Positions 1 through 64,000 of a stretch of DNA of 64,000 nucleotides are shown here, one piece after another. The stretch comes from Sharpea azabuensis DSM 18934 (GTDB lineage Bacteria; Bacillota_I; Bacilli_A; Erysipelotrichales; Coprobacillaceae): the NCBI RefSeq assembly GCF_000702165.1, contig NZ_JNKU01000001.1:1-64000 (forward strand), given 5' to 3'. The notes under the pieces are model-generated. The model did no database searches. It was not told the origin of the DNA and worked only from the letters and a program-made list of their open reading frames with translations. Numbering within the stretch: the stretch's first letter is position 1; every line of letters begins with the position of its first letter. The translations under genes and the position numbers were made by a program.

Positions 1-164
1 TGAACGAAGTGAAAGCAAGCGCCTTTAGACGCGAGCAGGTATCATAGGCTTATAGCCGCAGTTCAAACCACGCCTTTTAGACGTGGTTTTGATTGACTTT
101 TGTATCCTGCACTTTTATAATCTAAATATAGTCAGTCGTAACTATTAGAAAGGTCATAAACACC

Positions 165-605
165 ATGCAATTAGACACAAATAATCATTCGGTATTTATG
201 TTGCGTTATCACCTTATAATGTGTGTAAAATATCGTAATAAGGTGATAGATGATACTGTCTCTAACCGTCTGAAAGATATGTTTGTAAAAATTGCCCCTG
301 CGTATAACATTACGCTGGAGGAATGGACTCACGATATGGACCATGTTCACATTCTGTTTAGAGGGCAACCCAATACCGAAATCAGCAAGTTCATCAATGC
401 TTACAAATCAGCGAGCAGCCGCATCATAAAGAAGGAATTTCCTGAGATACGTAAATCCTTATGGAAAGAGATGTTCTGGTCACAGAGCTTTTGCCTGCTG
501 ACCGCTGGTGGTGTCACAGCAGATATCATTAAGCAGTATATACAGTCACAGGGAGAGAAAGATGGCAAACAAGGCAATCAAGTACAGAGTGTATCCTACA
601 ACTGA
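165..605 (+). CDS. tnpA: IS200/IS605 Y1 transposase TnpA
   Basis: Single-strand DNA transposase of 146 residues, the usual size for the Y1 HUH family, which excises and inserts the element as a circular ssDNA. The metal-binding HUH signature is the HVH within DHVHILF (about residues 65-71). The catalytic tyrosine is in the IKQYIQSQ segment near the C-terminus, as in IS200 TnpA. Its last 44 bases overlap the start of tnpB, suggesting translational coupling. It is intact and could be active. Confidence 0.93.
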   Translation: MQLDTNNHSVFMLRYHLIMCVKYRNKVIDDTVSNRLKDMFVKIAPAYNITLEEWTHDMDHVHILFRGQPNTEISKFINAYKSASSRIIKKEFPEIRKSLWKEMFWSQSFCLLTAGGVTADIIKQYIQSQGEKDGKQGNQVQSVSYN

Positions 606-1701
606 ACAAGGCACCATGTTCTCTAAGACCTTTGGCTGCTGCCGTAAGGTCTATAATCTTATGCTTTCCGATAAGATTGAAGGCTACAGGACCACAGGCA
701 AGTTTCCTGCTGTTACGCCTGCCCAGTATAAGGATGAATATCCATATCTCAGGGAGGTAGACAGTCTTGCCCTTGCAAATGTGCAGATGAATCTGCAGGC
801 TGCTTTCCGTCATGCCTTTAGCAAATCTCGCAAAAAGAATAACGGATTTCCTAAGTTCAAGTCTGCAAAGCACAGTCGCAGGTCTTATACGACAAACAAT
901 CAGAAAGGCACAGTTGCTATTATAGACAATAAGTACATCAGACTTCCTAAGATTGGTAAAGTAAAAGCTGTCATCCATCGCGTTCCTGAAAGTGGTTGGC
1001 TTATCAAATCTGCTACTGTATCTCAGGAATCAGATGGCAGGTATTATGTTTCTGTGCTTTTTGAATTTGAAAACGCAGAGAACAATTATATCGTAGATAA
1101 AGCCAACGCTATTGGATTGGATTATGCTTCTGATGGTCTATATGTTGACAGTAATGGCAATGCGGGTACTAATCACAAATATTATCGTGAAAGCCATGAC
1201 AAGCTTGCCAAGGCACAACGCAAACTGTCCCGTATGAAAGGCTCTAAGAAGCATGAAGATAAATCCAATAATTATATCAAGCAGCTCCGTAAAGTAAATA
1301 AGATCCATAGGCATATTGCTAATCAGCGTCTGGATAACCTGCATAAAATATCTACTGAGATAGCCAATCAGTATGATGTTGTATGTGTGGAATCCTTAAA
1401 TATGCGTTCTATGGCAAATCGCAGCTTCGGTAACGGCAAGGCTACACTTGATAATGGATACGGCATGTTGCTTAACATGCTCGAATATAAGCTGTCTGAC
1501 AGAAACAAGTATCTTATCAAAGTGAATAAGTGGTTTCCGTCATCACAAATCTGCAGTTGCTGCAATACATTGCATCCTGAGATGAAGGATTTATCTAAGC
1601 GTAAAATGATATGTGATTGCGGACTCACGATAAGCCGTGACCAGAATGCTGCTATCAATATACTAAATGAAGGATTACGTCTGCTTAGTGAAGTGGCATA
1701 A
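562..1701 (+). CDS. tnpB: RNA-guided endonuclease TnpB
   Basis: TnpB, the IS605-encoded ancestor-type relative of Cas12. Known members cut the empty donor site using an RNA made from the right end of the element. The start is ATG 562, inside the end of tnpA, preceded by GGGAGAG; the frame is open from 508, but those residues do not look like TnpB. Length is 379 residues. RuvC residues are visible: D in GLDYASDG, E in CVESLNM and the final D in SRDQNAA. A CxxC...CxC zinc ribbon (SCCNTLHP...CDCG) lies before the last aspartate. All catalytic positions are present. Confidence 0.92.
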   Translation: MANKAIKYRVYPTTEQGTMFSKTFGCCRKVYNLMLSDKIEGYRTTGKFPAVTPAQYKDEYPYLREVDSLALANVQMNLQAAFRHAFSKSRKKNNGFPKFKSAKHSRRSYTTNNQKGTVAIIDNKYIRLPKIGKVKAVIHRVPESGWLIKSATVSQESDGRYYVSVLFEFENAENNYIVDKANAIGLDYASDGLYVDSNGNAGTNHKYYRESHDKLAKAQRKLSRMKGSKKHEDKSNNYIKQLRKVNKIHRHIANQRLDNLHKISTEIANQYDVVCVESLNMRSMANRSFGNGKATLDNGYGMLLNMLEYKLSDRNKYLIKVNKWFPSSQICSCCNTLHPEMKDLSKRKMICDCGLTISRDQNAAINILNEGLRLLSEVA

Positions 1702-1845
1702 ACAAAATATATAGAGTAGGGATGGAATAGCCCGAACTCATACGCCTGTGGACATTGTGTAAGACGTTGAGCTGCGTAACAATGCAGCCAATGCAGTAGT
1801 GGTTGAAGCAGGAAGCTCCGACTTCTATAAGTCGGAGTAGTTCAC
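1702..1845 (+). ncRNA. presumptive omega-RNA (right end of IS element 1)
   Basis: A non-coding stretch between the tnpB stop and the right end, with several internal complementarities and a terminal stem formed by CTCCGACTT and AAGTCGGAG. In characterised IS605 elements this segment, with the 3' part of tnpB, forms the TnpB guide RNA, whose guide is read from the flanking DNA just beyond the right end (here from about 1846). Assignment is by position and terminal hairpin; the 5' end of the RNA cannot be placed. Confidence 0.6.
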
Positions 1846-1853
1846 ATGATAGG

Positions 1854-1882
1854 GTTTACTTCATTATGAGGTAAACTTTTTT
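1854..1882 (+). terminator. intrinsic terminator just outside IS element 1
   Basis: Stem GTTTACTTC / GAGGTAAAC (1854-1862 and 1868-1876, one G-T pair) with a five-base loop and six T residues. It lies nine bases beyond the element's right end, so the insertion point is at the foot of a pre-existing terminator, or the terminator ends the element's own transcript. Confidence 0.75.
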
Positions 1883-1917
1883 ATACAATTCTAAAATAAG
1901 AACATGTTCATTGTTGA

Positions 1918-1946
1918 TTGTTAGATATGGCTAACTGTGATATACT
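1918..1946 (+). promoter_or_regulatory. sigma-A-type promoter of the methyltransferase gene
   Basis: TTGTTA at 1918-1923 and TATACT at 1941-1946 are separated by 17 bases. The spacer contains the inverted repeat GTTAG-N6-CTAAC, a possible repressor site. It fits the gene starting at 1998. Confidence 0.5.
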
Positions 1947-1997
1947 AAGTTAGGATTAACTAATTGTTGTGTTATGAAAAGCATGAGGAGTGATATT

Positions 1998-2621
1998 ATG
2001 GGATTATTTCTAAAATTTATCAATAACACAAGAAAGCCATCGGGAATACTTGGAAAAATTATGATTTACAGCATGAATAAAGGTCATGCGAAAATGGCGG
2101 ACTGGGGAATAAAACATTTTCCTAAGATACAATTTCAAAACCTTTTAGATATTGGCTGTGGTGGTGGGCGAAATGCTTTGACCTTGCTTAAAAAGTATGA
2201 TTGTGCCCATCTTACTGCTGTTGACTACTCACCACTTTGTGTTGAAAAGACACGTCAGTATAATCAACAATTCATAAAGGAAAAACGTTGTGATGTTTTA
2301 GAAGCCAATGTTCAAGCGTTGCCGTTTCCAAGTGATTCATTTGAGATGGCGACTGCTTTTGAGACAATCTATTTCTGGCCAGGATTAGAAGACTGTTTCA
2401 AAGAAGTCTATCGTGTGCTTAGTCATGAAGGATATTTCTGTATTGTTTCAGAAAGTGATGGGGAAGATGCTGAAAGTCAGAAATATGAAAAGATTATTGA
2501 TGGAATGCATAACTACACACTTATACAAATCAAAGAAACTTTAAAAAAGGTAGGATTCAAAACTATTGATTGTTTTCATCATGAAGTGAAGCCATGGATT
2601 GCTGTTATTGCAAGAAAATAG
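1998..2621 (+). CDS. class I SAM-dependent methyltransferase
   Basis: Small Rossmann-fold methyltransferase of 207 residues (Methyltransf_11 type). Motif I is LLDIGCGGGRNAL near residue 50, followed by the acidic end of beta-2 in AVDYSP. The substrate cannot be told from sequence. ATG 1998 is chosen because GAGGAG lies seven bases upstream; in-frame ATGs at 1974 and 1983 lack a ribosome site. It is a single gene between the IS element and the convergent pdxT. Confidence 0.8.
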   Translation: MGLFLKFINNTRKPSGILGKIMIYSMNKGHAKMADWGIKHFPKIQFQNLLDIGCGGGRNALTLLKKYDCAHLTAVDYSPLCVEKTRQYNQQFIKEKRCDVLEANVQALPFPSDSFEMATAFETIYFWPGLEDCFKEVYRVLSHEGYFCIVSESDGEDAESQKYEKIIDGMHNYTLIQIKETLKKVGFKTIDCFHHEVKPWIAVIARK

Positions 2622-2723
2622 TGCTATTTGTCTTTGCTTAAACAAAGGATGGAATTGAAATGCAATGTTGTTGAAGATAATCATGATGATAGATTGTAGG
2701 ACATCCTGCAGTCTTTTATTATG

Positions 2724-2750
2724 AAAAAACCAGTCAAGATGACTGGTTGG
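2724..2750 (-). terminator. terminator of pdxST
   Basis: On the minus strand the arms AACCAGTC / GACTGGTT (2728-2735 and 2741-2748) are followed by a run of T residues. It overlaps the last codons of pdxT and ends the minus-strand operon. The 112 bases between the upstream methyltransferase and pdxT hold no other gene I can support. Confidence 0.75.
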
Positions 2751-3312
2751 ATGGTTGAATGAGTGAGAGGAAATATTGATGGATTCTTGTATCATGGGTA
2801 AGTTCGGGATGAAAGGATAAACCAATCTGATGATGATATTGGACGGCTACAATATGATTATTGACAACACTTAGAATATCAACATCATCACTTACGGATT
2901 CAATATAAGGCGCACGGATAAAGATGGCCGGATAGTGACCAATAGGTGGCATATCAATATCTGAATCAAAGCTTGCAAGCTGTCGGCCATAGGCATTGCG
3001 TTTTATGACAATCGGCAATGTGCCTAGGTGGGCAGTCTCTTCCTGATCAATAGTCTTAGCTAGAAGAATAAGGCCAGCACAGGTCGCAAGAACAGGCAAA
3101 CCTTCATTGATAAGCTGTTGAATAGGCTTGAGTAATCCAAGCTGTCGTAAAAGCTTACCCTGAACGGTACTTTCGCCCCCTGGCAGAATGAGTCCATCTA
3201 TGCCTTCAAGATCTTTTCGCTGTCTTATTTCCACAACCTCAGCACCTAATTCCTGTATGATCTTCTCATGTTCGATAAAAGCACCTTGTAAAGCGAGTAT
3301 GCCAACTTTCAT
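2734..3312 (-). CDS. pdxT: pyridoxal 5'-phosphate synthase, glutaminase subunit PdxT
   Basis: Class I glutaminase of the DXP-independent vitamin B6 route. It releases ammonia from glutamine and passes it to PdxS in the 12+12 synthase complex. Length is 192 residues, normal for PdxT. The nucleophilic cysteine is in LATCAGLIL, the oxyanion region is PGGES, and the His-Glu pair is in SFHPEL. It lies two bases after pdxS in the same operon. Confidence 0.95.
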   Translation of the reverse strand: MKVGILALQGAFIEHEKIIQELGAEVVEIRQRKDLEGIDGLILPGGESTVQGKLLRQLGLLKPIQQLINEGLPVLATCAGLILLAKTIDQEETAHLGTLPIVIKRNAYGRQLASFDSDIDMPPIGHYPAIFIRAPYIESVSDDVDILSVVNNHIVAVQYHHQIGLSFHPELTHDTRIHQYFLSLIQPSNQSS

Positions 3313-3314
3313 AG

Positions 3315-4190
3315 CTATTGTCCTCTTTCTTCCATAATGACTTTGATTTCACTTGGATTAATACCAACCATAGCTTCGCCAAGATCTTCTGAAAGTTTAG
3401 CGATAAGAGCTGCATCCTGATAGTTAGTGACAGCCTGGACAATCGCTGATGCACGTTTTGCAGGATCACCAGACTTAAAGATGCCTGAACCGACAAATAC
3501 ACCTTCTGCGCCAAGCTGCATCATCAAAGCAGCATCGGCAGGAGTAGCAACACCGCCAGCCGCAAAGTTGACAACGGGTAGTCTTTTATGTTCATGAACA
3601 TAGAGTACCAAATCGTAAGGGACACGAAGCTGTTTAGCTTCTTCAAAGAGTTCATCTTTTTCCATCGCTGCAATTTTTCTTATTTCTCCATTCATCTTAC
3701 GCATATGGCGGACAGCCTGAACAACATCGCCGGTACCTGGTTCACCTTTTGTACGAATCATTGCTGCTCCTTCGTTAATTCTTCTTAAAGCTTCACCTAA
3801 GTCTCTTGCCCCACATACAAATGGTACCTTGAAATTTGTCTTATCAATATGATAGACATCATCAGCGACAGAAAGCACTTCTGATTCATCAATATAATCA
3901 ATATCAATAGCTTCTAGTATTTGTGCTTCGACAAAATGGCCAATACGGCACTTCGCCATGACAGGAATGCTGACAGCTTCCTGAATGCCTTTAATCATTT
4001 TTGGATCACTAATACGAGAGACACCACCAGCCGCTCTAATATCAGCTGGTATTCTTTCAAGTGCCATTACGGCGCAAGCACCTGCTTCCTGAGCGATTCT
4101 TGCCTGTTCTGGTGTTGTAACATCCATGATCACACCACCCTTAAGCATTTGTGCCAACCCTTTATTTAATGCATATCTTTCATTACTCAT
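3315..4190 (-). CDS. pdxS: pyridoxal 5'-phosphate synthase, synthase subunit PdxS
   Basis: Makes PLP from ribose 5-phosphate, glyceraldehyde 3-phosphate and ammonia. Length is 291 residues, full size. Family landmarks include GGVIMDV near the N-terminus, the lysine in VMAKCRIGH that carries substrate as an imine, and the [21 protein letters not shown] phosphate-binding region. A GGGGGA-rich ribosome site precedes ATG 4190. It is transcribed divergently from the MocR-type regulator at 4297, the classical PdxR/pdxST arrangement. Confidence 0.96.
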
Positions 4191-4296
4191 TTTTCTTTCC
4201 CCCTTGTATTCTTCATGGGGATATCATACAATCTAACTGGGTCTAAAAAAATATCCAAAATAATAAATATTTAGATGCCAGAAGAAGGGAGAAAAG
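4191..4296. promoter_or_regulatory. divergent pdxS/pdxR control region
   Basis: The 106-base AT-rich spacer must carry both promoters. A TATGAT -10-like hexamer for pdxS lies on the minus strand at about 4225-4230; no convincing -35 was found. MocR-type PdxR proteins normally bind direct repeats in this position, but I could not delimit a repeat with confidence. Confidence 0.45.
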
Positions 4297-5697
4297 ATGC
4301 TGACCTATACCTTTACAAACAACGACATACCTCTCTATGAACAAGTCTATAATGCGATAAAATCAGATATTTTAAGTGGCAGATTGCCACCAGGAACGAA
4401 GCTTGCTTCCAAAAGAAGTTTTGCCTCCCACAATGGCATGAGTACCATAACGATTCAAAATGCTTATGACCAGTTGATCAGTGAAGGCTATATTTATACA
4501 TTACCGCGAAAGGGCTATTTTGTCTCAAAATTAGAAGGGCTAAGAAACATGCCCCAAAAACTATCGCTTAATCTTGATATCAAAACACCACACCCACCAA
4601 AAACCTACACTTACGATCTTTCCAATAATATGATAAATCCTGATAACTTCCCTTTCTCAATATGGGCAAAGCTTTCAAGAGACAATCTGGCACATAAGCG
4701 TAAGGAACTTATGAGCGTTGCTCCAGCTAATGGCCTTTTTGAATTAAGAGAGGCCATCAGTAAGCATCTCTCATCATTTCGTGGCATGCGTGTTGATCCT
4801 AATCAGATTATTGTTGGCGCTGGGACTGAATATCTCTATGGAATTCTTATTCAGCTACTTGGGAATGATTATCGTTATTGTATTGAAAATCCTGGATATA
4901 AGAAATTACTGCAAGTCTATCAACAATATGGTGTTGAATGTGTTTATGCCAATATCGATGGAAATGGTATTATGCCTGGTGAACTGCATGATAAGCATGT
5001 CGATATTGCCCATATTTGTCCTAATCACCATTTCCCAACAGGCATCACCATGCCGGCATGTCGTCGTTATGAGATCTTAAGCTGGGCTAATGAAGAGAGT
5101 GGGCACTATATTATTGAAGATGACTATGATAGTGAACTTAGAAGTCATGGTAAGCCTTTGCCTACGCTCTTTAGTATTGATGGCTGTGAGAAAGTTATTT
5201 ATATGAATACATTCTCTAAGTCGCTTGCCCCAACAATGAGAATAAGCTACATGATTCTTCCTGTTCATCTAGCCAATCGCTTTTATGAGCATCTTGCTTT
5301 CTCATCGTGTACCGTTTCCAATATCGAACAATATACATTAGCTTCATTCATCAACGAAGGTTATTTTGAAAAACATATTAATCGTATGCGCCTTTATTAT
5401 GCAAGAAAACGTAAACAGCTACTTGCCATGTTAAAGACAAGTCCATTAAGTACTATTTGTGAAGTCCATGAAAATGAATCAGGACTCCATTTCTTATTGC
5501 AATTACATACCCATTTGTCTGAAGAAGAAGTTCAAAAAAAGCTGGATGAGGAAGATATGCGTATGCAGTCTTTATCCGATTATTATATGGATAATCAAAA
5601 GAATAAAAAACATATGTATATTATTCATTATTCCAATCTTCCACTCGATCATATGACTGATGTCTTTGATCGTATTTATGATCTTGTACATGACTGA
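4297..5697 (+). CDS. pdxR: MocR-family regulator (GntR HTH plus aminotransferase domain), likely PdxR
   Basis: Length is 466 residues. The N-terminal GntR winged helix (about 10-75; PLYEQVYNAIKSDILSG) is followed by a long linker and a fold-type I aminotransferase domain. The PLP-binding lysine is in NTFSKSLAP, and the DDYDSE motif is present. Such proteins sense PLP and activate or repress pdxST. The divergent position next to pdxS supports that role; the symbol rests on context. Confidence 0.85.
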   Translation: MLTYTFTNNDIPLYEQVYNAIKSDILSGRLPPGTKLASKRSFASHNGMSTITIQNAYDQLISEGYIYTLPRKGYFVSKLEGLRNMPQKLSLNLDIKTPHPPKTYTYDLSNNMINPDNFPFSIWAKLSRDNLAHKRKELMSVAPANGLFELREAISKHLSSFRGMRVDPNQIIVGAGTEYLYGILIQLLGNDYRYCIENPGYKKLLQVYQQYGVECVYANIDGNGIMPGELHDKHVDIAHICPNHHFPTGITMPACRRYEILSWANEESGHYIIEDDYDSELRSHGKPLPTLFSIDGCEKVIYMNTFSKSLAPTMRISYMILPVHLANRFYEHLAFSSCTVSNIEQYTLASFINEGYFEKHINRMRLYYARKRKQLLAMLKTSPLSTICEVHENESGLHFLLQLHTHLSEEEVQKKLDEEDMRMQSLSDYYMDNQKNKKHMYIIHYSNLPLDHMTDVFDRIYDLVHD

Positions 5698-5735
5698 GAT
5701 GTATTTTATACATAATTGTATAATTAACAATACAT

Positions 5736-5765
5736 GAGAGGTGTTGAAGCCTCTCTATTTTTTTG
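5736..5765 (+). terminator. terminator after pdxR
   Basis: Arms GAGAGG (5736-5741) and CCTCTC (5750-5755), eight-base loop, then a T-rich run. Confidence 0.8.
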
Positions 5766-5782
5766 TATTTATATCAAAACAA

Positions 5783-5838
5783 TTGACGCATGAAAGCGTA
5801 TACGATATGATTATGGTATAGAAAATGACCAATGGTCA
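5783..5838 (+). promoter_or_regulatory. promoter and palindromic operator of oleate hydratase
   Basis: TTGACG (5783-5788) and TATGAT (5806-5811) are exactly 17 bases apart. Downstream, at about +9 to +21, is the perfect palindrome TGACCA-A-TGGTCA (5826-5838), well placed as a roadblock operator, for example for a TetR-type regulator. No regulator gene is adjacent, so the protein is unknown. Confidence 0.7.
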
Positions 5839-5858
5839 ATTATAAAGGAGGACAATCT

Positions 5859-7796
5859 ATGTATTACAGCAGTGGTAATTACGAAGCTTTTGCGAAACCT
5901 GAAAAGCCTGAAGGCATCGAGAAGAAGCATGCCTATATTGTTGGCTCTGGTCTGGCAGGTTTAGCTGCAGCTTGTTTTCTTATCAGGGATGCACAAATGC
6001 CCGGTGAAAACATCACAGTCTTTGAATCTCTTCCAATAGCTGGTGGCTCTTGTGATGGTCTCCATGATCCACAAAAAGGCTATATTATGCGTGGTGGCAG
6101 AGAGATGGATAATCACTTTGAATGTATGTGGGATCTCTTTAGATCTATTCCATCCATTGTCAATCCAGGTGAAACCATTTTCTCTGAATACTACAAGCTC
6201 AACAAAGAAGATCCAAACTATTCCCTCTGTCGTGTGACAGAAAAACAAGGTCAGGATGCCCATACTGATCGCCAATATGGATTAAACAAGAATGCTGAAA
6301 AACAGATTTTAAAGCTCATGCTTTCAACTGATGAAGAACTTGCCGACAAGAAGATTGATGATGTCTTTGATGAAGATTTCTATAAGACAAACTTCTGGAT
6401 TTACTGGCAGACAATGTTTGCCTTTGAAAAATGGCATTCCGCACTTGAAATGAAACTCTATATGCAAAGATATATTCATCATATTGATGGCTTGCCAGAC
6501 TTAAGTGCACTTCGCTTTACACGCTATAATCAGTATGAATCCATGATTCTTCCAATGTTGAAATATATTGAAGATGCTGGTGGAAAGATTGCCTATAATA
6601 CACAAGTGACTGATATCCAGTGTGAAACATCACCTACAAGAAAAGCTGCTCGTTATATTGCCTATGTGCAGGATGGTGTAGAAAAACATCTTGAATTAAC
6701 TGATGATGATTTTGTATTCATTACCAATGGTTCACAGGGAGATGGCAGTGCTTATGGTGATCAGACACATGCCCCAGAAATCACAATCAAGAATGGTCAG
6801 GGACCTTCTATTGAACTCTGGAAGAAATTGGCTGCTCAGGATGATGCTTTTGGACATCCTGATAAATTCTTCAAAGATATCAAGGAAACAAGCTGGGAAA
6901 GCTGGACAGTTGATACCGCAAATAAACAGATCTTAAGTGCAATTGAGAAGATATGTCATCGTGATCCATTGAGTGGTAAGGTTGTTACTGGTGGTATTGT
7001 TACGGCAAAAGATTCATCATGGCTTATGAGCTGGACAATTAATCGTCAGGGTCAATTCGTTGATCAGCCTGATGATCATTGCTTAATCTGGGTTTATGGC
7101 TTGAATTGCTGGGATGATGATGGTGATTATGTACATAAGCCAATGTATAAATGTACTGGTGAAGAATTATGTCAAGAATGGCTCTACCATATTGGTATTC
7201 CAGTCGATGAGATTGATGAACTAGCCAAGCAATGTAATACAACACCATGTATGATGCCTTATGTCACATCTTTCTTTGAACCACGTGCTTATGGCGATCG
7301 TCCATTAGTTGTACCTGTTGGTTCCGTCAATATCGCTTTTGTCGGCCAGTATGCCGAAACACCAAGAGATACAGTCTTTACAACAGAATACTCCATTCGT
7401 ACAGCCATGGAAGCTGTCTATACATTATGTAATGTTGATAGAGGCGTTCCTGAAGTATGGGGCTCAGTATTCGATGTCCGTGAACTGATTAAGGCTGGCG
7501 TAAAGATGAATGATGGCAAGATGATCAAAGAATGGCCATTACCAGCTAGTCAGAAGGCTGCAATTGCCGGTGCTTTCAAGCTGATCAATAATACAGAAAT
7601 CTCTAAGCTACTGATTCGCTTAGGTGCAGCAGAGAAGAAAGATTTTGCCCCAATTGTTGAAATGCCAAAAGTCAAAGTAGAAGTGACTTCTAGAGTCTCT
7701 GAACTCAAAGATTCTAAGACAGCTAAGATTGGGGCTGGTGTTACAGTTGCCTCCTTGATGGCTATTGCTGCATTGTTGCATAAAAAGAAATCTTAA
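5859..7796 (+). CDS. ohyA: oleate hydratase (myosin-cross-reactive antigen family)
   Basis: FAD-dependent hydratase adding water to the cis-9 double bond of oleic acid, giving 10-hydroxystearate; often a fatty-acid detoxification enzyme in gut bacteria. The start is ATG 5859 behind AAAGGAGGACA; an in-frame ATG at 5832 lies in the operator. The dinucleotide-binding motif is VGSGLAGLAAA (about residues 30-40), and the family motif RGGREMDNHFECMW follows. At 645 residues it is longer than the approximately 590 of many homologues. The extra C-terminus is charged and ends in a hydrophobic stretch (GAGVTVASLMAIAALL) plus a Lys cluster, which looks like a membrane tail. Confidence 0.92.
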   Translation: MYYSSGNYEAFAKPEKPEGIEKKHAYIVGSGLAGLAAACFLIRDAQMPGENITVFESLPIAGGSCDGLHDPQKGYIMRGGREMDNHFECMWDLFRSIPSIVNPGETIFSEYYKLNKEDPNYSLCRVTEKQGQDAHTDRQYGLNKNAEKQILKLMLSTDEELADKKIDDVFDEDFYKTNFWIYWQTMFAFEKWHSALEMKLYMQRYIHHIDGLPDLSALRFTRYNQYESMILPMLKYIEDAGGKIAYNTQVTDIQCETSPTRKAARYIAYVQDGVEKHLELTDDDFVFITNGSQGDGSAYGDQTHAPEITIKNGQGPSIELWKKLAAQDDAFGHPDKFFKDIKETSWESWTVDTANKQILSAIEKICHRDPLSGKVVTGGIVTAKDSSWLMSWTINRQGQFVDQPDDHCLIWVYGLNCWDDDGDYVHKPMYKCTGEELCQEWLYHIGIPVDEIDELAKQCNTTPCMMPYVTSFFEPRAYGDRPLVVPVGSVNIAFVGQYAETPRDTVFTTEYSIRTAMEAVYTLCNVDRGVPEVWGSVFDVRELIKAGVKMNDGKMIKEWPLPASQKAAIAGAFKLINNTEISKLLIRLGAAEKKDFAPIVEMPKVKVEVTSRVSELKDSKTAKIGAGVTVASLMAIAALLHKKKS

Positions 7797-7878
7797 ACTT
7801 TTCAACTTGCATTCTCGAAAAAAAGGATTAGAATGAATGCATAAAGTGTAACCCACAAAGAAGAAATAAGTCTTAATT

Positions 7879-7912
7879 GGCGTAGTCTCCTAGAGGCTGC
7901 GCTTTATTATTT
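7879..7912 (+). terminator. probable terminator after oleate hydratase
   Basis: Imperfect stem GCGTAGTCTC / GAGGCTGCGC with G-T pairs and a four-base loop, followed by a T-rich segment. It lies 83 bases after the stop. Confidence 0.5.
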
Positions 7913-7935
7913 CTATTTTGAGGAGGAACATTGTT

Positions 7936-8433
7936 ATGAAAAAAATGAAAGGTTTGGTTTTTAGTCTTATTATGTCCTATTCTATGGCTATTGGCATGGA
8001 AGTCTACAATATTGCCTATAAGCTGGGCTATCATATGCAAGCGGGTGGGTTTTCATCGATGCATAATGTTGTCTTTCTAGCTGCTTTAAAAGAGGCAAGC
8101 TATATGGGCATTATTGTCTTTATCATTTCTACGCTTTATGGCAATCGTCTTGGACAACATATCGCATCACATATTTGTGATCAAGAAAGAGATCCATCTT
8201 ATTTCTGTATGTTGATAAGACAGGGTGCAACAATCGCCATTATGTGTCCATCCATGAGTCTTATCGCGTCTATTCTCTTTACTATTATTCTTGCCCATCA
8301 GCCACTTATTCAGCTGCCAGCTATTTTTGTCTGTACGCTTATGAAGAACTTCCCGATGGCATTCTTCTGGAATATCTTTGCGGCTTCACCTTTTACAAGA
8401 ACAATCACCAAATGGCTCTTTACATCAAAATAG
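7936..8433 (+). CDS. DUF2798-type membrane protein
   Basis: Length is 165 residues with about four hydrophobic helices arranged as two similar halves (IMSYSMAIGMEVYN... and MSLIASILFTII...PMAFFWNIFAASP), the pattern of DUF2798 proteins. The function is unknown. ATG 7936 follows GAGGAGGAA at good spacing; the frame is open from 7918 without a ribosome site there. Confidence 0.65.
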   Translation: MKKMKGLVFSLIMSYSMAIGMEVYNIAYKLGYHMQAGGFSSMHNVVFLAALKEASYMGIIVFIISTLYGNRLGQHIASHICDQERDPSYFCMLIRQGATIAIMCPSMSLIASILFTIILAHQPLIQLPAIFVCTLMKNFPMAFFWNIFAASPFTRTITKWLFTSK

Positions 8434-8501
8434 AAAGTCATCAAGCTTTTTATTGAAGAAGGGCGAAAAGCTTTCTACAATAGGATCAAGGAAGTGAGAA
8501 C

Positions 8502-9041
8502 ATGGATCAAAAAACACAAATAGGGAAATTCATCGCCTTGATTCTAAGACATAAACCTCAGGTTATTGGTATTACGCTAGATGAACATGGCTGGGCAAAG
8601 GTGGATGAGCTGATTGCTGGCATACAACACAAATATCCTCATTTCAACAAAGATTTTCTTGAAGATATTGTAGCTTCAGATGATAAACAGCGTTATAGCT
8701 TTAATGAAGATCATACATCGATTCGTGCTAATCAGGGACATTCGATACCCGTTGATGTTGAACTTCAAGAGGTTGTTCCTCCAGTTGTATTATGGCATGG
8801 GACGGGTGAAAAGTATGTTTCATCCATTGATGAAATTGGTCTGATTCCTAAGACAAGACTCTATGTTCATCTTTCTAGTGATGTTGAGACAGCACATAAA
8901 GTTGGTATAAGACATGGGAAATGTGTCATTTATCAAGTGGATGCGAGAAAGATGTATGAAGATGGCTATCATTTCTATCTTTCCATCAACCATGTCTATC
9001 TGACAAAAGCAGTCCCAATACAATATCTACATAAACAATAA
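8502..9041 (+). CDS. kptA: RNA 2'-phosphotransferase KptA/Tpt1
   Basis: Transfers a 2'-phosphate from RNA to NAD+, releasing nicotinamide and ADP-ribose cyclic phosphate. Length is 179 residues, full size. Family signatures are LRHKP near residue 16 (catalytic Arg/His), WHGT, HLS and VGIRHGKCVIYQVDA. In eukaryotes it completes tRNA splicing; in bacteria without such splicing its natural substrate is unclear. A GGAAGTGAG ribosome site precedes ATG 8502. It stands 13 bases upstream of the PPOX gene, so the two are probably cotranscribed. Confidence 0.92.
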   Translation: MDQKTQIGKFIALILRHKPQVIGITLDEHGWAKVDELIAGIQHKYPHFNKDFLEDIVASDDKQRYSFNEDHTSIRANQGHSIPVDVELQEVVPPVVLWHGTGEKYVSSIDEIGLIPKTRLYVHLSSDVETAHKVGIRHGKCVIYQVDARKMYEDGYHFYLSINHVYLTKAVPIQYLHKQ

Positions 9042-9054
9042 GTGAGGCAATAAT

Positions 9055-9534
9055 ATGTATAACTATCGTAAAATGAGACGTGTCAAGCAGGAAATCTCTA
9101 GACAAGAGTGCATTGAAGTTTTAAAGAATGCGCCAAGGGACATCTTATCAATGCATGGCGAAAATGGCTTTCCTTATAGTGTTCCTATTAATCAATACTA
9201 TGATGAAGAAAATGGTAAACTCTATTTTCATGGTGCTAAAGAAGGATTGAAGCTTGATTTGTTGAGGGAAAACAATAAAGTTTGTTTTACCATTATTGAT
9301 GAAGGTTATCAAATAGAAGGGGAATGGCCGATGCATTTCCATAGTGTTATTTGTCTTGGGACAATCCATGAAGTCACTGGCCAAGAGAGCTTTATCAATC
9401 ATTTAAGAAAGCTAGGCAATAAGTATTATCCTAGTGAGGAAGATGTTGATGACTTAATATCAAAAACAATATCACGTATCTGTTTATATGAAATGGATAT
9501 TGAGAGAATGACGGTTGACACTCCCCATGCCTAA
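9055..9534 (+). CDS. PPOX/FMN-binding split-barrel flavoprotein, 3' end disrupted by IS element 2
   Basis: Pyridoxamine-5'-phosphate-oxidase-like flavin-binding protein, a NimA/general-stress-like family. The N-terminal half matches the fold (MRRVKQEI, GFPYSVPINQYYDEENGKLYFHGA). Native sequence runs through codon ACG at 9511-9513. From base 9515 the frame reads into the IS right end, so the last residues (VDTPHA) are element-derived. Joining 9514 to 11304 gives the ending MTGKE, the motif normally found at this family's C-terminus. Loss of only the tail may leave a folded protein. Confidence 0.8.
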   Translation: MYNYRKMRRVKQEISRQECIEVLKNAPRDILSMHGENGFPYSVPINQYYDEENGKLYFHGAKEGLKLDLLRENNKVCFTIIDEGYQIEGEWPMHFHSVICLGTIHEVTGQESFINHLRKLGNKYYPSEEDVDDLISKTISRICLYEMDIERMTVDTPHA

Positions 9535-9651
9535 AGGCAGGGGATTCTTGCTACCTGCCACTACATAGTGGCTGACCATTACATTTCTGTTAAGTCGTAG
9601 TGCAAGGTATGGGTGTGCCATCACCCATCATAGGGCAGAACATATAGTTCC
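9515..9651 (-). ncRNA. presumptive omega-RNA of IS element 2
   Basis: Non-coding 3' segment between the tnpB stop and the right end, with the terminal hairpin at about 9521-9543. By analogy with characterised IS605 elements it forms the TnpB guide scaffold. The guide would be the PPOX sequence starting at 9514 and read toward lower coordinates, which matches the sequence next to TTTAC at the empty site. Confidence 0.6.
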
Positions 9652-10785
9652 CTACGCAGTATGTCTGATATTACTATCGCCAACATACTCAGTTGAGTTG
9701 CAGATGTTCATGGCTCCAAGAATATCTCGGTGAATGTGGAATCCGCATTTACAAGTATAGTTTCTGTCATTAGCATGATGTACATGACCGCAGACAGGGC
9801 ACGTCTGACTTGTGTATGCAGGGTTTACGTGCTCAACTGCTATGCCTGCCAATTTAGCTTTGTATTCTATAAACTGTGCGAGTCTGTAGAATGACCAATT
9901 ATGCAGGCTATGGTTGTTTTTACGACTTGTTCTTGTCGTAGAACGGATATTTGCTAAACGCTCTAATTTTATGGTTTTAACGTTGTGTGCAACTGCTGTT
10001 TCCACAACGTCATGGCTTAACTTATGGTCGATATCTTTCATGATACGCTGTTCTTTATCATTGATGCGTTTTACAGCATCTATATGTTTGGCTTTTTGAA
10101 GCTTTTTACGAAGACATCTATAATGCCTACGCATGTATTTGTTCTTACGCCCGTTGCCGTAGAATTTCACACTACCATCAGAAATATAAGATACCGCAGG
10201 ACACTTAACACCAAGGTCAACACCCATGACGTTTCCTTCGGTAGTATATGTAGGTTCAATTGTTTCGTATACGACCTGGGCAACTATTTTGCTGCCCTTA
10301 TAAACAATGCGCATGGTTCCAAGTTTACTGTTTGCAAAGACAGACTTCTGCTTATCAGACATCTTGGTTTTAACGGAAAGCCTTTTAGACTTGCCGTTTA
10401 CCATGACGGGGAATTCAATATAATCACCATTGATTTTGAAATTCTGATTGTTGACGTAGCAGCATGTTTTTTTGAGTACGGGCAGCGTGGCTGTTACCGT
10501 GATGTTTTTGCCTTGTTTGGCAAGCTTGTTGTTCTTGCGGTCAGCATCACGACAAGCTTTATTGTATTTCTTAACTATAGACTTTGCATCACGGATGCAT
10601 TGATTTGTTAACGCTGACGGAAGATTCGCCTTAACGTCAGCAGTTGTGTATTTTGAGATGGATATGCCGTTCGCAGCATCAGAAACAAGGCTGTTAACAG
10701 TATTTATATATTCTGTCATAGTTGCCACGATAAGAGACTTCTGTTCTCCTGTCATATAAAGTTTTACTGTTTCTGATAGTTGCAT
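9652..10785 (-). CDS. tnpB: RNA-guided endonuclease TnpB
   Basis: Length is 377 residues, from a TnpB subgroup different from the one at 562. RuvC residues are D in GVDLGVKCPA, E in IKLERLANIRS and D in HIHRDILGAMNI. The zinc ribbon is CPVCGHVHHANDRNYTCKCG. The protein ends soon after the last RuvC motif. It lies nine bases downstream of its tnpA partner and appears intact. Confidence 0.92.
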   Translation of the reverse strand: MQLSETVKLYMTGEQKSLIVATMTEYINTVNSLVSDAANGISISKYTTADVKANLPSALTNQCIRDAKSIVKKYNKACRDADRKNNKLAKQGKNITVTATLPVLKKTCCYVNNQNFKINGDYIEFPVMVNGKSKRLSVKTKMSDKQKSVFANSKLGTMRIVYKGSKIVAQVVYETIEPTYTTEGNVMGVDLGVKCPAVSYISDGSVKFYGNGRKNKYMRRHYRCLRKKLQKAKHIDAVKRINDKEQRIMKDIDHKLSHDVVETAVAHNVKTIKLERLANIRSTTRTSRKNNHSLHNWSFYRLAQFIEYKAKLAGIAVEHVNPAYTSQTCPVCGHVHHANDRNYTCKCGFHIHRDILGAMNICNSTEYVGDSNIRHTA

Positions 10786-10794
10786 AAATGATAC

Positions 10795-11187
10795 CTACAC
10801 ATTCTTTTGATTCTCAATATACTGTTTAATAACTGCAAGCGGAGCACCTCCTACCGTTGAAACAAAATAACTATTAGTCCATAAGCTCGGAAGTCTTGAT
10901 TTAAGCCAAGGAAATTCAGTTCTTAATACTTTAGATGAATAACCTTTTATCTGTTTTACAGCTTTATGCACTCCGAACTGTGGGTCTACTTCCATAAGCA
11001 AGTGTACATGGTCTGGCATGATTTCCATTTCAATAATTTCGACGTTAAGTTGGTCGCACTTTTCTTTAATCAGCTCCTTTAGGCGAACATCAACACCGTT
11101 TATTAAAACGGAACGTCGATACTTAGGACACCATACCACATGGTATTTGCAGAAATAGACTACATTGCGATTAGATTTGTATTTCAT
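10795..11187 (-). CDS. tnpA: IS200/IS605 Y1 transposase TnpA
   Basis: Length is 130 residues. HUH motif DHVHLLMEV at about 59-67; catalytic tyrosine in AVIKQYIENQ. The start MKYKSNRNVVY is typical of the family. It is complete and just upstream of tnpB on the same strand. Confidence 0.93.
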   Translation of the reverse strand: MKYKSNRNVVYFCKYHVVWCPKYRRSVLINGVDVRLKELIKEKCDQLNVEIIEMEIMPDHVHLLMEVDPQFGVHKAVKQIKGYSSKVLRTEFPWLKSRLPSLWTNSYFVSTVGGAPLAVIKQYIENQKNV

Positions 11188-11385
11188 ATAGATATTATAC
11201 CACTCTAATACAATTCTTACCTAAGGGATTAGATAACTTTCGGCAAGATAATTGTAGCCTTATATCCCCATTGCTAAAGCAAGGGGCTTTACGGCGACAT
11301 TTGGTAAAGAGAAGCCTAGGCCAACAATCATCGTTCCAATAACCATCTTAGTAAAACTATAGGATGTGAAAGTAAAGGTTCCACC

Positions 11386-11545
11386 GTGAACTCTACCCCA
11401 GCTGTAGAGGTGGAGGCTTCGTAAGAAGATTGGTATTTAAGTTTCCACCTTTTCAGGCAACCCTTATTCTTACAGGCGTTTCCACTTCGCCACTACCGTA
11501 TAGGAAATCAACACTTTCTAGAATAATTCTTGCATTATGCCTATT
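11386..11545 (-). pseudogene. decayed IS605 right end: tnpB C-terminus and omega-RNA-like hairpin
   Basis: On the minus strand an open frame reads NARIILESVDFLYGSGEVET and stops at about 11457; this resembles a TnpB C-terminus beyond the final RuvC aspartate. It is followed by a non-coding stretch and a terminal hairpin ending in GTTCAC at 11386, closely similar in design to the right end of IS element 1. No transposase or complete TnpB accompanies it. Confidence 0.6.
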
Positions 11546-11558
11546 CCTCCTATAGAAT
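11530..11558 (+). promoter_or_regulatory. promoter of the MATE gene
   Basis: TTGCAT (11530-11535) and TAGAAT (11553-11558) with a 17-base spacer. The predicted transcript would begin near 11565 and run straight into the terminator-like hairpin below. Confidence 0.5.
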
Positions 11559-11581
11559 AGAGCTTGCTTAAAGAAACAGAG

Positions 11582-11633
11582 CTACAAATTTGGCTATTTC
11601 TGAGAAAAAATAGTCGGGTTTGTAGTTTTTTTA
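11582..11633 (+). terminator. terminator-like hairpin in the MATE 5' leader (possible attenuator)
   Basis: A long stem: outer arms CTACAAA / TTTGTAG (11582-11588, 11619-11625), inner arms GGCTATTT / AAATAGTC (11592-11599, 11608-11615, one G-T pair), then about eight T residues. It ends 17 bases before the MATE start codon, leaving no room for another promoter, so the gene may be controlled by premature termination. Confidence 0.65.
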
Positions 11634-11650
11634 TGTCAGGAGGATATTTT

Positions 11651-12994
11651 ATGAATCAAATGAAAGATAAACCTATTTTTCCCTTATTGATGTCAATGGC
11701 ATTTCCCCCAATGATATCCATGTTGATCCAGTCACTATACAATGTTGTTGACAGTATCTTTGTCGCTAAACTAGGTGAAGATGCTTTGACAGCCGTCTCG
11801 CTGATTTTCCCTTTACAAAACTTTTCACTCGCAATGAGTGTTGGCTTGGGGATAGGCATGAATGCACTGATTGCCCGTCATTTAGGAGCTAATGATGAAA
11901 AGAAGGCATCTTATATTGCCTCACAAGGGATATATATGAGTTTCTTGCACTCATTGATTTTTGTGATTATTGGCCTCTTTCTCATTCAGCCCTTCCTCTC
12001 GCTATTTACGACAAAACAATCCGTCCTCGATTATGGTGAGCAGTATGGCATGATTGTCATTACTTTGACTTTTGCATCCTTTATCCATATTGCGATAGAA
12101 AAGATGTTCCAGGCCTGTGGTAATATGGTCATTCCAATGATTATGCAGATGGTAGGTGCTATCGTAAATATCATTCTTGATCCTATTCTTATCTTTGGCT
12201 ATTTTCATATGCCTGCTCTAGGTGTTGCTGGAGCAGCTATTGCGACAATTATTGGTCAGTTTAGTGCATGCATACTTTCCATCATTCTTTTTACAATATT
12301 GCAGACACCTATCCATCTTCATCTAAAACAGCGTCTTCATTTTTCTGCATTTAAAGAAATCTATGCGATTGCCATTCCATCATGCTTAATGATGTGCTTG
12401 CCATCCATTCTTGTCTCCTTGTTGAATATGATTCTTTCGCTTTCTTCACAAACAGCTGTCGCATTCTTTGGCATCTACTATAAGTTACAGACATTTGTCT
12501 ATATGCCATCCAATGGCGTTATTCAAGGAATGCGACCAATTATCAGTTTCAACTATGGCGCACGTGATTATAAGCGTATGAAAGAGACCATTCTCATTAC
12601 GACAAAGACAATAGGTACTATTCTATTAGGGGGAACTTTGCTTTTTATTGTAGCGACAAAACCTATTCTTTCATTATTTAGTGCTAATGATGCAATGATG
12701 ACTATGGGCATTCCTGGCTTGCGTGTTCTTGCACTTGGCTTTGTGATTTCAACATTTGGTACTGTTATGTCCGGTGTCTTTGAAGCCATCGGTGAAGGAA
12801 AGTATTCACTCTTTATTTCTTTGTTGCGACAATTCATTATAACTGTTCCATTATCCTATATTCTTATTCACTATCTAGGTGTTATGGGAGTATGGATAAC
12901 TTTCCCTATTTCAGAAGCTATAGCTCTTATTACTTCATGGATTCTCTACAAAACTACTTATCACAATCATATCTCTCAATTGGACATCTCTTAG
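11651..12994 (+). CDS. MATE-family multidrug/sodium antiporter
   Basis: Exporter of 447 residues with about 12 membrane helices in two homologous halves, beginning FPLLMSMAFPPMISMLIQSLYNVVDSIFVAKLG, a typical MATE first helix. The second half carries the matching NYGARDYKRMKE loop. The start is ATG 11651 behind TCAGGAGGAT; the open frame reaches a TTG at 11564, but that segment is the leader hairpin. Substrates are unknown. Confidence 0.92.
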   Translation: MNQMKDKPIFPLLMSMAFPPMISMLIQSLYNVVDSIFVAKLGEDALTAVSLIFPLQNFSLAMSVGLGIGMNALIARHLGANDEKKASYIASQGIYMSFLHSLIFVIIGLFLIQPFLSLFTTKQSVLDYGEQYGMIVITLTFASFIHIAIEKMFQACGNMVIPMIMQMVGAIVNIILDPILIFGYFHMPALGVAGAAIATIIGQFSACILSIILFTILQTPIHLHLKQRLHFSAFKEIYAIAIPSCLMMCLPSILVSLLNMILSLSSQTAVAFFGIYYKLQTFVYMPSNGVIQGMRPIISFNYGARDYKRMKETILITTKTIGTILLGGTLLFIVATKPILSLFSANDAMMTMGIPGLRVLALGFVISTFGTVMSGVFEAIGEGKYSLFISLLRQFIITVPLSYILIHYLGVMGVWITFPISEAIALITSWILYKTTYHNHISQLDIS

Positions 12995-13008
12995 ATGTCT
13001 TTTTTTAT
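12983..13008 (+). terminator. terminator after the MATE gene
   Basis: Perfect arms GACATCT / AGATGTC (12983-12989, 12993-12999), three-base loop and a T run; it overlaps the stop codon. Confidence 0.85.
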
Positions 13009-13016
13009 TTTTAATA

Positions 13017-13051
13017 TTTGAACTTCAAAATAAATAATAATGTGCTATAAT
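13017..13051 (+). promoter_or_regulatory. bioY promoter with TTTGAA-N-TTCAAA operator
   Basis: The perfect palindrome TTTGAA-C-TTCAAA (13017-13029) covers the -35 position of a promoter whose -10 is TATAAT (13046-13051). The same palindrome occurs upstream of acpP and accB, so bioY probably shares a fatty-acid regulator. Confidence 0.65.
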
Positions 13052-13074
13052 GACGACCATAGGAGGAGAAAGAG

Positions 13075-13620
13075 ATGAGAAATCAAACAAAGTATTTAGT
13101 GGAAAGGGCGATGGCAATCGCATTGCTTATTATTGGTGCACAAATTGCGATACCATTACCACATATGATACCCATCAGCCTACAGACACTTGCTATTTAT
13201 ATTATTGCCATGACTTTCAACAAGAATCAGGCATTGATCATCACATTGATTTATTTGTTTATGGGAGCGATAGGTTTGCCTGTCTTTGCCAGCTTTTCGG
13301 GTGGCATGGATCATTTGCTTGGGGCAAGTGGGGGATTTTTATTGGCCTTTCCTATTCAAGCTTATATCACAAGCCTGCTTGTTCATAAGGGTGATACCAA
13401 GTTTATGAATCTTATTGGGATGATTGTCGGCACGGGTATTTGTTATGCTGTGGGGTGTGCTTATTTTATGTATCTTACCAAAACATCATTAGCGCATAGT
13501 CTGATCATTTGTGTATTGCCTTTTCTTGCTGGTGATGCTTTAAAGATGCTTTGTGCTTTGACGATTGTAAGAAGTTTAAAGAAGGCTTTTGTAATCAGAG
13601 ATGTGCTATTAAATGAGTGA
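13075..13620 (+). CDS. bioY: biotin transporter substrate-binding (S) component BioY
   Basis: Membrane protein of 181 residues with about six helices. Family landmarks: AQIAIPLPHMIPISLQTLAIYI near the N-terminus, GAIGLPVFASFSGG, and LLGASGGFLLAFPIQAYI. It captures biotin and works alone or with an ECF energising module (not in this window). Its position just upstream of the biotin-dependent carboxylase genes, with a shared operator, fits biotin supply for AccB. Confidence 0.93.
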   Translation: MRNQTKYLVERAMAIALLIIGAQIAIPLPHMIPISLQTLAIYIIAMTFNKNQALIITLIYLFMGAIGLPVFASFSGGMDHLLGASGGFLLAFPIQAYITSLLVHKGDTKFMNLIGMIVGTGICYAVGCAYFMYLTKTSLAHSLIICVLPFLAGDALKMLCALTIVRSLKKAFVIRDVLLNE

Positions 13621-13625
13621 TAAAA

Positions 13626-13675
13626 TTTGAATTTCAAAATTAGAGTTTGAAATTCAAAATTAAGCGTGCTATAAT
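13626..13675 (+). promoter_or_regulatory. fatty-acid operon promoter with two FabT-like palindromes
   Basis: Two perfect palindromes, TTTGAA-T-TTCAAA (13626-13638) and TTTGAA-A-TTCAAA (13646-13658), lie 20 bases apart. The second contains the -35 TTGAAA (13647-13652), followed after 17 bases by TATAAT (13670-13675). Binding would block RNA polymerase directly. The sequence resembles the TTTGA-N-TCAAA class bound by FabT-type MarR repressors. Confidence 0.75.
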
Positions 13676-13707
13676 CCCAACGAAAAAGTTTTAAGGAGGA
13701 TATGAAG

Positions 13708-13944
13708 ATGGAAGAAACTTTTCAGACTGTAAAGGATATTATTGTTGACTCATTAAGCTGTGATGAAGAAGATGTCACATTGGAAGCAAGACTTGCTGAA
13801 GATCTTAATGCGGATTCACTAGATGCTGTTGAATTAATGATGGCGATTGAAGATGCATTTGGTATTGAAGTACCAGATGAGGCAGCTCAGGATATGAAGA
13901 CTGTTAAAAGCATTGTTGCCTATGTAGATAAACATAAAGCATAA
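13708..13944 (+). CDS. acpP: acyl carrier protein
   Basis: Acidic protein of 78 residues that carries growing acyl chains on 4'-phosphopantetheine attached to the serine of ADSLDAVEL (about residue 38). Full-length and canonical. ATG 13708 is preferred because AAGGAGGA is seven bases upstream; ATG 13702 is too close. First gene of the fatty-acid operon. Confidence 0.96.
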
Positions 13945-13951
13945 TTTAAAC

Positions 13952-13978
13952 TTTGAAATTCATAATTTGATATTCAAA
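13952..13978 (+). promoter_or_regulatory. two FabT-like boxes before accB
   Basis: A weaker copy TTTGAAATTCATA (13952-13964) and a near-perfect TTTGAT-A-TTCAAA (13966-13978) fill the acpP-accB gap, immediately upstream of the ribosome site. No clear promoter was found here, so they may act on elongation or on an internal start. Confidence 0.6.
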
Positions 13979-13991
13979 TAGGAGGAAGCAT

Positions 13992-14408
13992 ATGGATAAA
14001 GTCAAAGAATTGATGAAAGCCTTTGAAGAGGCTAACATCAATAAAATGAAATTAGAGATGCATGATCTTAAGCTCGAACTTGAAAAGAGTAGTGGTACTG
14101 CACAAAAAAGCATTGAGACAAGAAGGGAAGAGACACTCGAGGAAAAAGAACCCCAAAGTGACATTCTTGCTTATAAAGTCAAAAGCCCACTTGTTGGAAC
14201 ATTCTATGCTTCTCCATCACCCGATGCCAAAGCTTATGTACAAGTTGGGGATCATGTCACAAAAGGTACAACACTTTGTATTATTGAGGCTATGAAAGTT
14301 ATGAATGAAATTAAGGCACCTGTTAATGGTGTCATTCAAAAGATTCTTGTCCAGGCGAATGATATGGTTGAATATGACCAGGTCTTAATGACAATTGAGG
14401 AAGATTAA
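13992..14408 (+). CDS. accB: biotin carboxyl carrier protein of acetyl-CoA carboxylase
   Basis: Length is 138 residues. A charged N-terminal region and linker are followed by the biotinyl domain from about residue 60. The biotinylated lysine is in EAMKVMNEI, and the thumb region (ASPSPDAKAYVQVG) is present. AccB is biotinylated by the ligase encoded at the end of this operon and shuttles the carboxyl group from AccC to AccDA. Confidence 0.95.
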   Translation: MDKVKELMKAFEEANINKMKLEMHDLKLELEKSSGTAQKSIETRREETLEEKEPQSDILAYKVKSPLVGTFYASPSPDAKAYVQVGDHVTKGTTLCIIEAMKVMNEIKAPVNGVIQKILVQANDMVEYDQVLMTIEED

Positions 14409-15769
14409 TGTTTAAGAAAATATTGATTGCGAATCGTGGCGAGATTGCTTTACGCATTATTCGTGCATGTAAAGAAATGGGCATAGGCAGTGTGGCAGTT
14501 TATTCCACTGCTGATAAGAATGCTTTGCATGCACAGCTTGCCGATGAAGCTATTTGTATTGGTGGTGAGCGTCCTCATGATAGCTATTTGAATATGCAAG
14601 CTATCATTGAAGCGGCCTTAAAAACAGGCTGTGAGGCCATTCATCCTGGCTATGGCTTTTTATCAGAAAATAGTGAGTTTGCGAAGCTTGTGGAAGCTTG
14701 TGGACTGAAGTTTATTGGTCCAAGTGGTGACATCATTGATGCTATGGGCAATAAGGTTGAAGCACGTGAGATGATGATAAAAGCGCAAGTACCAGTTGTA
14801 CCAGGCAGTCGAGGAATCATTAAGAGCTTTGAAGAACTAGAAGCACTTGTTGAAGAAATAGGCTATCCTGTGTTGATTAAAGCATCAGCTGGGGGAGGCG
14901 GTCGTGGTATGCGTAAGGCTTATCATGCAAGCGAGTTAAAAGAAGCCTATACAACGGCTAAGGCAGAAGCAAAGGCCGCTTTTGGCAATGATGATATGTA
15001 TTGTGAAAAACTGATTGTCAATCCTAAGCATGTTGAATTCCAGATTCTTGCTGATCATTTTGGTCATGTTGTCTATCTTGGTGAACGTGATTGTTCGATT
15101 CAAAGACGTAATCAAAAGATGCTTGAAGAATCGCCATGTAAAGTACTTGATGAAGACTTACGCCAAAGAATGGGTGAGGATGCGATTAAGGCAGCTAAGT
15201 GCTGTGGCTATACAAGTGCAGGAACAGTGGAATTTGTCCTTGATCATGAAGGGCACTATTACTTTATTGAGATGAATACCCGTATACAGGTAGAGCATCC
15301 TGTCACAGAAATGGTTTTTGGTATTGATCTTATTAAAGAACAGATTCGTATCGCTCAAAGATTACCACTTTCCTTTACTCAGGAAGATATCAAACTGAAT
15401 GGTTATGCGATTGAATGCCGTATCAATGCCGAAGATCCCCAGCATGACTTTGCCCCTCAGCCAGGGCATATTCATACATTACATTTCCCAGGTGGCTTTA
15501 ATGTTCGTGTTGATTCACATATCTATCAAGATTATGACATCCCGCCTTATTATGATTCCATGCTCGCAAAACTGATTGTTCATGCACCAACCCGTCTTGA
15601 AGCAATTAAGAAAATGCGCAGTGCTCTAAGTGAACTTGTGATAGATGGCGTAATCACAAATCAGAAAGTCCTTTTCTATATTATGCACCAAGTTGACTAT
15701 GTTAGAGGGCATTTTGATACAAGCTTTATGGAACAACATCTAAAAGAGATGGTGGAAGAAAATGGATAA
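14408..15769 (+). CDS. accC: biotin carboxylase subunit of acetyl-CoA carboxylase
   Basis: ATP-grasp enzyme of 453 residues that carboxylates biotin on AccB. The N-terminus KILIANRGEIALRIIRACKEMG is diagnostic. The glycine-rich ATP loop KASAGGGGRGMR, the EMNTRIQVEHPVTE active-site segment and the C-terminal barrel are all present. Its ATG overlaps the last base of accB, showing translational coupling. Confidence 0.97.
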   Translation: MFKKILIANRGEIALRIIRACKEMGIGSVAVYSTADKNALHAQLADEAICIGGERPHDSYLNMQAIIEAALKTGCEAIHPGYGFLSENSEFAKLVEACGLKFIGPSGDIIDAMGNKVEAREMMIKAQVPVVPGSRGIIKSFEELEALVEEIGYPVLIKASAGGGGRGMRKAYHASELKEAYTTAKAEAKAAFGNDDMYCEKLIVNPKHVEFQILADHFGHVVYLGERDCSIQRRNQKMLEESPCKVLDEDLRQRMGEDAIKAAKCCGYTSAGTVEFVLDHEGHYYFIEMNTRIQVEHPVTEMVFGIDLIKEQIRIAQRLPLSFTQEDIKLNGYAIECRINAEDPQHDFAPQPGHIHTLHFPGGFNVRVDSHIYQDYDIPPYYDSMLAKLIVHAPTRLEAIKKMRSALSELVIDGVITNQKVLFYIMHQVDYVRGHFDTSFMEQHLKEMVEENG

Positions 15770-16628
15770 GATATTCAAGAAAAGAAGAAGTCAGTTAGAA
15801 AACTTTAATAGCTATTTAGGCAAACATAAAGACGTAAAAACACTTGAAGCACCCGATGACTTATTTACAAAATGTCCTTCTTGTAAGGCCATTATTCCAA
15901 CAAAACAAATAGAAGAACATCTCTTTGTCTGTCCTGAATGTGGCTATCATTTTAAAATGACAGCCTATGATCGCATGATGGCTGTATTTGATCAGGGCAA
16001 GTTTAAAGAGCTTTATAGCCATATGCACACAAATGATCCCCTGCACTTTCCTGGCTATGACAAGAAGCTATCCAAAGCAATCAAAGCAACGGGAATGTAT
16101 GATGGGGTGATGGTAGCAACCGGTACGGTTTCAGGCATCAAGAGTGTTGTTGTTGTGATGGATAGTCACTTTATGATGGCCTCTATGGGAAGCGTTGCTG
16201 GTGAGAAGATTACAAAAGCCATTGAGCATGCGACAAAACGCAAGAGACCACTGATTATTTTTACAGCGAGCGGTGGGGCACGTATGCAGGAAGGTATTTT
16301 CTCTTTAATGCAGATGGCTAAGACGACTGCTGCTTTAAAAAGGCATTTGGATGCCGGGCTACTTTATATTGCCTACTTGACCAATCCCACATATGGTGGT
16401 GTAAGTGCCTCCTTTGCCATTTTAGGCGATATCAATATTGCTGAAGAAGGCGCAATGATTGGCTTTGCCGGTCCACGTGTTATTGAAACCACAATGAAAC
16501 AAAAATTGCCTGAAGGCTTTCAAAGTGCAACATTCTTAAAAGACCATGGTTTTATTGACATGATTGTGAAAAGAAACAAAATGCGTTCAACACTCAGTCT
16601 ACTTTTACATATGCATCAGGAGGCTTAA
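15762..16628 (+). CDS. accD: acetyl-CoA carboxylase carboxyltransferase subunit beta
   Basis: Length is 288 residues. The N-terminal zinc ribbon is CPSCKAIIPTKQIEEH...CPECGYHF (about 38-66), followed by the crotonase-like carboxyltransferase fold with the oxyanion-forming SGGARMQEG segment. It forms an alpha2beta2 complex with AccA to make malonyl-CoA. It overlaps accC by eight bases. Confidence 0.96.
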   Translation: MDKIFKKRRSQLENFNSYLGKHKDVKTLEAPDDLFTKCPSCKAIIPTKQIEEHLFVCPECGYHFKMTAYDRMMAVFDQGKFKELYSHMHTNDPLHFPGYDKKLSKAIKATGMYDGVMVATGTVSGIKSVVVVMDSHFMMASMGSVAGEKITKAIEHATKRKRPLIIFTASGGARMQEGIFSLMQMAKTTAALKRHLDAGLLYIAYLTNPTYGGVSASFAILGDINIAEEGAMIGFAGPRVIETTMKQKLPEGFQSATFLKDHGFIDMIVKRNKMRSTLSLLLHMHQEA

Positions 16629-16630
16629 AA

Positions 16631-17566
16631 ATGACATTAAAAGAAAAGCAGGACACCCTTCAAAAAAGCATTGATCAACTGAACATGATGCAAAATGATC
16701 CAACTATGCAGCATCAAGATATTGAAAAGCTGAAACGGGAGATTGAAAAAGAAAAACAAGACATCTACAGCCATTTATCTGCTTATGATCGACTTTATCT
16801 CGCACGAAGACAAGATCGTCCGCATTTGAGAGACTATATCAATCAGCTCTTTGATGATTTTATAGAAATGCATGGGGATCGTTATTTTGGTGATGATCAG
16901 GCTATTGTTGGAGGAGTTGCTTATTTTGAGAATCAGCCCGTGACAATCATAGGTCATCAAAAAGGTCATAATCTTGATGATAATATGCAATGTCGCTTTG
17001 GCATGGCTTCACCAGAAGGCTATCGTAAAGCGATTCGCTTAATGAAACAGGCCGAAAAGTTTCATCGACCAATCATTACTTTTGTCGATACGCCTGGTGC
17101 CTATCCTGCAAAAGAAGCCGAAGAAAACAATGTGGGTGAAGCGATTGGACAATGCCTGCTAGCCCTTTCTGATATCAAGACACCGGTTATTGCTATTGTC
17201 ATTGGTGAAGGAGGATCAGGTGGTGCATTGGCATTAAGTGTCGGTGATCATCTTGCAATGTTGGAAAATGCTGTCTATTCTGTTTTGTCACCAGAAGGCT
17301 TTGCGTCCATCTTATGGAAAGACAAGAGTGGTGAACGTGTTGCTGAAGCCTGTGAAGTCATGAAGATGACAGCTTATGATCTTCTTGATTTCCATATCAT
17401 TGATGAAATTATTCCTGAAGCGCAAGGTGGTGCCAACCAAGATCCATTAGTCAGTTATAAAGCCATCAAGGCCATGCTTGAAGAACAGCTCAGCGTGCTT
17501 AAGAAGATGGCAATTAAAGATTTATTGAGAAAGCGCTATGAGAAGCTGAGGGTGATTGGGAAGTGA
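16631..17566 (+). CDS. accA: acetyl-CoA carboxylase carboxyltransferase subunit alpha
   Basis: Length is 311 residues. Landmarks are the N-terminal coiled-coil, DDFIEMHGDRYFGDDQAIVGG, the GMASPEGYRKA segment and TFVDTPGAYPAKEAEENN, with GEGGSGGALAL for CoA binding. It lies two bases after accD. Confidence 0.96.
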   Translation: MTLKEKQDTLQKSIDQLNMMQNDPTMQHQDIEKLKREIEKEKQDIYSHLSAYDRLYLARRQDRPHLRDYINQLFDDFIEMHGDRYFGDDQAIVGGVAYFENQPVTIIGHQKGHNLDDNMQCRFGMASPEGYRKAIRLMKQAEKFHRPIITFVDTPGAYPAKEAEENNVGEAIGQCLLALSDIKTPVIAIVIGEGGSGGALALSVGDHLAMLENAVYSVLSPEGFASILWKDKSGERVAEACEVMKMTAYDLLDFHIIDEIIPEAQGGANQDPLVSYKAIKAMLEEQLSVLKKMAIKDLLRKRYEKLRVIGK

Positions 17567-17571
17567 GAGAG

Positions 17572-18492
17572 ATGAAGGGAATTTCTATTGTCAATACGGG
17601 CTACTATGTGCCTGAAAGAAGAGTTGAAAATGAAGTCTTTTCCAAAACACTACAGACAAGTGATGAATGGATTGTAAGTCGTACTGGTATTAAGGCTAGA
17701 CATTTTGTTGAAGAGGAAACGACAACAACCCTTGCCTATAAGGCTGCATTAAAGGCCATTGAAGGCATTGACAAGAAAGAAATTGGCGTTGTCATTGTTG
17801 CATCAATGACAAATGACTACCTTACGCCAAGTACCGCCTGTCTGCTGCAAAAAGCATTAGGACTTCAAGAAGATATCATTGCCTTTGATTTATCCGCAGC
17901 TTGTTCTGGCTTTGAATATGGACTTTCAGTCACACGTGCTCTTCTTTATGCCAATAAGAAGCGCTATGGACTTATTGTTGGAGCGGAATGCCTATCTTCT
18001 ATTCTTGATTTTAAGGATCGCTCAACATGTGTTCTTTTTGGCGATGGTGCTGGGGCTGCTGTGGTGGAAAAGGCGGATAAGCTTTATCTCGATTTGAGCG
18101 GGGCAAGAGGGAATCAGGATGCCCTTTATGTCAGAAGGGATGAACAGATCTTACATATGCGAGGCAGAGATGTTTTTCGCTTTGCGACAACTGTCATTTT
18201 GACAAGTATTGAACGTCTATTAAATGAAGCCAAGCTCAGTGTTGATGATATTGATTATTTCATTCTGCATCAGGCAAATGGTCGCATTATTTCCCATGTT
18301 TATAAAAAACTCAAAGCGCCTGCTTCAAAGTTCTATATGAATCTTGATGAGTATGGCAATACTTCAGCTGCTAGCATTCCTCTTGCTTTGTCGCAAATGA
18401 ATGAGAAGAAAATGTTGAAGAGAGGGATGAAAATCATCCTTGTTGGATTTGGTGGCGGACTGACTTATGGGGCAAATCTTTTAGAGTGGTAG
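17572..18492 (+). CDS. fabH: 3-oxoacyl-ACP synthase III
   Basis: Starts each fatty acid by condensing acetyl-CoA with malonyl-ACP. The catalytic triad is visible: Cys in DLSAACSGFEYG, His in LHQANGRI, Asn in EYGNTSAAS. ATG 17572 gives the usual N-terminus MKGISIVNTGYYVPE; a GTG at 17563, overlapping the accA stop, is an alternative. About 306 residues. Confidence 0.95.
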   Translation: MKGISIVNTGYYVPERRVENEVFSKTLQTSDEWIVSRTGIKARHFVEEETTTTLAYKAALKAIEGIDKKEIGVVIVASMTNDYLTPSTACLLQKALGLQEDIIAFDLSAACSGFEYGLSVTRALLYANKKRYGLIVGAECLSSILDFKDRSTCVLFGDGAGAAVVEKADKLYLDLSGARGNQDALYVRRDEQILHMRGRDVFRFATTVILTSIERLLNEAKLSVDDIDYFILHQANGRIISHVYKKLKAPASKFYMNLDEYGNTSAASIPLALSQMNEKKMLKRGMKIILVGFGGGLTYGANLLEW

Positions 18493-18504
18493 GAGGTTAG
18501 TATT

Positions 18505-19440
18505 ATGTGGTTAGATGAAAAATTTTCTTTAAAATATCCGATTATCCAAGGTGGTATGGCGAGAGTAGCGACAGGAAACTTTGCCGCTGCCATCAGCAAT
18601 GCTGGGGGATTAGGGCTGATTGGTTCAGGCGGAATGAATTGTGACATGTTGAAAGAAGCTATTCATGAAGCAAAAAGTCAGACGGATAAGATTTTTGGTG
18701 TCAATCTGATGTTGATGAATCCTGAAGCTGATAAGCAGGCTCAGCTTGTCATTGATGAAGGGATCAAGGTCGTGACAACTGGTGCTGGTAATCCTGGTAA
18801 GTATATGAAGGCTTTTAAAGAAGCAGGCATTATTGTCATGCCCGTTGTACCAAGTGTTGCTTTGGCTAAGCGCATGGAAAGAAGCGGTGCTGATGCCGTT
18901 ATTGCGGAAGGATGCGAATCAGGTGGACATATTGGTGAGCTTACAACGATGACCCTTCTTCCTCAGGTGAAAGCTGCTGTTGATATTCCTGTTATAGCAG
19001 CAGGTGGGATTGCGAGTGGAAAACAGGCGCTCGCTGCTCTTGCTTTGGGTGCTGATGGTTTTCAGGTTGGCACAATGCTTTTAGTTGCCAAGGAAACGCC
19101 TATCCATGAAAACTATATGCAGGCTGTATTAAAGGCTCATGATACAAGCACTATTGTTACTGGTCGTATTCATGGAACACCTGTGCGTATTTTGAAAAAT
19201 AAAATGGCGAAAGCCTATCTTGAAAAAGAAAAAGCTGGAGCGAGCTTGATGGAACTTGAAAAGTTTACCCTTGGTGGATTAAGAAGAGCTGTTGTTGAAG
19301 GGGACATAGAGACAGGGTCATTGATGGCTGGACAGGTGGCTGGTCAGCTTGATCATGAAGCACCGGTTGCAAAGATCTTTGCGGATTTCTTCCAACAACT
19401 TCGTGATGAACAAAAACGATTGGCGGAAATGCAACTATGA
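18505..19440 (+). CDS. fabK: enoyl-ACP reductase II (FMN-dependent FabK)
   Basis: Last reduction of each elongation cycle, using FMN and NAD(P)H. Length is 311 residues. FabK landmarks are PIIQGGMARVATGNFAAAISNAGGLGLIG, EGCESGGHIGE, and VIAAGGIASGKQ with GADGFQVGT. No fabI or fabL is seen in the operon, so this is probably the organism's main enoyl reductase. Confidence 0.94.
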   Translation: MWLDEKFSLKYPIIQGGMARVATGNFAAAISNAGGLGLIGSGGMNCDMLKEAIHEAKSQTDKIFGVNLMLMNPEADKQAQLVIDEGIKVVTTGAGNPGKYMKAFKEAGIIVMPVVPSVALAKRMERSGADAVIAEGCESGGHIGELTTMTLLPQVKAAVDIPVIAAGGIASGKQALAALALGADGFQVGTMLLVAKETPIHENYMQAVLKAHDTSTIVTGRIHGTPVRILKNKMAKAYLEKEKAGASLMELEKFTLGGLRRAVVEGDIETGSLMAGQVAGQLDHEAPVAKIFADFFQQLRDEQKRLAEMQL

Positions 19441-20485
19441 GCAATGTAGCTATTGGTGAAAAAAGACTGCACTTGCCGCTTATTCAAGGGGGAATGGGCG
19501 TAGGTGTCTCACTTTCTCGTCTTGCTGGACATGTGGCTAAGTGTGGTGCTATGGGCGTGATTTCAAGTGCCCAGATTGGCTTTAGAGAGAGTGATTTTGC
19601 ATATCATACAAAAGAAGCCAACAGGCGTGCCATTCTACAAGAGGTCAAGAAAGCAAAAGAGATTGCAGAAGGCCATGGTCTTATTGGCATGAATATCATG
19701 GTTGCTTTACGCGACTATAAGCAACATGTCCAAGCTGCTATTGAAGCAGGGGTGGATTGTATTATATCAGGTGCTGGACTTCCTCTTTCTTTGCCTTCTC
19801 TTGTCAAGGATACAAATGTCAAGATTGCGCCCATTGTCTCTTCTTCAAAGGCATGTGAAGTTATTTTAAAATCATGGCATCGCAAATATCAAAGAGTTGC
19901 TGACTTTATTGTCATTGAAGGCAGTCTTGCCGGAGGTCATCTTGGTTTTCTCTTAGAAAACATTCAAAACAACAGTACACAGAAGTTATTGGATATTCTT
20001 GGTGAAGTCAAAGCAGTTGTGAGAAAATATGAAGCACTCTATCATCAAAAGATTCCTATCTTTGTAGCGGGAGGCATTTATACAAATGATGATATCAAAC
20101 AAGCTTTAACTGCCGGAGCGGATGGCGTGCAGATGGCCACACGCTTTATTGCGACAGATGAATGTGATGCAAGTGACGCCTTTAAGCAAGCATTTATCAA
20201 TGCGAAAAGGAAGATCTTTCAATCATCAATTCACCAGTTGGCATGCCGGCAAGAGCGTTATCAACACTATTTCTAAAGAAGCATCAAAAAATCACGAAAT
20301 GCTTTAGCTGTATTCAGTCATGCCATGTCACCAACGCGCCATATTGTATTACCCAAGCCCTTATTAATGCCGTCAATGGCAATCTTGATGAAGGGATTGT
20401 CTTCTCAGGTACAAATGGTTATCGCATTGAAAAGATTGTTAGTGTCAAGACATTAATAGATGAACTTATGGAGGGGATTGTATGA
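19437..20485 (+). pseudogene. nitronate monooxygenase/NPD-family FMN protein, frameshifted
   Basis: A TIM-barrel FMN protein related to FabK (LIQGGMGVGVSLSRLAGHVAKCGAMGVIS; IEGSLAGGHLG; IFVAGGIYTNDD). The first frame stops at 20276 after about 279 residues. Family sequence resumes in the -1 frame from about 20213 (EDLSIINSPVGMPARAL... then NAPYCITQALINAVNG...) to 20485. One missing base in the A-rich run near 20207-20211 explains the break and would restore about 349 residues. This may be a real mutation or a sequencing error. It overlaps fabK by four bases. Confidence 0.8.
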
Positions 20486-21432
20486 AAATAGGTTTCTTAT
20501 TTGCCGGACAGGGCAGTCAGTATGTGGGAATGGGGAAGGATCTCTATGAAACATATGAAGAGGCGCACCAGCTTATTGATCATATTCAGCTTGATATTGA
20601 TTTAAAAAAAGTTATGTTTGAAGGTTCATTAGAAAAACTCACGCTTAATCACTATAATCAGCCTGCTATTATTGCTGTCGAAATGATGATCCTCCAACAA
20701 CTCAACAAAGCGCATATACATGCATCATATTGTGCAGGTTTGTCACTTGGTGAATATGGTGCATTGGCAAGTGCAGGCGTCTTTGATCCCGATACAGCCA
20801 TCCAGATTGTTTACCAACGTGCTTTAGCGATGGAAAAAGCATCAAAGAAGGTGGATTCAGCTATGGCAGCTGTATTGAACCTCCCTGAAGATCAGCTACA
20901 AAAGGCTGTTGAAGAGGCAAGAAGTGAAGGCTATGTTGCCATTTGTAACTACAATTGTCCTGGTCAGCTCGTTATTAGTGGTGAAAGAAAGGCGGTTGAA
21001 AAAGCCAGTGCGTACGCTCGCACATTGGGTGCCCGTCGTGTTATCGCCTTAAATACTGCAGGCCCTTTCCATACCGCTTTATTGAAGGAAGCTGGAGAAG
21101 AGCTTCATGATTATTTCCAACAGATCACATTTCATGAAATGAAGACACCTGTCATCTTTAATACAACAGCCAAAGAAAGAGATAAAGATGAAACAATTGC
21201 CAGCCTACTTGAAAAACAGGTTTCTCATCCCGTTTATTTTGAAAAAAGCATCCGTTATATGATAGATCATGGCGTAGATACTTTTATTGAGATTGGCCCT
21301 GGCAAAGTGCTTTCTGGCTTTGTCGCAAAAATTGATCGTAAGGTCAAACGCTATCATATAGAAGACAGGAAAACATTAGAAAATACAATAAAGGAACTGG
21401 AATTATTATGTGTGAAAGAAAAGTTGTTTTAG
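20482..21432 (+). CDS. fabD: malonyl-CoA:ACP malonyltransferase
   Basis: Loads malonyl groups onto ACP. Length is 316 residues. The N-terminal FAGQGSQYVGMGKDL and the nucleophile elbow GLSLGEYGAL (catalytic Ser) are canonical, as is NTAGPFHT with the catalytic His. It overlaps the end of the frameshifted gene by four bases, so coupling between them may be disturbed. Confidence 0.96.
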   Translation: MKIGFLFAGQGSQYVGMGKDLYETYEEAHQLIDHIQLDIDLKKVMFEGSLEKLTLNHYNQPAIIAVEMMILQQLNKAHIHASYCAGLSLGEYGALASAGVFDPDTAIQIVYQRALAMEKASKKVDSAMAAVLNLPEDQLQKAVEEARSEGYVAICNYNCPGQLVISGERKAVEKASAYARTLGARRVIALNTAGPFHTALLKEAGEELHDYFQQITFHEMKTPVIFNTTAKERDKDETIASLLEKQVSHPVYFEKSIRYMIDHGVDTFIEIGPGKVLSGFVAKIDRKVKRYHIEDRKTLENTIKELELLCVKEKLF

Positions 21433-22157
21433 TGACCGGAGGGTTGCGTGGTATTGGGCAGGCCTGTGTTATGGCTTTTTGTAAGAAGGGATATAATGTT
21501 GTCATCAATTATCGCCAGCATAATAATAATCATGAAATCGCACAAAGCTTAAAAGAGGAATGTGAAGCACTAGGTGTAGAGGCTTATTTGGCTCCTGGTG
21601 ATGTCGCTAATAAGCTAGAAGTGCAAGATATGTTTAAGAAAGTCAAGGAACATTTTGGCCGTCTTGATGTTTTAGTGAACAATGCCGGTATTACAAAAGA
21701 TCGTCTCTTCTTAAGAATGAGCGAGGATGATTTTAATCAGGTTATTGATACGAATCTTAAAGGCGCTTTTCTTTGTAATAAGGAAGCAGCAAGAATGATG
21801 ATGAAGCAGCACTCAGGTGCCATTATTTCACTAGCAAGTGTTGTGGGTGAAATTGGGAATATCGGACAGGCTAATTATGCGGCAAGTAAGGCTGGTATCG
21901 TAGCTATGAGCCAGTCACTTGCAAGAGAATTGGCAAGTCGCCATATTCGTGTGAACTGTGTTGCGCCGGGCTTTATTGAAACAGATATGACGCGTGTGCT
22001 CTCTAAAGATATTGTAGAATCCATGCAAAAACAAATACCATTAGGACGTTTTGGTCAGGTAGAAGATGTTGCGAATGCCATTGTCTTTTTAGCAAGCGAT
22101 GAAGCAAGCTATATTACTGGTCAGGTTCTTAATATTGATGGTGGCATGGTGATGTAG
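21408..22157 (+). CDS. fabG: 3-oxoacyl-ACP reductase
   Basis: NADPH-dependent short-chain dehydrogenase of 249 residues. Cofactor loop VTGGLRGIGQA, NNAG at about 90, catalytic Ser in SLASVVGEIG, YAASK with the Tyr/Lys pair, and C-terminal NIDGGMVM. It overlaps fabD by 25 bases. Confidence 0.95.
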   Translation: MCERKVVLVTGGLRGIGQACVMAFCKKGYNVVINYRQHNNNHEIAQSLKEECEALGVEAYLAPGDVANKLEVQDMFKKVKEHFGRLDVLVNNAGITKDRLFLRMSEDDFNQVIDTNLKGAFLCNKEAARMMMKQHSGAIISLASVVGEIGNIGQANYAASKAGIVAMSQSLARELASRHIRVNCVAPGFIETDMTRVLSKDIVESMQKQIPLGRFGQVEDVANAIVFLASDEASYITGQVLNIDGGMVM

Positions 22158-22168
22158 GGGGAATTAAG

Positions 22169-23419
22169 ATGGAAAAAAGAAGAGTTGTAGTAACGGGACT
22201 TGGGGCTTTTACGCCTATTGGTCATAATGTTGAAGAAAGCTGGCAGGCTATTATGGAAGGAAAATGTGGTATTGCTCCAATAAGCCATTTTGATACGACG
22301 AACTTTAAGACCAAGCTTGCTGCTGAAATCAAAGACTATGATCCATCTCTCTATTTCGACAAGAAAGAAGTCAAGAAGATGGATGCCTTTATTCAATATG
22401 GTCTTATTGCTGCAAGAGAGGCCGTTGAAGATGCTAAATTAGATCAGACGGCATTTGATCATGAACGCTTTGGGGTTGTTGTTTCGTCTGGTATTGGTGG
22501 TATTGGCTCAATTGAAACCAATTTTGAAAAGGGTGAAAAAAGAGGGTTTGACCGTGTCTCACCATTTTTCATTCCAATGACGATTTCTAACCTAGCAGCT
22601 GGACAGATTGCCATTGCACACGATGCAAGAGGCTTATGTACTTGTCCGGTAACAGCCTGTGCCGGTGGGACAAATGCGATTGGTGATGCCTTCCGCAATA
22701 TACGTGATGGCTATGAAGATGTGATGATTGCCGGTGGCTGTGAAGCAGCGATCACACGTTTAAGTATTGGTGGCTTTACAAGCATGAAAGCCTTAAGTGA
22801 TGCAACTGATGAAAATCGCGCTTCCATTCCCTTCGACCAAGAGCGTCATGGCTTTGTCATGGGTGAAGGTGCTGGTATGCTTGTCTTAGAAGAATACAAT
22901 CATGCCCTACAAAGAGGTGCGCATATCTATTGTGAAATGGTAGGCTATGGTGTTTCCTGTGATGCCCATCATATCACTGCACCTCTTGAAGGAGGCATAG
23001 GTGGTGCAAAAGCTATGCAGCGTGCTTTAGATGATGCCCAAATTCAGGCTGACGACATTGATTATATCAATGCCCATGGCACATCAACACATCTTAATGA
23101 TTTAGGAGAAACAGAGGCGATTAAGCATGTGTTTGGCAAGCATGCCTATCAGCTAGCTGTTTCAAGCACAAAGGGCAATACGGGTCATTGTCTTGGGGCA
23201 GCAGGAGGTATTGAGGGTGTCTTCTCGGTTAAGGCCTTAAGTACTTCCTTCATCCCTCCAACAATCAACTATCGTGTCAAAGATGAAGAATGTGATCTTG
23301 ATATTGTCCCTAATCAAGGTAGATATCAAAAGCTTCATTATGTCATGAGTAATTCTTTAGGCTTTGGAGGACATAATGCATCCATTATCTTTAAGGAGGT
23401 TCAAGATGGAACTCGATAG
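22169..23419 (+). CDS. fabF: 3-oxoacyl-ACP synthase II
   Basis: Chain-elongating condensing enzyme of 416 residues. Cys-His-His active site: Cys in CPVTACAGGTNAIG, His in NAHGTSTHLND, His in KGNTGHCLGAAGG. Complete. It overlaps fabZ by 14 bases. Confidence 0.97.
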   Translation: MEKRRVVVTGLGAFTPIGHNVEESWQAIMEGKCGIAPISHFDTTNFKTKLAAEIKDYDPSLYFDKKEVKKMDAFIQYGLIAAREAVEDAKLDQTAFDHERFGVVVSSGIGGIGSIETNFEKGEKRGFDRVSPFFIPMTISNLAAGQIAIAHDARGLCTCPVTACAGGTNAIGDAFRNIRDGYEDVMIAGGCEAAITRLSIGGFTSMKALSDATDENRASIPFDQERHGFVMGEGAGMLVLEEYNHALQRGAHIYCEMVGYGVSCDAHHITAPLEGGIGGAKAMQRALDDAQIQADDIDYINAHGTSTHLNDLGETEAIKHVFGKHAYQLAVSSTKGNTGHCLGAAGGIEGVFSVKALSTSFIPPTINYRVKDEECDLDIVPNQGRYQKLHYVMSNSLGFGGHNASIIFKEVQDGTR

Positions 23420-23834
23420 TAATCAAATCGCTAAGATTAATCCCCATCGATATCCCTTTGCCCTGGTTGATCGTATTATAGACTATAAGCCTGGGGAATA
23501 TGCCAAAGGCATCAAATGTGTTTCTGTCAACGAAATGCAGTTTATGGGACATTTTCCAGAATATCATGTCATGCCCGGGGTTTTGCTAGTGGAAGCATTA
23601 GCCCAGACAGGATGCGTTGCGATTCTCTCAAAAGAAGAATTTCAAGGCCGTCTTGTCTACTTCGCCGGTATTACAAATTGTAAGTTTAAAAGACAGGTTA
23701 TTCCTGGTGACAAGGTAGAACTTGAATGTACTTTAACACGCATGCGTCATAATATTGGTATTGCTGAAGCGAAGGCAACAGTTGATGGAGAAGTAGCTGT
23801 TGTTGCGACACTGACATTTGCGATTGGTGAATAG
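23406..23834 (+). CDS. fabZ: 3-hydroxyacyl-ACP dehydratase
   Basis: Hot-dog-fold dehydratase of 142 residues. Active-site region is GHFPEYHVMPGVLLVEALAQ, with the His and the later Glu. ATG 23406 follows AAGGAGGTTCAAG; the frame is open from 23364, but that segment duplicates the end of fabF. Confidence 0.96.
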   Translation: MELDSNQIAKINPHRYPFALVDRIIDYKPGEYAKGIKCVSVNEMQFMGHFPEYHVMPGVLLVEALAQTGCVAILSKEEFQGRLVYFAGITNCKFKRQVIPGDKVELECTLTRMRHNIGIAEAKATVDGEVAVVATLTFAIGE

Positions 23835-23835
23835 T

Positions 23836-24501
23836 GTGCAGATTATTGAATTTGATGAGCTTGATTCAACCAATCTCTATCTAGAAAAACATATTAATCA
23901 GTTTCAGGATTTTACTGTTGTCAGATCGAACTATCAAAGTGCTGGAAGAGGACGTCATTTACATAGATGGACTTCAAAAAAAGGGGAAGATCTACTCTTG
24001 AGCATCCTCTTCAAGAAAGAACGTCAGCCTTATATTTATACCATCACTGCCGCCTACGCTTTATTGAAGCTTCTTGCCGCCTATTCCATAGAAGCTTCAA
24101 TAAAGTTTCCTAATGATATCTATGTCAACAATCAAAAGATTGCTGGCATCTTGACAAAGGCTATCTATCAAGATCATTATCTTGGGACTATTGTCGGTAT
24201 TGGCCTTAATGTCAAAAATAAAAACTATATCGCCATGGAATCCATTCTTCAAACAGACATTGATCTTCATCGACTCATGATGCAATTCATCGACATCTAT
24301 AGACAATATCTTCAGTATGATTTTCGTAAGATTATTGAGGAGGTGAATGCCCATTCTTATCTTAAAGGTAAGTGGATGTATTTTAAGAATTATGGTCGTG
24401 TATGCTTTATAGGACTGGATTGCAAGGGGCAGGTTGGTATGAAATGTGATGAAGGTATTGTCTATTTACCTCTTAATGAAATTACGATTGGAAAGCTATA
24501 A
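23836..24501 (+). CDS. birA: biotin-[acetyl-CoA-carboxylase] ligase without HTH domain
   Basis: Attaches biotin to AccB through biotinyl-5'-AMP. Length is about 221 residues: catalytic domain (SAGRGRHLHRWTS adenylate loop, KFPNDIYVNNQKIAGIL) plus a small C-terminal SH3-like part. No DNA-binding HTH, so it is a monofunctional ligase and not a bio repressor. The start is probably GTG 23836, two bases after fabZ; TTG 23818 is possible. Its place at the end of the fatty-acid operon couples biotinylation to AccB synthesis. Confidence 0.9.
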   Translation: MQIIEFDELDSTNLYLEKHINQFQDFTVVRSNYQSAGRGRHLHRWTSKKGEDLLLSILFKKERQPYIYTITAAYALLKLLAAYSIEASIKFPNDIYVNNQKIAGILTKAIYQDHYLGTIVGIGLNVKNKNYIAMESILQTDIDLHRLMMQFIDIYRQYLQYDFRKIIEEVNAHSYLKGKWMYFKNYGRVCFIGLDCKGQVGMKCDEGIVYLPLNEITIGKL

Positions 24502-24521
24502 GCATAAGCTTATAGTTTTTT
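24496..24521 (+). terminator. terminator of the fatty-acid operon
   Basis: Perfect arms CTATAAGC / GCTTATAG (24496-24503, 24508-24515), ATAA loop and six T residues. Confidence 0.9.
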
Positions 24522-24527
24522 ATCATA

Positions 24528-24567
24528 TTGACAATTATCTATATGAGAGGTATTATTCATATAGATA
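24528..24567 (+). promoter_or_regulatory. arsenic operon promoter and ArsR-type operator
   Basis: TTGACA (24528-24533) and TATTAT (24551-24556) have a 17-base spacer. An 11-base inverted repeat, TATCTATATGA (24536-24546) and TCATATAGATA (24557-24567), with a 10-base gap brackets the -10. This is the usual position for an ArsR/SmtB repressor, whose gene is third-party to none: it lies within this operon at 25599. Confidence 0.85.
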
Positions 24568-24593
24568 AATATCGATATGATAGGAGCATACAT

Positions 24594-25589
24594 ATGGGGA
24601 CATTTATACAAAATGAAATTCTTGCCATGCATTGGTTAAATAGGCTTGTTGCATCTCTACTGACAATGTTGGGGATCAATGTTGAGAGTCGATTGGGAGG
24701 CTCTTTGCAGTTCTTTATTTATGATGTCATTAAAATTACAATCTTGCTTTGCCTACTCATTTTCATGATTTCTTATATCCAAAGCTACTTCCCACCAGAA
24801 AGAAGCCGTAAGATTATGGGACGTTTTCATGGCGTTTTTGCGAATATCATGGGGGCACTATTAGGGACAGTGACACCATTTTGTTCATGCTCATCCATTC
24901 CCCTCTTTATTGGCTTTACGAGTGCCGGCTTACCTCTTGGCGTGACATTCTCTTTCTTGATATCTTCGCCAATGGTTGATCTTGGCAGCTTGATTCTTTT
25001 AATGGGCATCTTTGGCTATCGTGTGGCGATTGTCTATGTGATCATGGGATTGGTTATTGCTGTTATTGGCGGAACGCTTATTGAACGTTTGAAGCTTGAA
25101 GATGAAGTTGAGGACTTCATCAAGAATGCCCGGGCAGTCGAGGTGAAGGGAGTCACGCTCACAAAAAAAGATCGTCTTGATTATGCCTTTGAACAAATGA
25201 CTTCAACCTTTAAGAAAGTCTTTCCTTATATCTTGTTAGGGGTAGGTATTGGTGCGATTATTCATAACTGGATTCCTGAAGATATTATTGAAACGATTCT
25301 TGGCAATAAGAATCCATTCGGTGTCATTCTTGCAACAATTGTAGGTGTACCGATGTATGCCGATATTTTTGGTAGCATTCCTGTTGCCGAAGCATTGCTT
25401 TCAAAGGGTGCACTTCTTGGTACTGTCTTAAGCTTCATGATGACAGTGACAACCCTGAGCCTGCCTTCACTTATTATGCTGAGAAAAGCGATTAAACCAA
25501 AGCTGCTTGGCATCTTTATCGCTATTTGTGTAGTAGGTATTATTATCGTAGGTTATCTCTTTAATCTTTTGCAGCCATTACTTATTTAG
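24594..25589 (+). CDS. permease of the ArsP/DUF318 family
   Basis: Membrane protein of about 331 residues with eight or so helices in two halves. The cysteine-rich PFCSCSSIPLFIGF motif and the matching second-half GVPMYADIFGSIPVAEALL are family signatures. ArsP members export trivalent organoarsenicals; other relatives handle metals. Position before arsR and acr3 supports arsenic. ATG 24594 is preceded by ATAGGAG. Confidence 0.85.
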   Translation: MGTFIQNEILAMHWLNRLVASLLTMLGINVESRLGGSLQFFIYDVIKITILLCLLIFMISYIQSYFPPERSRKIMGRFHGVFANIMGALLGTVTPFCSCSSIPLFIGFTSAGLPLGVTFSFLISSPMVDLGSLILLMGIFGYRVAIVYVIMGLVIAVIGGTLIERLKLEDEVEDFIKNARAVEVKGVTLTKKDRLDYAFEQMTSTFKKVFPYILLGVGIGAIIHNWIPEDIIETILGNKNPFGVILATIVGVPMYADIFGSIPVAEALLSKGALLGTVLSFMMTVTTLSLPSLIMLRKAIKPKLLGIFIAICVVGIIIVGYLFNLLQPLLI

Positions 25590-25598
25590 GAGGCTTTT

Positions 25599-25910
25599 AT
25601 GAATGAAATAGATGCATCACTTATATGCAAGGCATTATCCGATGCCCATCGTCTCAAGATTGTTAAAATGTTGACTGGAGGGGAGCTATGTGCATGCAAG
25701 CTGCTAGAAGCATTCCAGATTACCCAGCCAACACTTTCACATCATATGAAAGTACTGGTTGAATGTAATCTTGTCACAACAAGAAAAGAATGGAAAAATA
25801 CGTATTATTCATTGAATTGTGAAACATTAACTGCTTTTAGAACATTCATTGATTCATTGAACTGCTCTTCATCTTGCCAGAAGCAAGATTGTTGTCAGGA
25901 GGATGAATAA
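25599..25910 (+). CDS. arsR: ArsR-family arsenic-responsive repressor
   Basis: Winged-helix repressor of 103 residues. The metalloid-sensing cysteines are in GELCACKLLEAF, followed by the recognition helix QPTLSHHMKVL. The C-terminus is Cys-rich (CSSSCQKQDCCQ), perhaps adding ligands. It probably binds the inverted repeat at 24536-24567 and releases on As(III). Confidence 0.92.
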   Translation: MNEIDASLICKALSDAHRLKIVKMLTGGELCACKLLEAFQITQPTLSHHMKVLVECNLVTTRKEWKNTYYSLNCETLTAFRTFIDSLNCSSSCQKQDCCQEDE

Positions 25911-25911
25911 A

Positions 25912-26958
25912 ATGGTAAAGAATAAAGATATTTCTGTTTTTCAGCGTTATTTAAGTATCTGGGTCATATTATGTATGATTGCTGAGGTAATGATTGGTCA
26001 TTTCTTCCCAGCTGTTGTCCAGGTGTTGAATAAAATGCAGATTGCTGGTATTTCTATCCCGATTGCGATTCTGATATGGATTATGATTTATCCCATGATG
26101 ATCAAAGTTGACTTTCAAAGTATTCGTCAGATCAAAGATAATCCAAAAGGACTCTTTCTGACATGGATTGTTAACTGGCTGATTAAGCCCTTTTCAATGT
26201 ACTTGCTTGCCTACTTCTTTCTTTTCTATGTTTTTAAAAGCTTTATTCCTCAGAACTTAGCGCGTCAGTATCTTGCCGGAGCTGTTTTACTAGGGGCAGC
26301 ACCTTGTACAGCGATGGTCTTCGTCTGGAGTACTTTGACCCATGGTCGTGCAGCCTATACGGTTGTTCAGGTTGCAACTAATGACTGTATTATTCTTTTT
26401 GCCTTTGTTCCGATTGTAAAGTTTTTACTTGGTGTTTCGAAGGTAATTGTTCCTTACAGTACGCTTTTTGTTAGTATTTTTCTCTTTGTTGTGATTCCGC
26501 TAGCAGGAGGCATACTGACACGTGTTATAATGATGAAGAAGAAGGGGAAAGACTATCTTGAAAATGTCTTTGTCCATAAATTTGATTTTGCGACAACAGC
26601 TGGTCTTTTGTTGACATTAGTGCTGATCTTTACGTCCCAGTCTGCAGTGATTATCAACAATCCCATTCATATTGTCTTGATTGCCATACCACTCATCTTG
26701 CAGACATTCCTTATTTTCTTTATCGCTTATTTGTCCGCTAAAGCCATCCATTTACCATTTGACATTGCTGCGCCTGCAGGTATGATTGGTGCATCCAATT
26801 TCTTTGAACTGGCGGTTGCAGTAGCCATAGCCTTATTTGGGACAACAAGTCCAGCTGCATTAGCAACAACGGTAGGTGTCTTGACGGAAGTTCCTGTTAT
26901 GCTGACATTAGTAAATATCGCAAACAAAACACAAAATTGGTTTATCAAGGAGGATTAG
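25912..26958 (+). CDS. acr3: arsenite efflux transporter ACR3
   Basis: Length is 348 residues with ten predicted helices. The conserved cysteine is in GAAPCTAMVFVWS, essential in characterised ACR3 proteins. IGASNFFELAVAVAIALFG matches the conserved second-half helix. ATG 25912 is nine bases after AGGAGG; ATG 25903 is too close. Confidence 0.93.
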   Translation: MVKNKDISVFQRYLSIWVILCMIAEVMIGHFFPAVVQVLNKMQIAGISIPIAILIWIMIYPMMIKVDFQSIRQIKDNPKGLFLTWIVNWLIKPFSMYLLAYFFLFYVFKSFIPQNLARQYLAGAVLLGAAPCTAMVFVWSTLTHGRAAYTVVQVATNDCIILFAFVPIVKFLLGVSKVIVPYSTLFVSIFLFVVIPLAGGILTRVIMMKKKGKDYLENVFVHKFDFATTAGLLLTLVLIFTSQSAVIINNPIHIVLIAIPLILQTFLIFFIAYLSAKAIHLPFDIAAPAGMIGASNFFELAVAVAIALFGTTSPAALATTVGVLTEVPVMLTLVNIANKTQNWFIKED

Positions 26959-27207
26959 ATGATGCGTGTTAGAGTATTAGGAGGGGGCTGCAAGAAGTGT
27001 GAAGCACTTTTAAAAGCCACAAAAGAAGCCTTGGCAAATACAGGCTTAAAGGGGGAAGTTGAGTATATTACGGATTTTAGTGAGATTGCCAGCCTTGGCA
27101 TTATGACAACTCCAGCGCTCATGCTCGATGATGAGATTGTGTCGACTGGGCGCGTGCTTAAGACAAGTGATATTGAATCACTCATGCTTGTCCATAAGGA
27201 TTTATAG
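26959..27207 (+). CDS. small thioredoxin-like redox-disulfide protein
   Basis: Length is 82 residues with a CxxC site in GGGCKKCEALL and the cis-proline loop MTTPALMLDDE, as in the redox-active disulfide protein 2 family often found with ArsP/ACR3 genes. It may reduce arsenicals or keep the permease cysteines reduced; that role is inference. It starts directly after the acr3 stop, at ATG 26959 or 26962. Confidence 0.85.
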   Translation: MMRVRVLGGGCKKCEALLKATKEALANTGLKGEVEYITDFSEIASLGIMTTPALMLDDEIVSTGRVLKTSDIESLMLVHKDL

Positions 27208-27220
27208 GATTTCTATAAAA

Positions 27221-27241
27221 AGGTGCTAAGGCACCTCTTTT
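27221..27241 (+). terminator. terminator of the arsenic operon
   Basis: Arms AGGTGC / GCACCT (27221-27226, 27231-27236), TAAG loop, then CTTTT. Confidence 0.8.
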
Positions 27242-27610
27242 CGCTGAAGCTTTATTCCAAAAAATAACTGATTTATAGGCATTTTATGTTATGAAAATAC
27301 CCTAATTCTAACAAAAATCATACTGATCAATGGCACGGTTATTTATAAAAAGGTTAGACAGAGTTGACTGTCTTATATCTTCATGCTGTTAATCTCCCTA
27401 TACAGGATGCTCTTAGATATAAAAGGTTATGTCATTCATCTTGTGTCCGAATATGCTATTCAGGGATGCTAGCAGTCGGTTGTGGTTGCAATTAATAATG
27501 GTAAAATATAGATATCCAATGCGGGTGGTTTATTTTTGCGTACAACTGAAGATGGTTGAACTTATGGCCATGTGATGTTATCATTTTTCTTATCAAGGGA
27601 GGTGCATCTT
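27242..27610. other. gene-free spacer before the dCTP-deaminase-like gene
   Basis: About 370 bases with stops in all frames and no recognisable RNA. Short open pieces (for example 27370-27500, reading a Cys-rich stretch) look like decayed coding sequence, but I could not assign them. The last bases carry GGGAGG, the ribosome site of the next gene. Confidence 0.4.
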
Positions 27611-28396
27611 ATGTATCTTGCAGGAAATGATCTCAATTCATTTGTTAAAGAAAACGTTGACGGATACAGGGAAGGATCTATCGGAATCGTATCGTATGAT
27701 CTTATCATTAATGAAATCTATGATCCTAACGAAAAGGCAACCCATGAACGCTATCAGCTAAATCCAGGCGATACTGTATTTGTTGGGTCAAATGAAACCG
27801 TAAGTTTCCCTGATGACTGTCTTGGATTTGTAAACCTTCGCAATTCGGCTGTAAGAATGGGGATTGGTTTCTATTCACCTGTATATCATCCAGGCCACAG
27901 GACAAGAATATTCACTAGAATAAAGAATGAGTCAAGTGACATAATCATGATAGAACGCGGTCAATCAGTCCTTAGCCTCATGATCTACCAACTGGATCAT
28001 CATGTCGAGCCATACAGTGGGAAATATACAGATCAGTTTGACTTCGCAAATGTCCACAAGTTTGAAAGCACAAAGCTTCCTGATGTTGTAAGGCTTGAGA
28101 AGGCGGCAAAGAAGATTGAGGACTCAGAGCAGTCCATCTATGGCAACGTCATGACAATCATGACGATATTTATAGCAATCTTCAGCATTGTGAACCTTAA
28201 CATGGGACTGTTCGGGAAGAATATGTCTCTCAAGAATATCATGATCTATAATGATGTCATACTGACTGGCATCAGTCTTCTTGTGACGCTCATTAGCGTA
28301 ATGCTTGGAAAGCATTCAAAAATGAGTACAAGTATGCTGTGCCGCATTACCATCGTTTTGTTTGTTGTTGCGATACTTATGTATTTCCTGATGTAA
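27611..28396 (+). CDS. dUTPase/dCTP-deaminase-fold protein with three C-terminal membrane helices
   Basis: Length is 261 residues. Residues 1 to about 140 match the trimeric dCTP deaminase/dUTPase fold: GSIGIVSYDLII, LNPGDTVFVGSNETVSFPDD, then RNSAVRMGIGFYSPVYHPG and IERGQSVLSLMIYQL. In the strand where Dcd carries its catalytic Glu (LEF-x-N), this protein reads FTRIKN, so catalysis is doubtful. A linker leads to helices at about 178-200, 212-233 and 243-261. ATG 27611 follows AGGGAGG. It lies alone between spacers of 370 and 460 bases. A nucleotide-sensing membrane effector is my inference. Confidence 0.75.
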   Translation: MYLAGNDLNSFVKENVDGYREGSIGIVSYDLIINEIYDPNEKATHERYQLNPGDTVFVGSNETVSFPDDCLGFVNLRNSAVRMGIGFYSPVYHPGHRTRIFTRIKNESSDIIMIERGQSVLSLMIYQLDHHVEPYSGKYTDQFDFANVHKFESTKLPDVVRLEKAAKKIEDSEQSIYGNVMTIMTIFIAIFSIVNLNMGLFGKNMSLKNIMIYNDVILTGISLLVTLISVMLGKHSKMSTSMLCRITIVLFVVAILMYFLM

Positions 28397-28405
28397 AGAA
28401 AGAGG

Positions 28406-28440
28406 AGCTATGGCTAATACTGCCATCGCTTTTCTTTTTT
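28406..28440 (+). terminator. terminator after the dCTP-deaminase-like gene
   Basis: Arms AGCTATGGC / GCCATCGCT (28406-28414, 28422-28430; one mismatch) followed by a T-rich run. Confidence 0.75.
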
Positions 28441-28897
28441 GTTTTGTGGTTGTAATGCCACGACTGTTACGCCTACCCTGAATCTTTCAATGCATTCAGC
28501 CTGGTATGAGTAGCTGTGCTTCTTTGTGTTGTTCTTGGCATTTTCTTCTTAAGTAAAGTAATAATTATCTCTCGACCTCTTTTTCATAATATTGACTCCT
28601 TTCATCTTGAGTATATAATGGAATCAGGAAGGGCATTAAGTCCGTTTCCTGATGAAAGCACTATTTGAATAATCGTTAGTGCTATTTGGATGAGAGCTAG
28701 AAGAATCATTATCTTATCTACCCGGGTAAGTTTTTGATTTCTAGCTTTTTTCTTTTTGTTGAATTTTATTGCTTAAAAGTACTCAATTAGTAACAAAATA
28801 GTAACAATCATTACAAAAATAGCGTATTTTATTGACATTGTTTTCTTTCGCTGAAATTCTATCTTGTTTGTGCTAGAATGAGGCAAGAGGTAAAAAT
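28441..28897. other. gene-poor spacer with decayed small frames and a large hairpin
   Basis: The minus strand holds short open pieces: MKKRSRDNYYFT behind AAAGGAG (ATG near 28590), continuing after a stop as open sequence, and the 35-codon frame 28602-28709. On the plus strand AGCTAGAA and TTCTAGCT (about 28695-28750) form an imperfect long stem followed by T residues. A promoter-like TAGAAT precedes the next gene near 28875. Overall it looks like eroded accessory DNA. Confidence 0.4.
28602..28709 (-). CDS. possible small hydrophobic peptide
   Basis: A 35-residue frame, MILLALIQIALTIIQIVLSS followed by a polar tail, with one predicted membrane helix. It overlaps a large hairpin and has no convincing ribosome site, so it may be a fragment. 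Small hydrophobic peptides beside structured RNA recall type I toxins, but nothing here proves that. Confidence 0.2.
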   Translation of the reverse strand: MILLALIQIALTIIQIVLSSGNGLNALPDSIIYSR

Positions 28898-29185
28898 ATG
28901 AACAATAAAGTCTATGAATATGATGGCATCATTCATGAAATTCCTGAAAAAGGTGGTGCCTATGTTGAGTTTCCTTGGAATATTAGAGAAGAATTTCAAA
29001 AAGGCAGAGTGAAGGTGCATGCAACCTTTGATGGCATAGCTTATGATGGCAGTATTGTCAACATGGGCTTAAAACATGCTGATGGTTCTATCTGTTATAT
29101 AATTGGCATATTAAAAAGCATACGTACAAAGCTTAAGAAAGGTGAAGGTGACAGTATTCATGTTGTCATCCAACAAAGAACATGA
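28898..29185 (+). CDS. DUF1905-family protein
   Basis: Length is 95 residues, a small beta-barrel domain: VYEYDGIIHEIPEKGGAYVEFPWNIREEF and VKVHATFDGIAYDGSIVNMG match DUF1905. Function is unknown. It overlaps the following HD gene by four bases (ATGA), so the two are coupled. Confidence 0.8.
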   Translation: MNNKVYEYDGIIHEIPEKGGAYVEFPWNIREEFQKGRVKVHATFDGIAYDGSIVNMGLKHADGSICYIIGILKSIRTKLKKGEGDSIHVVIQQRT

Positions 29186-29745
29186 CACCTAAAGAGTATT
29201 TAGAAATCGTTCATATTATTAACGAGCTTAAGGATACACCAAGACATTGTGTCACAAAAAATAACCGTGTAGAGAGTGTTGCCGAACATAGCTGGCGGAT
29301 TGCGATGATGGCTTTGCTTTTAGAAGATACGTTTAGCGACGTAGATATCGATAAGGTCATGCGTATGTGTATTATTCATGATTTAGGTGAATGCTTTACC
29401 GGTGATATTCCTGTCTTCCTAAAGACAAATGAAGATCGTCAGCAGGAAGCTAAGCTGCTTGATGAATTTCTTGATACACTTCCTCAAGAGCTATCTCACA
29501 ATATGCATGCTCTTTATCAAGAAATGGAAGCATGCCAAAGCAGGGAAGCTAAAATCTTTAAAGCACTCGATAAGCTCGAAGCTGTCATCCAACATAATGA
29601 AGCGCCAATCAGATCATGGGAAGAGCATGAGTATGACCTGCAAAGACATTATGCATTTGATGTTGTGGCTTTTTCTTCCTGGCTGAGTGAACTACGTGAA
29701 GAGATTTTACAGGAGACTGAGTATAAAATTCAACAAGGACAATGA
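29182..29745 (+). CDS. HD-domain phosphohydrolase (YfbR-like)
   Basis: Length is 187 residues. Metal ligands: His in AEHSWRIAMMALLL, the HD pair in CIIHDLGECFTGDIP, and a later Asp in KALDKLEAVIQHNE. Closest in pattern to YfbR-type 5'-deoxynucleotidases, which hydrolyse dNMPs; the substrate is not provable here. It stands 15 bases before the TerB-domain gene and may belong to that cassette. Confidence 0.82.
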   Translation: MTPKEYLEIVHIINELKDTPRHCVTKNNRVESVAEHSWRIAMMALLLEDTFSDVDIDKVMRMCIIHDLGECFTGDIPVFLKTNEDRQQEAKLLDEFLDTLPQELSHNMHALYQEMEACQSREAKIFKALDKLEAVIQHNEAPIRSWEEHEYDLQRHYAFDVVAFSSWLSELREEILQETEYKIQQGQ

Positions 29746-29760
29746 TGAAAGGAAAGGCAC

Positions 29761-31569
29761 ATGATGATTAATGAGGCAATTGATTATATTAGAAGTAAAT
29801 ATGCATATTCCTGTAATCTTGATATACAAAAGAACCTTTATTTAGTCAGTGATAAGAAAACGAAAAAATGGATTATTTATTTCATGACTTTCTTTGATCA
29901 GGAAACAAATATGCAGAAGGCTTATTGTCATCTTTTGCTGGATGAGTTGGGTTTAAATCTATCGTTGCAGCAGGCTATTAAGGATGCCAAGGTTGAAAGC
30001 GTGGGAAAATTTCTTTCCCTCGACATGAATAAAATCAATGATATACAAATACTGTTTCAATTAATTGATCAAGTCTTTTATACTTATGATCATCATATTA
30101 TTACCCTTGAAGATCATGTTGAAGATTCCACCTATCATGAAACACCTATCACCAAGAAAGAAGTCAGAAGACAAAAACGCATTCTCGCTTCTAATCCTCA
30201 AATGCCAAAGCTGAACAAAGAAGAAGAGATGCCAGCTAAGCTAAAAGAAATGTATAACCTAGTCATGCATAATGGCTATTATGACCGTATTCCTAATTTC
30301 CTTAAGCAGGGTAAGTTTATGGCAGAATACGAAGATAATTATCCCTGGGTAGATGACTACAAGAATTACTATCCTTGTTATCATGATATACCACCAGAAA
30401 TATTAAGAGGTTATTTTTCATGGCGTAAGAAAGTCAGAGAGGGAGAATATCATCCCATTGCCACTTCTCTTAGCTATCTTTATGTTTATGAACTTTTAAA
30501 TGGGATTGGCTGCAAGGATGTCGAAGAACGCTTTGACAAGCTCGAGGAGTTCCTAGAGCACTTTGTGAAAACAATAGCCCATGATGAACGGATGGCAGAC
30601 ATAGTTGAGTACTGGATATTTGACCTTGCCCTTGATATGCATTTTCCTATAGAACGTGCGAAAGCTTATTTTCCTGACAGGCTGTTAAAACTTGATCAAA
30701 ATCTGATGACTTTAAAGAAGGTGAAAGACCATACACCTTTAGAAATCTTTCAAAGCCTAATGGCTTTTTCTGATCGTTCTTTTTATAAATCTCCAGTCTA
30801 TAAAAAAGAGCCCGAAAAGACAAAGGAAATAGCTGGAATGATTATCAAGAATGCCTTTGTGGATTATCGTATAAAAAAGAAAACACTCTTCAGTTTTATT
30901 TTCAAAGGTCAGCGTTCGAAAGACTATTTCCCGCTTTACAATGCTCTATATGAAAGAAATAAAGAAGGAGAAGTTCTCACTTATGATATTGATCCTATCC
31001 GTATATATCATTTAAATCAGTATAACAACTGGGATATCAAAGCCTTTCAAATCGATAAATTTGATTATAAATTCTTAAAAGGCTTTATCAGAGAAATAGA
31101 CCGTTTTCTTCGAGCCTATCTAGAAATTGGCAGAAAGCTTAAAACGGATAATGCTTTTGATTTTATGGAACCCTATGAAGAGAAAGCCATCAAAGAATAT
31201 GAAGAAAAACATAAATTAATGGATATCAATCTTGCCAGCCTGCAAAAGATTCGCTATGAAGCCGCCTTGACAAGAGAGAGCTTATTGACGGAAGAAGAAA
31301 AAGAAGTTGAGCAGCAGCCTGTTGTTGAAGAAGAAAAGGATGTTCAGGATCATATGACTGAAGTGATTATCAAAAAACTTCTCAAGAATGAAGATGTGAC
31401 TTCTTTCTTACAAGATCATCATCTCTTTATGGAAGTGGTGGCTGATGAGATTAATGAAGCCTATTATGATGAAATAGGTGATAATATTGTGGAAATTGAA
31501 GACAACAAACTTGTTTTTATAGAAGACTATAGAGAGGATATTGAAGAATTGCTTTATGGACGTAAATAG
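29761..31569 (+). CDS. TerB-N/TerB-C domain protein
   Basis: Length is 602 residues. An N-terminal alpha/beta region (1-110) of unknown type precedes a TerB-N-like helical domain (about 160-300; DYKNYYPCYHDIPPEILRGY, YFSWRKKVREGEY, YLYVYELLNGIG). The C-terminal TerB-C-like part (about 500-602) contains LASLQKIRYEAALTRESLL and an acidic tail. TerB-N/C proteins occur beside BrxD-like ATPases and Lhr-type helicases in predicted stress or DNA-processing modules. It overlaps the next gene's start. Confidence 0.75.
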   Translation: MMINEAIDYIRSKYAYSCNLDIQKNLYLVSDKKTKKWIIYFMTFFDQETNMQKAYCHLLLDELGLNLSLQQAIKDAKVESVGKFLSLDMNKINDIQILFQLIDQVFYTYDHHIITLEDHVEDSTYHETPITKKEVRRQKRILASNPQMPKLNKEEEMPAKLKEMYNLVMHNGYYDRIPNFLKQGKFMAEYEDNYPWVDDYKNYYPCYHDIPPEILRGYFSWRKKVREGEYHPIATSLSYLYVYELLNGIGCKDVEERFDKLEEFLEHFVKTIAHDERMADIVEYWIFDLALDMHFPIERAKAYFPDRLLKLDQNLMTLKKVKDHTPLEIFQSLMAFSDRSFYKSPVYKKEPEKTKEIAGMIIKNAFVDYRIKKKTLFSFIFKGQRSKDYFPLYNALYERNKEGEVLTYDIDPIRIYHLNQYNNWDIKAFQIDKFDYKFLKGFIREIDRFLRAYLEIGRKLKTDNAFDFMEPYEEKAIKEYEEKHKLMDINLASLQKIRYEAALTRESLLTEEEKEVEQQPVVEEEKDVQDHMTEVIIKKLLKNEDVTSFLQDHHLFMEVVADEINEAYYDEIGDNIVEIEDNKLVFIEDYREDIEELLYGRK

Positions 31570-32884
31570 AAAAATACCGAAACGTATTGCTTCCATCGTC
31601 ATGAATTCCTTAAAGGGTGGGGTGGTGCCTAGAATTGGCCTGCCCTATATTACGGTGGGGAGAAAGAATGAGATAGAAGCTTTATTACATGATGTTGAGA
31701 TGATTAAGGATGGTGGTGCAAGCTTTCGCTTTATCGTTGGACGTTATGGCTCAGGCAAGAGCTTTTTGATTCAAAGCATTCGTAATTATGTGATGGATCA
31801 GGGCTTTATTGTCGCTGATGCGGATTTGTCTCCAGAAAGACGCCTGCAAGGTACAAGAGGGCAGGGGCTAGCGACGTATCGTGAACTGATTGCCAATCTT
31901 TCGACAAAAACAAAGCCTGAAGGTGGAGCTTTGGCTTTGGTGCTTGATCGCTGGATTTCCCAGATTCAAAGTGAAGCGGTCACAAAGACTAGCCTAAAGG
32001 TTGGCGATCCTGCCTTAAGTCGTCTTGTCGATCAGAAAATTTATGAAGTCACAAGTCAGATGAGTGAGCTTGTTCATGGCTTTGAGTTTGCGTCATTGCT
32101 TTCGCGCTACTACCATGCTTATTTAGAAGGTGATGATGAAACAAAGGCACTTGTTCTCAAATGGTTTAGAGGTGAATATAGCTTAAAAAGAGAAGCAAAG
32201 AGTGAACTGGGGGTCAATATCATTATTACTGATGATGACTGGTATGAATATATTAAGCTTTTTGCGTCATTTTTCACGTTGGCAGGTTATGCCGGAATGA
32301 TGATTATGATTGATGAACTTGTCAATATCTATAAGATTCCTAATGCCATTACCCGTCAATACAATTATGAGAAGATCTTGATGATGTATAACGATACGCT
32401 TCAAGGCAAAGCTAAGCATCTTGGCATTATCATGGGTGCAACACCCCAGGCTTTAGAAGATAGACGTCGTGGCGTATATAGCTATGAGGCATTGCGTTCA
32501 AGACTTGCCGAAGGGAAGTTTGCGAAGGAAGGTGTTCGTGACTTACTCGCCCCAGTTATTCATCTTGAGCCCTTGAATCCTGAAGAAATGCTTGTGCTTT
32601 GTGAAAAGCTTGCCGATATCCATGCCACGCTCTATCGCTATGATAAGAATGTGACAACTGATGATATTGCCTTGTTTATTCAAATTGAATATCAGCGTAT
32701 AGGTGCAAGCAGTAATATTACACCGCGTGAAGTCATTAGAGACTTTATTGAACTTCTTGATATTCTTTATCAACATCCAGATATGAAAGTGGAAGATCTC
32801 TTGAATAGCGAAGAATTCAGTTATCATGAAAGTGATGTGGTTTCAAATAAGACCAATGATGGCTTTACGGAATTTACAATCTAG
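31556..32884 (+). CDS. BrxD-like P-loop ATPase (DUF2791)
   Basis: AAA+-like ATPase of 442 residues. The start MDVNRKIPKRIASIVMNSLKGGVVPR is typical of DUF2791. Walker A is VGRYGSGKSF (about 65), Walker B is GMMIMIDELVN (about 250), and SRLAEGKFA lies in the sensor region. BrxD accompanies the helicase BrxHI in type 2 BREX, but no pglX, pglZ or brxC is seen here. It overlaps the TerB-domain gene by 14 bases. Confidence 0.85.
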   Translation: MDVNRKIPKRIASIVMNSLKGGVVPRIGLPYITVGRKNEIEALLHDVEMIKDGGASFRFIVGRYGSGKSFLIQSIRNYVMDQGFIVADADLSPERRLQGTRGQGLATYRELIANLSTKTKPEGGALALVLDRWISQIQSEAVTKTSLKVGDPALSRLVDQKIYEVTSQMSELVHGFEFASLLSRYYHAYLEGDDETKALVLKWFRGEYSLKREAKSELGVNIIITDDDWYEYIKLFASFFTLAGYAGMMIMIDELVNIYKIPNAITRQYNYEKILMMYNDTLQGKAKHLGIIMGATPQALEDRRRGVYSYEALRSRLAEGKFAKEGVRDLLAPVIHLEPLNPEEMLVLCEKLADIHATLYRYDKNVTTDDIALFIQIEYQRIGASSNITPREVIRDFIELLDILYQHPDMKVEDLLNSEEFSYHESDVVSNKTNDGFTEFTI

Positions 32885-32892
32885 GAGTGAAT

Positions 32893-35130
32893 ATGGATAT
32901 ATTTGATCGTTATGCACCCTTTATTCAGGATTATATTTATAGTCATGACTGGCATTCTTTGCGTGCCGTACAAAATGCAGCTGGTGATGCCATCTTTCAT
33001 ACCGATAAGAATGTTCTGCTTTGTGCATCCACAGCTTCGGGAAAGACTGAAGCAGCCTTCTTTCCTATTCTCACGCTTCTAGAAGAAGATCCTCCTGCTT
33101 CTGTTGGGGTTCTCTATATTGCCCCACTCAAGGCATTGATTAATGATCAGTATGAAAGACTGACGGAAATATGTGAAGAGAGCGATATCACAGTGACAAG
33201 ATGGCATGGTGATGCCCCAGCTACAGCGAAAAGAAAACTGTTAAAAAAACCAAGAGGTATCTTGCAGATTACCCCTGAATCATTAGAAGCTTTGATGCTA
33301 AGAAAACATATGGAGATTCCTTCGCTATTTCATGATTTACGTTTTATTGTCATTGATGAATTGCATGCCTTTTTAAGACAGGATCGTGGGGGACAGACTT
33401 TCTGTTTAATTGAACGTCTCTGTCAAGAAGCAGGCTGTGATCCTCGTCGTATTGGTTTATCAGCAACGATAGGTGATACAAAAATGGCTGCGGATTTCTT
33501 AAATGTGGGGAGTCTAAGGGGAAGTATTATTCCCAAATTTGATGGTGGCAAAGAGGTATGGCGTCTATCGATGGAACACTTCTATAACCAGGCGCCCCAG
33601 GCTGGTGAAGGTGAAGCTGAAGAGGAAGTACATGCACTTGAAGCACCAAGTGATAAGGCTCCATTTGCCTCTGATCCAGGAATGGGTTATATCTTTGAAC
33701 ATACCAGAGGAAAGAAGTGCTTGATATTTACGAATAGTCGTGAGGAGTGCGAAAGTGTCTGTCAGAACTTGCGGCAGTACTGTGAAGCCAATCATGAACC
33801 TGACCGTTTCCTGATTCATCATGGCAATCTTTCCTCAAGCTATCGTGAAAGTGCTGAAGAGGAAATGAAGGATGAAAATTCCTTTATGTCCATCTGTGCA
33901 ACGGCAACCCTTGAATTAGGGATTGATATTGGTAAGCTTGAACGTGCGTTTCAAATTGATGCACCCTTTACTGTTTCTAGCTTCCTGCAAAGAATGGGCA
34001 GAACAGGGAGAAGAGGGGCACCAAGTGAAATGTGGTTTGTGATGCGTGAAGACCATCCTGAAGCAAGAGCTCTTTTGCCTGAAAGCATCCCTTGGTATCT
34101 TATTCAAGGTATTGCCCTTATTCAGCTCTATATCGAAGAGCGCTTTGTCGAACCACCTATCAGAAATAAAATCTCTTATTCCCTGCTTTATCATCAGACA
34201 ATGAGCACATTAGCTTCGCTAGGCGAAATGAGTGCTGGTGAACTTGCTTCGAGAGTGCTGACATTATCCATCTTCCATAATGTGTCTCAGGATGACTATC
34301 GGATACTCTTAAGACATTTACTTTCCATTGATCATATTAACCGTACAGAGAATGGCGGACTGATTGTAGGAATTGCAGGCGAGCGTGTTGTCAATAATCA
34401 TAAATTCTTTGCCGTCTTCGTAGAAAATCTTGAATATACTGTTCATGCCGGAAGTGAAGTCTTAGGCACAATCGTCAAACCACCACCAATTGGTGATAAG
34501 ATTGCGATTGCGGGAAGAGTGTGGGTAGTTGAAGAAGTGGACCATCATCGGCATGAAGTCTATTGCAATCTTGTCAAAGGCAATATTCCTGCTTATTTTG
34601 GTGATGTTCCTGGTGATATTCATACGCGTATCTTGGAGAAAATGTATGCTATATTAAGTGAAGATAAAACATATCCCTATCTTATGAATCAAGCCATCTA
34701 TCGCTTAAAAGAAGCACGACATACTTTTGACAATGCGGATATTGTTCATCATCCCCTTGTCAATATCGGTGGCAAGATGTGGGTGTTGTTCCCGTGGCTA
34801 GGCAGCTACGCTTTTCTTGCGATGGAACGTTTCTTGAAAATCAAGTGTCGCACGAGATTACATCTCAAAGGACTCAATAGTTTACGTCCCTACTACATCA
34901 TGTTTACAATGGATGCGGATGAAGAAACATTCTTTACTATTCTTGAAGAAGAAGCCCAAAAAGACTTTGATCCACTTGATTTATTATATGAAAAAGAAGT
35001 CCCTGTCTTTGAAAAATATGATCAATATCTTCCTGATGAACTTGTCCGCAAAGGTTTTGCCTACGGTGTTCTTGATATTGAGGGCATGAAAAAACGTATT
35101 CATAACTGGGCAAACCATCAGTCACTCTAA
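32893..35130 (+). CDS. Lhr/BrxHI-like SF2 DEAH-type helicase
   Basis: Length is 745 residues. Motif I TASGKTEAAF, motif Ia APLKALINDQ, motif II DELHAFL, motif III SATIGD, and motif VI QRMGRTGRRG. The two RecA domains (1-400) are followed by an Lhr-like C-terminal region (LGTIVKPPPIGDKIAIAGRVW). ATG 32893 follows TAGGAG. Eight bases separate it from the BrxD-like gene. Probably a 3'-5' DNA helicase working with the ATPase and TerB protein. Confidence 0.88.
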   Translation: MDIFDRYAPFIQDYIYSHDWHSLRAVQNAAGDAIFHTDKNVLLCASTASGKTEAAFFPILTLLEEDPPASVGVLYIAPLKALINDQYERLTEICEESDITVTRWHGDAPATAKRKLLKKPRGILQITPESLEALMLRKHMEIPSLFHDLRFIVIDELHAFLRQDRGGQTFCLIERLCQEAGCDPRRIGLSATIGDTKMAADFLNVGSLRGSIIPKFDGGKEVWRLSMEHFYNQAPQAGEGEAEEEVHALEAPSDKAPFASDPGMGYIFEHTRGKKCLIFTNSREECESVCQNLRQYCEANHEPDRFLIHHGNLSSSYRESAEEEMKDENSFMSICATATLELGIDIGKLERAFQIDAPFTVSSFLQRMGRTGRRGAPSEMWFVMREDHPEARALLPESIPWYLIQGIALIQLYIEERFVEPPIRNKISYSLLYHQTMSTLASLGEMSAGELASRVLTLSIFHNVSQDDYRILLRHLLSIDHINRTENGGLIVGIAGERVVNNHKFFAVFVENLEYTVHAGSEVLGTIVKPPPIGDKIAIAGRVWVVEEVDHHRHEVYCNLVKGNIPAYFGDVPGDIHTRILEKMYAILSEDKTYPYLMNQAIYRLKEARHTFDNADIVHHPLVNIGGKMWVLFPWLGSYAFLAMERFLKIKCRTRLHLKGLNSLRPYYIMFTMDADEETFFTILEEEAQKDFDPLDLLYEKEVPVFEKYDQYLPDELVRKGFAYGVLDIEGMKKRIHNWANHQSL

Positions 35131-35262
35131 CTTTTCCTATTTATGCCTTCTTGATCTGTCGACAGTTTTATGACAAATATAACATTTTTGTTTTCATTGC
35201 AATGACTTTTTGGTATTATGCTTGAGATATATTTGTCGAAATAAGGAGGAATGAACTTTTAT

Positions 35263-36171
35263 ATGTGGCTATTTTTTGCCTTAACCACTACATTTATGTG
35301 GGGCTTAGCCGAACTGTTCTACAAGAAAGGTGCACGACCTGAAGAAAAATATGCACATTTAAAGATATCTGTAACAGTTGGGGTTGTTATGGGTGCCCAC
35401 GCTATTTTTACATTATTGACAAAGAATATTCACTATGATCCGATGAATCTTATTTACTATTTTCCGGTATCATTCTGTTATATTCTTTCCATGACATTAT
35501 CATATTTTGGAATGCGTTTTATTGAAGAATCAATATCTGATCCAATTGAAAATACATCAGGGGGTATTGTCTTTCTTCTTTGTATTCTTCTTCTTGCAGA
35601 GAAAGTGTCATGGATTTCTGTTCTTGCCGTGATTGCCGAAATGATCGGGGTGATTGGCGTTGGCTTCTTAGATAACCATGGTGCAACGGACCGTAAGAAG
35701 AAGATTGGCAAGAAGATGGCTATTATTGCCTTTGCGATGCCATTCTGTTATGCCATCTTGGATGCCACTGGGACATTCATGGATGATATTGTCTTAGAGA
35801 TGTCTACAACAACATTAACGCATGTCAATGAAAATACGATTGAGCTTGTGGCTAATACATCTTATGAATTGACTTTCCTGATTGTCGCTGTGATTTTAAT
35901 GATCTTTATGTGGCATAAGGGCGTTAAGTATAACTTACCCAAACAAGGAGATAAGATTCTTGCGGCAGTCTGTGAAACAGCTGGACAGTTTACTTATGTT
36001 TTCGCGATGAGTGGCAATGGTGCCATTGCCGCACCGATTATGGATTCGGTTGTTGTTGTGTCATTGTTGCTTTCAAGAGTTGTGTTGAAAGAACGCTTGA
36101 CAAAACGACAGTATTTCTTTATTTTCTTAATTGTTGCAGGGATTATTACGCTTGCAATAACTGAAGCATAG
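35263..36171 (+). CDS. DMT/EamA-family transporter
   Basis: About 302 residues with ten predicted helices in two EamA halves; it begins MWLFFALTTTFMWGLAELFYKKG. Substrate is unknown. AAGGAGG is one base from ATG 35251 and 13 from ATG 35263, so 35263 is preferred but not certain. A possible promoter TTTTCA-N17-TATTAT lies about 40 bases upstream. Confidence 0.8.
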   Translation: MWLFFALTTTFMWGLAELFYKKGARPEEKYAHLKISVTVGVVMGAHAIFTLLTKNIHYDPMNLIYYFPVSFCYILSMTLSYFGMRFIEESISDPIENTSGGIVFLLCILLLAEKVSWISVLAVIAEMIGVIGVGFLDNHGATDRKKKIGKKMAIIAFAMPFCYAILDATGTFMDDIVLEMSTTTLTHVNENTIELVANTSYELTFLIVAVILMIFMWHKGVKYNLPKQGDKILAAVCETAGQFTYVFAMSGNGAIAAPIMDSVVVVSLLLSRVVLKERLTKRQYFFIFLIVAGIITLAITEA

Positions 36172-36252
36172 TATATTTCTAATTGAGACTTATTAAGAAA
36201 AAGTGTACAATACAAATGAATTAAAATAATTATAGATTTAGGAGTGAAAAAT

Positions 36253-36810
36253 ATGGCTATTTTAGCAGGTGACTTTAGAACAGGTCTTACATTAACTATC
36301 GATGGAGATCCTTGGCAGGTTCTTGAATTTATGCACGTTAAACCAGGTAAGGGTGCAGCAATTCTTAAAACAAAAATGAAAAACTTAAAGACTGGAGCAA
36401 CACAGGAAAGAAACTTTAATGCTTCAACTAAGTTTGAACCCGCAAATATTGTTAAGAAACAGGCAACATTCTCATATGAAGCTGATAAGATTTATTATTT
36501 CATGGATACTGAAACATATGATATGTATGAATTAAATGAAGATTTAATTGGTTTCCAGAAATATTTCATCGTTGATGGTATGGAAGTCAACCTTTTATTC
36601 TTTGAAAATGATCTATTAAATGTACAGATTCCTGAAAAGGTTGAACTTGTGATTGCAGAAACAGCACCAGCAATCAAAGGCGCACCATCTAACCAGACAA
36701 AGGATGCTGTCACAAATACAGGACTTAAGATCTTAGTTCCTCAGTTTATTGCTGAAGGAGAACATGTTGTTGTTTATACAGCAGATGGTAAATATGCAGG
36801 AAGAGCTTAA
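36253..36810 (+). CDS. efp: elongation factor P
   Basis: Translation factor of 185 residues that relieves ribosome stalling at polyproline. The tRNA-mimicking KOW domain carries the loop lysine in KPGKGAAILKTKMKN; two OB-like domains follow. ATG 36253 is behind TAGGAGTG; an ATG at 36244 is within the ribosome site. Confidence 0.96.
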   Translation: MAILAGDFRTGLTLTIDGDPWQVLEFMHVKPGKGAAILKTKMKNLKTGATQERNFNASTKFEPANIVKKQATFSYEADKIYYFMDTETYDMYELNEDLIGFQKYFIVDGMEVNLLFFENDLLNVQIPEKVELVIAETAPAIKGAPSNQTKDAVTNTGLKILVPQFIAEGEHVVVYTADGKYAGRA

Positions 36811-36825
36811 TAAGCTCTTTTTTCT
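36801..36825 (+). terminator. terminator overlapping the efp stop
   Basis: Arms AAGAGCTT / AAGCTCTT around an AAT loop, then a T run. It ends four bases before the next gene's ATG. Confidence 0.8.
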
Positions 36826-36828
36826 CTT

Positions 36829-37575
36829 ATGGCAAAAGTTGTATTAGTAACAGGTGGTGCGACGGGTATTGGTGAAGCCATTGTCAGAGAGCTAGCTCAA
36901 GCCGGCTATGATATCGCTATTGCCTATCATACTTCTCACAAAGAAGCACAATGCCTTCTTGAAGACATTACTTCAGCCTATTTTATTCATGCAAGAATTT
37001 ATCAGGTCGATGTCTCTTGTGAAGATCAAGTTAAGCACATGATGCAGGCAATTGATGAAGAAATGGGTGGTGTTGATATCCTGATCAATAATGCGGCAAT
37101 AGATTTACCTAACCTCTTTGAGTTAAAGACAGCTGAAGAATTTAGGAAGATTCTTGATGTCAATGTCGTTGGAGCCTATAATTGTGCCTCAGCACTCTAT
37201 CGTCATTTTGTCGATCAGAAATGGGGACGGATTATCAACATAGCTTCTACGAATGGCATCAACACATATTATCCAATGTGCTTTGATTATGATGCAAGTA
37301 AAGCAGCGCTTATCTCGTTGACACATAATCTAGCTTTGCAGTATGCACCCTATGTCCATGTCAATGCTATCGCTCCAGGATTCATTGGGACAAAGCATGA
37401 ACTTGAAGGCTATGATGAAGCATTCTTGAAAGAAGAATGCGACAAGATTCTTGTCAAGCGTTATGGTGAGCCTGAGGAAGTTGCGCATTTAGTGAAGTTC
37501 TTGATTAGTGATGAAGCCAATTATATTAATAATGCTGTTATTCGTATAGATGGAGGACAGATTGGTTCTGTTTAG
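36829..37575 (+). CDS. short-chain dehydrogenase/reductase (FabG-like)
   Basis: Length is 248 residues. Cofactor loop VTGGATGIGEA, NNAA at about 87, Ser in NIASTNGI, YDASK catalytic pair, and IRIDGGQIGSV at the end. Substrate is unknown. It begins directly after the efp terminator with little room for a promoter or ribosome site, so its expression may depend on read-through. Confidence 0.88.
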   Translation: MAKVVLVTGGATGIGEAIVRELAQAGYDIAIAYHTSHKEAQCLLEDITSAYFIHARIYQVDVSCEDQVKHMMQAIDEEMGGVDILINNAAIDLPNLFELKTAEEFRKILDVNVVGAYNCASALYRHFVDQKWGRIINIASTNGINTYYPMCFDYDASKAALISLTHNLALQYAPYVHVNAIAPGFIGTKHELEGYDEAFLKEECDKILVKRYGEPEEVAHLVKFLISDEANYINNAVIRIDGGQIGSV

Positions 37576-37581
37576 CTATTA

Positions 37582-37616
37582 TAAAAAGCCTAGAAGATCA
37601 TTTCTAGGCTTTTTTA
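37582..37616. terminator. bidirectional terminator
   Basis: AAAAAGCCTAGAA and TTCTAGGCTTTTTT form a stem with A and T tracts on either side, serving the SDR gene from the left and the gamma-lyase-like gene from the right. Confidence 0.88.
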
Positions 37617-38857
37617 ACTTTAGATAAGGCTAACAGGATGGAAAGACGGCCATATTCAAAGGAAAGACCACCTTGCATATAGAGTGTATAGGGCGCAATG
37701 GCAGGTGCATCAGCAGAGAGTTCAATTGTTGAACCTTGTGTAAAGCTACCTGCTGCCATGATTTCATCAAATGGATATCCAGCCATTGGTACAGCCATGA
37801 CTCTGACAAAGGAATCAATAGGTGAAGCAGACTGAATGCCCTGGGCAAAGTTTGTGAGGTTTTCAAGCGTCCCAAGTTCGACAGTCTGAATGATATCTGT
37901 TCGTTCTTCATCATATCTTGGACTGACATTCTTGAAGCCTAGCTTTTCTAACATATAGCTTGCAAAGACCTGTGTCTTTAAGGCGTTCTTTACGGCATTT
38001 GGGGCCATGAAAATCCCTTTAAAGAATTCATTGTTTTTATTGAAATTGGCACCTTGGGATTTACCAATACCAGGGGCTGTTAAGCGTTCAGCGACCATCT
38101 TGATGAGATTTTCATCACCAGCAACATAACCACCAGTCTGGGCAATGCCACCACCTAAGTTCTTCATCAAGCTGCCAACACAAATATTAGCACCAACTTC
38201 ACATGGTTCCTTTTCTTCTACAAGTTCACCATAGCAGTTATCTACCATAATAATAACATCTTTATTCACTTCACGAATTTTACGAATAACCAATGCAATA
38301 CGACTTATTGTCAATGACTTACGATGGGAGTAGCCTTTGGAACGCTGAATTTCTACAAGCTTAACATCATTTCTCTTTAATCTTTCAACAATCTTGGCTT
38401 CATCAAATTCATTGTTGATTAAGTCAATCTGTTCATATTTGACGCCATGTGCTTTAAGGGATTGTGATGATGAACCAAATAAACCAATCATTTCCTGCAA
38501 TGAATCATAGGGATCACCAGTTAATGAAATCATTGTATCACCATATTTTAATAAAGCAGAAAGGGTTAAATAGATGGCATTTGTCCCACTCATAATCTGT
38601 GGTCTGACTAATGCATCCTGTGCACCAAGTACTCTCGCAAAGATATTTTCAATTTTATCACGGCCTGGATCAAAGTCCCCGTAACCGTTCACATCGGCAA
38701 AATCAGAATAGGAAACACTGTTCGCAATAAAGGCAGAAAGGACTTTGTTGGAAGCTTTAAAGCTTTGTGCTTCGATCTTCTTATATTCGTCTTGTAATGC
38801 TTCATCTGCCTCTTTGGCTAGAAGAAGCAACTCATGATCAATTTCATCTAAAACCAT
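37604..38857 (-). CDS. methionine gamma-lyase family (aluminium-resistance-like) PLP enzyme
   Basis: Fold-type I PLP protein of 417 residues. Landmarks are VRPQIMSGTNAIYLTLSALL, MVDNCYGELVE with the PLP-contacting Asp, and GSLMKNLGGGIA with the Schiff-base Lys. Annotated widely as 'aluminium resistance' or cystathionine beta-lyase-like; the true reaction is uncertain. The open frame extends to 38932, but that part includes a TATAAT -10 element (minus strand, 38889-38894), so ATG 38857 is used. Confidence 0.85.
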   Translation of the reverse strand: MVLDEIDHELLLLAKEADEALQDEYKKIEAQSFKASNKVLSAFIANSVSYSDFADVNGYGDFDPGRDKIENIFARVLGAQDALVRPQIMSGTNAIYLTLSALLKYGDTMISLTGDPYDSLQEMIGLFGSSSQSLKAHGVKYEQIDLINNEFDEAKIVERLKRNDVKLVEIQRSKGYSHRKSLTISRIALVIRKIREVNKDVIIMVDNCYGELVEEKEPCEVGANICVGSLMKNLGGGIAQTGGYVAGDENLIKMVAERLTAPGIGKSQGANFNKNNEFFKGIFMAPNAVKNALKTQVFASYMLEKLGFKNVSPRYDEERTDIIQTVELGTLENLTNFAQGIQSASPIDSFVRVMAVPMAGYPFDEIMAAGSFTQGSTIELSADAPAIAPYTLYMQGGLSFEYGRLSILLALSKVKKA

Positions 38858-38937
38858 TTTTATACCTACAACTTTCTTAACATTCGACATTATACACTTA
38901 ATCAGAAATAAAGGGTACTGAATTATCGACAATTGTA

Positions 38938-39648
38938 TTAATAATCAAGCTTGTTGAAAGCAACATTATAGAAAGCAGGATAGTTTTTAGCGAGATATTC
39001 GCTATTGCCAATCCAGTTAATAAGCATTAAACGTAAAACCTTCGCAAAGTCAACATTGAGATGGGCAATGTCTGTTTTAGAAAGCGCATCCCAGTCACCA
39101 CGAAGTCGGAATTCATCAATCAAATGAAAAACACCCCAAAGCATTTCAGTAAAGTATTCATGTTCAAGTATTAATGGGTTGGAACTGATGACAAGTAAGT
39201 TTGCCTGGTTAGAGAGAATGAGATTACGGGCTTTTTCATAGCCTTCTTTATTGAGCTTGACTTTGATTTTATGATGTTCTAGTTTCTGGATGATTTCATC
39301 AGCTGTCATGTTGTCAATATTGCCGCCATTTCTTGCCACAAGATGTAAAAAATCATCCTCTTGGGTCATGGAAAGTGTATAATGGGCAAGGATAGCACCT
39401 ATTTCTGTAAAGAATGTACTTGTCAGCATACGTGTTTTTTCTTTGCGTTCATTCTTTTCACGCCAGTTGAGCACTTCCCCAACCATCAGCGTGGCAAAGG
39501 CAATTGTAATAGGCATAAAGGCTAAATCTTGCAGAATATAGAAGAATGTTGTTCTAGGATCATCGAAGATAAGAATCTGGATGGAATAAATAATAATTGA
39601 TAGTATAAGCAGAATAATTGTTGTTCTGCGCATTGTTTTTAGATTCAT
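38938..39648 (-). CDS. conserved two-helix membrane protein
   Basis: Length is 236 residues. Two N-terminal helices (IILLILSIIIYSIQILIF and LAFMPITIAFATLMVGEVL) are followed by a basic linker and a helical cytoplasmic domain of about 170 residues. I recognise the layout from Firmicute hypothetical proteins but no function. It is divergent from the CDF transporter gene. Confidence 0.6.
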   Translation of the reverse strand: MNLKTMRRTTIILLILSIIIYSIQILIFDDPRTTFFYILQDLAFMPITIAFATLMVGEVLNWREKNERKEKTRMLTSTFFTEIGAILAHYTLSMTQEDDFLHLVARNGGNIDNMTADEIIQKLEHHKIKVKLNKEGYEKARNLILSNQANLLVISSNPLILEHEYFTEMLWGVFHLIDEFRLRGDWDALSKTDIAHLNVDFAKVLRLMLINWIGNSEYLAKNYPAFYNVAFNKLDY

Positions 39649-39725
39649 AAAAACCTCACTTTCTCAAGTATTGTAATGGAAAGTGATAGAATCGACAATA
39701 AAAAGAATGCAGTTAGGAGTTAAAT

Positions 39726-40838
39726 ATGGATGAAAATAAGAGAAGAAATGAAGTTGTCAAAGCAGGAACACATGCAGCTATTGTCAATGTCTTGCTTGCT
39801 TTATTAGAAGCACTGGAAGGTTTATTTGTAGGCTCTTTTGCGGTTATGCTTGATGGCTTGTCACATATCACTGAAGCAGCTGGTTCAGTCATTACCGTTT
39901 TAGGGACAAAGTATGCCGGCAAGCAGGCAGATCATAAGCATCCGTTTGGTTATGGTCGCATCGAATATATGAGTGGCTTAATTGTTGCTGGCTTGGTGAC
40001 TTATGCAGGCATTACAGCCTTGGTTGAATCAGTTGATAAGATCTTACATCCCGCTGAACCAGCAATGCATTTCTATACCTTACTAGTCGTAGTGATTTCC
40101 TTAGTTGCCCGTATTTTTGTAGGAAGACATGATATTCATACCGGACATCTTTATCAGTCAAGTGCCTTAGTTCATGCCGGCAGGGAGGAACTGACCCATT
40201 CGTTGATTTCCCTTGGTACACTTATTTCAGGTGCTGTTTATTTGCTTTTTCATATTCAGCTTGCAGGTATCGTTGGCTTAGTGATTTCGATTATCATTAT
40301 TTATAGTGGCTTGATGATGCTAAGGGATTCAGTCTCACGTCTTCTAGGGGAACATCTTGATAAAGCATTGATTGGTGAGATTAAGGATATCATCAATAGT
40401 CATGAGGCTGTCAAGGGAACATATGATGTTGTCATTAATAACTATGGACCAGTTGCCCATACAGGATCAGTCCATATTGCCGTCTTAGATACAATGAAGG
40501 CTGAAGATATTGATGTATTAACACGCTGGATTGTACGTGAAGTTAAACAAAAGACCCATGTCTTTTTAACCGGTGTGTCCATTTATTCAATCAATACATG
40601 TGACAAAGAAGTCATTGACTTAAGAAATGATGTTCAGTCTATTATTGACAAAGAACCCCATGTTCATGATATGCATGGCTTCTATTATGATAAAGAAAAG
40701 CATTCGATTCGTTTTGATGCCGTCATTGATTTTGAAAACAACAATCCCCAGGAAACAAGAAATACCATCAAGAATAAAATCCTTGCCATGCATCCTCAAT
40801 TACTTGTCTATATCACAATCGATCCTGATTTAGCTTAA
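39726..40838 (+). CDS. cation diffusion facilitator transporter
   Basis: Length is 370 residues: six-helix transport domain, then a cytoplasmic domain from about 215 (SHEAVKGTYDVVINNYGP). Typical features are MLDGLSHITEAAGS in helix 2 and KHPFGYGRIEYMSG. At the paired metal sites, acidic positions that are usually Asp read Glu (HITE in helix 2, REEL in helix 5), so metal preference may differ from Zn-type members. The metal is unknown. Confidence 0.85.
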   Translation: MDENKRRNEVVKAGTHAAIVNVLLALLEALEGLFVGSFAVMLDGLSHITEAAGSVITVLGTKYAGKQADHKHPFGYGRIEYMSGLIVAGLVTYAGITALVESVDKILHPAEPAMHFYTLLVVVISLVARIFVGRHDIHTGHLYQSSALVHAGREELTHSLISLGTLISGAVYLLFHIQLAGIVGLVISIIIIYSGLMMLRDSVSRLLGEHLDKALIGEIKDIINSHEAVKGTYDVVINNYGPVAHTGSVHIAVLDTMKAEDIDVLTRWIVREVKQKTHVFLTGVSIYSINTCDKEVIDLRNDVQSIIDKEPHVHDMHGFYYDKEKHSIRFDAVIDFENNNPQETRNTIKNKILAMHPQLLVYITIDPDLA

Positions 40839-40894
40839 TCATCTTTTATTTATGCTTTTAGTGATGCATAATAGTAGTAGTAGGAGGATTTCTT

Positions 40895-41815
40895 ATGAAA
40901 TATTATCAATTATCGAATACACACTATCGTGTTTCAGCCATCGGCATGGGCTGTATGCGTATTGCCAATAAGAGCGCACAGGAAGTCGAAGAACTGATTG
41001 ATACAGCCCTTGATTGTGGCATTAATTTCTTTGATCATGCCGATATCTATGGTGGTGGCAAGAGTGAAGAAGTCTTTGGAGAAGTGCTCGCTAAGCGCCC
41101 TGAATTAAGAGAGAAAATGATTATCCAGAGTAAGTGTGGGATAGTGCCTGGAAAACGTTATGATTTCTCTAAGGACTATATTATAAATGCTGTCAATGGC
41201 ACGCTCGACAGACTGCATACCGATCATCTTGATCTGCTCTTATTACATCGCCCTGATGCTCTTTGTGATTATGAGGAAGTAGCTGATGCCTTCAATACCT
41301 TAAACAAAGAAGGAAAGGTATGCCAGTTTGGAGTTTCCAATCATACTGCTGGTCAGGTAAGACTTCTACAGATGTATGCCAACCAGTCCATTGTTGCCAA
41401 CCAATTACAATTCTCGATTGTTCACTCAGGAATGGTAGATAGTGGCTTGCATATGAATATGACAGAAGATTTTGCAGTAGATAAAGATGGTGGTGTACTT
41501 GATTTTTGTCGCTTCAATGAAATTATGATTCAGGCCTGGAGCCCTTTGCAGGCAAGCTGGAGCGAGGGCACATTTATTGATAATCCTCATTATCCACAAT
41601 TAAATGAAGAACTCGCAAAACTCAGTGAAAAATATCATGTGACAAAAGCTGCTATAGCTGTCGCTTGGATCTTAAGACATCCTGCCCATATGCAAGTGAT
41701 TTCTGGTACGACTTCACCAATTCATTTAAGAGAAATGTGTGAAGCTACAAATATTCAGCTGACAAGACAGGAATGGTATAATCTCTATCTAGCAAGTGGG
41801 AAGACATTACCATAA
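40895..41815 (+). CDS. aldo/keto reductase
   Basis: NADPH-dependent oxidoreductase of 306 residues. Catalytic Asp and Tyr in FDHADIYGGGKSEE, Lys in IQSKCGI, His in LLLHRPD; close to the YdhF subgroup. AGGAGG precedes ATG 40895. Confidence 0.9.
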   Translation: MKYYQLSNTHYRVSAIGMGCMRIANKSAQEVEELIDTALDCGINFFDHADIYGGGKSEEVFGEVLAKRPELREKMIIQSKCGIVPGKRYDFSKDYIINAVNGTLDRLHTDHLDLLLLHRPDALCDYEEVADAFNTLNKEGKVCQFGVSNHTAGQVRLLQMYANQSIVANQLQFSIVHSGMVDSGLHMNMTEDFAVDKDGGVLDFCRFNEIMIQAWSPLQASWSEGTFIDNPHYPQLNEELAKLSEKYHVTKAAIAVAWILRHPAHMQVISGTTSPIHLREMCEATNIQLTRQEWYNLYLASGKTLP

Positions 41816-42102
41816 TAAAACTTACTGCAAAAGAGAACAGTACATTAAGCTTCTTCTAGGTAACTACTTATAAGTTTTGGTAGTTACTTTTTATTTACAT
41901 TTGTTCAAGACAATAACGAACATGAATGGTATTACTTTTCTCAATAAGAAATATCATAAAAAGCAATAATAAACTACGTAATGCACTATCGAGAAATGTA
42001 TTTCAAGACATTATGTTTTAAGTGAAGCTTATTCTTTTACGCTTTTTCTTTCATTGTGATAGGAAAGGTGTTAAAGTAGGGGGAAATATAAGGAGAGAGA
42101 TT
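41816..42102. other. intergenic region upstream of the deaminase-like gene
   Basis: Holds a terminator for the aldo/keto reductase (41860-41893) and about 200 bases of AT-rich DNA with no gene or clear promoter; the ribosome site AAGGAGAG ends it. Confidence 0.5.
41860..41893 (+). terminator. terminator after the aldo/keto reductase gene
   Basis: Arms GTAACTAC / GTAGTTAC (41860-41867, 41880-41887) with a 12-base loop and T tract. Confidence 0.8.
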
Positions 42103-44556
42103 ATGGCATATTTTGGAAAGTTTTATCTTGATAAAGAGAAGGATATTATTGTCACGCTTGATATGCATGGGGATGATTTATCATATGTCATTACTTCGCC
42201 GCATCATAAAACAGGTAATCTCATAACGAATCTCGCAAAGGTTTGTAAGCTTGAAATTAGCTATGATGATTATGGCTATAAAATCATCAAGGGTGATGTG
42301 CCTTGTTTTTATAATGGTGATAATGAAATGGTTTATATTTTACGCTTTTATAATACAAAGGTGGCGAATATCTATCCTGATGGACGCATTGAACGTAAGG
42401 CCTATGTGCCTGCTATTGCGAAAACACTGATGAGCCAGACTAAGGACTATAAGCTAGATATTGAGAAGACGCTCGTTAAGACTTATATTCGAAGAGAAGT
42501 GAAGTTCCATAGTGATCTTCATACCCATCGTTCGGCCAATCTCTCACCTGATATTCTTATCGCCTTAGCCATTCATCATCAGTTGCGTTATCCTTATTAT
42601 TATATTAAAAAACTACAACTCAATATAACGCCTGCACAAAAAGCTCTATTAGAAAACAGAAGACAGATAATAGCTAGATCATTTGCTCATAGTCAATTAA
42701 AAGGAAAGTACCTGGAGCGTAAGATTGATGATCATACTTATCTCAATTTCGCAAGTCTTATTCTTGAAAATATTGAACATGCTTCAGAGAATATAGCCAA
42801 GATTAGAGCTTCACTTGCAGTCATGAAAGATGGTCAAGCCGTTTTCACGAATCTTGAGAAAGTCTATATTTATCGTTATGTCTTTACAAAGGGAACAAGC
42901 GTGCTTGATCCTATTACTTTAGAACATATTGATGATATTGAGGATGAAGATATTGTCAATACATTAAAACAGATGGAATTGGATCGACTCAATCCTGTCT
43001 ATCGCTATAATACGCTTTATCAGGACCAGCTTCTTTTTGTTGCGAGAAGTTATCAGAAGGTTGGGGTGACCTATGCAGAAATCTCTGATACAGCTCTTGT
43101 TAAGGCAAGTGAAGCAGCCAATACGCTTGCACAGATTCATGAAGTGATGCCAGCTATTACAAAGGAAACAGGAGTAACACTGCGTTTCTTATGTGCTTTT
43201 AGACGTATTCCATTGACGATTGTTAAAGATCAAATTGGACAGAATGGTTTTAATGAAAACTTGCAAGTTTTAAAGGCGGTGGCGAATGATCCCTATGTGG
43301 CGGGTAGTGATTTTGTAGGAGAAGAAATGAATGATATTCGTGAACTCTCTTCAGTTATTCAGGCCATTGTTGCCATTGCCAAAGATATTCCAAGCTTTGT
43401 CATCAGATTCCATGCCGGAGAGAATGACTCATTGCCAGATAATGTTTTAAATAGTGTCCTTGAAGTAGAAAAAGCACTCGCTCCAGGACAGTTCTTTCCC
43501 CATGTACGCTTAGGCCATGGTCTCTATACGCCAGCACTTGATAGTCAAAAAGGCAAGCTGCTTTTAGAAAAGCTTAAAGATTATCGAATAGCACTCGAAT
43601 TCCAGATTACCTCCAATGTTAGACTCAATAATCTCACTGAATTAACACATCATCCCTTAAAAGACTATTTAAGAAATGATATTCGCTGTGTCCAGGGGAC
43701 TGATGGGGGAGCTCTTTATGGGACTAACTCCATTGATGAACAATTGTCGCTTGAACGCATGCTTGACTTGAGTTTTGAAGAAATGAAGAAAATGCGTGAT
43801 GTTGAAGCTGCGATTTGTCATACGGCGATGCATGAATTTCATGAGAAAATGGCAGACTTTAAGAAAGCCCTGGGCATACAAAGTGTTGCCACTTATTACA
43901 ATGAACGTATTGATGAACAAAAACATCATGTGATTACTTTGACGCCGACAAGCCGTAATCTTGAAGCTTCAGTTTCTCTTGCTTCAAAGATTAAGCCATT
44001 GCCACTTCATAAGATTCCTATTGTGATTGTTGGAGGATCCTTTAACAATGTTAATCATCAAACAGAATTAAGAGAAGATGAATGTCATCTTCTTGATGAA
44101 CTCATTGATAGTGTAAAGAAAGAAGATGTCTTCTTTGTGATTGGTTCAAGCATGTCAGGCTATGAAAAATATCTATTGGATCATGCCATAGGTTTCGAGG
44201 TCTATAGCTTTGTCCCTAAAATGTTGACAGAAAAAGAAGTAGAACGCATCAAGAAGGAAGATGTTGGTGTACGTATATCCATTGAATCTTCCCCATTAGG
44301 TGTTTATAAGAGCTTTGCCTTTGAAATTTTCAAGCGGAGACCTTCTTTGCTGCTAGCTCTAGATGGGCATAGTGCGGCAAGTAATATGATTCAGGATGCA
44401 AAAAATAGTCAGTATAAATGTTGGATTGTGGTTGATGAAAGCGTGCCATCCTTGGTTGAAAAAGCCAGTTCACTTGAAGGCTATGTCACTTTCTGGAAGC
44501 CAGGTGATGGTGTTCAAGGAATTTGTGAGATGCTTAAGAGAACGATTATTGATTAA
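42103..44556 (+). CDS. adenosine-deaminase-like metallohydrolase with SLOG-like C-terminal domain
   Basis: Length is 817 residues. 1-130 is a novel N-terminal region. About 130-620 is an adenosine/AMP-deaminase-type amidohydrolase: HSDLHTH (from 136), FHAGE (437), RLGHG (about 471), TSNVRL (506), GTDGGALYGTN (533). All metal and catalytic residues appear present, with a large helical insert at 160-330. 640-817 is a Rossmann-like part (IVIVGGSFNN, then VIGSSMSGYEKYL at about 679) resembling SLOG nucleotide-ligand domains. ATG 42103 follows AAGGAGAG; the frame is open from 42022 without a site. Substrate and role are unknown. Confidence 0.72.
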   Translation: MAYFGKFYLDKEKDIIVTLDMHGDDLSYVITSPHHKTGNLITNLAKVCKLEISYDDYGYKIIKGDVPCFYNGDNEMVYILRFYNTKVANIYPDGRIERKAYVPAIAKTLMSQTKDYKLDIEKTLVKTYIRREVKFHSDLHTHRSANLSPDILIALAIHHQLRYPYYYIKKLQLNITPAQKALLENRRQIIARSFAHSQLKGKYLERKIDDHTYLNFASLILENIEHASENIAKIRASLAVMKDGQAVFTNLEKVYIYRYVFTKGTSVLDPITLEHIDDIEDEDIVNTLKQMELDRLNPVYRYNTLYQDQLLFVARSYQKVGVTYAEISDTALVKASEAANTLAQIHEVMPAITKETGVTLRFLCAFRRIPLTIVKDQIGQNGFNENLQVLKAVANDPYVAGSDFVGEEMNDIRELSSVIQAIVAIAKDIPSFVIRFHAGENDSLPDNVLNSVLEVEKALAPGQFFPHVRLGHGLYTPALDSQKGKLLLEKLKDYRIALEFQITSNVRLNNLTELTHHPLKDYLRNDIRCVQGTDGGALYGTNSIDEQLSLERMLDLSFEEMKKMRDVEAAICHTAMHEFHEKMADFKKALGIQSVATYYNERIDEQKHHVITLTPTSRNLEASVSLASKIKPLPLHKIPIVIVGGSFNNVNHQTELREDECHLLDELIDSVKKEDVFFVIGSSMSGYEKYLLDHAIGFEVYSFVPKMLTEKEVERIKKEDVGVRISIESSPLGVYKSFAFEIFKRRPSLLLALDGHSAASNMIQDAKNSQYKCWIVVDESVPSLVEKASSLEGYVTFWKPGDGVQGICEMLKRTIID

Positions 44557-44614
44557 TCATGTTTCTAGAGTGAAAGAATAAAAAGTGCTATACTCATAGA
44601 AAGGAGTGATTTAA

Positions 44615-46420
44615 ATGGCAGAATTATTAAAAGAACGTAAAGATATGGATCCTGCATACATGTGGGATTTGTCAACACTATATAAAGATGATGAAACTTG
44701 GGCTAAAGAAAAAGATCAACTAGAAGAAATGATCGGTCAGCTTAGTCAGTATCAAGGCACACTGAATAATGCAAAGAATATACGTACATTCTTTGACTTT
44801 GATACAAAGCTTTCACGTAAGCTTTCTGATTATTATTGTTATGCATCATTAAGAAATTGTGAGGATACACGTGATAATGATGGTCAGGCGATGGAAGCCA
44901 AAGCTTTTGAAATCTATACAAAATATGCTACTGCAATAAGTTTTGCAGAACCAGAAATCCTTTCACTTGATGAAAAGACAATGGAAGATATTATGCAGGA
45001 TGAATTGCTGAAGCCTTATAGGTTTACCATGCAGAAATTGCTTGATGCAAAGCCACATGTTCTTTCATCAAAAGAAGAAGCCTTGTTAGCCGCCTATACT
45101 GAAGTCCTAGGTGCTCCTGGTAAGATCAGTGAAAACTTACAGGATGCCGATATGACCTTTGATGATGTAGAAGATAGCCAGGGTGAGAAGCACCAGCTAA
45201 CGGAAAGCAATTATATTCTCTTACAGACAAATACCGATCGTATACTAAGAAAGAATGCTTTTAAAAGCTTTTATAAAAGTTATAAAGGACATATTAATAC
45301 TTTTGCCGCTACTTATAATGCCAATGTTAAAGAAGCTGTGGCCAGTGCTAAAGTGAGACATTATTCATCTTCTAGAGCCATGAGCATGGCTAATGAACAT
45401 GTTCCTGAAAGCGTCTATGATGGCTTAGTTGATACGGTTCATGAATATATGAATCAGATGTATCGCTATGTTGCTTTAAGAAAGAAAATGCTTGGTGTTG
45501 ATGAGTTACATTATTATGATCTTTATACCCCACTTATGCCTGATTCGACAAAGCATTATACTTATGAAGAAGCACAGGAAATGGTACTAGAAGCTGTTAA
45601 GCCGCTAGGGGAAGATTATGTCAATCGCGTTAAGCAGGCTTATCAGGATGGCTGGATTGATGTCTATCCAAACGCTGGTAAACGTGGTGGAGCTTTCTCA
45701 AGCGGGACATATGATTCTAATCCATTCATTCTGACAAACTTTACAGGCACATTGGATTCCGTAAGTACGCTCGCTCATGAAATGGGACACTCCCAGCATA
45801 CATGGCTTGCCAACCATACACAGGAACCACAAAATGCCGACTATACGTTATTTGTTGCGGAAGTTGCTTCAACAGTTAATGAAAACCTCTTAATTGAACA
45901 GCTGCTTGCCAAAACAACGGAACCAAAAGAACGTCTTTCCCTTTTAAATCAGTATCTTGAAGGCTTTAAAGGAACTGTTTACCGTCAGACGATGTTTGCG
46001 GAATTTGAACGCGATGCGCATGCCATGGCTGAAGCAGGAGAGGCATTGACAGCTTCAAGCCTCAACAATCTCTACAAGAAACTTATTGAAGAGTATTTTG
46101 GTGAAGATCTTGTAGTTGATGATGAGGTGATGTATGAATGGGCAAGAATTCCACATTTCTATCGTCCTTTCTATGTCTATAAATATGCTACTAGCTATTC
46201 AGCAGCTGTTAGTTTAAGTGAAGCCATTTTGAATGATGGTGATGAGGCTGTTAAGAAATATCTTGAATTCTTATCAATGGGTGGTTCAGCTTATCCACTT
46301 GATGAATTAAAGCATGCCGGTGTTGATTTCACAACATCCGCACCAGTATCTAGAGCACTCAAGAAGTTTGCAAGCATCTTGGATGATGTTGAAGAAACAT
46401 TAAAACAGCTTGATAAATAA
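44615..46420 (+). CDS. pepF: oligoendopeptidase F
   Basis: M3-family cytoplasmic zinc peptidase of 601 residues, full size, cleaving peptides of roughly 7-17 residues. Zinc site HEMGHSQH near residue 390, with the downstream Glu in EVASTVNE; the C-terminal YKYATSYSAAVSL is characteristic. AAAGGAGTG precedes ATG 44615. Confidence 0.95.
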   Translation: MAELLKERKDMDPAYMWDLSTLYKDDETWAKEKDQLEEMIGQLSQYQGTLNNAKNIRTFFDFDTKLSRKLSDYYCYASLRNCEDTRDNDGQAMEAKAFEIYTKYATAISFAEPEILSLDEKTMEDIMQDELLKPYRFTMQKLLDAKPHVLSSKEEALLAAYTEVLGAPGKISENLQDADMTFDDVEDSQGEKHQLTESNYILLQTNTDRILRKNAFKSFYKSYKGHINTFAATYNANVKEAVASAKVRHYSSSRAMSMANEHVPESVYDGLVDTVHEYMNQMYRYVALRKKMLGVDELHYYDLYTPLMPDSTKHYTYEEAQEMVLEAVKPLGEDYVNRVKQAYQDGWIDVYPNAGKRGGAFSSGTYDSNPFILTNFTGTLDSVSTLAHEMGHSQHTWLANHTQEPQNADYTLFVAEVASTVNENLLIEQLLAKTTEPKERLSLLNQYLEGFKGTVYRQTMFAEFERDAHAMAEAGEALTASSLNNLYKKLIEEYFGEDLVVDDEVMYEWARIPHFYRPFYVYKYATSYSAAVSLSEAILNDGDEAVKKYLEFLSMGGSAYPLDELKHAGVDFTTSAPVSRALKKFASILDDVEETLKQLDK

Positions 46421-46422
46421 AA

Positions 46423-46504
46423 AAGCTCCATTAAATGGAGCTTCAGACTGTCCACAATCATTTGATTGTCAACAGTCTGAAGGAGAGTAAGCTCTCCTTT
46501 TTTT
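46423..46504 (+). terminator. three overlapping hairpins ending in a terminator
   Basis: Hairpin 1: AAGCTCCAT / ATGGAGCTT (46423-46443). Hairpin 2: CTTCAGACTGT / ACAGTCTGAAG (46441-46482) with a perfect inner ACAATCA / TGATTGT stem. Hairpin 3: GGAGAG / CTCTCC (46482-46497) and seven T residues. Adjacent hairpins share bases, so they compete. At least hairpin 3 is a terminator. Confidence 0.8.
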
Positions 46505-46524
46505 ATTCTTGTTGTACATAACAC

Positions 46525-46558
46525 GTTAGTTGACGTTAACTAACCAAGTGGTTATAAT
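46525..46558 (+). promoter_or_regulatory. feo operon promoter with DtxR-type operator
   Basis: TTGACG (46530-46535) and TATAAT (46553-46558) have a 17-base spacer. The 20-base near-palindrome GTTAGTTGACGTTAACTAAC (46525-46544, one mismatch pair) covers the -35. It is suited to the metal-dependent repressor encoded first in the operon, implying autoregulation by iron or manganese. Confidence 0.75.
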
Positions 46559-46586
46559 GGGGCTATGTTTTGAAAGGGGAATGTGT

Positions 46587-46970
46587 ATGGAAGAAAGACA
46601 TTTGACTGAATCAGAAGAAGATTATCTTGAATCAGTCCTCATGATTACAAAAGAAAAAGGTGTATGTCATTCTGTTGATATTGTCAACCATCTACAGCAC
46701 CGTAAGTCTTCAGTTTCTGTTGCTTTAAGTAAGCTAGAAGAGAAAGGCTATTTAAGAAAAGAAGGAAGAGATATTATCTTGAGTGATACTGGCATGAAGG
46801 CAGCAATGCATGTCTATGAGCGTCATCTGTTCTTCAAGAATGCCTTGATGGAATTAGGCATTGATGAGAATCAGGCAGAAGAAGAGGCATGTGCCATCGA
46901 ACATGATATCTCCGATGATACATTTAGAAGAATACAAGCCAGAGTTCAAGAACTGCGAGGCGAACAATAA
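46587..46970 (+). CDS. DtxR/MntR-family metal-dependent regulator
   Basis: Length is 127 residues. Winged helix with TESEEDYLESVLMI, recognition region RKSSVSVALSKLEEKGYL, then the metal-binding and dimerisation helices (ERHLFFKNALMELG, EEEACAIEHDIS). It lacks the C-terminal SH3-like domain, so it is MntR-sized. ATG 46587 is behind AAGGGGAA. It overlaps feoAB by one base, so iron (Fe2+) sensing is likely. Confidence 0.9.
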   Translation: MEERHLTESEEDYLESVLMITKEKGVCHSVDIVNHLQHRKSSVSVALSKLEEKGYLRKEGRDIILSDTGMKAAMHVYERHLFFKNALMELGIDENQAEEEACAIEHDISDDTFRRIQARVQELRGEQ

Positions 46971-49342
46971 TGAAAACACTCAAAGACCTCAATCTTAATG
47001 AATCTGCTTATGTCAAGACGGTTGGCGGAGAAGGAGAATTACGCCAGCATTTTCTTGATATGGGTGTTATTCCAGGCGCAAAGGTTACTTTAGTGAAATA
47101 TGCTCCAATGGGAGATCCGATGGAACTGCGTATTCATGGCTATGAGCTGACATTGCGTCTTAATGAAGCTGAACAAATTGAAGTTACTGATCAGCCTCTT
47201 CATGAAGAAAGTGATGCGCCTGATCATCTTGATCGTCCATATCTTGATGCTTCCAATTCACCCTTTGATCATCATCCGGGTTTAGGTGAAGATGGTATTT
47301 ATCATGATAAAAAGAATGCCCACCCTGTTCCTGAAGGAACAACGCTAACTTTTGCCTTAGCTGGTAACCAGAACTGTGGCAAGACAACACTCTTCAATCA
47401 GCTGACAGGCTCAAACCAGCATGTCGGGAACTTCCCTGGAGTTACTGTTGATCGAAAGAGTGGGGCTATTAAGGGCTATCCTGAAACGCTAATTACGGAT
47501 TTGCCAGGTATTTATTCCATGTCCCCTTATAGTGCCGAGGAGATTGTTTCTCGACAATTCATTCTTAATGAAAAGCCAACAGGTATCATTAATATTGTTG
47601 ATGCAACGAATATTGAAAGAAATCTCTACTTGACAATGCAGCTGATTGAACTCAATAAACCGATGGTTGTTGCCTTGAATATGATGGATGAAGTCCAGGG
47701 CAATGGAGGCAGTATTAAGATCAACAAGCTTGAAGCCATGCTTGGTGTACCAGTTGTTCCTATTTCAGCTGCCAAGAATGAAGGTATTGATGAATTAGTC
47801 CGTCATGCCTTACATGTAGCGAAATATCAGGAATTGCCAACCCGTACAGACTTCTGTGATGAAAATGATCATGGTGGGGCAGTTCACCGTGCTCTTCATG
47901 CCATTATGCATTTGGTGCAAGATCATGCTCAAGATGCAGAGATTCCTATTCGCTTTGCCGCAAGCAAACTTATTGAAGGTGATGAGGTTGTGCTGAACGC
48001 ATTAAATCTTGATAATGATGAAAAGAAGGCTATTGAAGCCATTATTGCACAGATGGAAAAAGAACGACATCTTGACCGTGCGGCTGCGATTGCTGATATG
48101 CGTTTTGCCTTTATTGAAAAATGTGTAGCAGCAACTGTCATCAAACCAAGAGAAAGCAAGGAGCATGAACGTAGTCGCAGGATTGATGCGATACTTACAG
48201 GAAAATATACAGCTATTCCAGCTTTTATCATAATCATGGCGATTATTTTCTATCTGACATTCAATCTTGTAGGTGCTTATTTCCAGGACTTGATTGCAAC
48301 AGGTATTGATCATTTGACAAATATTGTCGCCTTGGCGATGAAAGCTGGAGGAGTCAACGAAGTTCTTCAGTCTCTTGTCATTAATGGTATATTTACTGGG
48401 GTTGGTTCAGTATTGAGCTTCCTGCCTTTAATCGTTCTGCTTTTCTTCTTCCTTTCATTATTAGAAGATACAGGTTATATGGCACGTATTGCCTTTGTCA
48501 TGGACAAGCTCTTAAGAAAAATTGGCTTGTCAGGAAGAAGTGTTGTGCCTATGTTGATGGGATTTGGCTGTTCTGTACCAGCTGTCATGAGCTCACGTAC
48601 ACTGCCTAGTGATCGTGATCGCAAAATGACCATCATGCTGGTACCCTTTATGAGCTGTACGGCCAAACTGCCTATTTATGCCTTCTTTACAGCAGCCTTC
48701 TTCCCTGGACATGGGGCCATTGTGATGGTTCTGTTGTATTTCTTGGGGATTGTCGTAGGCATCTTGACTGCACTCTTAAGCAAGAATACCTTCTTTAAGG
48801 GTGAGGCTGTCCCATTTGTCATGGAATTGCCTAACTATCGTTTACCTAGTGTACGCAATGTCCTGCAGCTTCTATGGGAAAAGTCAAAAGACTTTATTCA
48901 GCGTGCATTTACCATTATCTTTGTCGCTTCAATTGTCATCTGGTTCTTACAGAACTTTGGCTTACATTTACAGCTTGTCAAGAATCCTGATGATTCTATT
49001 CTCGCTTATTGTGCAAGCTTTATTGCCCCAATCTTCAAGCCTCTTGGCTTTGGTGACTGGCGCATTACATCAGCTTTGATTACAGGCTTTATGGCGAAGG
49101 AATCCGTTGTTTCGACATTGACTGTGCTGTTTGGTAGCACTGCTCATATTATGTCAACACTAACGACACTCTCGGCTGCAAGCTTGCTTGTTTTCTGCTT
49201 GCTTTATACACCTTGTGTTGCCGCTATCGCTAGTATTAAGCGTGAACTAGGGGGACGCTGGGCTGGATTTATTGTCATTTTCCAATGCGTTATCGCTTAT
49301 CTTTGTGCCTTTATCGTACATACTATTGGATTATTATTCTAA
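46970..49342 (+). CDS. feoB: FeoA-FeoB fusion ferrous iron transporter
   Basis: Length is 790 residues. FeoA SH3-like domain (1-75: LNLNESAYVKTVGGEGELRQHFLDMGVIPG), an Asp/His-rich linker (76-120), then a G domain with G1 GNQNCGKTTLFNQL (about 131), FPGVTVDRKSG, DLPGIYS and NMMD. The membrane domain has the two Gate motifs (FGCSVPAVMSSRTLPS; LLYTPCVAAIASIKRE). Imports Fe2+ powered or gated by the nucleotide-binding domain. Confidence 0.95.
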   Translation: MKTLKDLNLNESAYVKTVGGEGELRQHFLDMGVIPGAKVTLVKYAPMGDPMELRIHGYELTLRLNEAEQIEVTDQPLHEESDAPDHLDRPYLDASNSPFDHHPGLGEDGIYHDKKNAHPVPEGTTLTFALAGNQNCGKTTLFNQLTGSNQHVGNFPGVTVDRKSGAIKGYPETLITDLPGIYSMSPYSAEEIVSRQFILNEKPTGIINIVDATNIERNLYLTMQLIELNKPMVVALNMMDEVQGNGGSIKINKLEAMLGVPVVPISAAKNEGIDELVRHALHVAKYQELPTRTDFCDENDHGGAVHRALHAIMHLVQDHAQDAEIPIRFAASKLIEGDEVVLNALNLDNDEKKAIEAIIAQMEKERHLDRAAAIADMRFAFIEKCVAATVIKPRESKEHERSRRIDAILTGKYTAIPAFIIIMAIIFYLTFNLVGAYFQDLIATGIDHLTNIVALAMKAGGVNEVLQSLVINGIFTGVGSVLSFLPLIVLLFFFLSLLEDTGYMARIAFVMDKLLRKIGLSGRSVVPMLMGFGCSVPAVMSSRTLPSDRDRKMTIMLVPFMSCTAKLPIYAFFTAAFFPGHGAIVMVLLYFLGIVVGILTALLSKNTFFKGEAVPFVMELPNYRLPSVRNVLQLLWEKSKDFIQRAFTIIFVASIVIWFLQNFGLHLQLVKNPDDSILAYCASFIAPIFKPLGFGDWRITSALITGFMAKESVVSTLTVLFGSTAHIMSTLTTLSAASLLVFCLLYTPCVAAIASIKRELGGRWAGFIVIFQCVIAYLCAFIVHTIGLLF

Positions 49343-49369
49343 GTCTGGTATCAACCAGGCTTTTTCTTT
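49343..49369 (+). terminator. terminator of the feo operon
   Basis: Arms AGTCTGGT / ACCAGGCT with an ATCA loop and T run. Confidence 0.85.
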
Positions 49370-49479
49370 TCGTTGACTAAGAAATGGGCTATAATGAAAA
49401 CAGGAGTGATTTTTGTAAGAATCAAATTGCTTGCACTACATGCGAACGATTTGAAATAAAGAAAAGTGTAGGAAAAAAT

Positions 49480-49728
49480 ATGGAACTCAAAGACTTATAT
49501 GAAACATTAAGTTCAGAAATGAAACATAAGATCAGAAGATGTCATTCTTTTATTGAAGCATTGGATGTGCTTGAAGAAAATGATATTGATTTCCCAGACG
49601 ATATGTCAGCAGGTAACTTTTTTCTTGAAAATACGATCATCTGTCCAGATTGTGGCAGTGTGGATGTTGTAGAAAATAGTGATGGCAGTTATACATGCCA
49701 GACTTGTGGAAGAGTGTTTATTGTATAA
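49480..49728 (+). CDS. small zinc-ribbon protein
   Basis: Length is 82 residues. A helical N-terminus (MELKDLYETLSSEMKHKIRR) precedes a zinc ribbon CPDCGSVDV...YTCQTCGRVF at the C-terminus. No known function. The frame is open upstream to 49384 and includes CTTC, but a TATAAT box lies at its start, so ATG 49480 behind GTAGGAAAA is chosen. Confidence 0.65.
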   Translation: MELKDLYETLSSEMKHKIRRCHSFIEALDVLEENDIDFPDDMSAGNFFLENTIICPDCGSVDVVENSDGSYTCQTCGRVFIV

Positions 49729-49792
49729 TAAAAATTTATTGCTTTGATAAAGAATTAAGCCTATAATGGGACACATATGGAGGATATGTAAT

Positions 49793-50572
49793 ATGTTGAA
49801 GAATCCTGAAAAGACAAAAAATGAGATTGTAGCTTGGATTAGAGATTATTTTGAAAAGAATGGACCAGAATGCTCAGCTGTCATTGGTATTAGTGGGGGC
49901 AAGGACAGTGGTGTTTGTGCGGCTTTATTAAAAGAAGCACTTGGTAAAGACCGTATTGTTGCGGTATTGATGCCTAATGGTGAACAGAAAGATATTGATG
50001 ATGCAAAGTTGCTGGTAGATTTGTTGGATTTGCCACATGCAGTATTAAATATTGAAGGGGCATTTAAGGGTATGGCAGAGATGCTGGAAGGAAGCGATGA
50101 ACTCAAGGCCATCACTCACTTAGATAAGCTTTCTACGGATACAAGAGTGAATTTGCCACCTCGTTTACGTATGGCAACACTATATGCCGTTGGACAGATG
50201 CTGCCAAATGGTGGCCGTGTGGTTAACACATGCAACCGTTCAGAAGACTATGTTGGCTATTCGACAAAGTTTGGTGATGCCGCTGGTGACTTCTCACCAC
50301 TCGCTAATCTTCTTGTTGAAGAAGTTTATCAGATTGGTGAAGTATTGAATCTTCCTGAAAAGCTTGTCAGAAAAGCACCAAGTGATGGCTTATCTGGCAA
50401 AACAGATGAAGATAAGCTTGGCTTTACATATGACACACTTGATCACTATGTGCTAACAGGTGAATGTGAAGACGAAAAGACAAAAACAAGAATTGATCAC
50501 TTACATAAGATCAATTTACATAAACTTGAATTAATGCCATCATTCCCTTTGGATCAGGTTGAACATGAATAG
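49793..50572 (+). CDS. nadE: ammonia-dependent NAD+ synthase
   Basis: Last step of NAD+ synthesis: amidation of deamido-NAD+. Length is 259 residues. PP-loop GISGGKDSGVCAALL, NTCNRSEDYVGYSTKFGDAAGDFSP and the APSDGLSGKTDEDKLGFTYD loop are diagnostic. No glutaminase domain, so free ammonia is used. ATG 49793 follows TGGAGG. Confidence 0.95.
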   Translation: MLKNPEKTKNEIVAWIRDYFEKNGPECSAVIGISGGKDSGVCAALLKEALGKDRIVAVLMPNGEQKDIDDAKLLVDLLDLPHAVLNIEGAFKGMAEMLEGSDELKAITHLDKLSTDTRVNLPPRLRMATLYAVGQMLPNGGRVVNTCNRSEDYVGYSTKFGDAAGDFSPLANLLVEEVYQIGEVLNLPEKLVRKAPSDGLSGKTDEDKLGFTYDTLDHYVLTGECEDEKTKTRIDHLHKINLHKLELMPSFPLDQVEHE

Positions 50573-50597
50573 ACTCTAAGAGTCTATTTTTTCGTTT
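50571..50597 (+). terminator. terminator after nadE
   Basis: Arms TAGACTC / GAGTCTA with a TAA loop and six T residues. Confidence 0.88.
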
Positions 50598-50757
50598 AAA
50601 AACAAATAATTTCTTCTTTTCATGAATATTTTTCTTTGAAAAAAAGCATCAAAAACTGTTTACGCTTACACCATGGATTATCCTTAATTTTTACTGAATT
50701 TTGTGTTAAATTAGTGTTGTAAATTTATGTGTATTGTATTTATTTTTGAAGGAAATT

Positions 50758-51951
50758 ATGAAATTGAATGAATTTAACTGCCACAATCTAGAACAAATTA
50801 AAAAAGACTATGAAGTCACCGATTTAGTAGCCCAGGTTATTGAATCACACAATCTTTCACAGGAAGCTTTTAAGGAGTTTGATGAACGTATTGAGTTAGA
50901 TCTCAACAATCATCCTGAATTACAGCCTTTAAAAGCACAAATTGAAAGATGCCATAATGAGAATGAAAAGATTCTTATTTTATCTTCACATACTGTTGAT
51001 AATCTCTTTGCGACTATTATCTTTGCCCGTTTATGTGTTATTAAGAAAATTGCTTATACATTAACACATATCAACAAGGATGAAACAATGGTCAGAGGAA
51101 ATATCCTGATTCTAGGAGAAACCATTCGCTTCCTCAATAAAGCAAAGGGTCTTGATATTGTCCTACCAGAATCCTATCTCGCAAATTCTGGTATTGCCTA
51201 TTTGATTTCTTCATGCTTTGCGAATGACCGCTATGCCTTGGCCTTAGCTTGCATGGGAACGATTGCTTCAAATAAGGATTTAATTAAGGAAAATCGTACA
51301 TTATATCATGATGGTAAGCAGCTCTTAGAAGATCAGCGCTATAAATGCATGGAGCGAGTGCTGATTTCTAGAGAAAAACGTAACCAGCAATTACTCTATA
51401 ATGGCCGTAATTATACACCTTATAGTGCTGGCATGATCCGTCGTCGCTTCGTCTTTCCGCTCAATCGCTACTTAGAGGAACATGGTGATAAGCGCTTTGT
51501 CGGATTGATTCAATACTTCTTTAATCCTAATAAGGAAGATAAGAAATATCAGATGTTTGGTACAATGTTGAATGGTATTGATGTTGAAGTACCTGAATTT
51601 AATGACAATCCAACATATATTGAGACAAATCTCGATCTCGTCACAATTGATAATGTCCGTGCCTTAGATCATACCTTTGAACCATATCATGCGGGATTCA
51701 ATCGTCCTCACTGGGTTATTCATGATATCGAAGTTGCTGAATATCGCAAGTTCGACATGGCACGTGGGCTTGAGCTCTCATTCCGCACCAATCATGGCCT
51801 AGTTAAGGCTAGTGCCTATGAGAATGAATGTGTTCATGTCAAAATCAATAATGGTGATCATGTCACTGTCGCTGGCACATTATCGATTAATGGCTTTTCT
51901 GGCTTGCCAATGCTGCATATGAAAGTGCTAGAAAATTTAAGCAATGAGTAG
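50758..51951 (+). CDS. RecJ-like protein lacking DHH catalytic residues
   Basis: Length is 397 residues. The order of motifs follows RecJ: an N-terminal helical region, ILILSSHTVDN (about 77) where RecJ has GDYDVDG, GTIASNKDLIKENR (about 166) matching the RecJ GTIAD...ENR segment, and a C-terminal OB-like domain (HVKINNGDHVTVAGTLSINGFSG). The metal-binding aspartates and the DHH are not seen, so nuclease activity is unlikely. It may bind DNA or act as a partner. Ten bases separate it from the methyltransferase gene. Confidence 0.7.
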   Translation: MKLNEFNCHNLEQIKKDYEVTDLVAQVIESHNLSQEAFKEFDERIELDLNNHPELQPLKAQIERCHNENEKILILSSHTVDNLFATIIFARLCVIKKIAYTLTHINKDETMVRGNILILGETIRFLNKAKGLDIVLPESYLANSGIAYLISSCFANDRYALALACMGTIASNKDLIKENRTLYHDGKQLLEDQRYKCMERVLISREKRNQQLLYNGRNYTPYSAGMIRRRFVFPLNRYLEEHGDKRFVGLIQYFFNPNKEDKKYQMFGTMLNGIDVEVPEFNDNPTYIETNLDLVTIDNVRALDHTFEPYHAGFNRPHWVIHDIEVAEYRKFDMARGLELSFRTNHGLVKASAYENECVHVKINNGDHVTVAGTLSINGFSGLPMLHMKVLENLSNE

Positions 51952-51960
51952 GGGATTTCT

Positions 51961-53154
51961 ATGCGAAATAAAGTCGTGATATCAAACCAGGGAGCACCTT
52001 TTATTGAAAAAGGACAGACCTGGATGTATGCCAATAATTTAGTTCATATAGATAAGAATGCAGTGAATGGTGATGTTGTTGATATTGTCTATGAAAATGG
52101 ACGATATTTAGCAACTGGCTTTCTCAACAGAGATTCCCATGTCATTGTCAGAATACTTACACGCCAACAGGATGAAAAGATTGATGAAGCATTCTTCATG
52201 AAACGCATCAAGTTTGCTTATGATTTCCGTAAATGCGTAGAACGTAAGAATCTCACAAACTGTCGTTATGTCTTTGGTGAGGCAGATGGCCTGCCAGGGT
52301 TAACCGTCGATCGTTATAATGACATTCTTGTGACCCAGATTACGTCTTATGGCTTGGAAATGCGCAAAGAAATGCTTTATGGTTGCTTGCTTAAGGTCTT
52401 TAAGCAGGATGATGTAGAGATTAAGGCTATCTATGAACGCAATGATGTCAAAGCAAGAGAAAAGGAAGGCTTGAAGCTCTATAAGGGCTTTTATGGCAAT
52501 CACAAGCTGGCTACAACAACAATCATCAATGAAAATGGCTTAAAACTCTATGTCGATATTGAAAATGGCCAGAAGACGGGCTATTTCCTTGATCAGAAAA
52601 GTAACCGCTTATTACTCAGAGAGATGGCTTATGGCAAGAAAGTCTGTGATTGTTTTAGTCATACGGGTGGCTTTGCCCTCAATGCAGCCTTAGGGGGCGC
52701 AAGTGAGGTCACTGCCGTTGATGTCAGCAAGACAGCCCTTGATGAAGCATTGGAAAATGCGAAACTCAACCATCTTGAAGATCGCATGAAATTTGTTCAG
52801 GCTGATGTCTTTGACTTCCTTGATACAATCAAAGAGAATCAATATGATATCATTGTCCTTGATCCACCCGCCTTCACTAAAAATAGACGCACAATTGATC
52901 ATGCCTACAAAGGCTATTTAGAAATCAATAAAAAAGCCATGAATGTCTTAAGACATGGTGGTTATCTTATTAGCTGTAGCTGTTCACGTTTTATGGAGCG
53001 TGAAATGTATGAAAAAATGCTGAGACAGGCAGCCAGAGAAACAGGTGTCACGCTTAAACAAGTCAGTGTGACCCAGCAAAATCATGACCATCCTATTCTT
53101 TGGGGCATGGCCGAAACAAGTTATTTAAAATTCTATATCTTCCAGATCATATAA
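51961..53154 (+). CDS. RlmI-like class I rRNA (cytosine-C5) methyltransferase
   Basis: Length is 397 residues. An N-terminal PUA domain (1-75; EKGQTWMYANNL) is followed by an RlmI-type catalytic domain: GYFLDQKSNR, motif I CDCFSHTGGFALNAA, AVDVSK, and LDPPAFTKNRR, with a downstream SCSC. The closest described function is 23S rRNA m5C modification; the exact site is not provable from sequence. Confidence 0.88.
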   Translation: MRNKVVISNQGAPFIEKGQTWMYANNLVHIDKNAVNGDVVDIVYENGRYLATGFLNRDSHVIVRILTRQQDEKIDEAFFMKRIKFAYDFRKCVERKNLTNCRYVFGEADGLPGLTVDRYNDILVTQITSYGLEMRKEMLYGCLLKVFKQDDVEIKAIYERNDVKAREKEGLKLYKGFYGNHKLATTTIINENGLKLYVDIENGQKTGYFLDQKSNRLLLREMAYGKKVCDCFSHTGGFALNAALGGASEVTAVDVSKTALDEALENAKLNHLEDRMKFVQADVFDFLDTIKENQYDIIVLDPPAFTKNRRTIDHAYKGYLEINKKAMNVLRHGGYLISCSCSRFMEREMYEKMLRQAARETGVTLKQVSVTQQNHDHPILWGMAETSYLKFYIFQII

Positions 53155-53165
53155 GGAGAAAAAAC

Positions 53166-54098
53166 ATGGGCGTAGTTGTAATAGGAGCCGTATTTGTGGA
53201 TATCAAGGGATATCCTAATAAATTATATATACCAGCAGGAAGAAATGCCGGCAGAGTGACCCAGGTACATGGTGGTGTCAGTCGTAATGTGGCTGAAGAT
53301 ATCGCAAATGTGGAATTAAGACCAACATTTGTCTCAGTTGTTGATCAGAGTGGTATTAGTGATGATGTCATCAACAAGCTTAACCGCCATAGAGTCAATA
53401 CCCAATATATCCGTAAAACCGAGGATGGATTGGGGACATGGCTAGCTGTCTTCGATAATGAAGGGGATGTTGTGGCATCCATCAGTAAGCGTCCTGATCT
53501 TGATGAAATTGGGACGATTCTTGATGAACAAGGTGATGAAATCATTAAGAATGCGGATAGTGTTGTCTGTGAAATTGATATGAAGGCGGATATCATGAAG
53601 AAGATTTTTGCCTTAGCCGAAAAATACCATAAAAAAGTCTATGCCCTTGTTTCCAACATGTCGATTGCCGTTGAACGCAGAGACCTTATTAAACGTACGG
53701 ATTGCTTTGTCTGCAATCTTCAGGAAGCAGGCATCTTCTTCTCAGATGACTATGAAGGCAAGACACCGGAAGAAATGTGTGATATTCTTAAAGTCAAGAT
53801 TCAAAGTGCTGAACTGAACGAAATGATTATCACCATGGGATCACAGGGTGCTGTCTATGCTTCAAGTGATGGTGAATCAGGCTATATTCCTGCTCAGAAA
53901 GTCTCAGTCATTGATACAACCGGCTGTGGGGATAGTTTCTTTGCCGGGGTTGTCATTGGCTTGACATATGGCAAGAGCTTAGGAGAAGCTTGTGCTATTG
54001 GTACAAGACTTGCCTCTAGTGTCATTGCGACAAAGGAGAATGTCTGTCCTAGATTTTTACCATCTGAATTTGGTCTAGATATTGATGTTGAGGAATAA
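53166..54098 (+). CDS. PfkB-family carbohydrate/nucleoside kinase
   Basis: Length is 310 residues. GGVSRNVAEDIA near residue 40 and the catalytic DTTGCGDSFFAGVV near 258 identify the ribokinase fold. The substrate is unclear; pseudouridine kinase and sugar kinase are both possible. ATG 53166 is behind AAGGAGAAAA. Confidence 0.88.
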   Translation: MGVVVIGAVFVDIKGYPNKLYIPAGRNAGRVTQVHGGVSRNVAEDIANVELRPTFVSVVDQSGISDDVINKLNRHRVNTQYIRKTEDGLGTWLAVFDNEGDVVASISKRPDLDEIGTILDEQGDEIIKNADSVVCEIDMKADIMKKIFALAEKYHKKVYALVSNMSIAVERRDLIKRTDCFVCNLQEAGIFFSDDYEGKTPEEMCDILKVKIQSAELNEMIITMGSQGAVYASSDGESGYIPAQKVSVIDTTGCGDSFFAGVVIGLTYGKSLGEACAIGTRLASSVIATKENVCPRFLPSEFGLDIDVEE

Positions 54099-54111
54099 TT
54101 GCTTTGAACAT

Positions 54112-54136
54112 CCTTTTCTTGGGATGTTCTTTTTTC
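54112..54136 (+). terminator. terminator after the PfkB gene
   Basis: Arms GAACATCC / GGATGTTC and a T run. Confidence 0.85.
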
Positions 54137-54169
54137 TTTTGATATAATAATGTAAAGGGGGTGAAGGAT

Positions 54170-56278
54170 GTGGAGAAAAAAGAATGGGTGAAAATGATGA
54201 AAGCCTATTATCAAAAAGCGGCAACAATCTTTTCTGATTATCGTCATTATGTCCCATCCTATGCACCTGCTGCCCTGACATTCTATTTGATTATTCTCAT
54301 TGTCCCTGCTATTTCCATTGTGGCCTTTGCGACAAGTTTATTCCACTTTAATTCAGATATGCTTGTCAATTTATTAGAACAATATCTGACAAGTTCCTAT
54401 GCGATTATGCTGGTGGATATTATTAAGAATCCAACGATTTCTTTAGGATCATTTGTCGTCTTTGCCTTGTCTCTTTATGCCATCAGTAGAGGTGTTGGCA
54501 ATGTCTACCAGATCTCCAAAGAACTCTTTCCTGATGCAAAGAATGATGAAGATACCATTATTGGTTATTATGCCTATACCTTTGAAATCACCATTGTCTT
54601 ATTACTTTTTGCGATTGGCTTTATCTTCTTTATTGCGATTGGGCCGATTGCCGCCTTCTTTGATGTCTTCTATGATTATCTCCTACTAAGACAAATCTTA
54701 TTGTTTTCTTTATTTATTCTTTTCTTCTCACTTATCTATAAGCTTATTCCTAAGCCTCATATCTTTCTAAATGAAGCCATTAAGGGAGCTGTTGTTACAA
54801 CATTAGGAGATATCATTTTGTATTTCATTATTCGTTATTACTTCAAGAATGTTTCCTTCTCCAATGTCTATGGACCACTCGCTTCCATTGTCATGGTTTT
54901 CTTTGTATTGAATTGGGGCTGTGAGATTTTCTATGTGGGGATGTATGTGACCCATCTCTTTTATGAAAAGCGTTTAGCCCACTCCATTAGTATCATTAAG
55001 GTTGATGCCATTAACCATCTTGGTCAGGGGGTTGCCATGCTTGCAGGTAAGAAGACATTACTTAAAAATGTGCTTCCTCATGAAATTGTCCAGGTTGCGA
55101 TCAAAAAAGAAAGGGCGCATGATATTGATGCCTTGGCAATGAAGATTATTGTTCCTTCAGCAATGCGAACGACACCGGTATGCCTGCAGGCAGATCTGTG
55201 TGATAGCTGTTGTTTCCAATATATGGCTTCTTCTGCGCAATTGACCCATAAGAAAGAAACACTTGCAACCCTTATTAAACGCTTTACAACATTCAAAGAT
55301 TATCATCTCTCTTTCATGCCTTCAGATCAACAGCTGCATTATTTAAAGGATGTTCGATATGATCTCTATGACTATAAAGGAACAGTCTATTTTGGCGAAC
55401 TGACGAAAGAAAGCATAACCTTCAAAAGTCAATGTCTTCTTAATGATGAAATGATCAACGCTACTCTTCACTATCTTGAAGAAGTCATGAATGCCTGCCA
55501 TGTGTCAACTTATGATGATCCAACACAAAAAGGCATTAAAGGTGTGCGCATCAAACAGGTAGAAGAAGGCTGTCTTGTCTTTATAGAGAGTGGACGTGGG
55601 GATTTAAATGAAGAACTTGTTGAAAAGCTAAAAGCAAATAAGCAGATTCTTGGCTTATATAAATGCCAGGTTATACGTGTTGGGCGCTATATCAAGTTAG
55701 GCTCACCAGTGCATATCTATGGCCGTCATCACTATCACCTGACTTCACAAAATATCACCTATCGTTTATCCTACCAGTCTAATTTCACGTTCAATCGTAA
55801 TCTATCAAAAACGCTTTATGAACTTGTTGAAAATGACAATCATGTGCTTGCTCTTTATTGTGGCAATGGAATGATGGAATATGGACTTTCAAATGAGGTA
55901 AGCTGTATTTTTGATGAAGATTATGAATTTGAGGATGCGCTAAGAAATAAGAAAAATCTAAATCTCATCAACATGCATCTCTACAAAGGGCCAGTTGAAC
56001 AACGGGCAAGTCAGCTTCTTTCTCGTAATCATTATGACAGTGTGATTGTGCATTTAGAAAATCATCAGTTTTCAAGCATTCTTTCGCAATCATTTTATCA
56101 TTCAGATATCAAGAGAGTCATTGTCATCAGTGATGATGTTTATGGCTTTCTAAAATCCATTCATTCCTATGATACAATGCGTATGCAAACATGTTATAAG
56201 CTAACATATGTTGAAGGGTTTGACAAAGCACATTATACGTCAGAAATAGGTGGTTTATTTGTCTTTGTACGTAAATGA
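54170..56278 (+). CDS. YihY/BrkB membrane domain fused to a degenerate RumA/TrmA-like methyltransferase
   Basis: Length is 702 residues. 1 to about 270 is a YihY/BrkB-type integral membrane domain with six helices (YVPSYAPAALTFYLIILIVPAIS; GPLASIVMVFFVLNWGCEIFYVG). About 330-702 follows a RumA/TrmA-like plan: CDSCCFQYMASSAQLTHKKETL (iron-sulphur region), DDPTQKGIKGVRI, LYCGNGMMEYGL (motif I, about 562), and VIVISDDVYGFLKS (about 655) where the family has its catalytic SCDP. The catalytic Cys is absent, so it may not methylate. GTG 54170 sits nine bases after AAAGGGG. Confidence 0.72.
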   Translation: MEKKEWVKMMKAYYQKAATIFSDYRHYVPSYAPAALTFYLIILIVPAISIVAFATSLFHFNSDMLVNLLEQYLTSSYAIMLVDIIKNPTISLGSFVVFALSLYAISRGVGNVYQISKELFPDAKNDEDTIIGYYAYTFEITIVLLLFAIGFIFFIAIGPIAAFFDVFYDYLLLRQILLFSLFILFFSLIYKLIPKPHIFLNEAIKGAVVTTLGDIILYFIIRYYFKNVSFSNVYGPLASIVMVFFVLNWGCEIFYVGMYVTHLFYEKRLAHSISIIKVDAINHLGQGVAMLAGKKTLLKNVLPHEIVQVAIKKERAHDIDALAMKIIVPSAMRTTPVCLQADLCDSCCFQYMASSAQLTHKKETLATLIKRFTTFKDYHLSFMPSDQQLHYLKDVRYDLYDYKGTVYFGELTKESITFKSQCLLNDEMINATLHYLEEVMNACHVSTYDDPTQKGIKGVRIKQVEEGCLVFIESGRGDLNEELVEKLKANKQILGLYKCQVIRVGRYIKLGSPVHIYGRHHYHLTSQNITYRLSYQSNFTFNRNLSKTLYELVENDNHVLALYCGNGMMEYGLSNEVSCIFDEDYEFEDALRNKKNLNLINMHLYKGPVEQRASQLLSRNHYDSVIVHLENHQFSSILSQSFYHSDIKRVIVISDDVYGFLKSIHSYDTMRMQTCYKLTYVEGFDKAHYTSEIGGLFVFVRK

Positions 56279-56311
56279 GATAAACGTTTTTGACACGCTT
56301 TCATTTAATTC

Positions 56312-56383
56312 ATGTTAACGCTATTAAATTATTGGAGAAAAGTACGTTTTTATTAAACGTGTGAATTATTTTGTGCTATTATT
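56312..56383 (+). promoter_or_regulatory. control region of the HPr-dehydrogenase gene
   Basis: A cre-like site ATGTTAACGCTATTAA (56312-56327, one mismatch to the CcpA consensus) and the palindrome ACGTTT-TTATT-AAACGT (56344-56360) precede a promoter TTAAAC-N18-TATTAT (56354-56383). The palindrome overlaps the -35, implying repression or redox control. Confidence 0.5.
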
Positions 56384-56415
56384 TAAGTGTAAAAATATTA
56401 GGAGGCTTATTACAG

Positions 56416-57720
56416 ATGAAAAAATTTTCTTATGTTGTTGTAAACCCAATGGGTGTACACGCTCGTCCAGCTGCTTTACTAGCACAGTTATGTGTTGGTT
56501 TAAGAAGTGCAGTAACTATTGAATGCAATGGTAAGACTGCTGGAGGTAACAACGTACTTCAGGTTTTAGCTCTTGAAGCTAAGAAGGGCGACACTTTAAA
56601 TGTAACAGTTGAAGGTGTTGATGAAGAAGAAGCAGTTAAGCAGGTTGAAGATTTATTACATGGTGATTTCGAAGAAAAAGCACCTGAAAAAGTCTTAAAG
56701 ATTGCTTTCTTTGGTACTAAGGACTATGACAGAGTATTCTTCTCAGAATTAGTAAAAGATAAAGGTCCAGGCACTTATAATTCAGATATTAAGTATTTCT
56801 CTACTCGTTTAACTCCTGAAACTGCTCAGTTAGCTAAAGGCTATGATGCAGTATGTATCTTCGTTAATGATGAAGCTCCTCGTTCAGTTGTTGAAACATT
56901 AGCTGAATGTGGTGTTAAATTAATCTTATTACGTTGCGCTGGCTTCAACAATGTTGACTTACAGGCAGCTAAGGAATGTGGTATCAAGGTTGCTCGTGTT
57001 CCTGCTTACTCACCATATGCAGTTGCTGAACATGCAATGGCTATTCTTCAGGAAGCCAACAGAAGACTTGGCAGAGCTTATAATAAAGTGAAAGATAATA
57101 ACTTCGCTTTAAATGGCTTACTTGGTGTTGACTTACATAATAAGGTTTGTGGTATCTTAGGTACTGGTAAGATCGGTCAGTGCTTCGCTAGAATTGCTAA
57201 GGGTTATGGCATGACTGTTATTGGCTGGGATGCTTTCCCTAACAAGAAGCTTGAAGAAGAAGGCTTGTTAACTTATGTTAGCAAAGATGAATTATTCGAA
57301 AGAGCTGACTTAATTTCATTACATTTACCACTTATCATGGGTGAAGGTGGAACATATCATATCATCAACAAAGATACAATCGCTAAGATGAAAGATGATG
57401 TTATGTTAGTGAACTCTGCACGTGGACCATTAATTGACGCAGAAGACTTAATCGCTGCATTAAAGGATGGTAAATTCCATGCTGTAGCACTAGACGTATA
57501 TGAAGGTGAAGACGCTAACGTTTATACTGATAGAAGTGATGAAAGATTACATTCTTCAATCACAGCACGTCTAACAATGTTCCCTAATGTTGTCTTAACT
57601 TCACACCAGGCATTCTTCACTAGAGAAGCATTACAGGCTATCGCAGTAACAACTATGGAAAATGCACGTAACTTCAATGAAGGTCGTGACTTAGGTACTG
57701 CTGAAGTCAAAGCTAAATAA
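56416..57720 (+). CDS. HPr domain fused to a D-lactate/2-hydroxyacid dehydrogenase
   Basis: Length is 434 residues. 1-88 is an HPr phosphocarrier domain with His15 in GVHARPAALLAQ. The usual regulatory Ser46 position reads Asn (GGNNVLQVL). 95-434 is a D-LDH-type dehydrogenase: GILGTGKIGQCFAR (about 248), NSARGPLID, DVYEGE and LTSHQAFFT supply the Arg-Glu-His catalytic set. It probably makes D-lactate from pyruvate. The codon use is strongly biased and the ribosome site is AGGAGG, so high expression is likely. PTS control of lactate formation is inference. Confidence 0.88.
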   Translation: MKKFSYVVVNPMGVHARPAALLAQLCVGLRSAVTIECNGKTAGGNNVLQVLALEAKKGDTLNVTVEGVDEEEAVKQVEDLLHGDFEEKAPEKVLKIAFFGTKDYDRVFFSELVKDKGPGTYNSDIKYFSTRLTPETAQLAKGYDAVCIFVNDEAPRSVVETLAECGVKLILLRCAGFNNVDLQAAKECGIKVARVPAYSPYAVAEHAMAILQEANRRLGRAYNKVKDNNFALNGLLGVDLHNKVCGILGTGKIGQCFARIAKGYGMTVIGWDAFPNKKLEEEGLLTYVSKDELFERADLISLHLPLIMGEGGTYHIINKDTIAKMKDDVMLVNSARGPLIDAEDLIAALKDGKFHAVALDVYEGEDANVYTDRSDERLHSSITARLTMFPNVVLTSHQAFFTREALQAIAVTTMENARNFNEGRDLGTAEVKAK

Positions 57721-57732
57721 TATTTTCATACA

Positions 57733-57757
57733 TAAGGTGGCTATGCCACCTTTTTTC
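57733..57757 (+). terminator. terminator after the HPr-dehydrogenase gene
   Basis: Arms AAGGTGGC / GCCACCTT around TAT, followed by a T run. Confidence 0.9.
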
Positions 57758-57810
57758 TTTTGTTGTTTCTTAGAAGAAATTCGTATATACTACATACGTA
57801 GGTGAAAGAC

Positions 57811-59418
57811 ATGGCTAGAAAAAAGAAAACATTCGATGATTCTCCCTTAGAAAGAGAACCTCGTTATTATACAAAACAATCCCATATGATTTCTAATGCA
57901 TATAAGCGTCCCTATAAAGATGAACAAACAGGAGGAATAAGAAAGCCTTCATTATTAGAAATCTATAAAAGAAAGAGAATGAAGGATTCTATTGACCTGA
58001 CAACATCCACAAAGCGCTATGAAGCACACGATGAAGAAATGCTGTCAAGTGATATCGATCGTCATTATGAAAGAACCTATCAAGCAAAAGAAACAACAGG
58101 CAGACAATCCCATATTAACTTCGAACGAGAATCCTTGCTCAATAAGAAACATTATGAGACACCCTTACCAACAATTAACTTTCAAAGAGGCTCTTTCAAG
58201 GAGCCACAAGCAAAACAAGAAACACATATAAACTTTGAAAATAATCAACATGTTGCTCATCCTCGTGCACCCCTGCCAACAATCAATTTCAAAAGAGGCT
58301 CTTTCAAAGAACCAAAAACAAAGCAGGAGACATATATAAACTTTGAAAGCAACCAGCATGTTGCCCATCCTCGTGCTCCTCTTCCTACAATAAACTTTCA
58401 AACGCAAAAACGAGAATATACAAAGCCATCACAAACACTCCCAAAGATTCATTTTGGCCCAAAACTTGAGTTCAAGAAGAAGCAATCTGATCTTGTCACT
58501 ATTCATTTCGAGGAAGAACGCAGTTTCAAGAAAGCACCGGACAAGAGTCTTCCTAAGTTACACTTTGATAACACGCTCATAGAAAAACAATCTCTCAATA
58601 AGATTCCAAAAATCAACTTCCAGAGTGAGCATAAGGAAGTCAAGAAGGTTAATGGTATTCCAAAAATCAATTTCCAGAGTGAACATAAGGAAACAAAAGT
58701 CGTTGAGAGCATTCCTAAGATTCATTTTAGAAGTGAAGAAAGGCCGGTACGTGCAAAGGATAGTATTCCACAGATTCATTTTATTCATGAAACACGTCCA
58801 CTTAAGAAACAGGCAGAGTTACCAAGAATTCATTTCGTTATACCACAGCCAGTTAAGAAAAAACAAAATGACTATACAATTCACTTTACGCATGAATCAT
58901 CCCTTAAGCCAAAGAAGGCTCAAAGCAATGCTGCTACTAAAATAAGCTTCTCAAGCTACAATAAACAAAACTATAAAATGACAAAGCCTGTCAGCAAGGC
59001 GGTTACAAAAATCACATTCCCAAGTATTGCCCTCGCCAAGCGCAAAACCTATAAACAAGTGGATCGTGGTGTGACAAAGCCTCATTTTTCACTAAAAAGC
59101 AAGCAGGCTAAACAAATGCTTTATAACGCCCACACACCAAACAAAACAAAAAAACAAGCTTATATCTTTAAGCAATATGAAACAAAGTCAATGGGCAGTT
59201 TGCTTAAGGGTAATGCGATGCATGACAAATTGCCATTGGAGCTTGATAAGAGCCGTACAGCTAAACGCATTCAGCGTGAACATAGCTGGTTCTCAGTTGT
59301 GATTGGTATTGGTGTTGTTGGTTTATTAGCATCACTCCTCTTTAATGTCATGCAGTCAGCAATCATGTTTGGCTTATTGATTATCTTAGGCATTTATGGC
59401 TACTGGACATCACGTTAA
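57811..59418 (+). CDS. repeat protein with P-x-I-H/N-F motifs and C-terminal membrane anchor
   Basis: Length is 535 residues, basic and low-complexity. About 17 copies of a short motif, P-K/T-I-H/N-F, run from roughly residue 100 to 410. In the first part they sit in 36-residue units (start points at 58162, 58270 and 58378, exactly 108 bases apart); later copies are spaced 15-20 residues. The tail has two helices (WFSVVIGIGVVGLLASLLF; SAIMFGLLIILGIYGYW). No signal peptide, so the repeats are probably cytoplasmic. I recognise no family. It could tether or scaffold proteins at the membrane. Confidence 0.7.
   Translation: MARKKKTFDDSPLEREPRYYTKQSHMISNAYKRPYKDEQTGGIRKPSLLEIYKRKRMKDSIDLTTSTKRYEAHDEEMLSSDIDRHYERTYQAKETTGRQSHINFERESLLNKKHYETPLPTINFQRGSFKEPQAKQETHINFENNQHVAHPRAPLPTINFKRGSFKEPKTKQETYINFESNQHVAHPRAPLPTINFQTQKREYTKPSQTLPKIHFGPKLEFKKKQSDLVTIHFEEERSFKKAPDKSLPKLHFDNTLIEKQSLNKIPKINFQSEHKEVKKVNGIPKINFQSEHKETKVVESIPKIHFRSEERPVRAKDSIPQIHFIHETRPLKKQAELPRIHFVIPQPVKKKQNDYTIHFTHESSLKPKKAQSNAATKISFSSYNKQNYKMTKPVSKAVTKITFPSIALAKRKTYKQVDRGVTKPHFSLKSKQAKQMLYNAHTPNKTKKQAYIFKQYETKSMGSLLKGNAMHDKLPLELDKSRTAKRIQREHSWFSVVIGIGVVGLLASLLFNVMQSAIMFGLLIILGIYGYWTSR
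58162..58395 (+). repeat. 108-base tandem repeat within the repeat protein
   Basis: Two full units and a partial third, each encoding PLPTINFxRGSFKEP followed by a HINF/YINF segment. The units differ by scattered substitutions, so they are not recent perfect duplications. Confidence 0.85.
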
Positions 59419-59430
59419 TAATGAAAGAAC

Positions 59431-59457
59431 GATCTTATGACAGGATCGTTTTTTTGT
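59431..59457 (+). terminator. terminator after the repeat protein
   Basis: Arms AACGATC / GATCGTT and a run of T residues. Confidence 0.88.
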
Positions 59458-59504
59458 ACGCTTATCAAGATAAAGGGGTATAATGGATGCAAGAGGTGAT
59501 GATC

Positions 59505-60317
59505 ATGCTTGAAAAAGATTGGATGAAGAAAGGAAGAAAAGAAAGAAGTGCCTATTTATCAAGACTCAACGAGAATGAGAAATATGAAGCACTTAATGAT
59601 ATTATTGACACTTGTCAGCATATTGTTTTCTTTGGTGGGGCAGGGGTTTCAACTGAAAGCGGAATACCTGATTTTCGCAGCAAAGATGGTCTTTATAACC
59701 AGCATGATGTTGAATTTGACCAGTATTCACCAGAATATCTTCTCTCCCATGAATGTCTTGTCAATCATCCTAAGGTATTCTTTGAATTCTATCGACAAAA
59801 ACTTGATACAAGATCAATTAAACCTAACCGTACCCATTATAAGCTTGCCTTGATGGAAGAAAAGGGAAAGCTTGATGGGGTGATTACTCAGAATATTGAT
59901 GGCTTGCATCAAAAGGCTGGCAGTAAGCATGTCTATGAAATTCATGGCACAACATATCGTAATTATTGTATGAAATGCAAGAAGATCTACCCTGCCGATT
60001 ATATCTTTACTTGTGAGCAGGAAGTACCATATTGTCCTGATTGTGGTGGAATGATACGTCCTGATGTGACTATGTATGGTGAAGGATTACCTGGAGATGC
60101 CTGGTTGCATTCAAGAGACCTCATCAATCATGCGGATTGTCTTATTATCGGTGGGACAAGTTTAAATGTTTATCCAGCTGCCAATCTTATTGATTATTTC
60201 CATGGGGATTATCTGATTCTTATGAATAAAGGAGAAGTAGGCAGAAGAACAGGTGCTGACCTTGTCTTTAATGATAATATTGGAAAAGTAATGGATCATA
60301 TTGTTGTAAAGAGCTAG
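59505..60317 (+). CDS. Sir2-family NAD-dependent protein deacylase
   Basis: Length is 270 residues. GAGVSTESGIPDFRS and TQNIDGLHQKAG bind NAD+; the catalytic His is in EIHGTTYRNYC; four zinc cysteines are CMKCKKIYP and CPDCGG. Removes acyl groups from lysines. The start at ATG 59505 is eight bases after GAGGTG; earlier in-frame ATGs lie at or before the predicted transcript start (TATAAT 59479-59484). Confidence 0.92.
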   Translation: MLEKDWMKKGRKERSAYLSRLNENEKYEALNDIIDTCQHIVFFGGAGVSTESGIPDFRSKDGLYNQHDVEFDQYSPEYLLSHECLVNHPKVFFEFYRQKLDTRSIKPNRTHYKLALMEEKGKLDGVITQNIDGLHQKAGSKHVYEIHGTTYRNYCMKCKKIYPADYIFTCEQEVPYCPDCGGMIRPDVTMYGEGLPGDAWLHSRDLINHADCLIIGGTSLNVYPAANLIDYFHGDYLILMNKGEVGRRTGADLVFNDNIGKVMDHIVVKS

Positions 60318-60394
60318 TTGATAGCTCTTTTTTCATTTATTAGACAATTATCAATAAAATTTAGTTTAATGATAAATTACTATAAAAAATAGTG

Positions 60395-60423
60395 TTGACG
60401 TATGCGCCAATCTCTCGTATTAT
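60395..60423 (+). promoter_or_regulatory. promoter of the CO-dehydrogenase homologue
   Basis: TTGACG (60395-60400) and TATTAT (60418-60423) are 17 bases apart. A small stem TACCTA / TAGGTA lies in the 5' leader before the AGAGGAG ribosome site. Confidence 0.7.
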
Positions 60424-60477
60424 ATCCCCAATAACATTAATACCTACTAAAAAGATAGGTAATAGAGGAGAAAGAGT

Positions 60478-62553
60478 ATGAGTACAGAAAAGCATTCCCA
60501 TCGTGCCTTGATTGGCTTTGACAAGAACGGTGTTCCAACTGTCATCGTTCCTGCAGATCACCATGCACATACCCATGAAGATGAGCATGGACATCTTTAT
60601 ACCCACATTCATGAAGCAGAGTTTACAGCTGACTATATGCAGGCTGTCAATGATTATCGTAAGACATTTCCTAAGGCTGAAGAAGTGTTGGAAAAAACAC
60701 CTGATCCAGCTGTTAAAGAGATGCTAGTGAGAATGAAGGAATTGGATATGCCAACAGCTTTTGACCGCTTTGATAGCCAGCAGCCACAGTGTTCATTTGG
60801 CTTATCAGGCGTGTGCTGTAAGATATGTAATATGGGACCTTGCAAGATTACGAAGAAAAGTCCTAAAGGTGTCTGCGGTGCGGATGCTGATCTGATTGTC
60901 GCAAGAAATCTCTTACGTTCAGCTGCTTCAGGTGTTGCTCAGCATGGCATACATGCTAGAGAAGTCATTCTTTCATTGAAGTGGGCAGCCGAAGGTAAGC
61001 TCGACTTACCACTAATTGGGGAAAACAAGATTCGTGCTGTAGCCAAGCAATTTGGCATTAAGACTGAGCATCGCCAAATTAAAAACATCACCATTGATCT
61101 TGCCAATATCTTATTGGAAGATTTATCAAGAACAGAACCAGATGAATATAAGACAATTACTGCCTGTGCCCCAAAAGAACGCCAGGAAATCTGGAAGAAG
61201 CTTGATATTCTGCCTATTTCAGCCTACCATGAAACATTTGAAGCCTATCATCGTACAGGTGTTGGTACGGATGGTGACTGGAAGAATGTTATGCAGCAGT
61301 TCTTACGTTGTGGACTGACATTTGTATTCAGTACAGTACTTGCGACAAGCATTGCGACTGATGGCTTGTTTGGGGTTGGTGATCGTGTTACATCAAAGAC
61401 CAATATGGGTGCTTTAAAGGAAGGCTATGTCAATATCGCTGTCCATGGCCATTTACCAACGCTTGTCAGTCAGATTGTCAAGGAAGGACAGAGTGAAGAA
61501 TTCATCAAGATGGCTAAGGAGGTAGGAGCTAAAGGGATACGCTTCTATGGTATTTGTTGTAGTGGATTATCAGCTATGTATCGCTATGAAGGTGTTATTC
61601 CTCTTTCTAATGCGGTGACTGCTGAACTTGTTCTAGCAACGGGTGCATTAGATTTATGGGTGGCTGATGTCCAGGATGTCTTCCCAGCTATTATGGATGT
61701 CGCAAGATGCTTCAAGACAACAGTTGTCACAACAAGTGATTCAGCACGTTTGCCAGGAGCAGAACATATTGCCTACGATCACCATCATTCCAATATTGGT
61801 GAAACAAAAGCCATTGCGAGAAAGATTGTCACACGTGCAATTGAAAGCTTTGCGGCAAGAAAGGGTACACCAGTCCATATTCCTCCATATGAAGTTGAAG
61901 CTGAAGTCGGTTTCTCACTAGAATATGTACATCGTCATTTTGGCTCAATGAAACCATTGGCAGAAGCACTTAAGAGTGGCAAGATTCTTGGTATTGTCAA
62001 TATGGTTGGCTGTAATAATCCTAAAGTACCATATGAACGTACAATTGTGGATGTTGCCGATGTCTTGATTAAAAATAATGTTCTCATTCTCACAAATGGC
62101 TGTGCATCCTTCCCACTGATGAAGCTTGGCTATTGTAAGAAAGGCGCAGGTGCGCTTGCCGGTGTTGGGTTGCATGAAGTATTAGGTGATGATTTACCAC
62201 CTGTATGGCATGTTGGCGAATGTATTGATAATGCCCGTTCTTCAGCCATATTTGGTGATCTTGCCGGTGTTCTTGGTGAAAAGCTTTGTGACTTGCCATT
62301 TGCCTTTTCATCACCTGAATGGGGTAATGAAAAGGGCATTGATGCAGCGCTTGGCTTCCGCCTCATGGGCCTTAATTCTTATCATTGCGTTGAAGCGCCT
62401 ATTCATGGCTCTGCCAATGTCATCAACTTCCTCAAGGAAGAAACAAAGGATTTACTTGGATCAGCAATGATTGTCAACGTTGATCCAAAAGCACTGGGTG
62501 AACAGATTGTTGAAGATTTCAAGAAACAGCGTAAGGCTCTAGGCTGGGATTAA
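60478..62553 (+). CDS. cooS: Ni-Fe carbon-monoxide dehydrogenase (CooS) homologue with altered C-cluster
   Basis: Length is 691 residues. About ten His in residues 1-48 suggest a metal-binding N-terminus. The D- and B-cluster cysteines are all present (QCSFGLSGVCCKICNMGPC...GVCGAD). For the C-cluster, GHLP (His), GICCSG, MVGCNN, TNGCAS and GECIDNAR retain the expected ligands, but the Cys of DVQC reads Asp (DVQDVFP). The Lys of SPEWGNEK is kept. CO oxidation may therefore be altered. It precedes a solute-binding protein by three bases. Confidence 0.85.
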   Translation: MSTEKHSHRALIGFDKNGVPTVIVPADHHAHTHEDEHGHLYTHIHEAEFTADYMQAVNDYRKTFPKAEEVLEKTPDPAVKEMLVRMKELDMPTAFDRFDSQQPQCSFGLSGVCCKICNMGPCKITKKSPKGVCGADADLIVARNLLRSAASGVAQHGIHAREVILSLKWAAEGKLDLPLIGENKIRAVAKQFGIKTEHRQIKNITIDLANILLEDLSRTEPDEYKTITACAPKERQEIWKKLDILPISAYHETFEAYHRTGVGTDGDWKNVMQQFLRCGLTFVFSTVLATSIATDGLFGVGDRVTSKTNMGALKEGYVNIAVHGHLPTLVSQIVKEGQSEEFIKMAKEVGAKGIRFYGICCSGLSAMYRYEGVIPLSNAVTAELVLATGALDLWVADVQDVFPAIMDVARCFKTTVVTTSDSARLPGAEHIAYDHHHSNIGETKAIARKIVTRAIESFAARKGTPVHIPPYEVEAEVGFSLEYVHRHFGSMKPLAEALKSGKILGIVNMVGCNNPKVPYERTIVDVADVLIKNNVLILTNGCASFPLMKLGYCKKGAGALAGVGLHEVLGDDLPPVWHVGECIDNARSSAIFGDLAGVLGEKLCDLPFAFSSPEWGNEKGIDAALGFRLMGLNSYHCVEAPIHGSANVINFLKEETKDLLGSAMIVNVDPKALGEQIVEDFKKQRKALGWD

Positions 62554-62556
62554 ATA

Positions 62557-63489
62557 ATGATACGTAAGCCTATTGCCTTACTTCTTGCTTTATCAGTTCT
62601 AGTTGGCTGCAGTAGTAAGGCAGACAACAGCAAGACAATCAACCTTGGCTATTTGCCAATCACCCATGCCTTATCTGTATTTGAAACAAAAGAAATCTTA
62701 GATCAAAAAAATGTTCATATAAAACTCACAAAATTTAATAACTGGGCGGATTTAATGGATGCTTTGAATGCCGGAAGAATTGATGGGGCATCAGTACTTG
62801 TTGAACTGGCGATGAAAGCGAAAAGCAATGGCATTGATCTTAAAGCTGTGGCTTTGGGCCATAAAGATGGCAATGTCATTATTGCCAAAAAGGACATCAA
62901 GAACTTGTCCGATTTAAAAGGCAAAACAATTGCCATTCCCCATGCCCAGTCCTCCCACAACATCTTAATCCAGCTCGCTTTAGAAAAAGCCCATCTTTCA
63001 AAGAATGATGTCAAAATCATCCAGCTCGCTCCTAGTGAAATGCCGTCTTCATTAAATAGTGGCGCTATTGATGCTTATTGTGTTGCTGAACCATTTGGGG
63101 CAGTAGCCATTAATACGAAAATAGGTCATGTTCTCAAGACATCGGAAGAACTCTGGCAGAATTCTATTTGTTGCGCAATGGTCTTCAATAATGCTGCCAT
63201 TACAAAGAAACAAACACAAATCAATCAAGTCATCTCAGCTTATAAACAAGCTGGCAAGAAACTTGCAAAAAGAAAAGAAGCAATGCGCATTGCTTCAAAA
63301 TATCTTGGTCAGGATAAAGCTGTTCTTAAGCAGTCATTAGCCTGGATCCACTTTGATGATTTAACACTGACTCAAGAAGATTATGATAACTTGGCTTTAA
63401 AGGTCAAACAGGATGGTATCAATCCTAATCCACCAAGCTATCAAGATTTCATCTATCAAGGAGCAAATGCCCATGGAGAAAACGCTTAA
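62557..63489 (+). CDS. ABC transporter substrate-binding lipoprotein (NrtA/SsuA/ThiY-like)
   Basis: Length is 310 residues. The lipobox is LLALSVLVGC, with acylation at about Cys18. The mature part has a periplasmic-binding type II fold: GYLPITHALSVFETKE, MDALNAGRIDGASVLVELAMKAK, KGKTIAIPHAQSSHNIL, AEPFG. Such proteins bind nitrate, sulfonate, bicarbonate or thiamine precursors; the ligand is unknown. Tight coupling to cooS suggests a related substrate or metal. It overlaps the permease gene by 17 bases. Confidence 0.9.
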   Translation: MIRKPIALLLALSVLVGCSSKADNSKTINLGYLPITHALSVFETKEILDQKNVHIKLTKFNNWADLMDALNAGRIDGASVLVELAMKAKSNGIDLKAVALGHKDGNVIIAKKDIKNLSDLKGKTIAIPHAQSSHNILIQLALEKAHLSKNDVKIIQLAPSEMPSSLNSGAIDAYCVAEPFGAVAINTKIGHVLKTSEELWQNSICCAMVFNNAAITKKQTQINQVISAYKQAGKKLAKRKEAMRIASKYLGQDKAVLKQSLAWIHFDDLTLTQEDYDNLALKVKQDGINPNPPSYQDFIYQGANAHGENA

Positions 63490-64000
63490 ACAAATACGAA
63501 CAATACTTATCTCATTTCTTATTCTCATCATTCTCTGGCAGCTTGCAGTAATCTTTGGCGGAATGAATACAGCACTCTTTCCTTCACCTCTTAAAGTCTT
63601 TAATGCCTTTGTAGGTTTAGCGACAAAAGGTCTTTCCGGTTCCACAACGGATGCTATTTTGTGGGTTCATATCAAAGATAGCTTATTGAGATTCCTGATT
63701 GGATATTTCCTTGCAGCAATACTAGGAATAAGCTTTGGCTTATTACTGGGATGGTTTCCTAAAGCTTTTAGCTATGTCAATCCCATCGTTCAGCTGATCA
63801 GGCCAATAGCACCTGTCGCCTGGCTACCATTTCTTGTCTTAGTGATTGGCATTGGCAACATGCCTGCCATTGCGATTATCTTTATTGCTGGCTTCTTTCC
63901 CATTCTTCTTTCAACCGTGAAAGCAGTCGTTAATGTCGATCCTGTCTATCTTAAGGTTGCAAAGACATTTGGCTTAACACAGTTACAGACGATCTTCAAG
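63473..64000 (+). CDS. ABC transporter permease (partial)
   Basis: The first 176 residues of an SsuC/NrtB-like inner-membrane permease, cut by the window end. At least four helices and the EAA-like region (NVDPVYLKVAKTFGLT) are visible. ATG 63473 follows AAGGAG. The ATPase subunit would be expected downstream. Confidence 0.88.
   Translation, partial: MEKTLKQIRTILISFLILIILWQLAVIFGGMNTALFPSPLKVFNAFVGLATKGLSGSTTDAILWVHIKDSLLRFLIGYFLAAILGISFGLLLGWFPKAFSYVNPIVQLIRPIAPVAWLPFLVLVIGIGNMPAIAIIFIAGFFPILLSTVKAVVNVDPVYLKVAKTFGLTQLQTIFK

What the first reader, a model, noticed from the sequence alone, without database searches (positions are those of the whole stretch)
56416..57720. HPr phosphocarrier domain fused to a fermentative D-lactate dehydrogenase
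His15, the phosphate acceptor, is intact; the Ser46 position is Asn, so HPr-kinase control is lost. PEP-dependent phosphorylation of the enzyme would link sugar uptake to lactate formation directly, a control not described for this enzyme to my knowledge. The upstream cre-like site and biased codon use support a central catabolic role.
Basis: partly seen in the sequence, partly recalled or inferred. Interest (0 to 1): 0.66.

Follow-up and report, generated by a model that had tools for sequence, protein, structure and literature searches.

The report
HPr domain fused to D-lactate dehydrogenase
In one order of gut bacteria (which includes the rumen genus Sharpea), the enzyme that makes D-lactate carries a built-in copy of HPr, the small protein that relays phosphate during sugar uptake, with its phosphate-accepting histidine kept in every one of more than 90 versions examined, so lactate formation may be wired directly to sugar uptake; this has not been tested.

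Summary
Window 56416-57720 (+) is one intact 434-aa ORF: an HPr domain (residues 3-81), a roughly 9-residue linker, and a complete allosteric-type D-lactate dehydrogenase (94-434) with catalytic residues R336/E365/H397. It is not an assembly accident. 77 of 316 genomes of the order (Erysipelotrichales) carry it full length, in 14 genera and two families, all one clade. A phylum sample found none elsewhere; unfused relatives begin exactly at the LDH start. In all 93 distinct fused HPr domains His15 and Arg17 are invariant, while position 46 is Asn or Asp and never Ser. A Crh-like HPr clade in the same family (Tyr15/Ser46) shows the opposite choice. The genome also encodes canonical HPr, Enzyme I and HPr kinase, so this is an extra HPr. 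Codon bias is the strongest in the window. The claimed cre site is no better than chance and not conserved. The phosphotransfer face is less basic than in free HPr (about +1 versus +3), a caution for Enzyme I docking. Best reading: a PTS-phosphorylatable sensor domain that tunes D-LDH; phosphorylation and its effect are inferred, not shown. I found no description of it in the literature searched.

The parts
56416..57720 (+). HPr / D-lactate dehydrogenase fusion gene, 434 aa
   Evidence: ORF without internal stop; Pfam, NCBIfam and PDB matches; full-length orthologues in 77 of 316 genomes of the order
56416..56667 (+). HPr domain, residues 1-84; phosphate-acceptor His15 and Arg17 invariant, Asn at position 46 in place of Ser
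   Evidence: PF00381 residues 3-81; conservation in 86-93 fused sequences
56458..56460 (+). His15 codon (cac)
   Evidence: translation; invariant in 93/93 fused domains
56551..56553 (+). codon 46 (aac, Asn) at the place of the HPr-kinase target Ser46
   Evidence: ungapped alignment to solved HPrs; N or D, never S, in 93 fused domains
56668..56694 (+). linker, residues 85-93: sequence variable, length nearly constant (His15 to LDH start is 80 residues in 77 of 87)
56695..57717 (+). D-lactate dehydrogenase, residues 94-434; GxGxxG 249-254, catalytic R336, E365, H397
56401..56406 (+). ribosome-binding site AGGAGG
   Evidence: sequence
57734..57752 (+). intrinsic terminator (8-bp stem followed by a T run) directly after the gene; with no conserved neighbours in relatives the gene looks monocistronic

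Best explanation
This is a fermentative, allosteric-type D-lactate dehydrogenase with an appended HPr domain that works as a phosphorylation sensor. Proposed mechanism: Enzyme I~P phosphorylates His15 of the domain. When PTS sugars flow in, the phosphate is drained and the domain is mostly unphosphorylated; when sugar is scarce and the PEP/pyruvate ratio is high, it is mostly His~P. The state of the domain shifts the activity or cooperativity of the LDH tetramer, most sensibly towards high activity when unphosphorylated (sugar-replete). Loss of Ser46 frees the domain from HPr kinase and CcpA, so it reads only the PEP/PTS signal. Shown by sequence: the fusion, its conservation, intact acceptor and catalytic residues, absence of Ser46, presence of EI and HPr kinase genes, codon bias. 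Inferred: phosphorylation, its effect and the sign of the effect.
For: His15 and Arg17 are invariant in 93/93 distinct fused domains, although the HPr part is otherwise much more variable than the LDH part (mean site entropy 1.37 versus 0.60 bits). In the same family a free Crh-like clade has lost His15 (to Tyr) and mostly Arg17, so these residues do drift when phosphotransfer is not needed. dN/dS of the HPr part is 0.02-0.31 against 0.22-0.67 for the linker. Site-conservation patterns of fused and canonical free HPr correlate (Spearman 0.68). Single origin, kept across two families and 14 genera. EI found in 51 of 53 fusion genomes and HPr kinase in 53 of 53. The LDH belongs with tetrameric F. 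nucleatum/E. coli-type D-LDHs, which are allosteric and in part activated by fructose 1,6-bisphosphate (PMC4230899). There is a precedent in trans: E. coli HPr binds PykF, PfkB, NagB and Adk (summarised in PMC8167557).
Against: No biochemical data. The phosphotransfer face is less basic than in canonical HPr (about +1 versus +3) and Lys45 is mostly lost, which could weaken EI docking. EI is nearly universal in the order (296 of 316), so co-occurrence with EI proves nothing. One near-complete MAG (G100) has the fusion without a detectable EI. The conserved helix-2 motif A-x-G-x-[ND]-V-L-[QE] differs from canonical HPr and could serve another partner. The AlphaFold pTM (0.70) does not fix the domain arrangement.
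Confidence: 0.5

Rival explanations
1. Tether / substrate channelling. The HPr domain docks the LDH on Enzyme I (or on EIIs at the membrane). EI turns PEP into pyruvate during PTS sugar uptake, so a docked LDH would receive its substrate where it is made; phosphorylation itself would matter little for catalysis.
For: EI makes pyruvate for every PTS sugar (established knowledge). The domain keeps the HPr acceptor core. Strong codon bias suggests abundant protein. The linker is variable in sequence but nearly constant in length.
Against: Strict invariance of His15 and Arg17 points to chemistry, not docking alone; the EI-facing surface has lost positive charge; pyruvate diffuses freely.
Confidence: 0.15
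2. Plain extra phosphocarrier. The domain passes phosphate from EI to some EIIs like any HPr; fusion to an abundant enzyme only fixes its amount and places it outside HPr-kinase control. LDH activity is not affected.
For: His15/Arg17 invariant; the nearest free relatives in the tree (H15/N46, support 91/71) lie in galactitol-type PTS gene clusters.
Against: Canonical free HPr is present in the own genome and in nearly all fusion genomes; the fusion is always to the same enzyme and has one origin; the gene is not linked to PTS genes.
Confidence: 0.15
3. Non-phosphorylated structural or regulatory module. The HPr fold has been recruited to bind another partner or the LDH tetramer itself, and His15 is kept for a structural or binding reason.
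For: Fusion-specific, nearly fixed residues in the helix-2 region (A42, G44, V47, L48, Q49, A55), reduced basic charge of the face, Asp at 46 in 18 of 93, which would resemble P-Ser and disfavour EI; 22 LDH positions, including two short insertions, fixed in fused and rare in unfused LDHs (confounded with clade).
Against: Invariance of both His15 and Arg17, the active-site pair of HPr, is hard to explain without phosphotransfer.
Confidence: 0.17

Closest known systems
Allosteric tetrameric D-LDH (F. nucleatum 5z21, P. aeruginosa, E. coli LdhA)
   Same: LDH domain aligns end to end with the same catalytic Arg/Glu/His and Rossmann motif
   Different: Carries an N-terminal HPr domain; the fusion clade has its own fixed residues near catalytic Glu365 (G364, D366, N368) and two short insertions (around 117-121 and 283-284)
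Canonical HPr (PtsH) of Bacillota
   Same: HPr fold, His15, Arg17, GxHARPA core
   Different: No Ser46 (Asn/Asp), mostly no Lys45, altered helix 2, fused to an enzyme
Multiphosphoryl transfer proteins (FruB/FPr, DhaM-type, EI-HPr fusions)
   Same: HPr as one domain of a larger polypeptide (PMC2405797)
   Different: In the fusions described there HPr is joined to other PTS domains; here it is joined to a central-metabolism oxidoreductase
HPr acting in trans on metabolic enzymes (E. coli HPr with PykF, PfkB, NagB, Adk; PMC8167557)
   Same: HPr as a regulator of enzymes around glycolysis and pyruvate
   Different: There free HPr binds transiently; here the HPr is part of the enzyme, on an enzyme not in that list
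Crh (catabolite-repression HPr)
   Same: A specialised HPr that keeps only one of the two phosphorylation sites
   Different: Opposite choice: Crh keeps Ser46 and loses His15 (general knowledge; Crh-like clade here); the fused domain keeps His15 and loses Ser46

Membership tests
HPr family (PF00381 / TIGR01003) | Profile match over the curated cut-off | tested here: met
   77.3 bits vs cut-off 23; TIGR01003 69.7 vs 47.9
HPr family (PF00381 / TIGR01003) | Phosphate-acceptor His15 with Arg17 | tested here: met
   93/93 fused sequences
Canonical Bacillota HPr with dual phosphorylation | Ser46, target of HPr kinase | tested here: not met
   N 75, D 18, S 0 of 93; so it is an HPr of the His-only type, not a canonical Bacillota HPr
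HPr family (PF00381 / TIGR01003) | Phosphorylated by Enzyme I and PEP | not testable with these tools
   needs purified proteins
D-lactate dehydrogenase (D-2-hydroxyacid dehydrogenase family) | Catalytic Arg, Glu, His and NAD-binding GxGxxG | tested here: met
   R336, E365, H397, G249/G251/G254 in 66/66 fused and 29/29 unfused
D-lactate dehydrogenase (D-2-hydroxyacid dehydrogenase family) | Closest to D-LDHs rather than other 2-hydroxyacid dehydrogenases | tested here: met
   the ten best PDB matches are D-LDHs, E 8e-99 to 3e-68, well ahead of glyoxylate reductases and PGDH
D-lactate dehydrogenase (D-2-hydroxyacid dehydrogenase family) | Pyruvate reduction to D-lactate | not testable with these tools
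   enzyme assay needed
Multiphosphoryl transfer protein | HPr fused to EI, EIIA or another PTS domain | tested here: not met
   only HPr and 2-hydroxyacid dehydrogenase domains found
CcpA/cre-controlled gene | Upstream cre site better than chance and conserved | tested here: not met

The most novel reading that the evidence does not exclude
A fermentation enzyme directly switched by the PTS: reversible PEP/EI-dependent phosphorylation of the built-in HPr domain sets D-LDH activity, giving a one-protein link between sugar uptake and lactate output across an order of gut bacteria.
Probability: 0.42. Interest if true: 0.78.

Novelty: new variant of a known kind. Interest (0 to 1): 0.62.

Why it matters
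HPr is known to regulate transport, transcription (with CcpA) and a few enzymes by transient contact. Here evolution has built it into the enzyme that ends lactate fermentation and kept it across an order. If phosphorylation tunes the enzyme, this would be an unusually simple, purifiable case of PTS control over central metabolism. The window's genome belongs to Sharpea or a very close relative. In low-methane sheep the S. [quoted passage not shown] The main text of that paper does not mention HPr, and I infer, but did not verify, that its gene is this one.

Tried and rejected
(1) Assembly or frameshift artefact: rejected, 94 distinct full-length fused sequences from many assemblies. (2) Degenerate, passenger HPr domain: rejected by invariant His15/Arg17 and dN/dS well below 1. 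(3) Replacement of a missing normal HPr: rejected, canonical HPr is present. (4) EI co-occurrence as support: uninformative, EI is in 296 of 316 genomes of the order. (5) cre site: no better than chance, not conserved. (6) Conserved gene neighbourhood: none; the commonest neighbour family is near 9 of 48 loci. (7) Internal TAA flagged in some orthologues: those examined were recovered as open frames of full length. (8) AlphaFold model: both domains confident, but orientation uncertain and coordinates not available here, so no distance from His15 to the active site was measured. (9) Literature: no paper on this fusion in the held library; subscription journals are mostly missing, so this does not prove it undescribed.

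Full report
Observation. The ORF at 56416-57720 (+) is intact, begins with ATG behind AGGAGG, and encodes 434 residues. Pfam finds PTS-HPr at residues 3-81, followed by the two halves of a D-2-hydroxyacid dehydrogenase. The dehydrogenase part is closest to F. nucleatum D-LDH 5z21 and its E. coli, Salmonella and P. aeruginosa relatives, by sequence and by predicted fold. The catalytic residues R336, E365 and H397 and the GxGxxG motif are intact and invariant in 66 fused and 29 unfused sequences. The HPr part aligns without gaps to solved Bacillus-type HPrs, placing His at 15 and Asn at 46.

Distribution. A search of 316 genomes of the order gives 77 with the fusion full length (counted from the rows), in 14 genera of two families, plus two split over contig ends. 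Named carriers include Sharpea porci (99% identical protein), Eggerthia catenaformis, Faecalibacillus faecis and F. intestinalis, [Clostridium] spiroforme and Floccifex porci. The window's own genome is therefore a Sharpea or a very close relative (family Coprobacillaceae); the species is not established. In an even sample of 392 genomes of the phylum the fusion occurs only inside the order; outside it, matches start at about residue 90, and the unfused proteins have a Met at the LDH start. Searching the same sample with the HPr part alone, every listed match other than the fusions lies in a short frame of about 90-130 aa (the list is cut at the best matches). Trees of the HPr part (one branch in 100% of bootstrap trees, support 98/97) and of the LDH part (support 100) each put all sampled fused sequences on one side of one branch. 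So there was one fusion event before the two families split, or one event with later transfer within the order.

Selection. Among 93 distinct fused domains His15, Arg17, Gly13 and Ala16 never vary; position 46 is Asn (75) or Asp (18), never Ser. The HPr part is otherwise variable (mean entropy 1.37 bits against 0.60 for the LDH), so invariance at the acceptor pair is not a side effect of short divergence. A built-in contrast exists in the same family: a clade of free Crh-like HPrs has Tyr15, a variable position 17 and Ser46 in 8 of 8. Where only the Ser site is kept, His15 and mostly Arg17 are lost; the fused domain shows the reverse. dN/dS between close relatives is 0.02-0.31 for HPr, 0.01-0.11 for LDH and 0.22-0.67 for the linker where computable. 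The linker's length is nearly constant.

Cellular context. The genome also holds a canonical HPr (H15, S46), a Crh-like HPr (Y15, S46) and a third HPr (H15, K46) next to an EIIBCA gene, plus EI, HPr kinase and one L-LDH-family gene. The fused gene has the strongest codon bias of 49 ORFs in the window, about equal in both parts (Nc 34), is followed by an intrinsic terminator and has no conserved neighbours, so it looks like a highly expressed single-gene unit.

Mechanism. The simplest reading of an invariant acceptor pair on an otherwise drifting domain is that it is phosphorylated through EI, and the simplest reading of its lasting union with one enzyme is that this matters for the enzyme. PEP/pyruvate ratio and PTS flux set the phosphorylation of HPr-type proteins (established knowledge). 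D-LDHs of this type are cooperative tetramers, and two of the three characterised ones are markedly enhanced by fructose 1,6-bisphosphate and Mg2+ (PMC4230899), so a phosphorylation-sensitive domain could act on an existing allosteric transition. Physiology suggests more activity in the unphosphorylated, sugar-replete state, but the sign is a guess. Against an efficient reaction with EI stands the lower positive charge of the phosphotransfer face (+1.0 against +3.0 in free canonical HPr, +1.25 in the Tyr15 clade; face positions chosen from general knowledge of HPr complexes). Tethering to EI, an ordinary extra phosphocarrier, and a non-phosphorylated binding module remain open.

Novelty. HPr fusions are known with other PTS domains (PMC2405797), and HPr regulates some E. 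coli enzymes in trans (PMC8167557). I found no report of HPr fused to a lactate dehydrogenase or other central oxidoreductase in the held library. A survey of D-2-hydroxyacid dehydrogenases does not contain the words phosphocarrier or PTS. I class it as a new variant of a known kind: two familiar parts in an architecture I could not find described, with a testable regulatory consequence.

Noticed in passing
G000:C15:436-669 (L003; L236 421-681, - strand): A Crh-like HPr with Tyr15 and Ser46 in the same genome; a clade of such proteins occurs in several genera of the same family, a parallel to Bacillus Crh.
   Followed up: partly
G000:C64:7970-8224 (L235): A third free HPr (His15, Lys46) directly downstream of a PTS EIIBCA gene; similar H15/K46 HPrs occur in both families of the order.
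   Followed up: partly
L232, L233, L234 (genus g39 genomes): Free HPr with His15/Asn46 next to galactitol-type PTS genes (EIIA and EIIC confirmed by Pfam in L233); nearest tree neighbours of the fused HPr domain (support 91/71).
   Followed up: partly
window 57802-59418 (+): 538-aa ORF with many degenerate repeats of the type PKIHF/PTINF and a C-terminal hydrophobic stretch; no Pfam match.
   Followed up: no
window 60478-62553 (+): Prismane/CO-dehydrogenase family protein, unexpected near a lactate-fermentation gene in a sugar fermenter.
   Followed up: no
window 54161-56278 (+): 705-aa ORF with an N-terminal BrkB/YihY membrane domain (residues 37-267) and about 430 further residues without a Pfam match.
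   Followed up: no
G100 (L188, L226): A near-complete MAG carries the fusion and free HPr but no detectable Enzyme I: binning loss, or a real exception to EI-dependent phosphorylation.
   Followed up: no
G256, G258, G259, G169 (loci L155, L150, L152, L163): Four incomplete genomes with only the unfused D-LDH also lack a detectable EI, a weak hint that the fusion goes with a working PTS.
   Followed up: no
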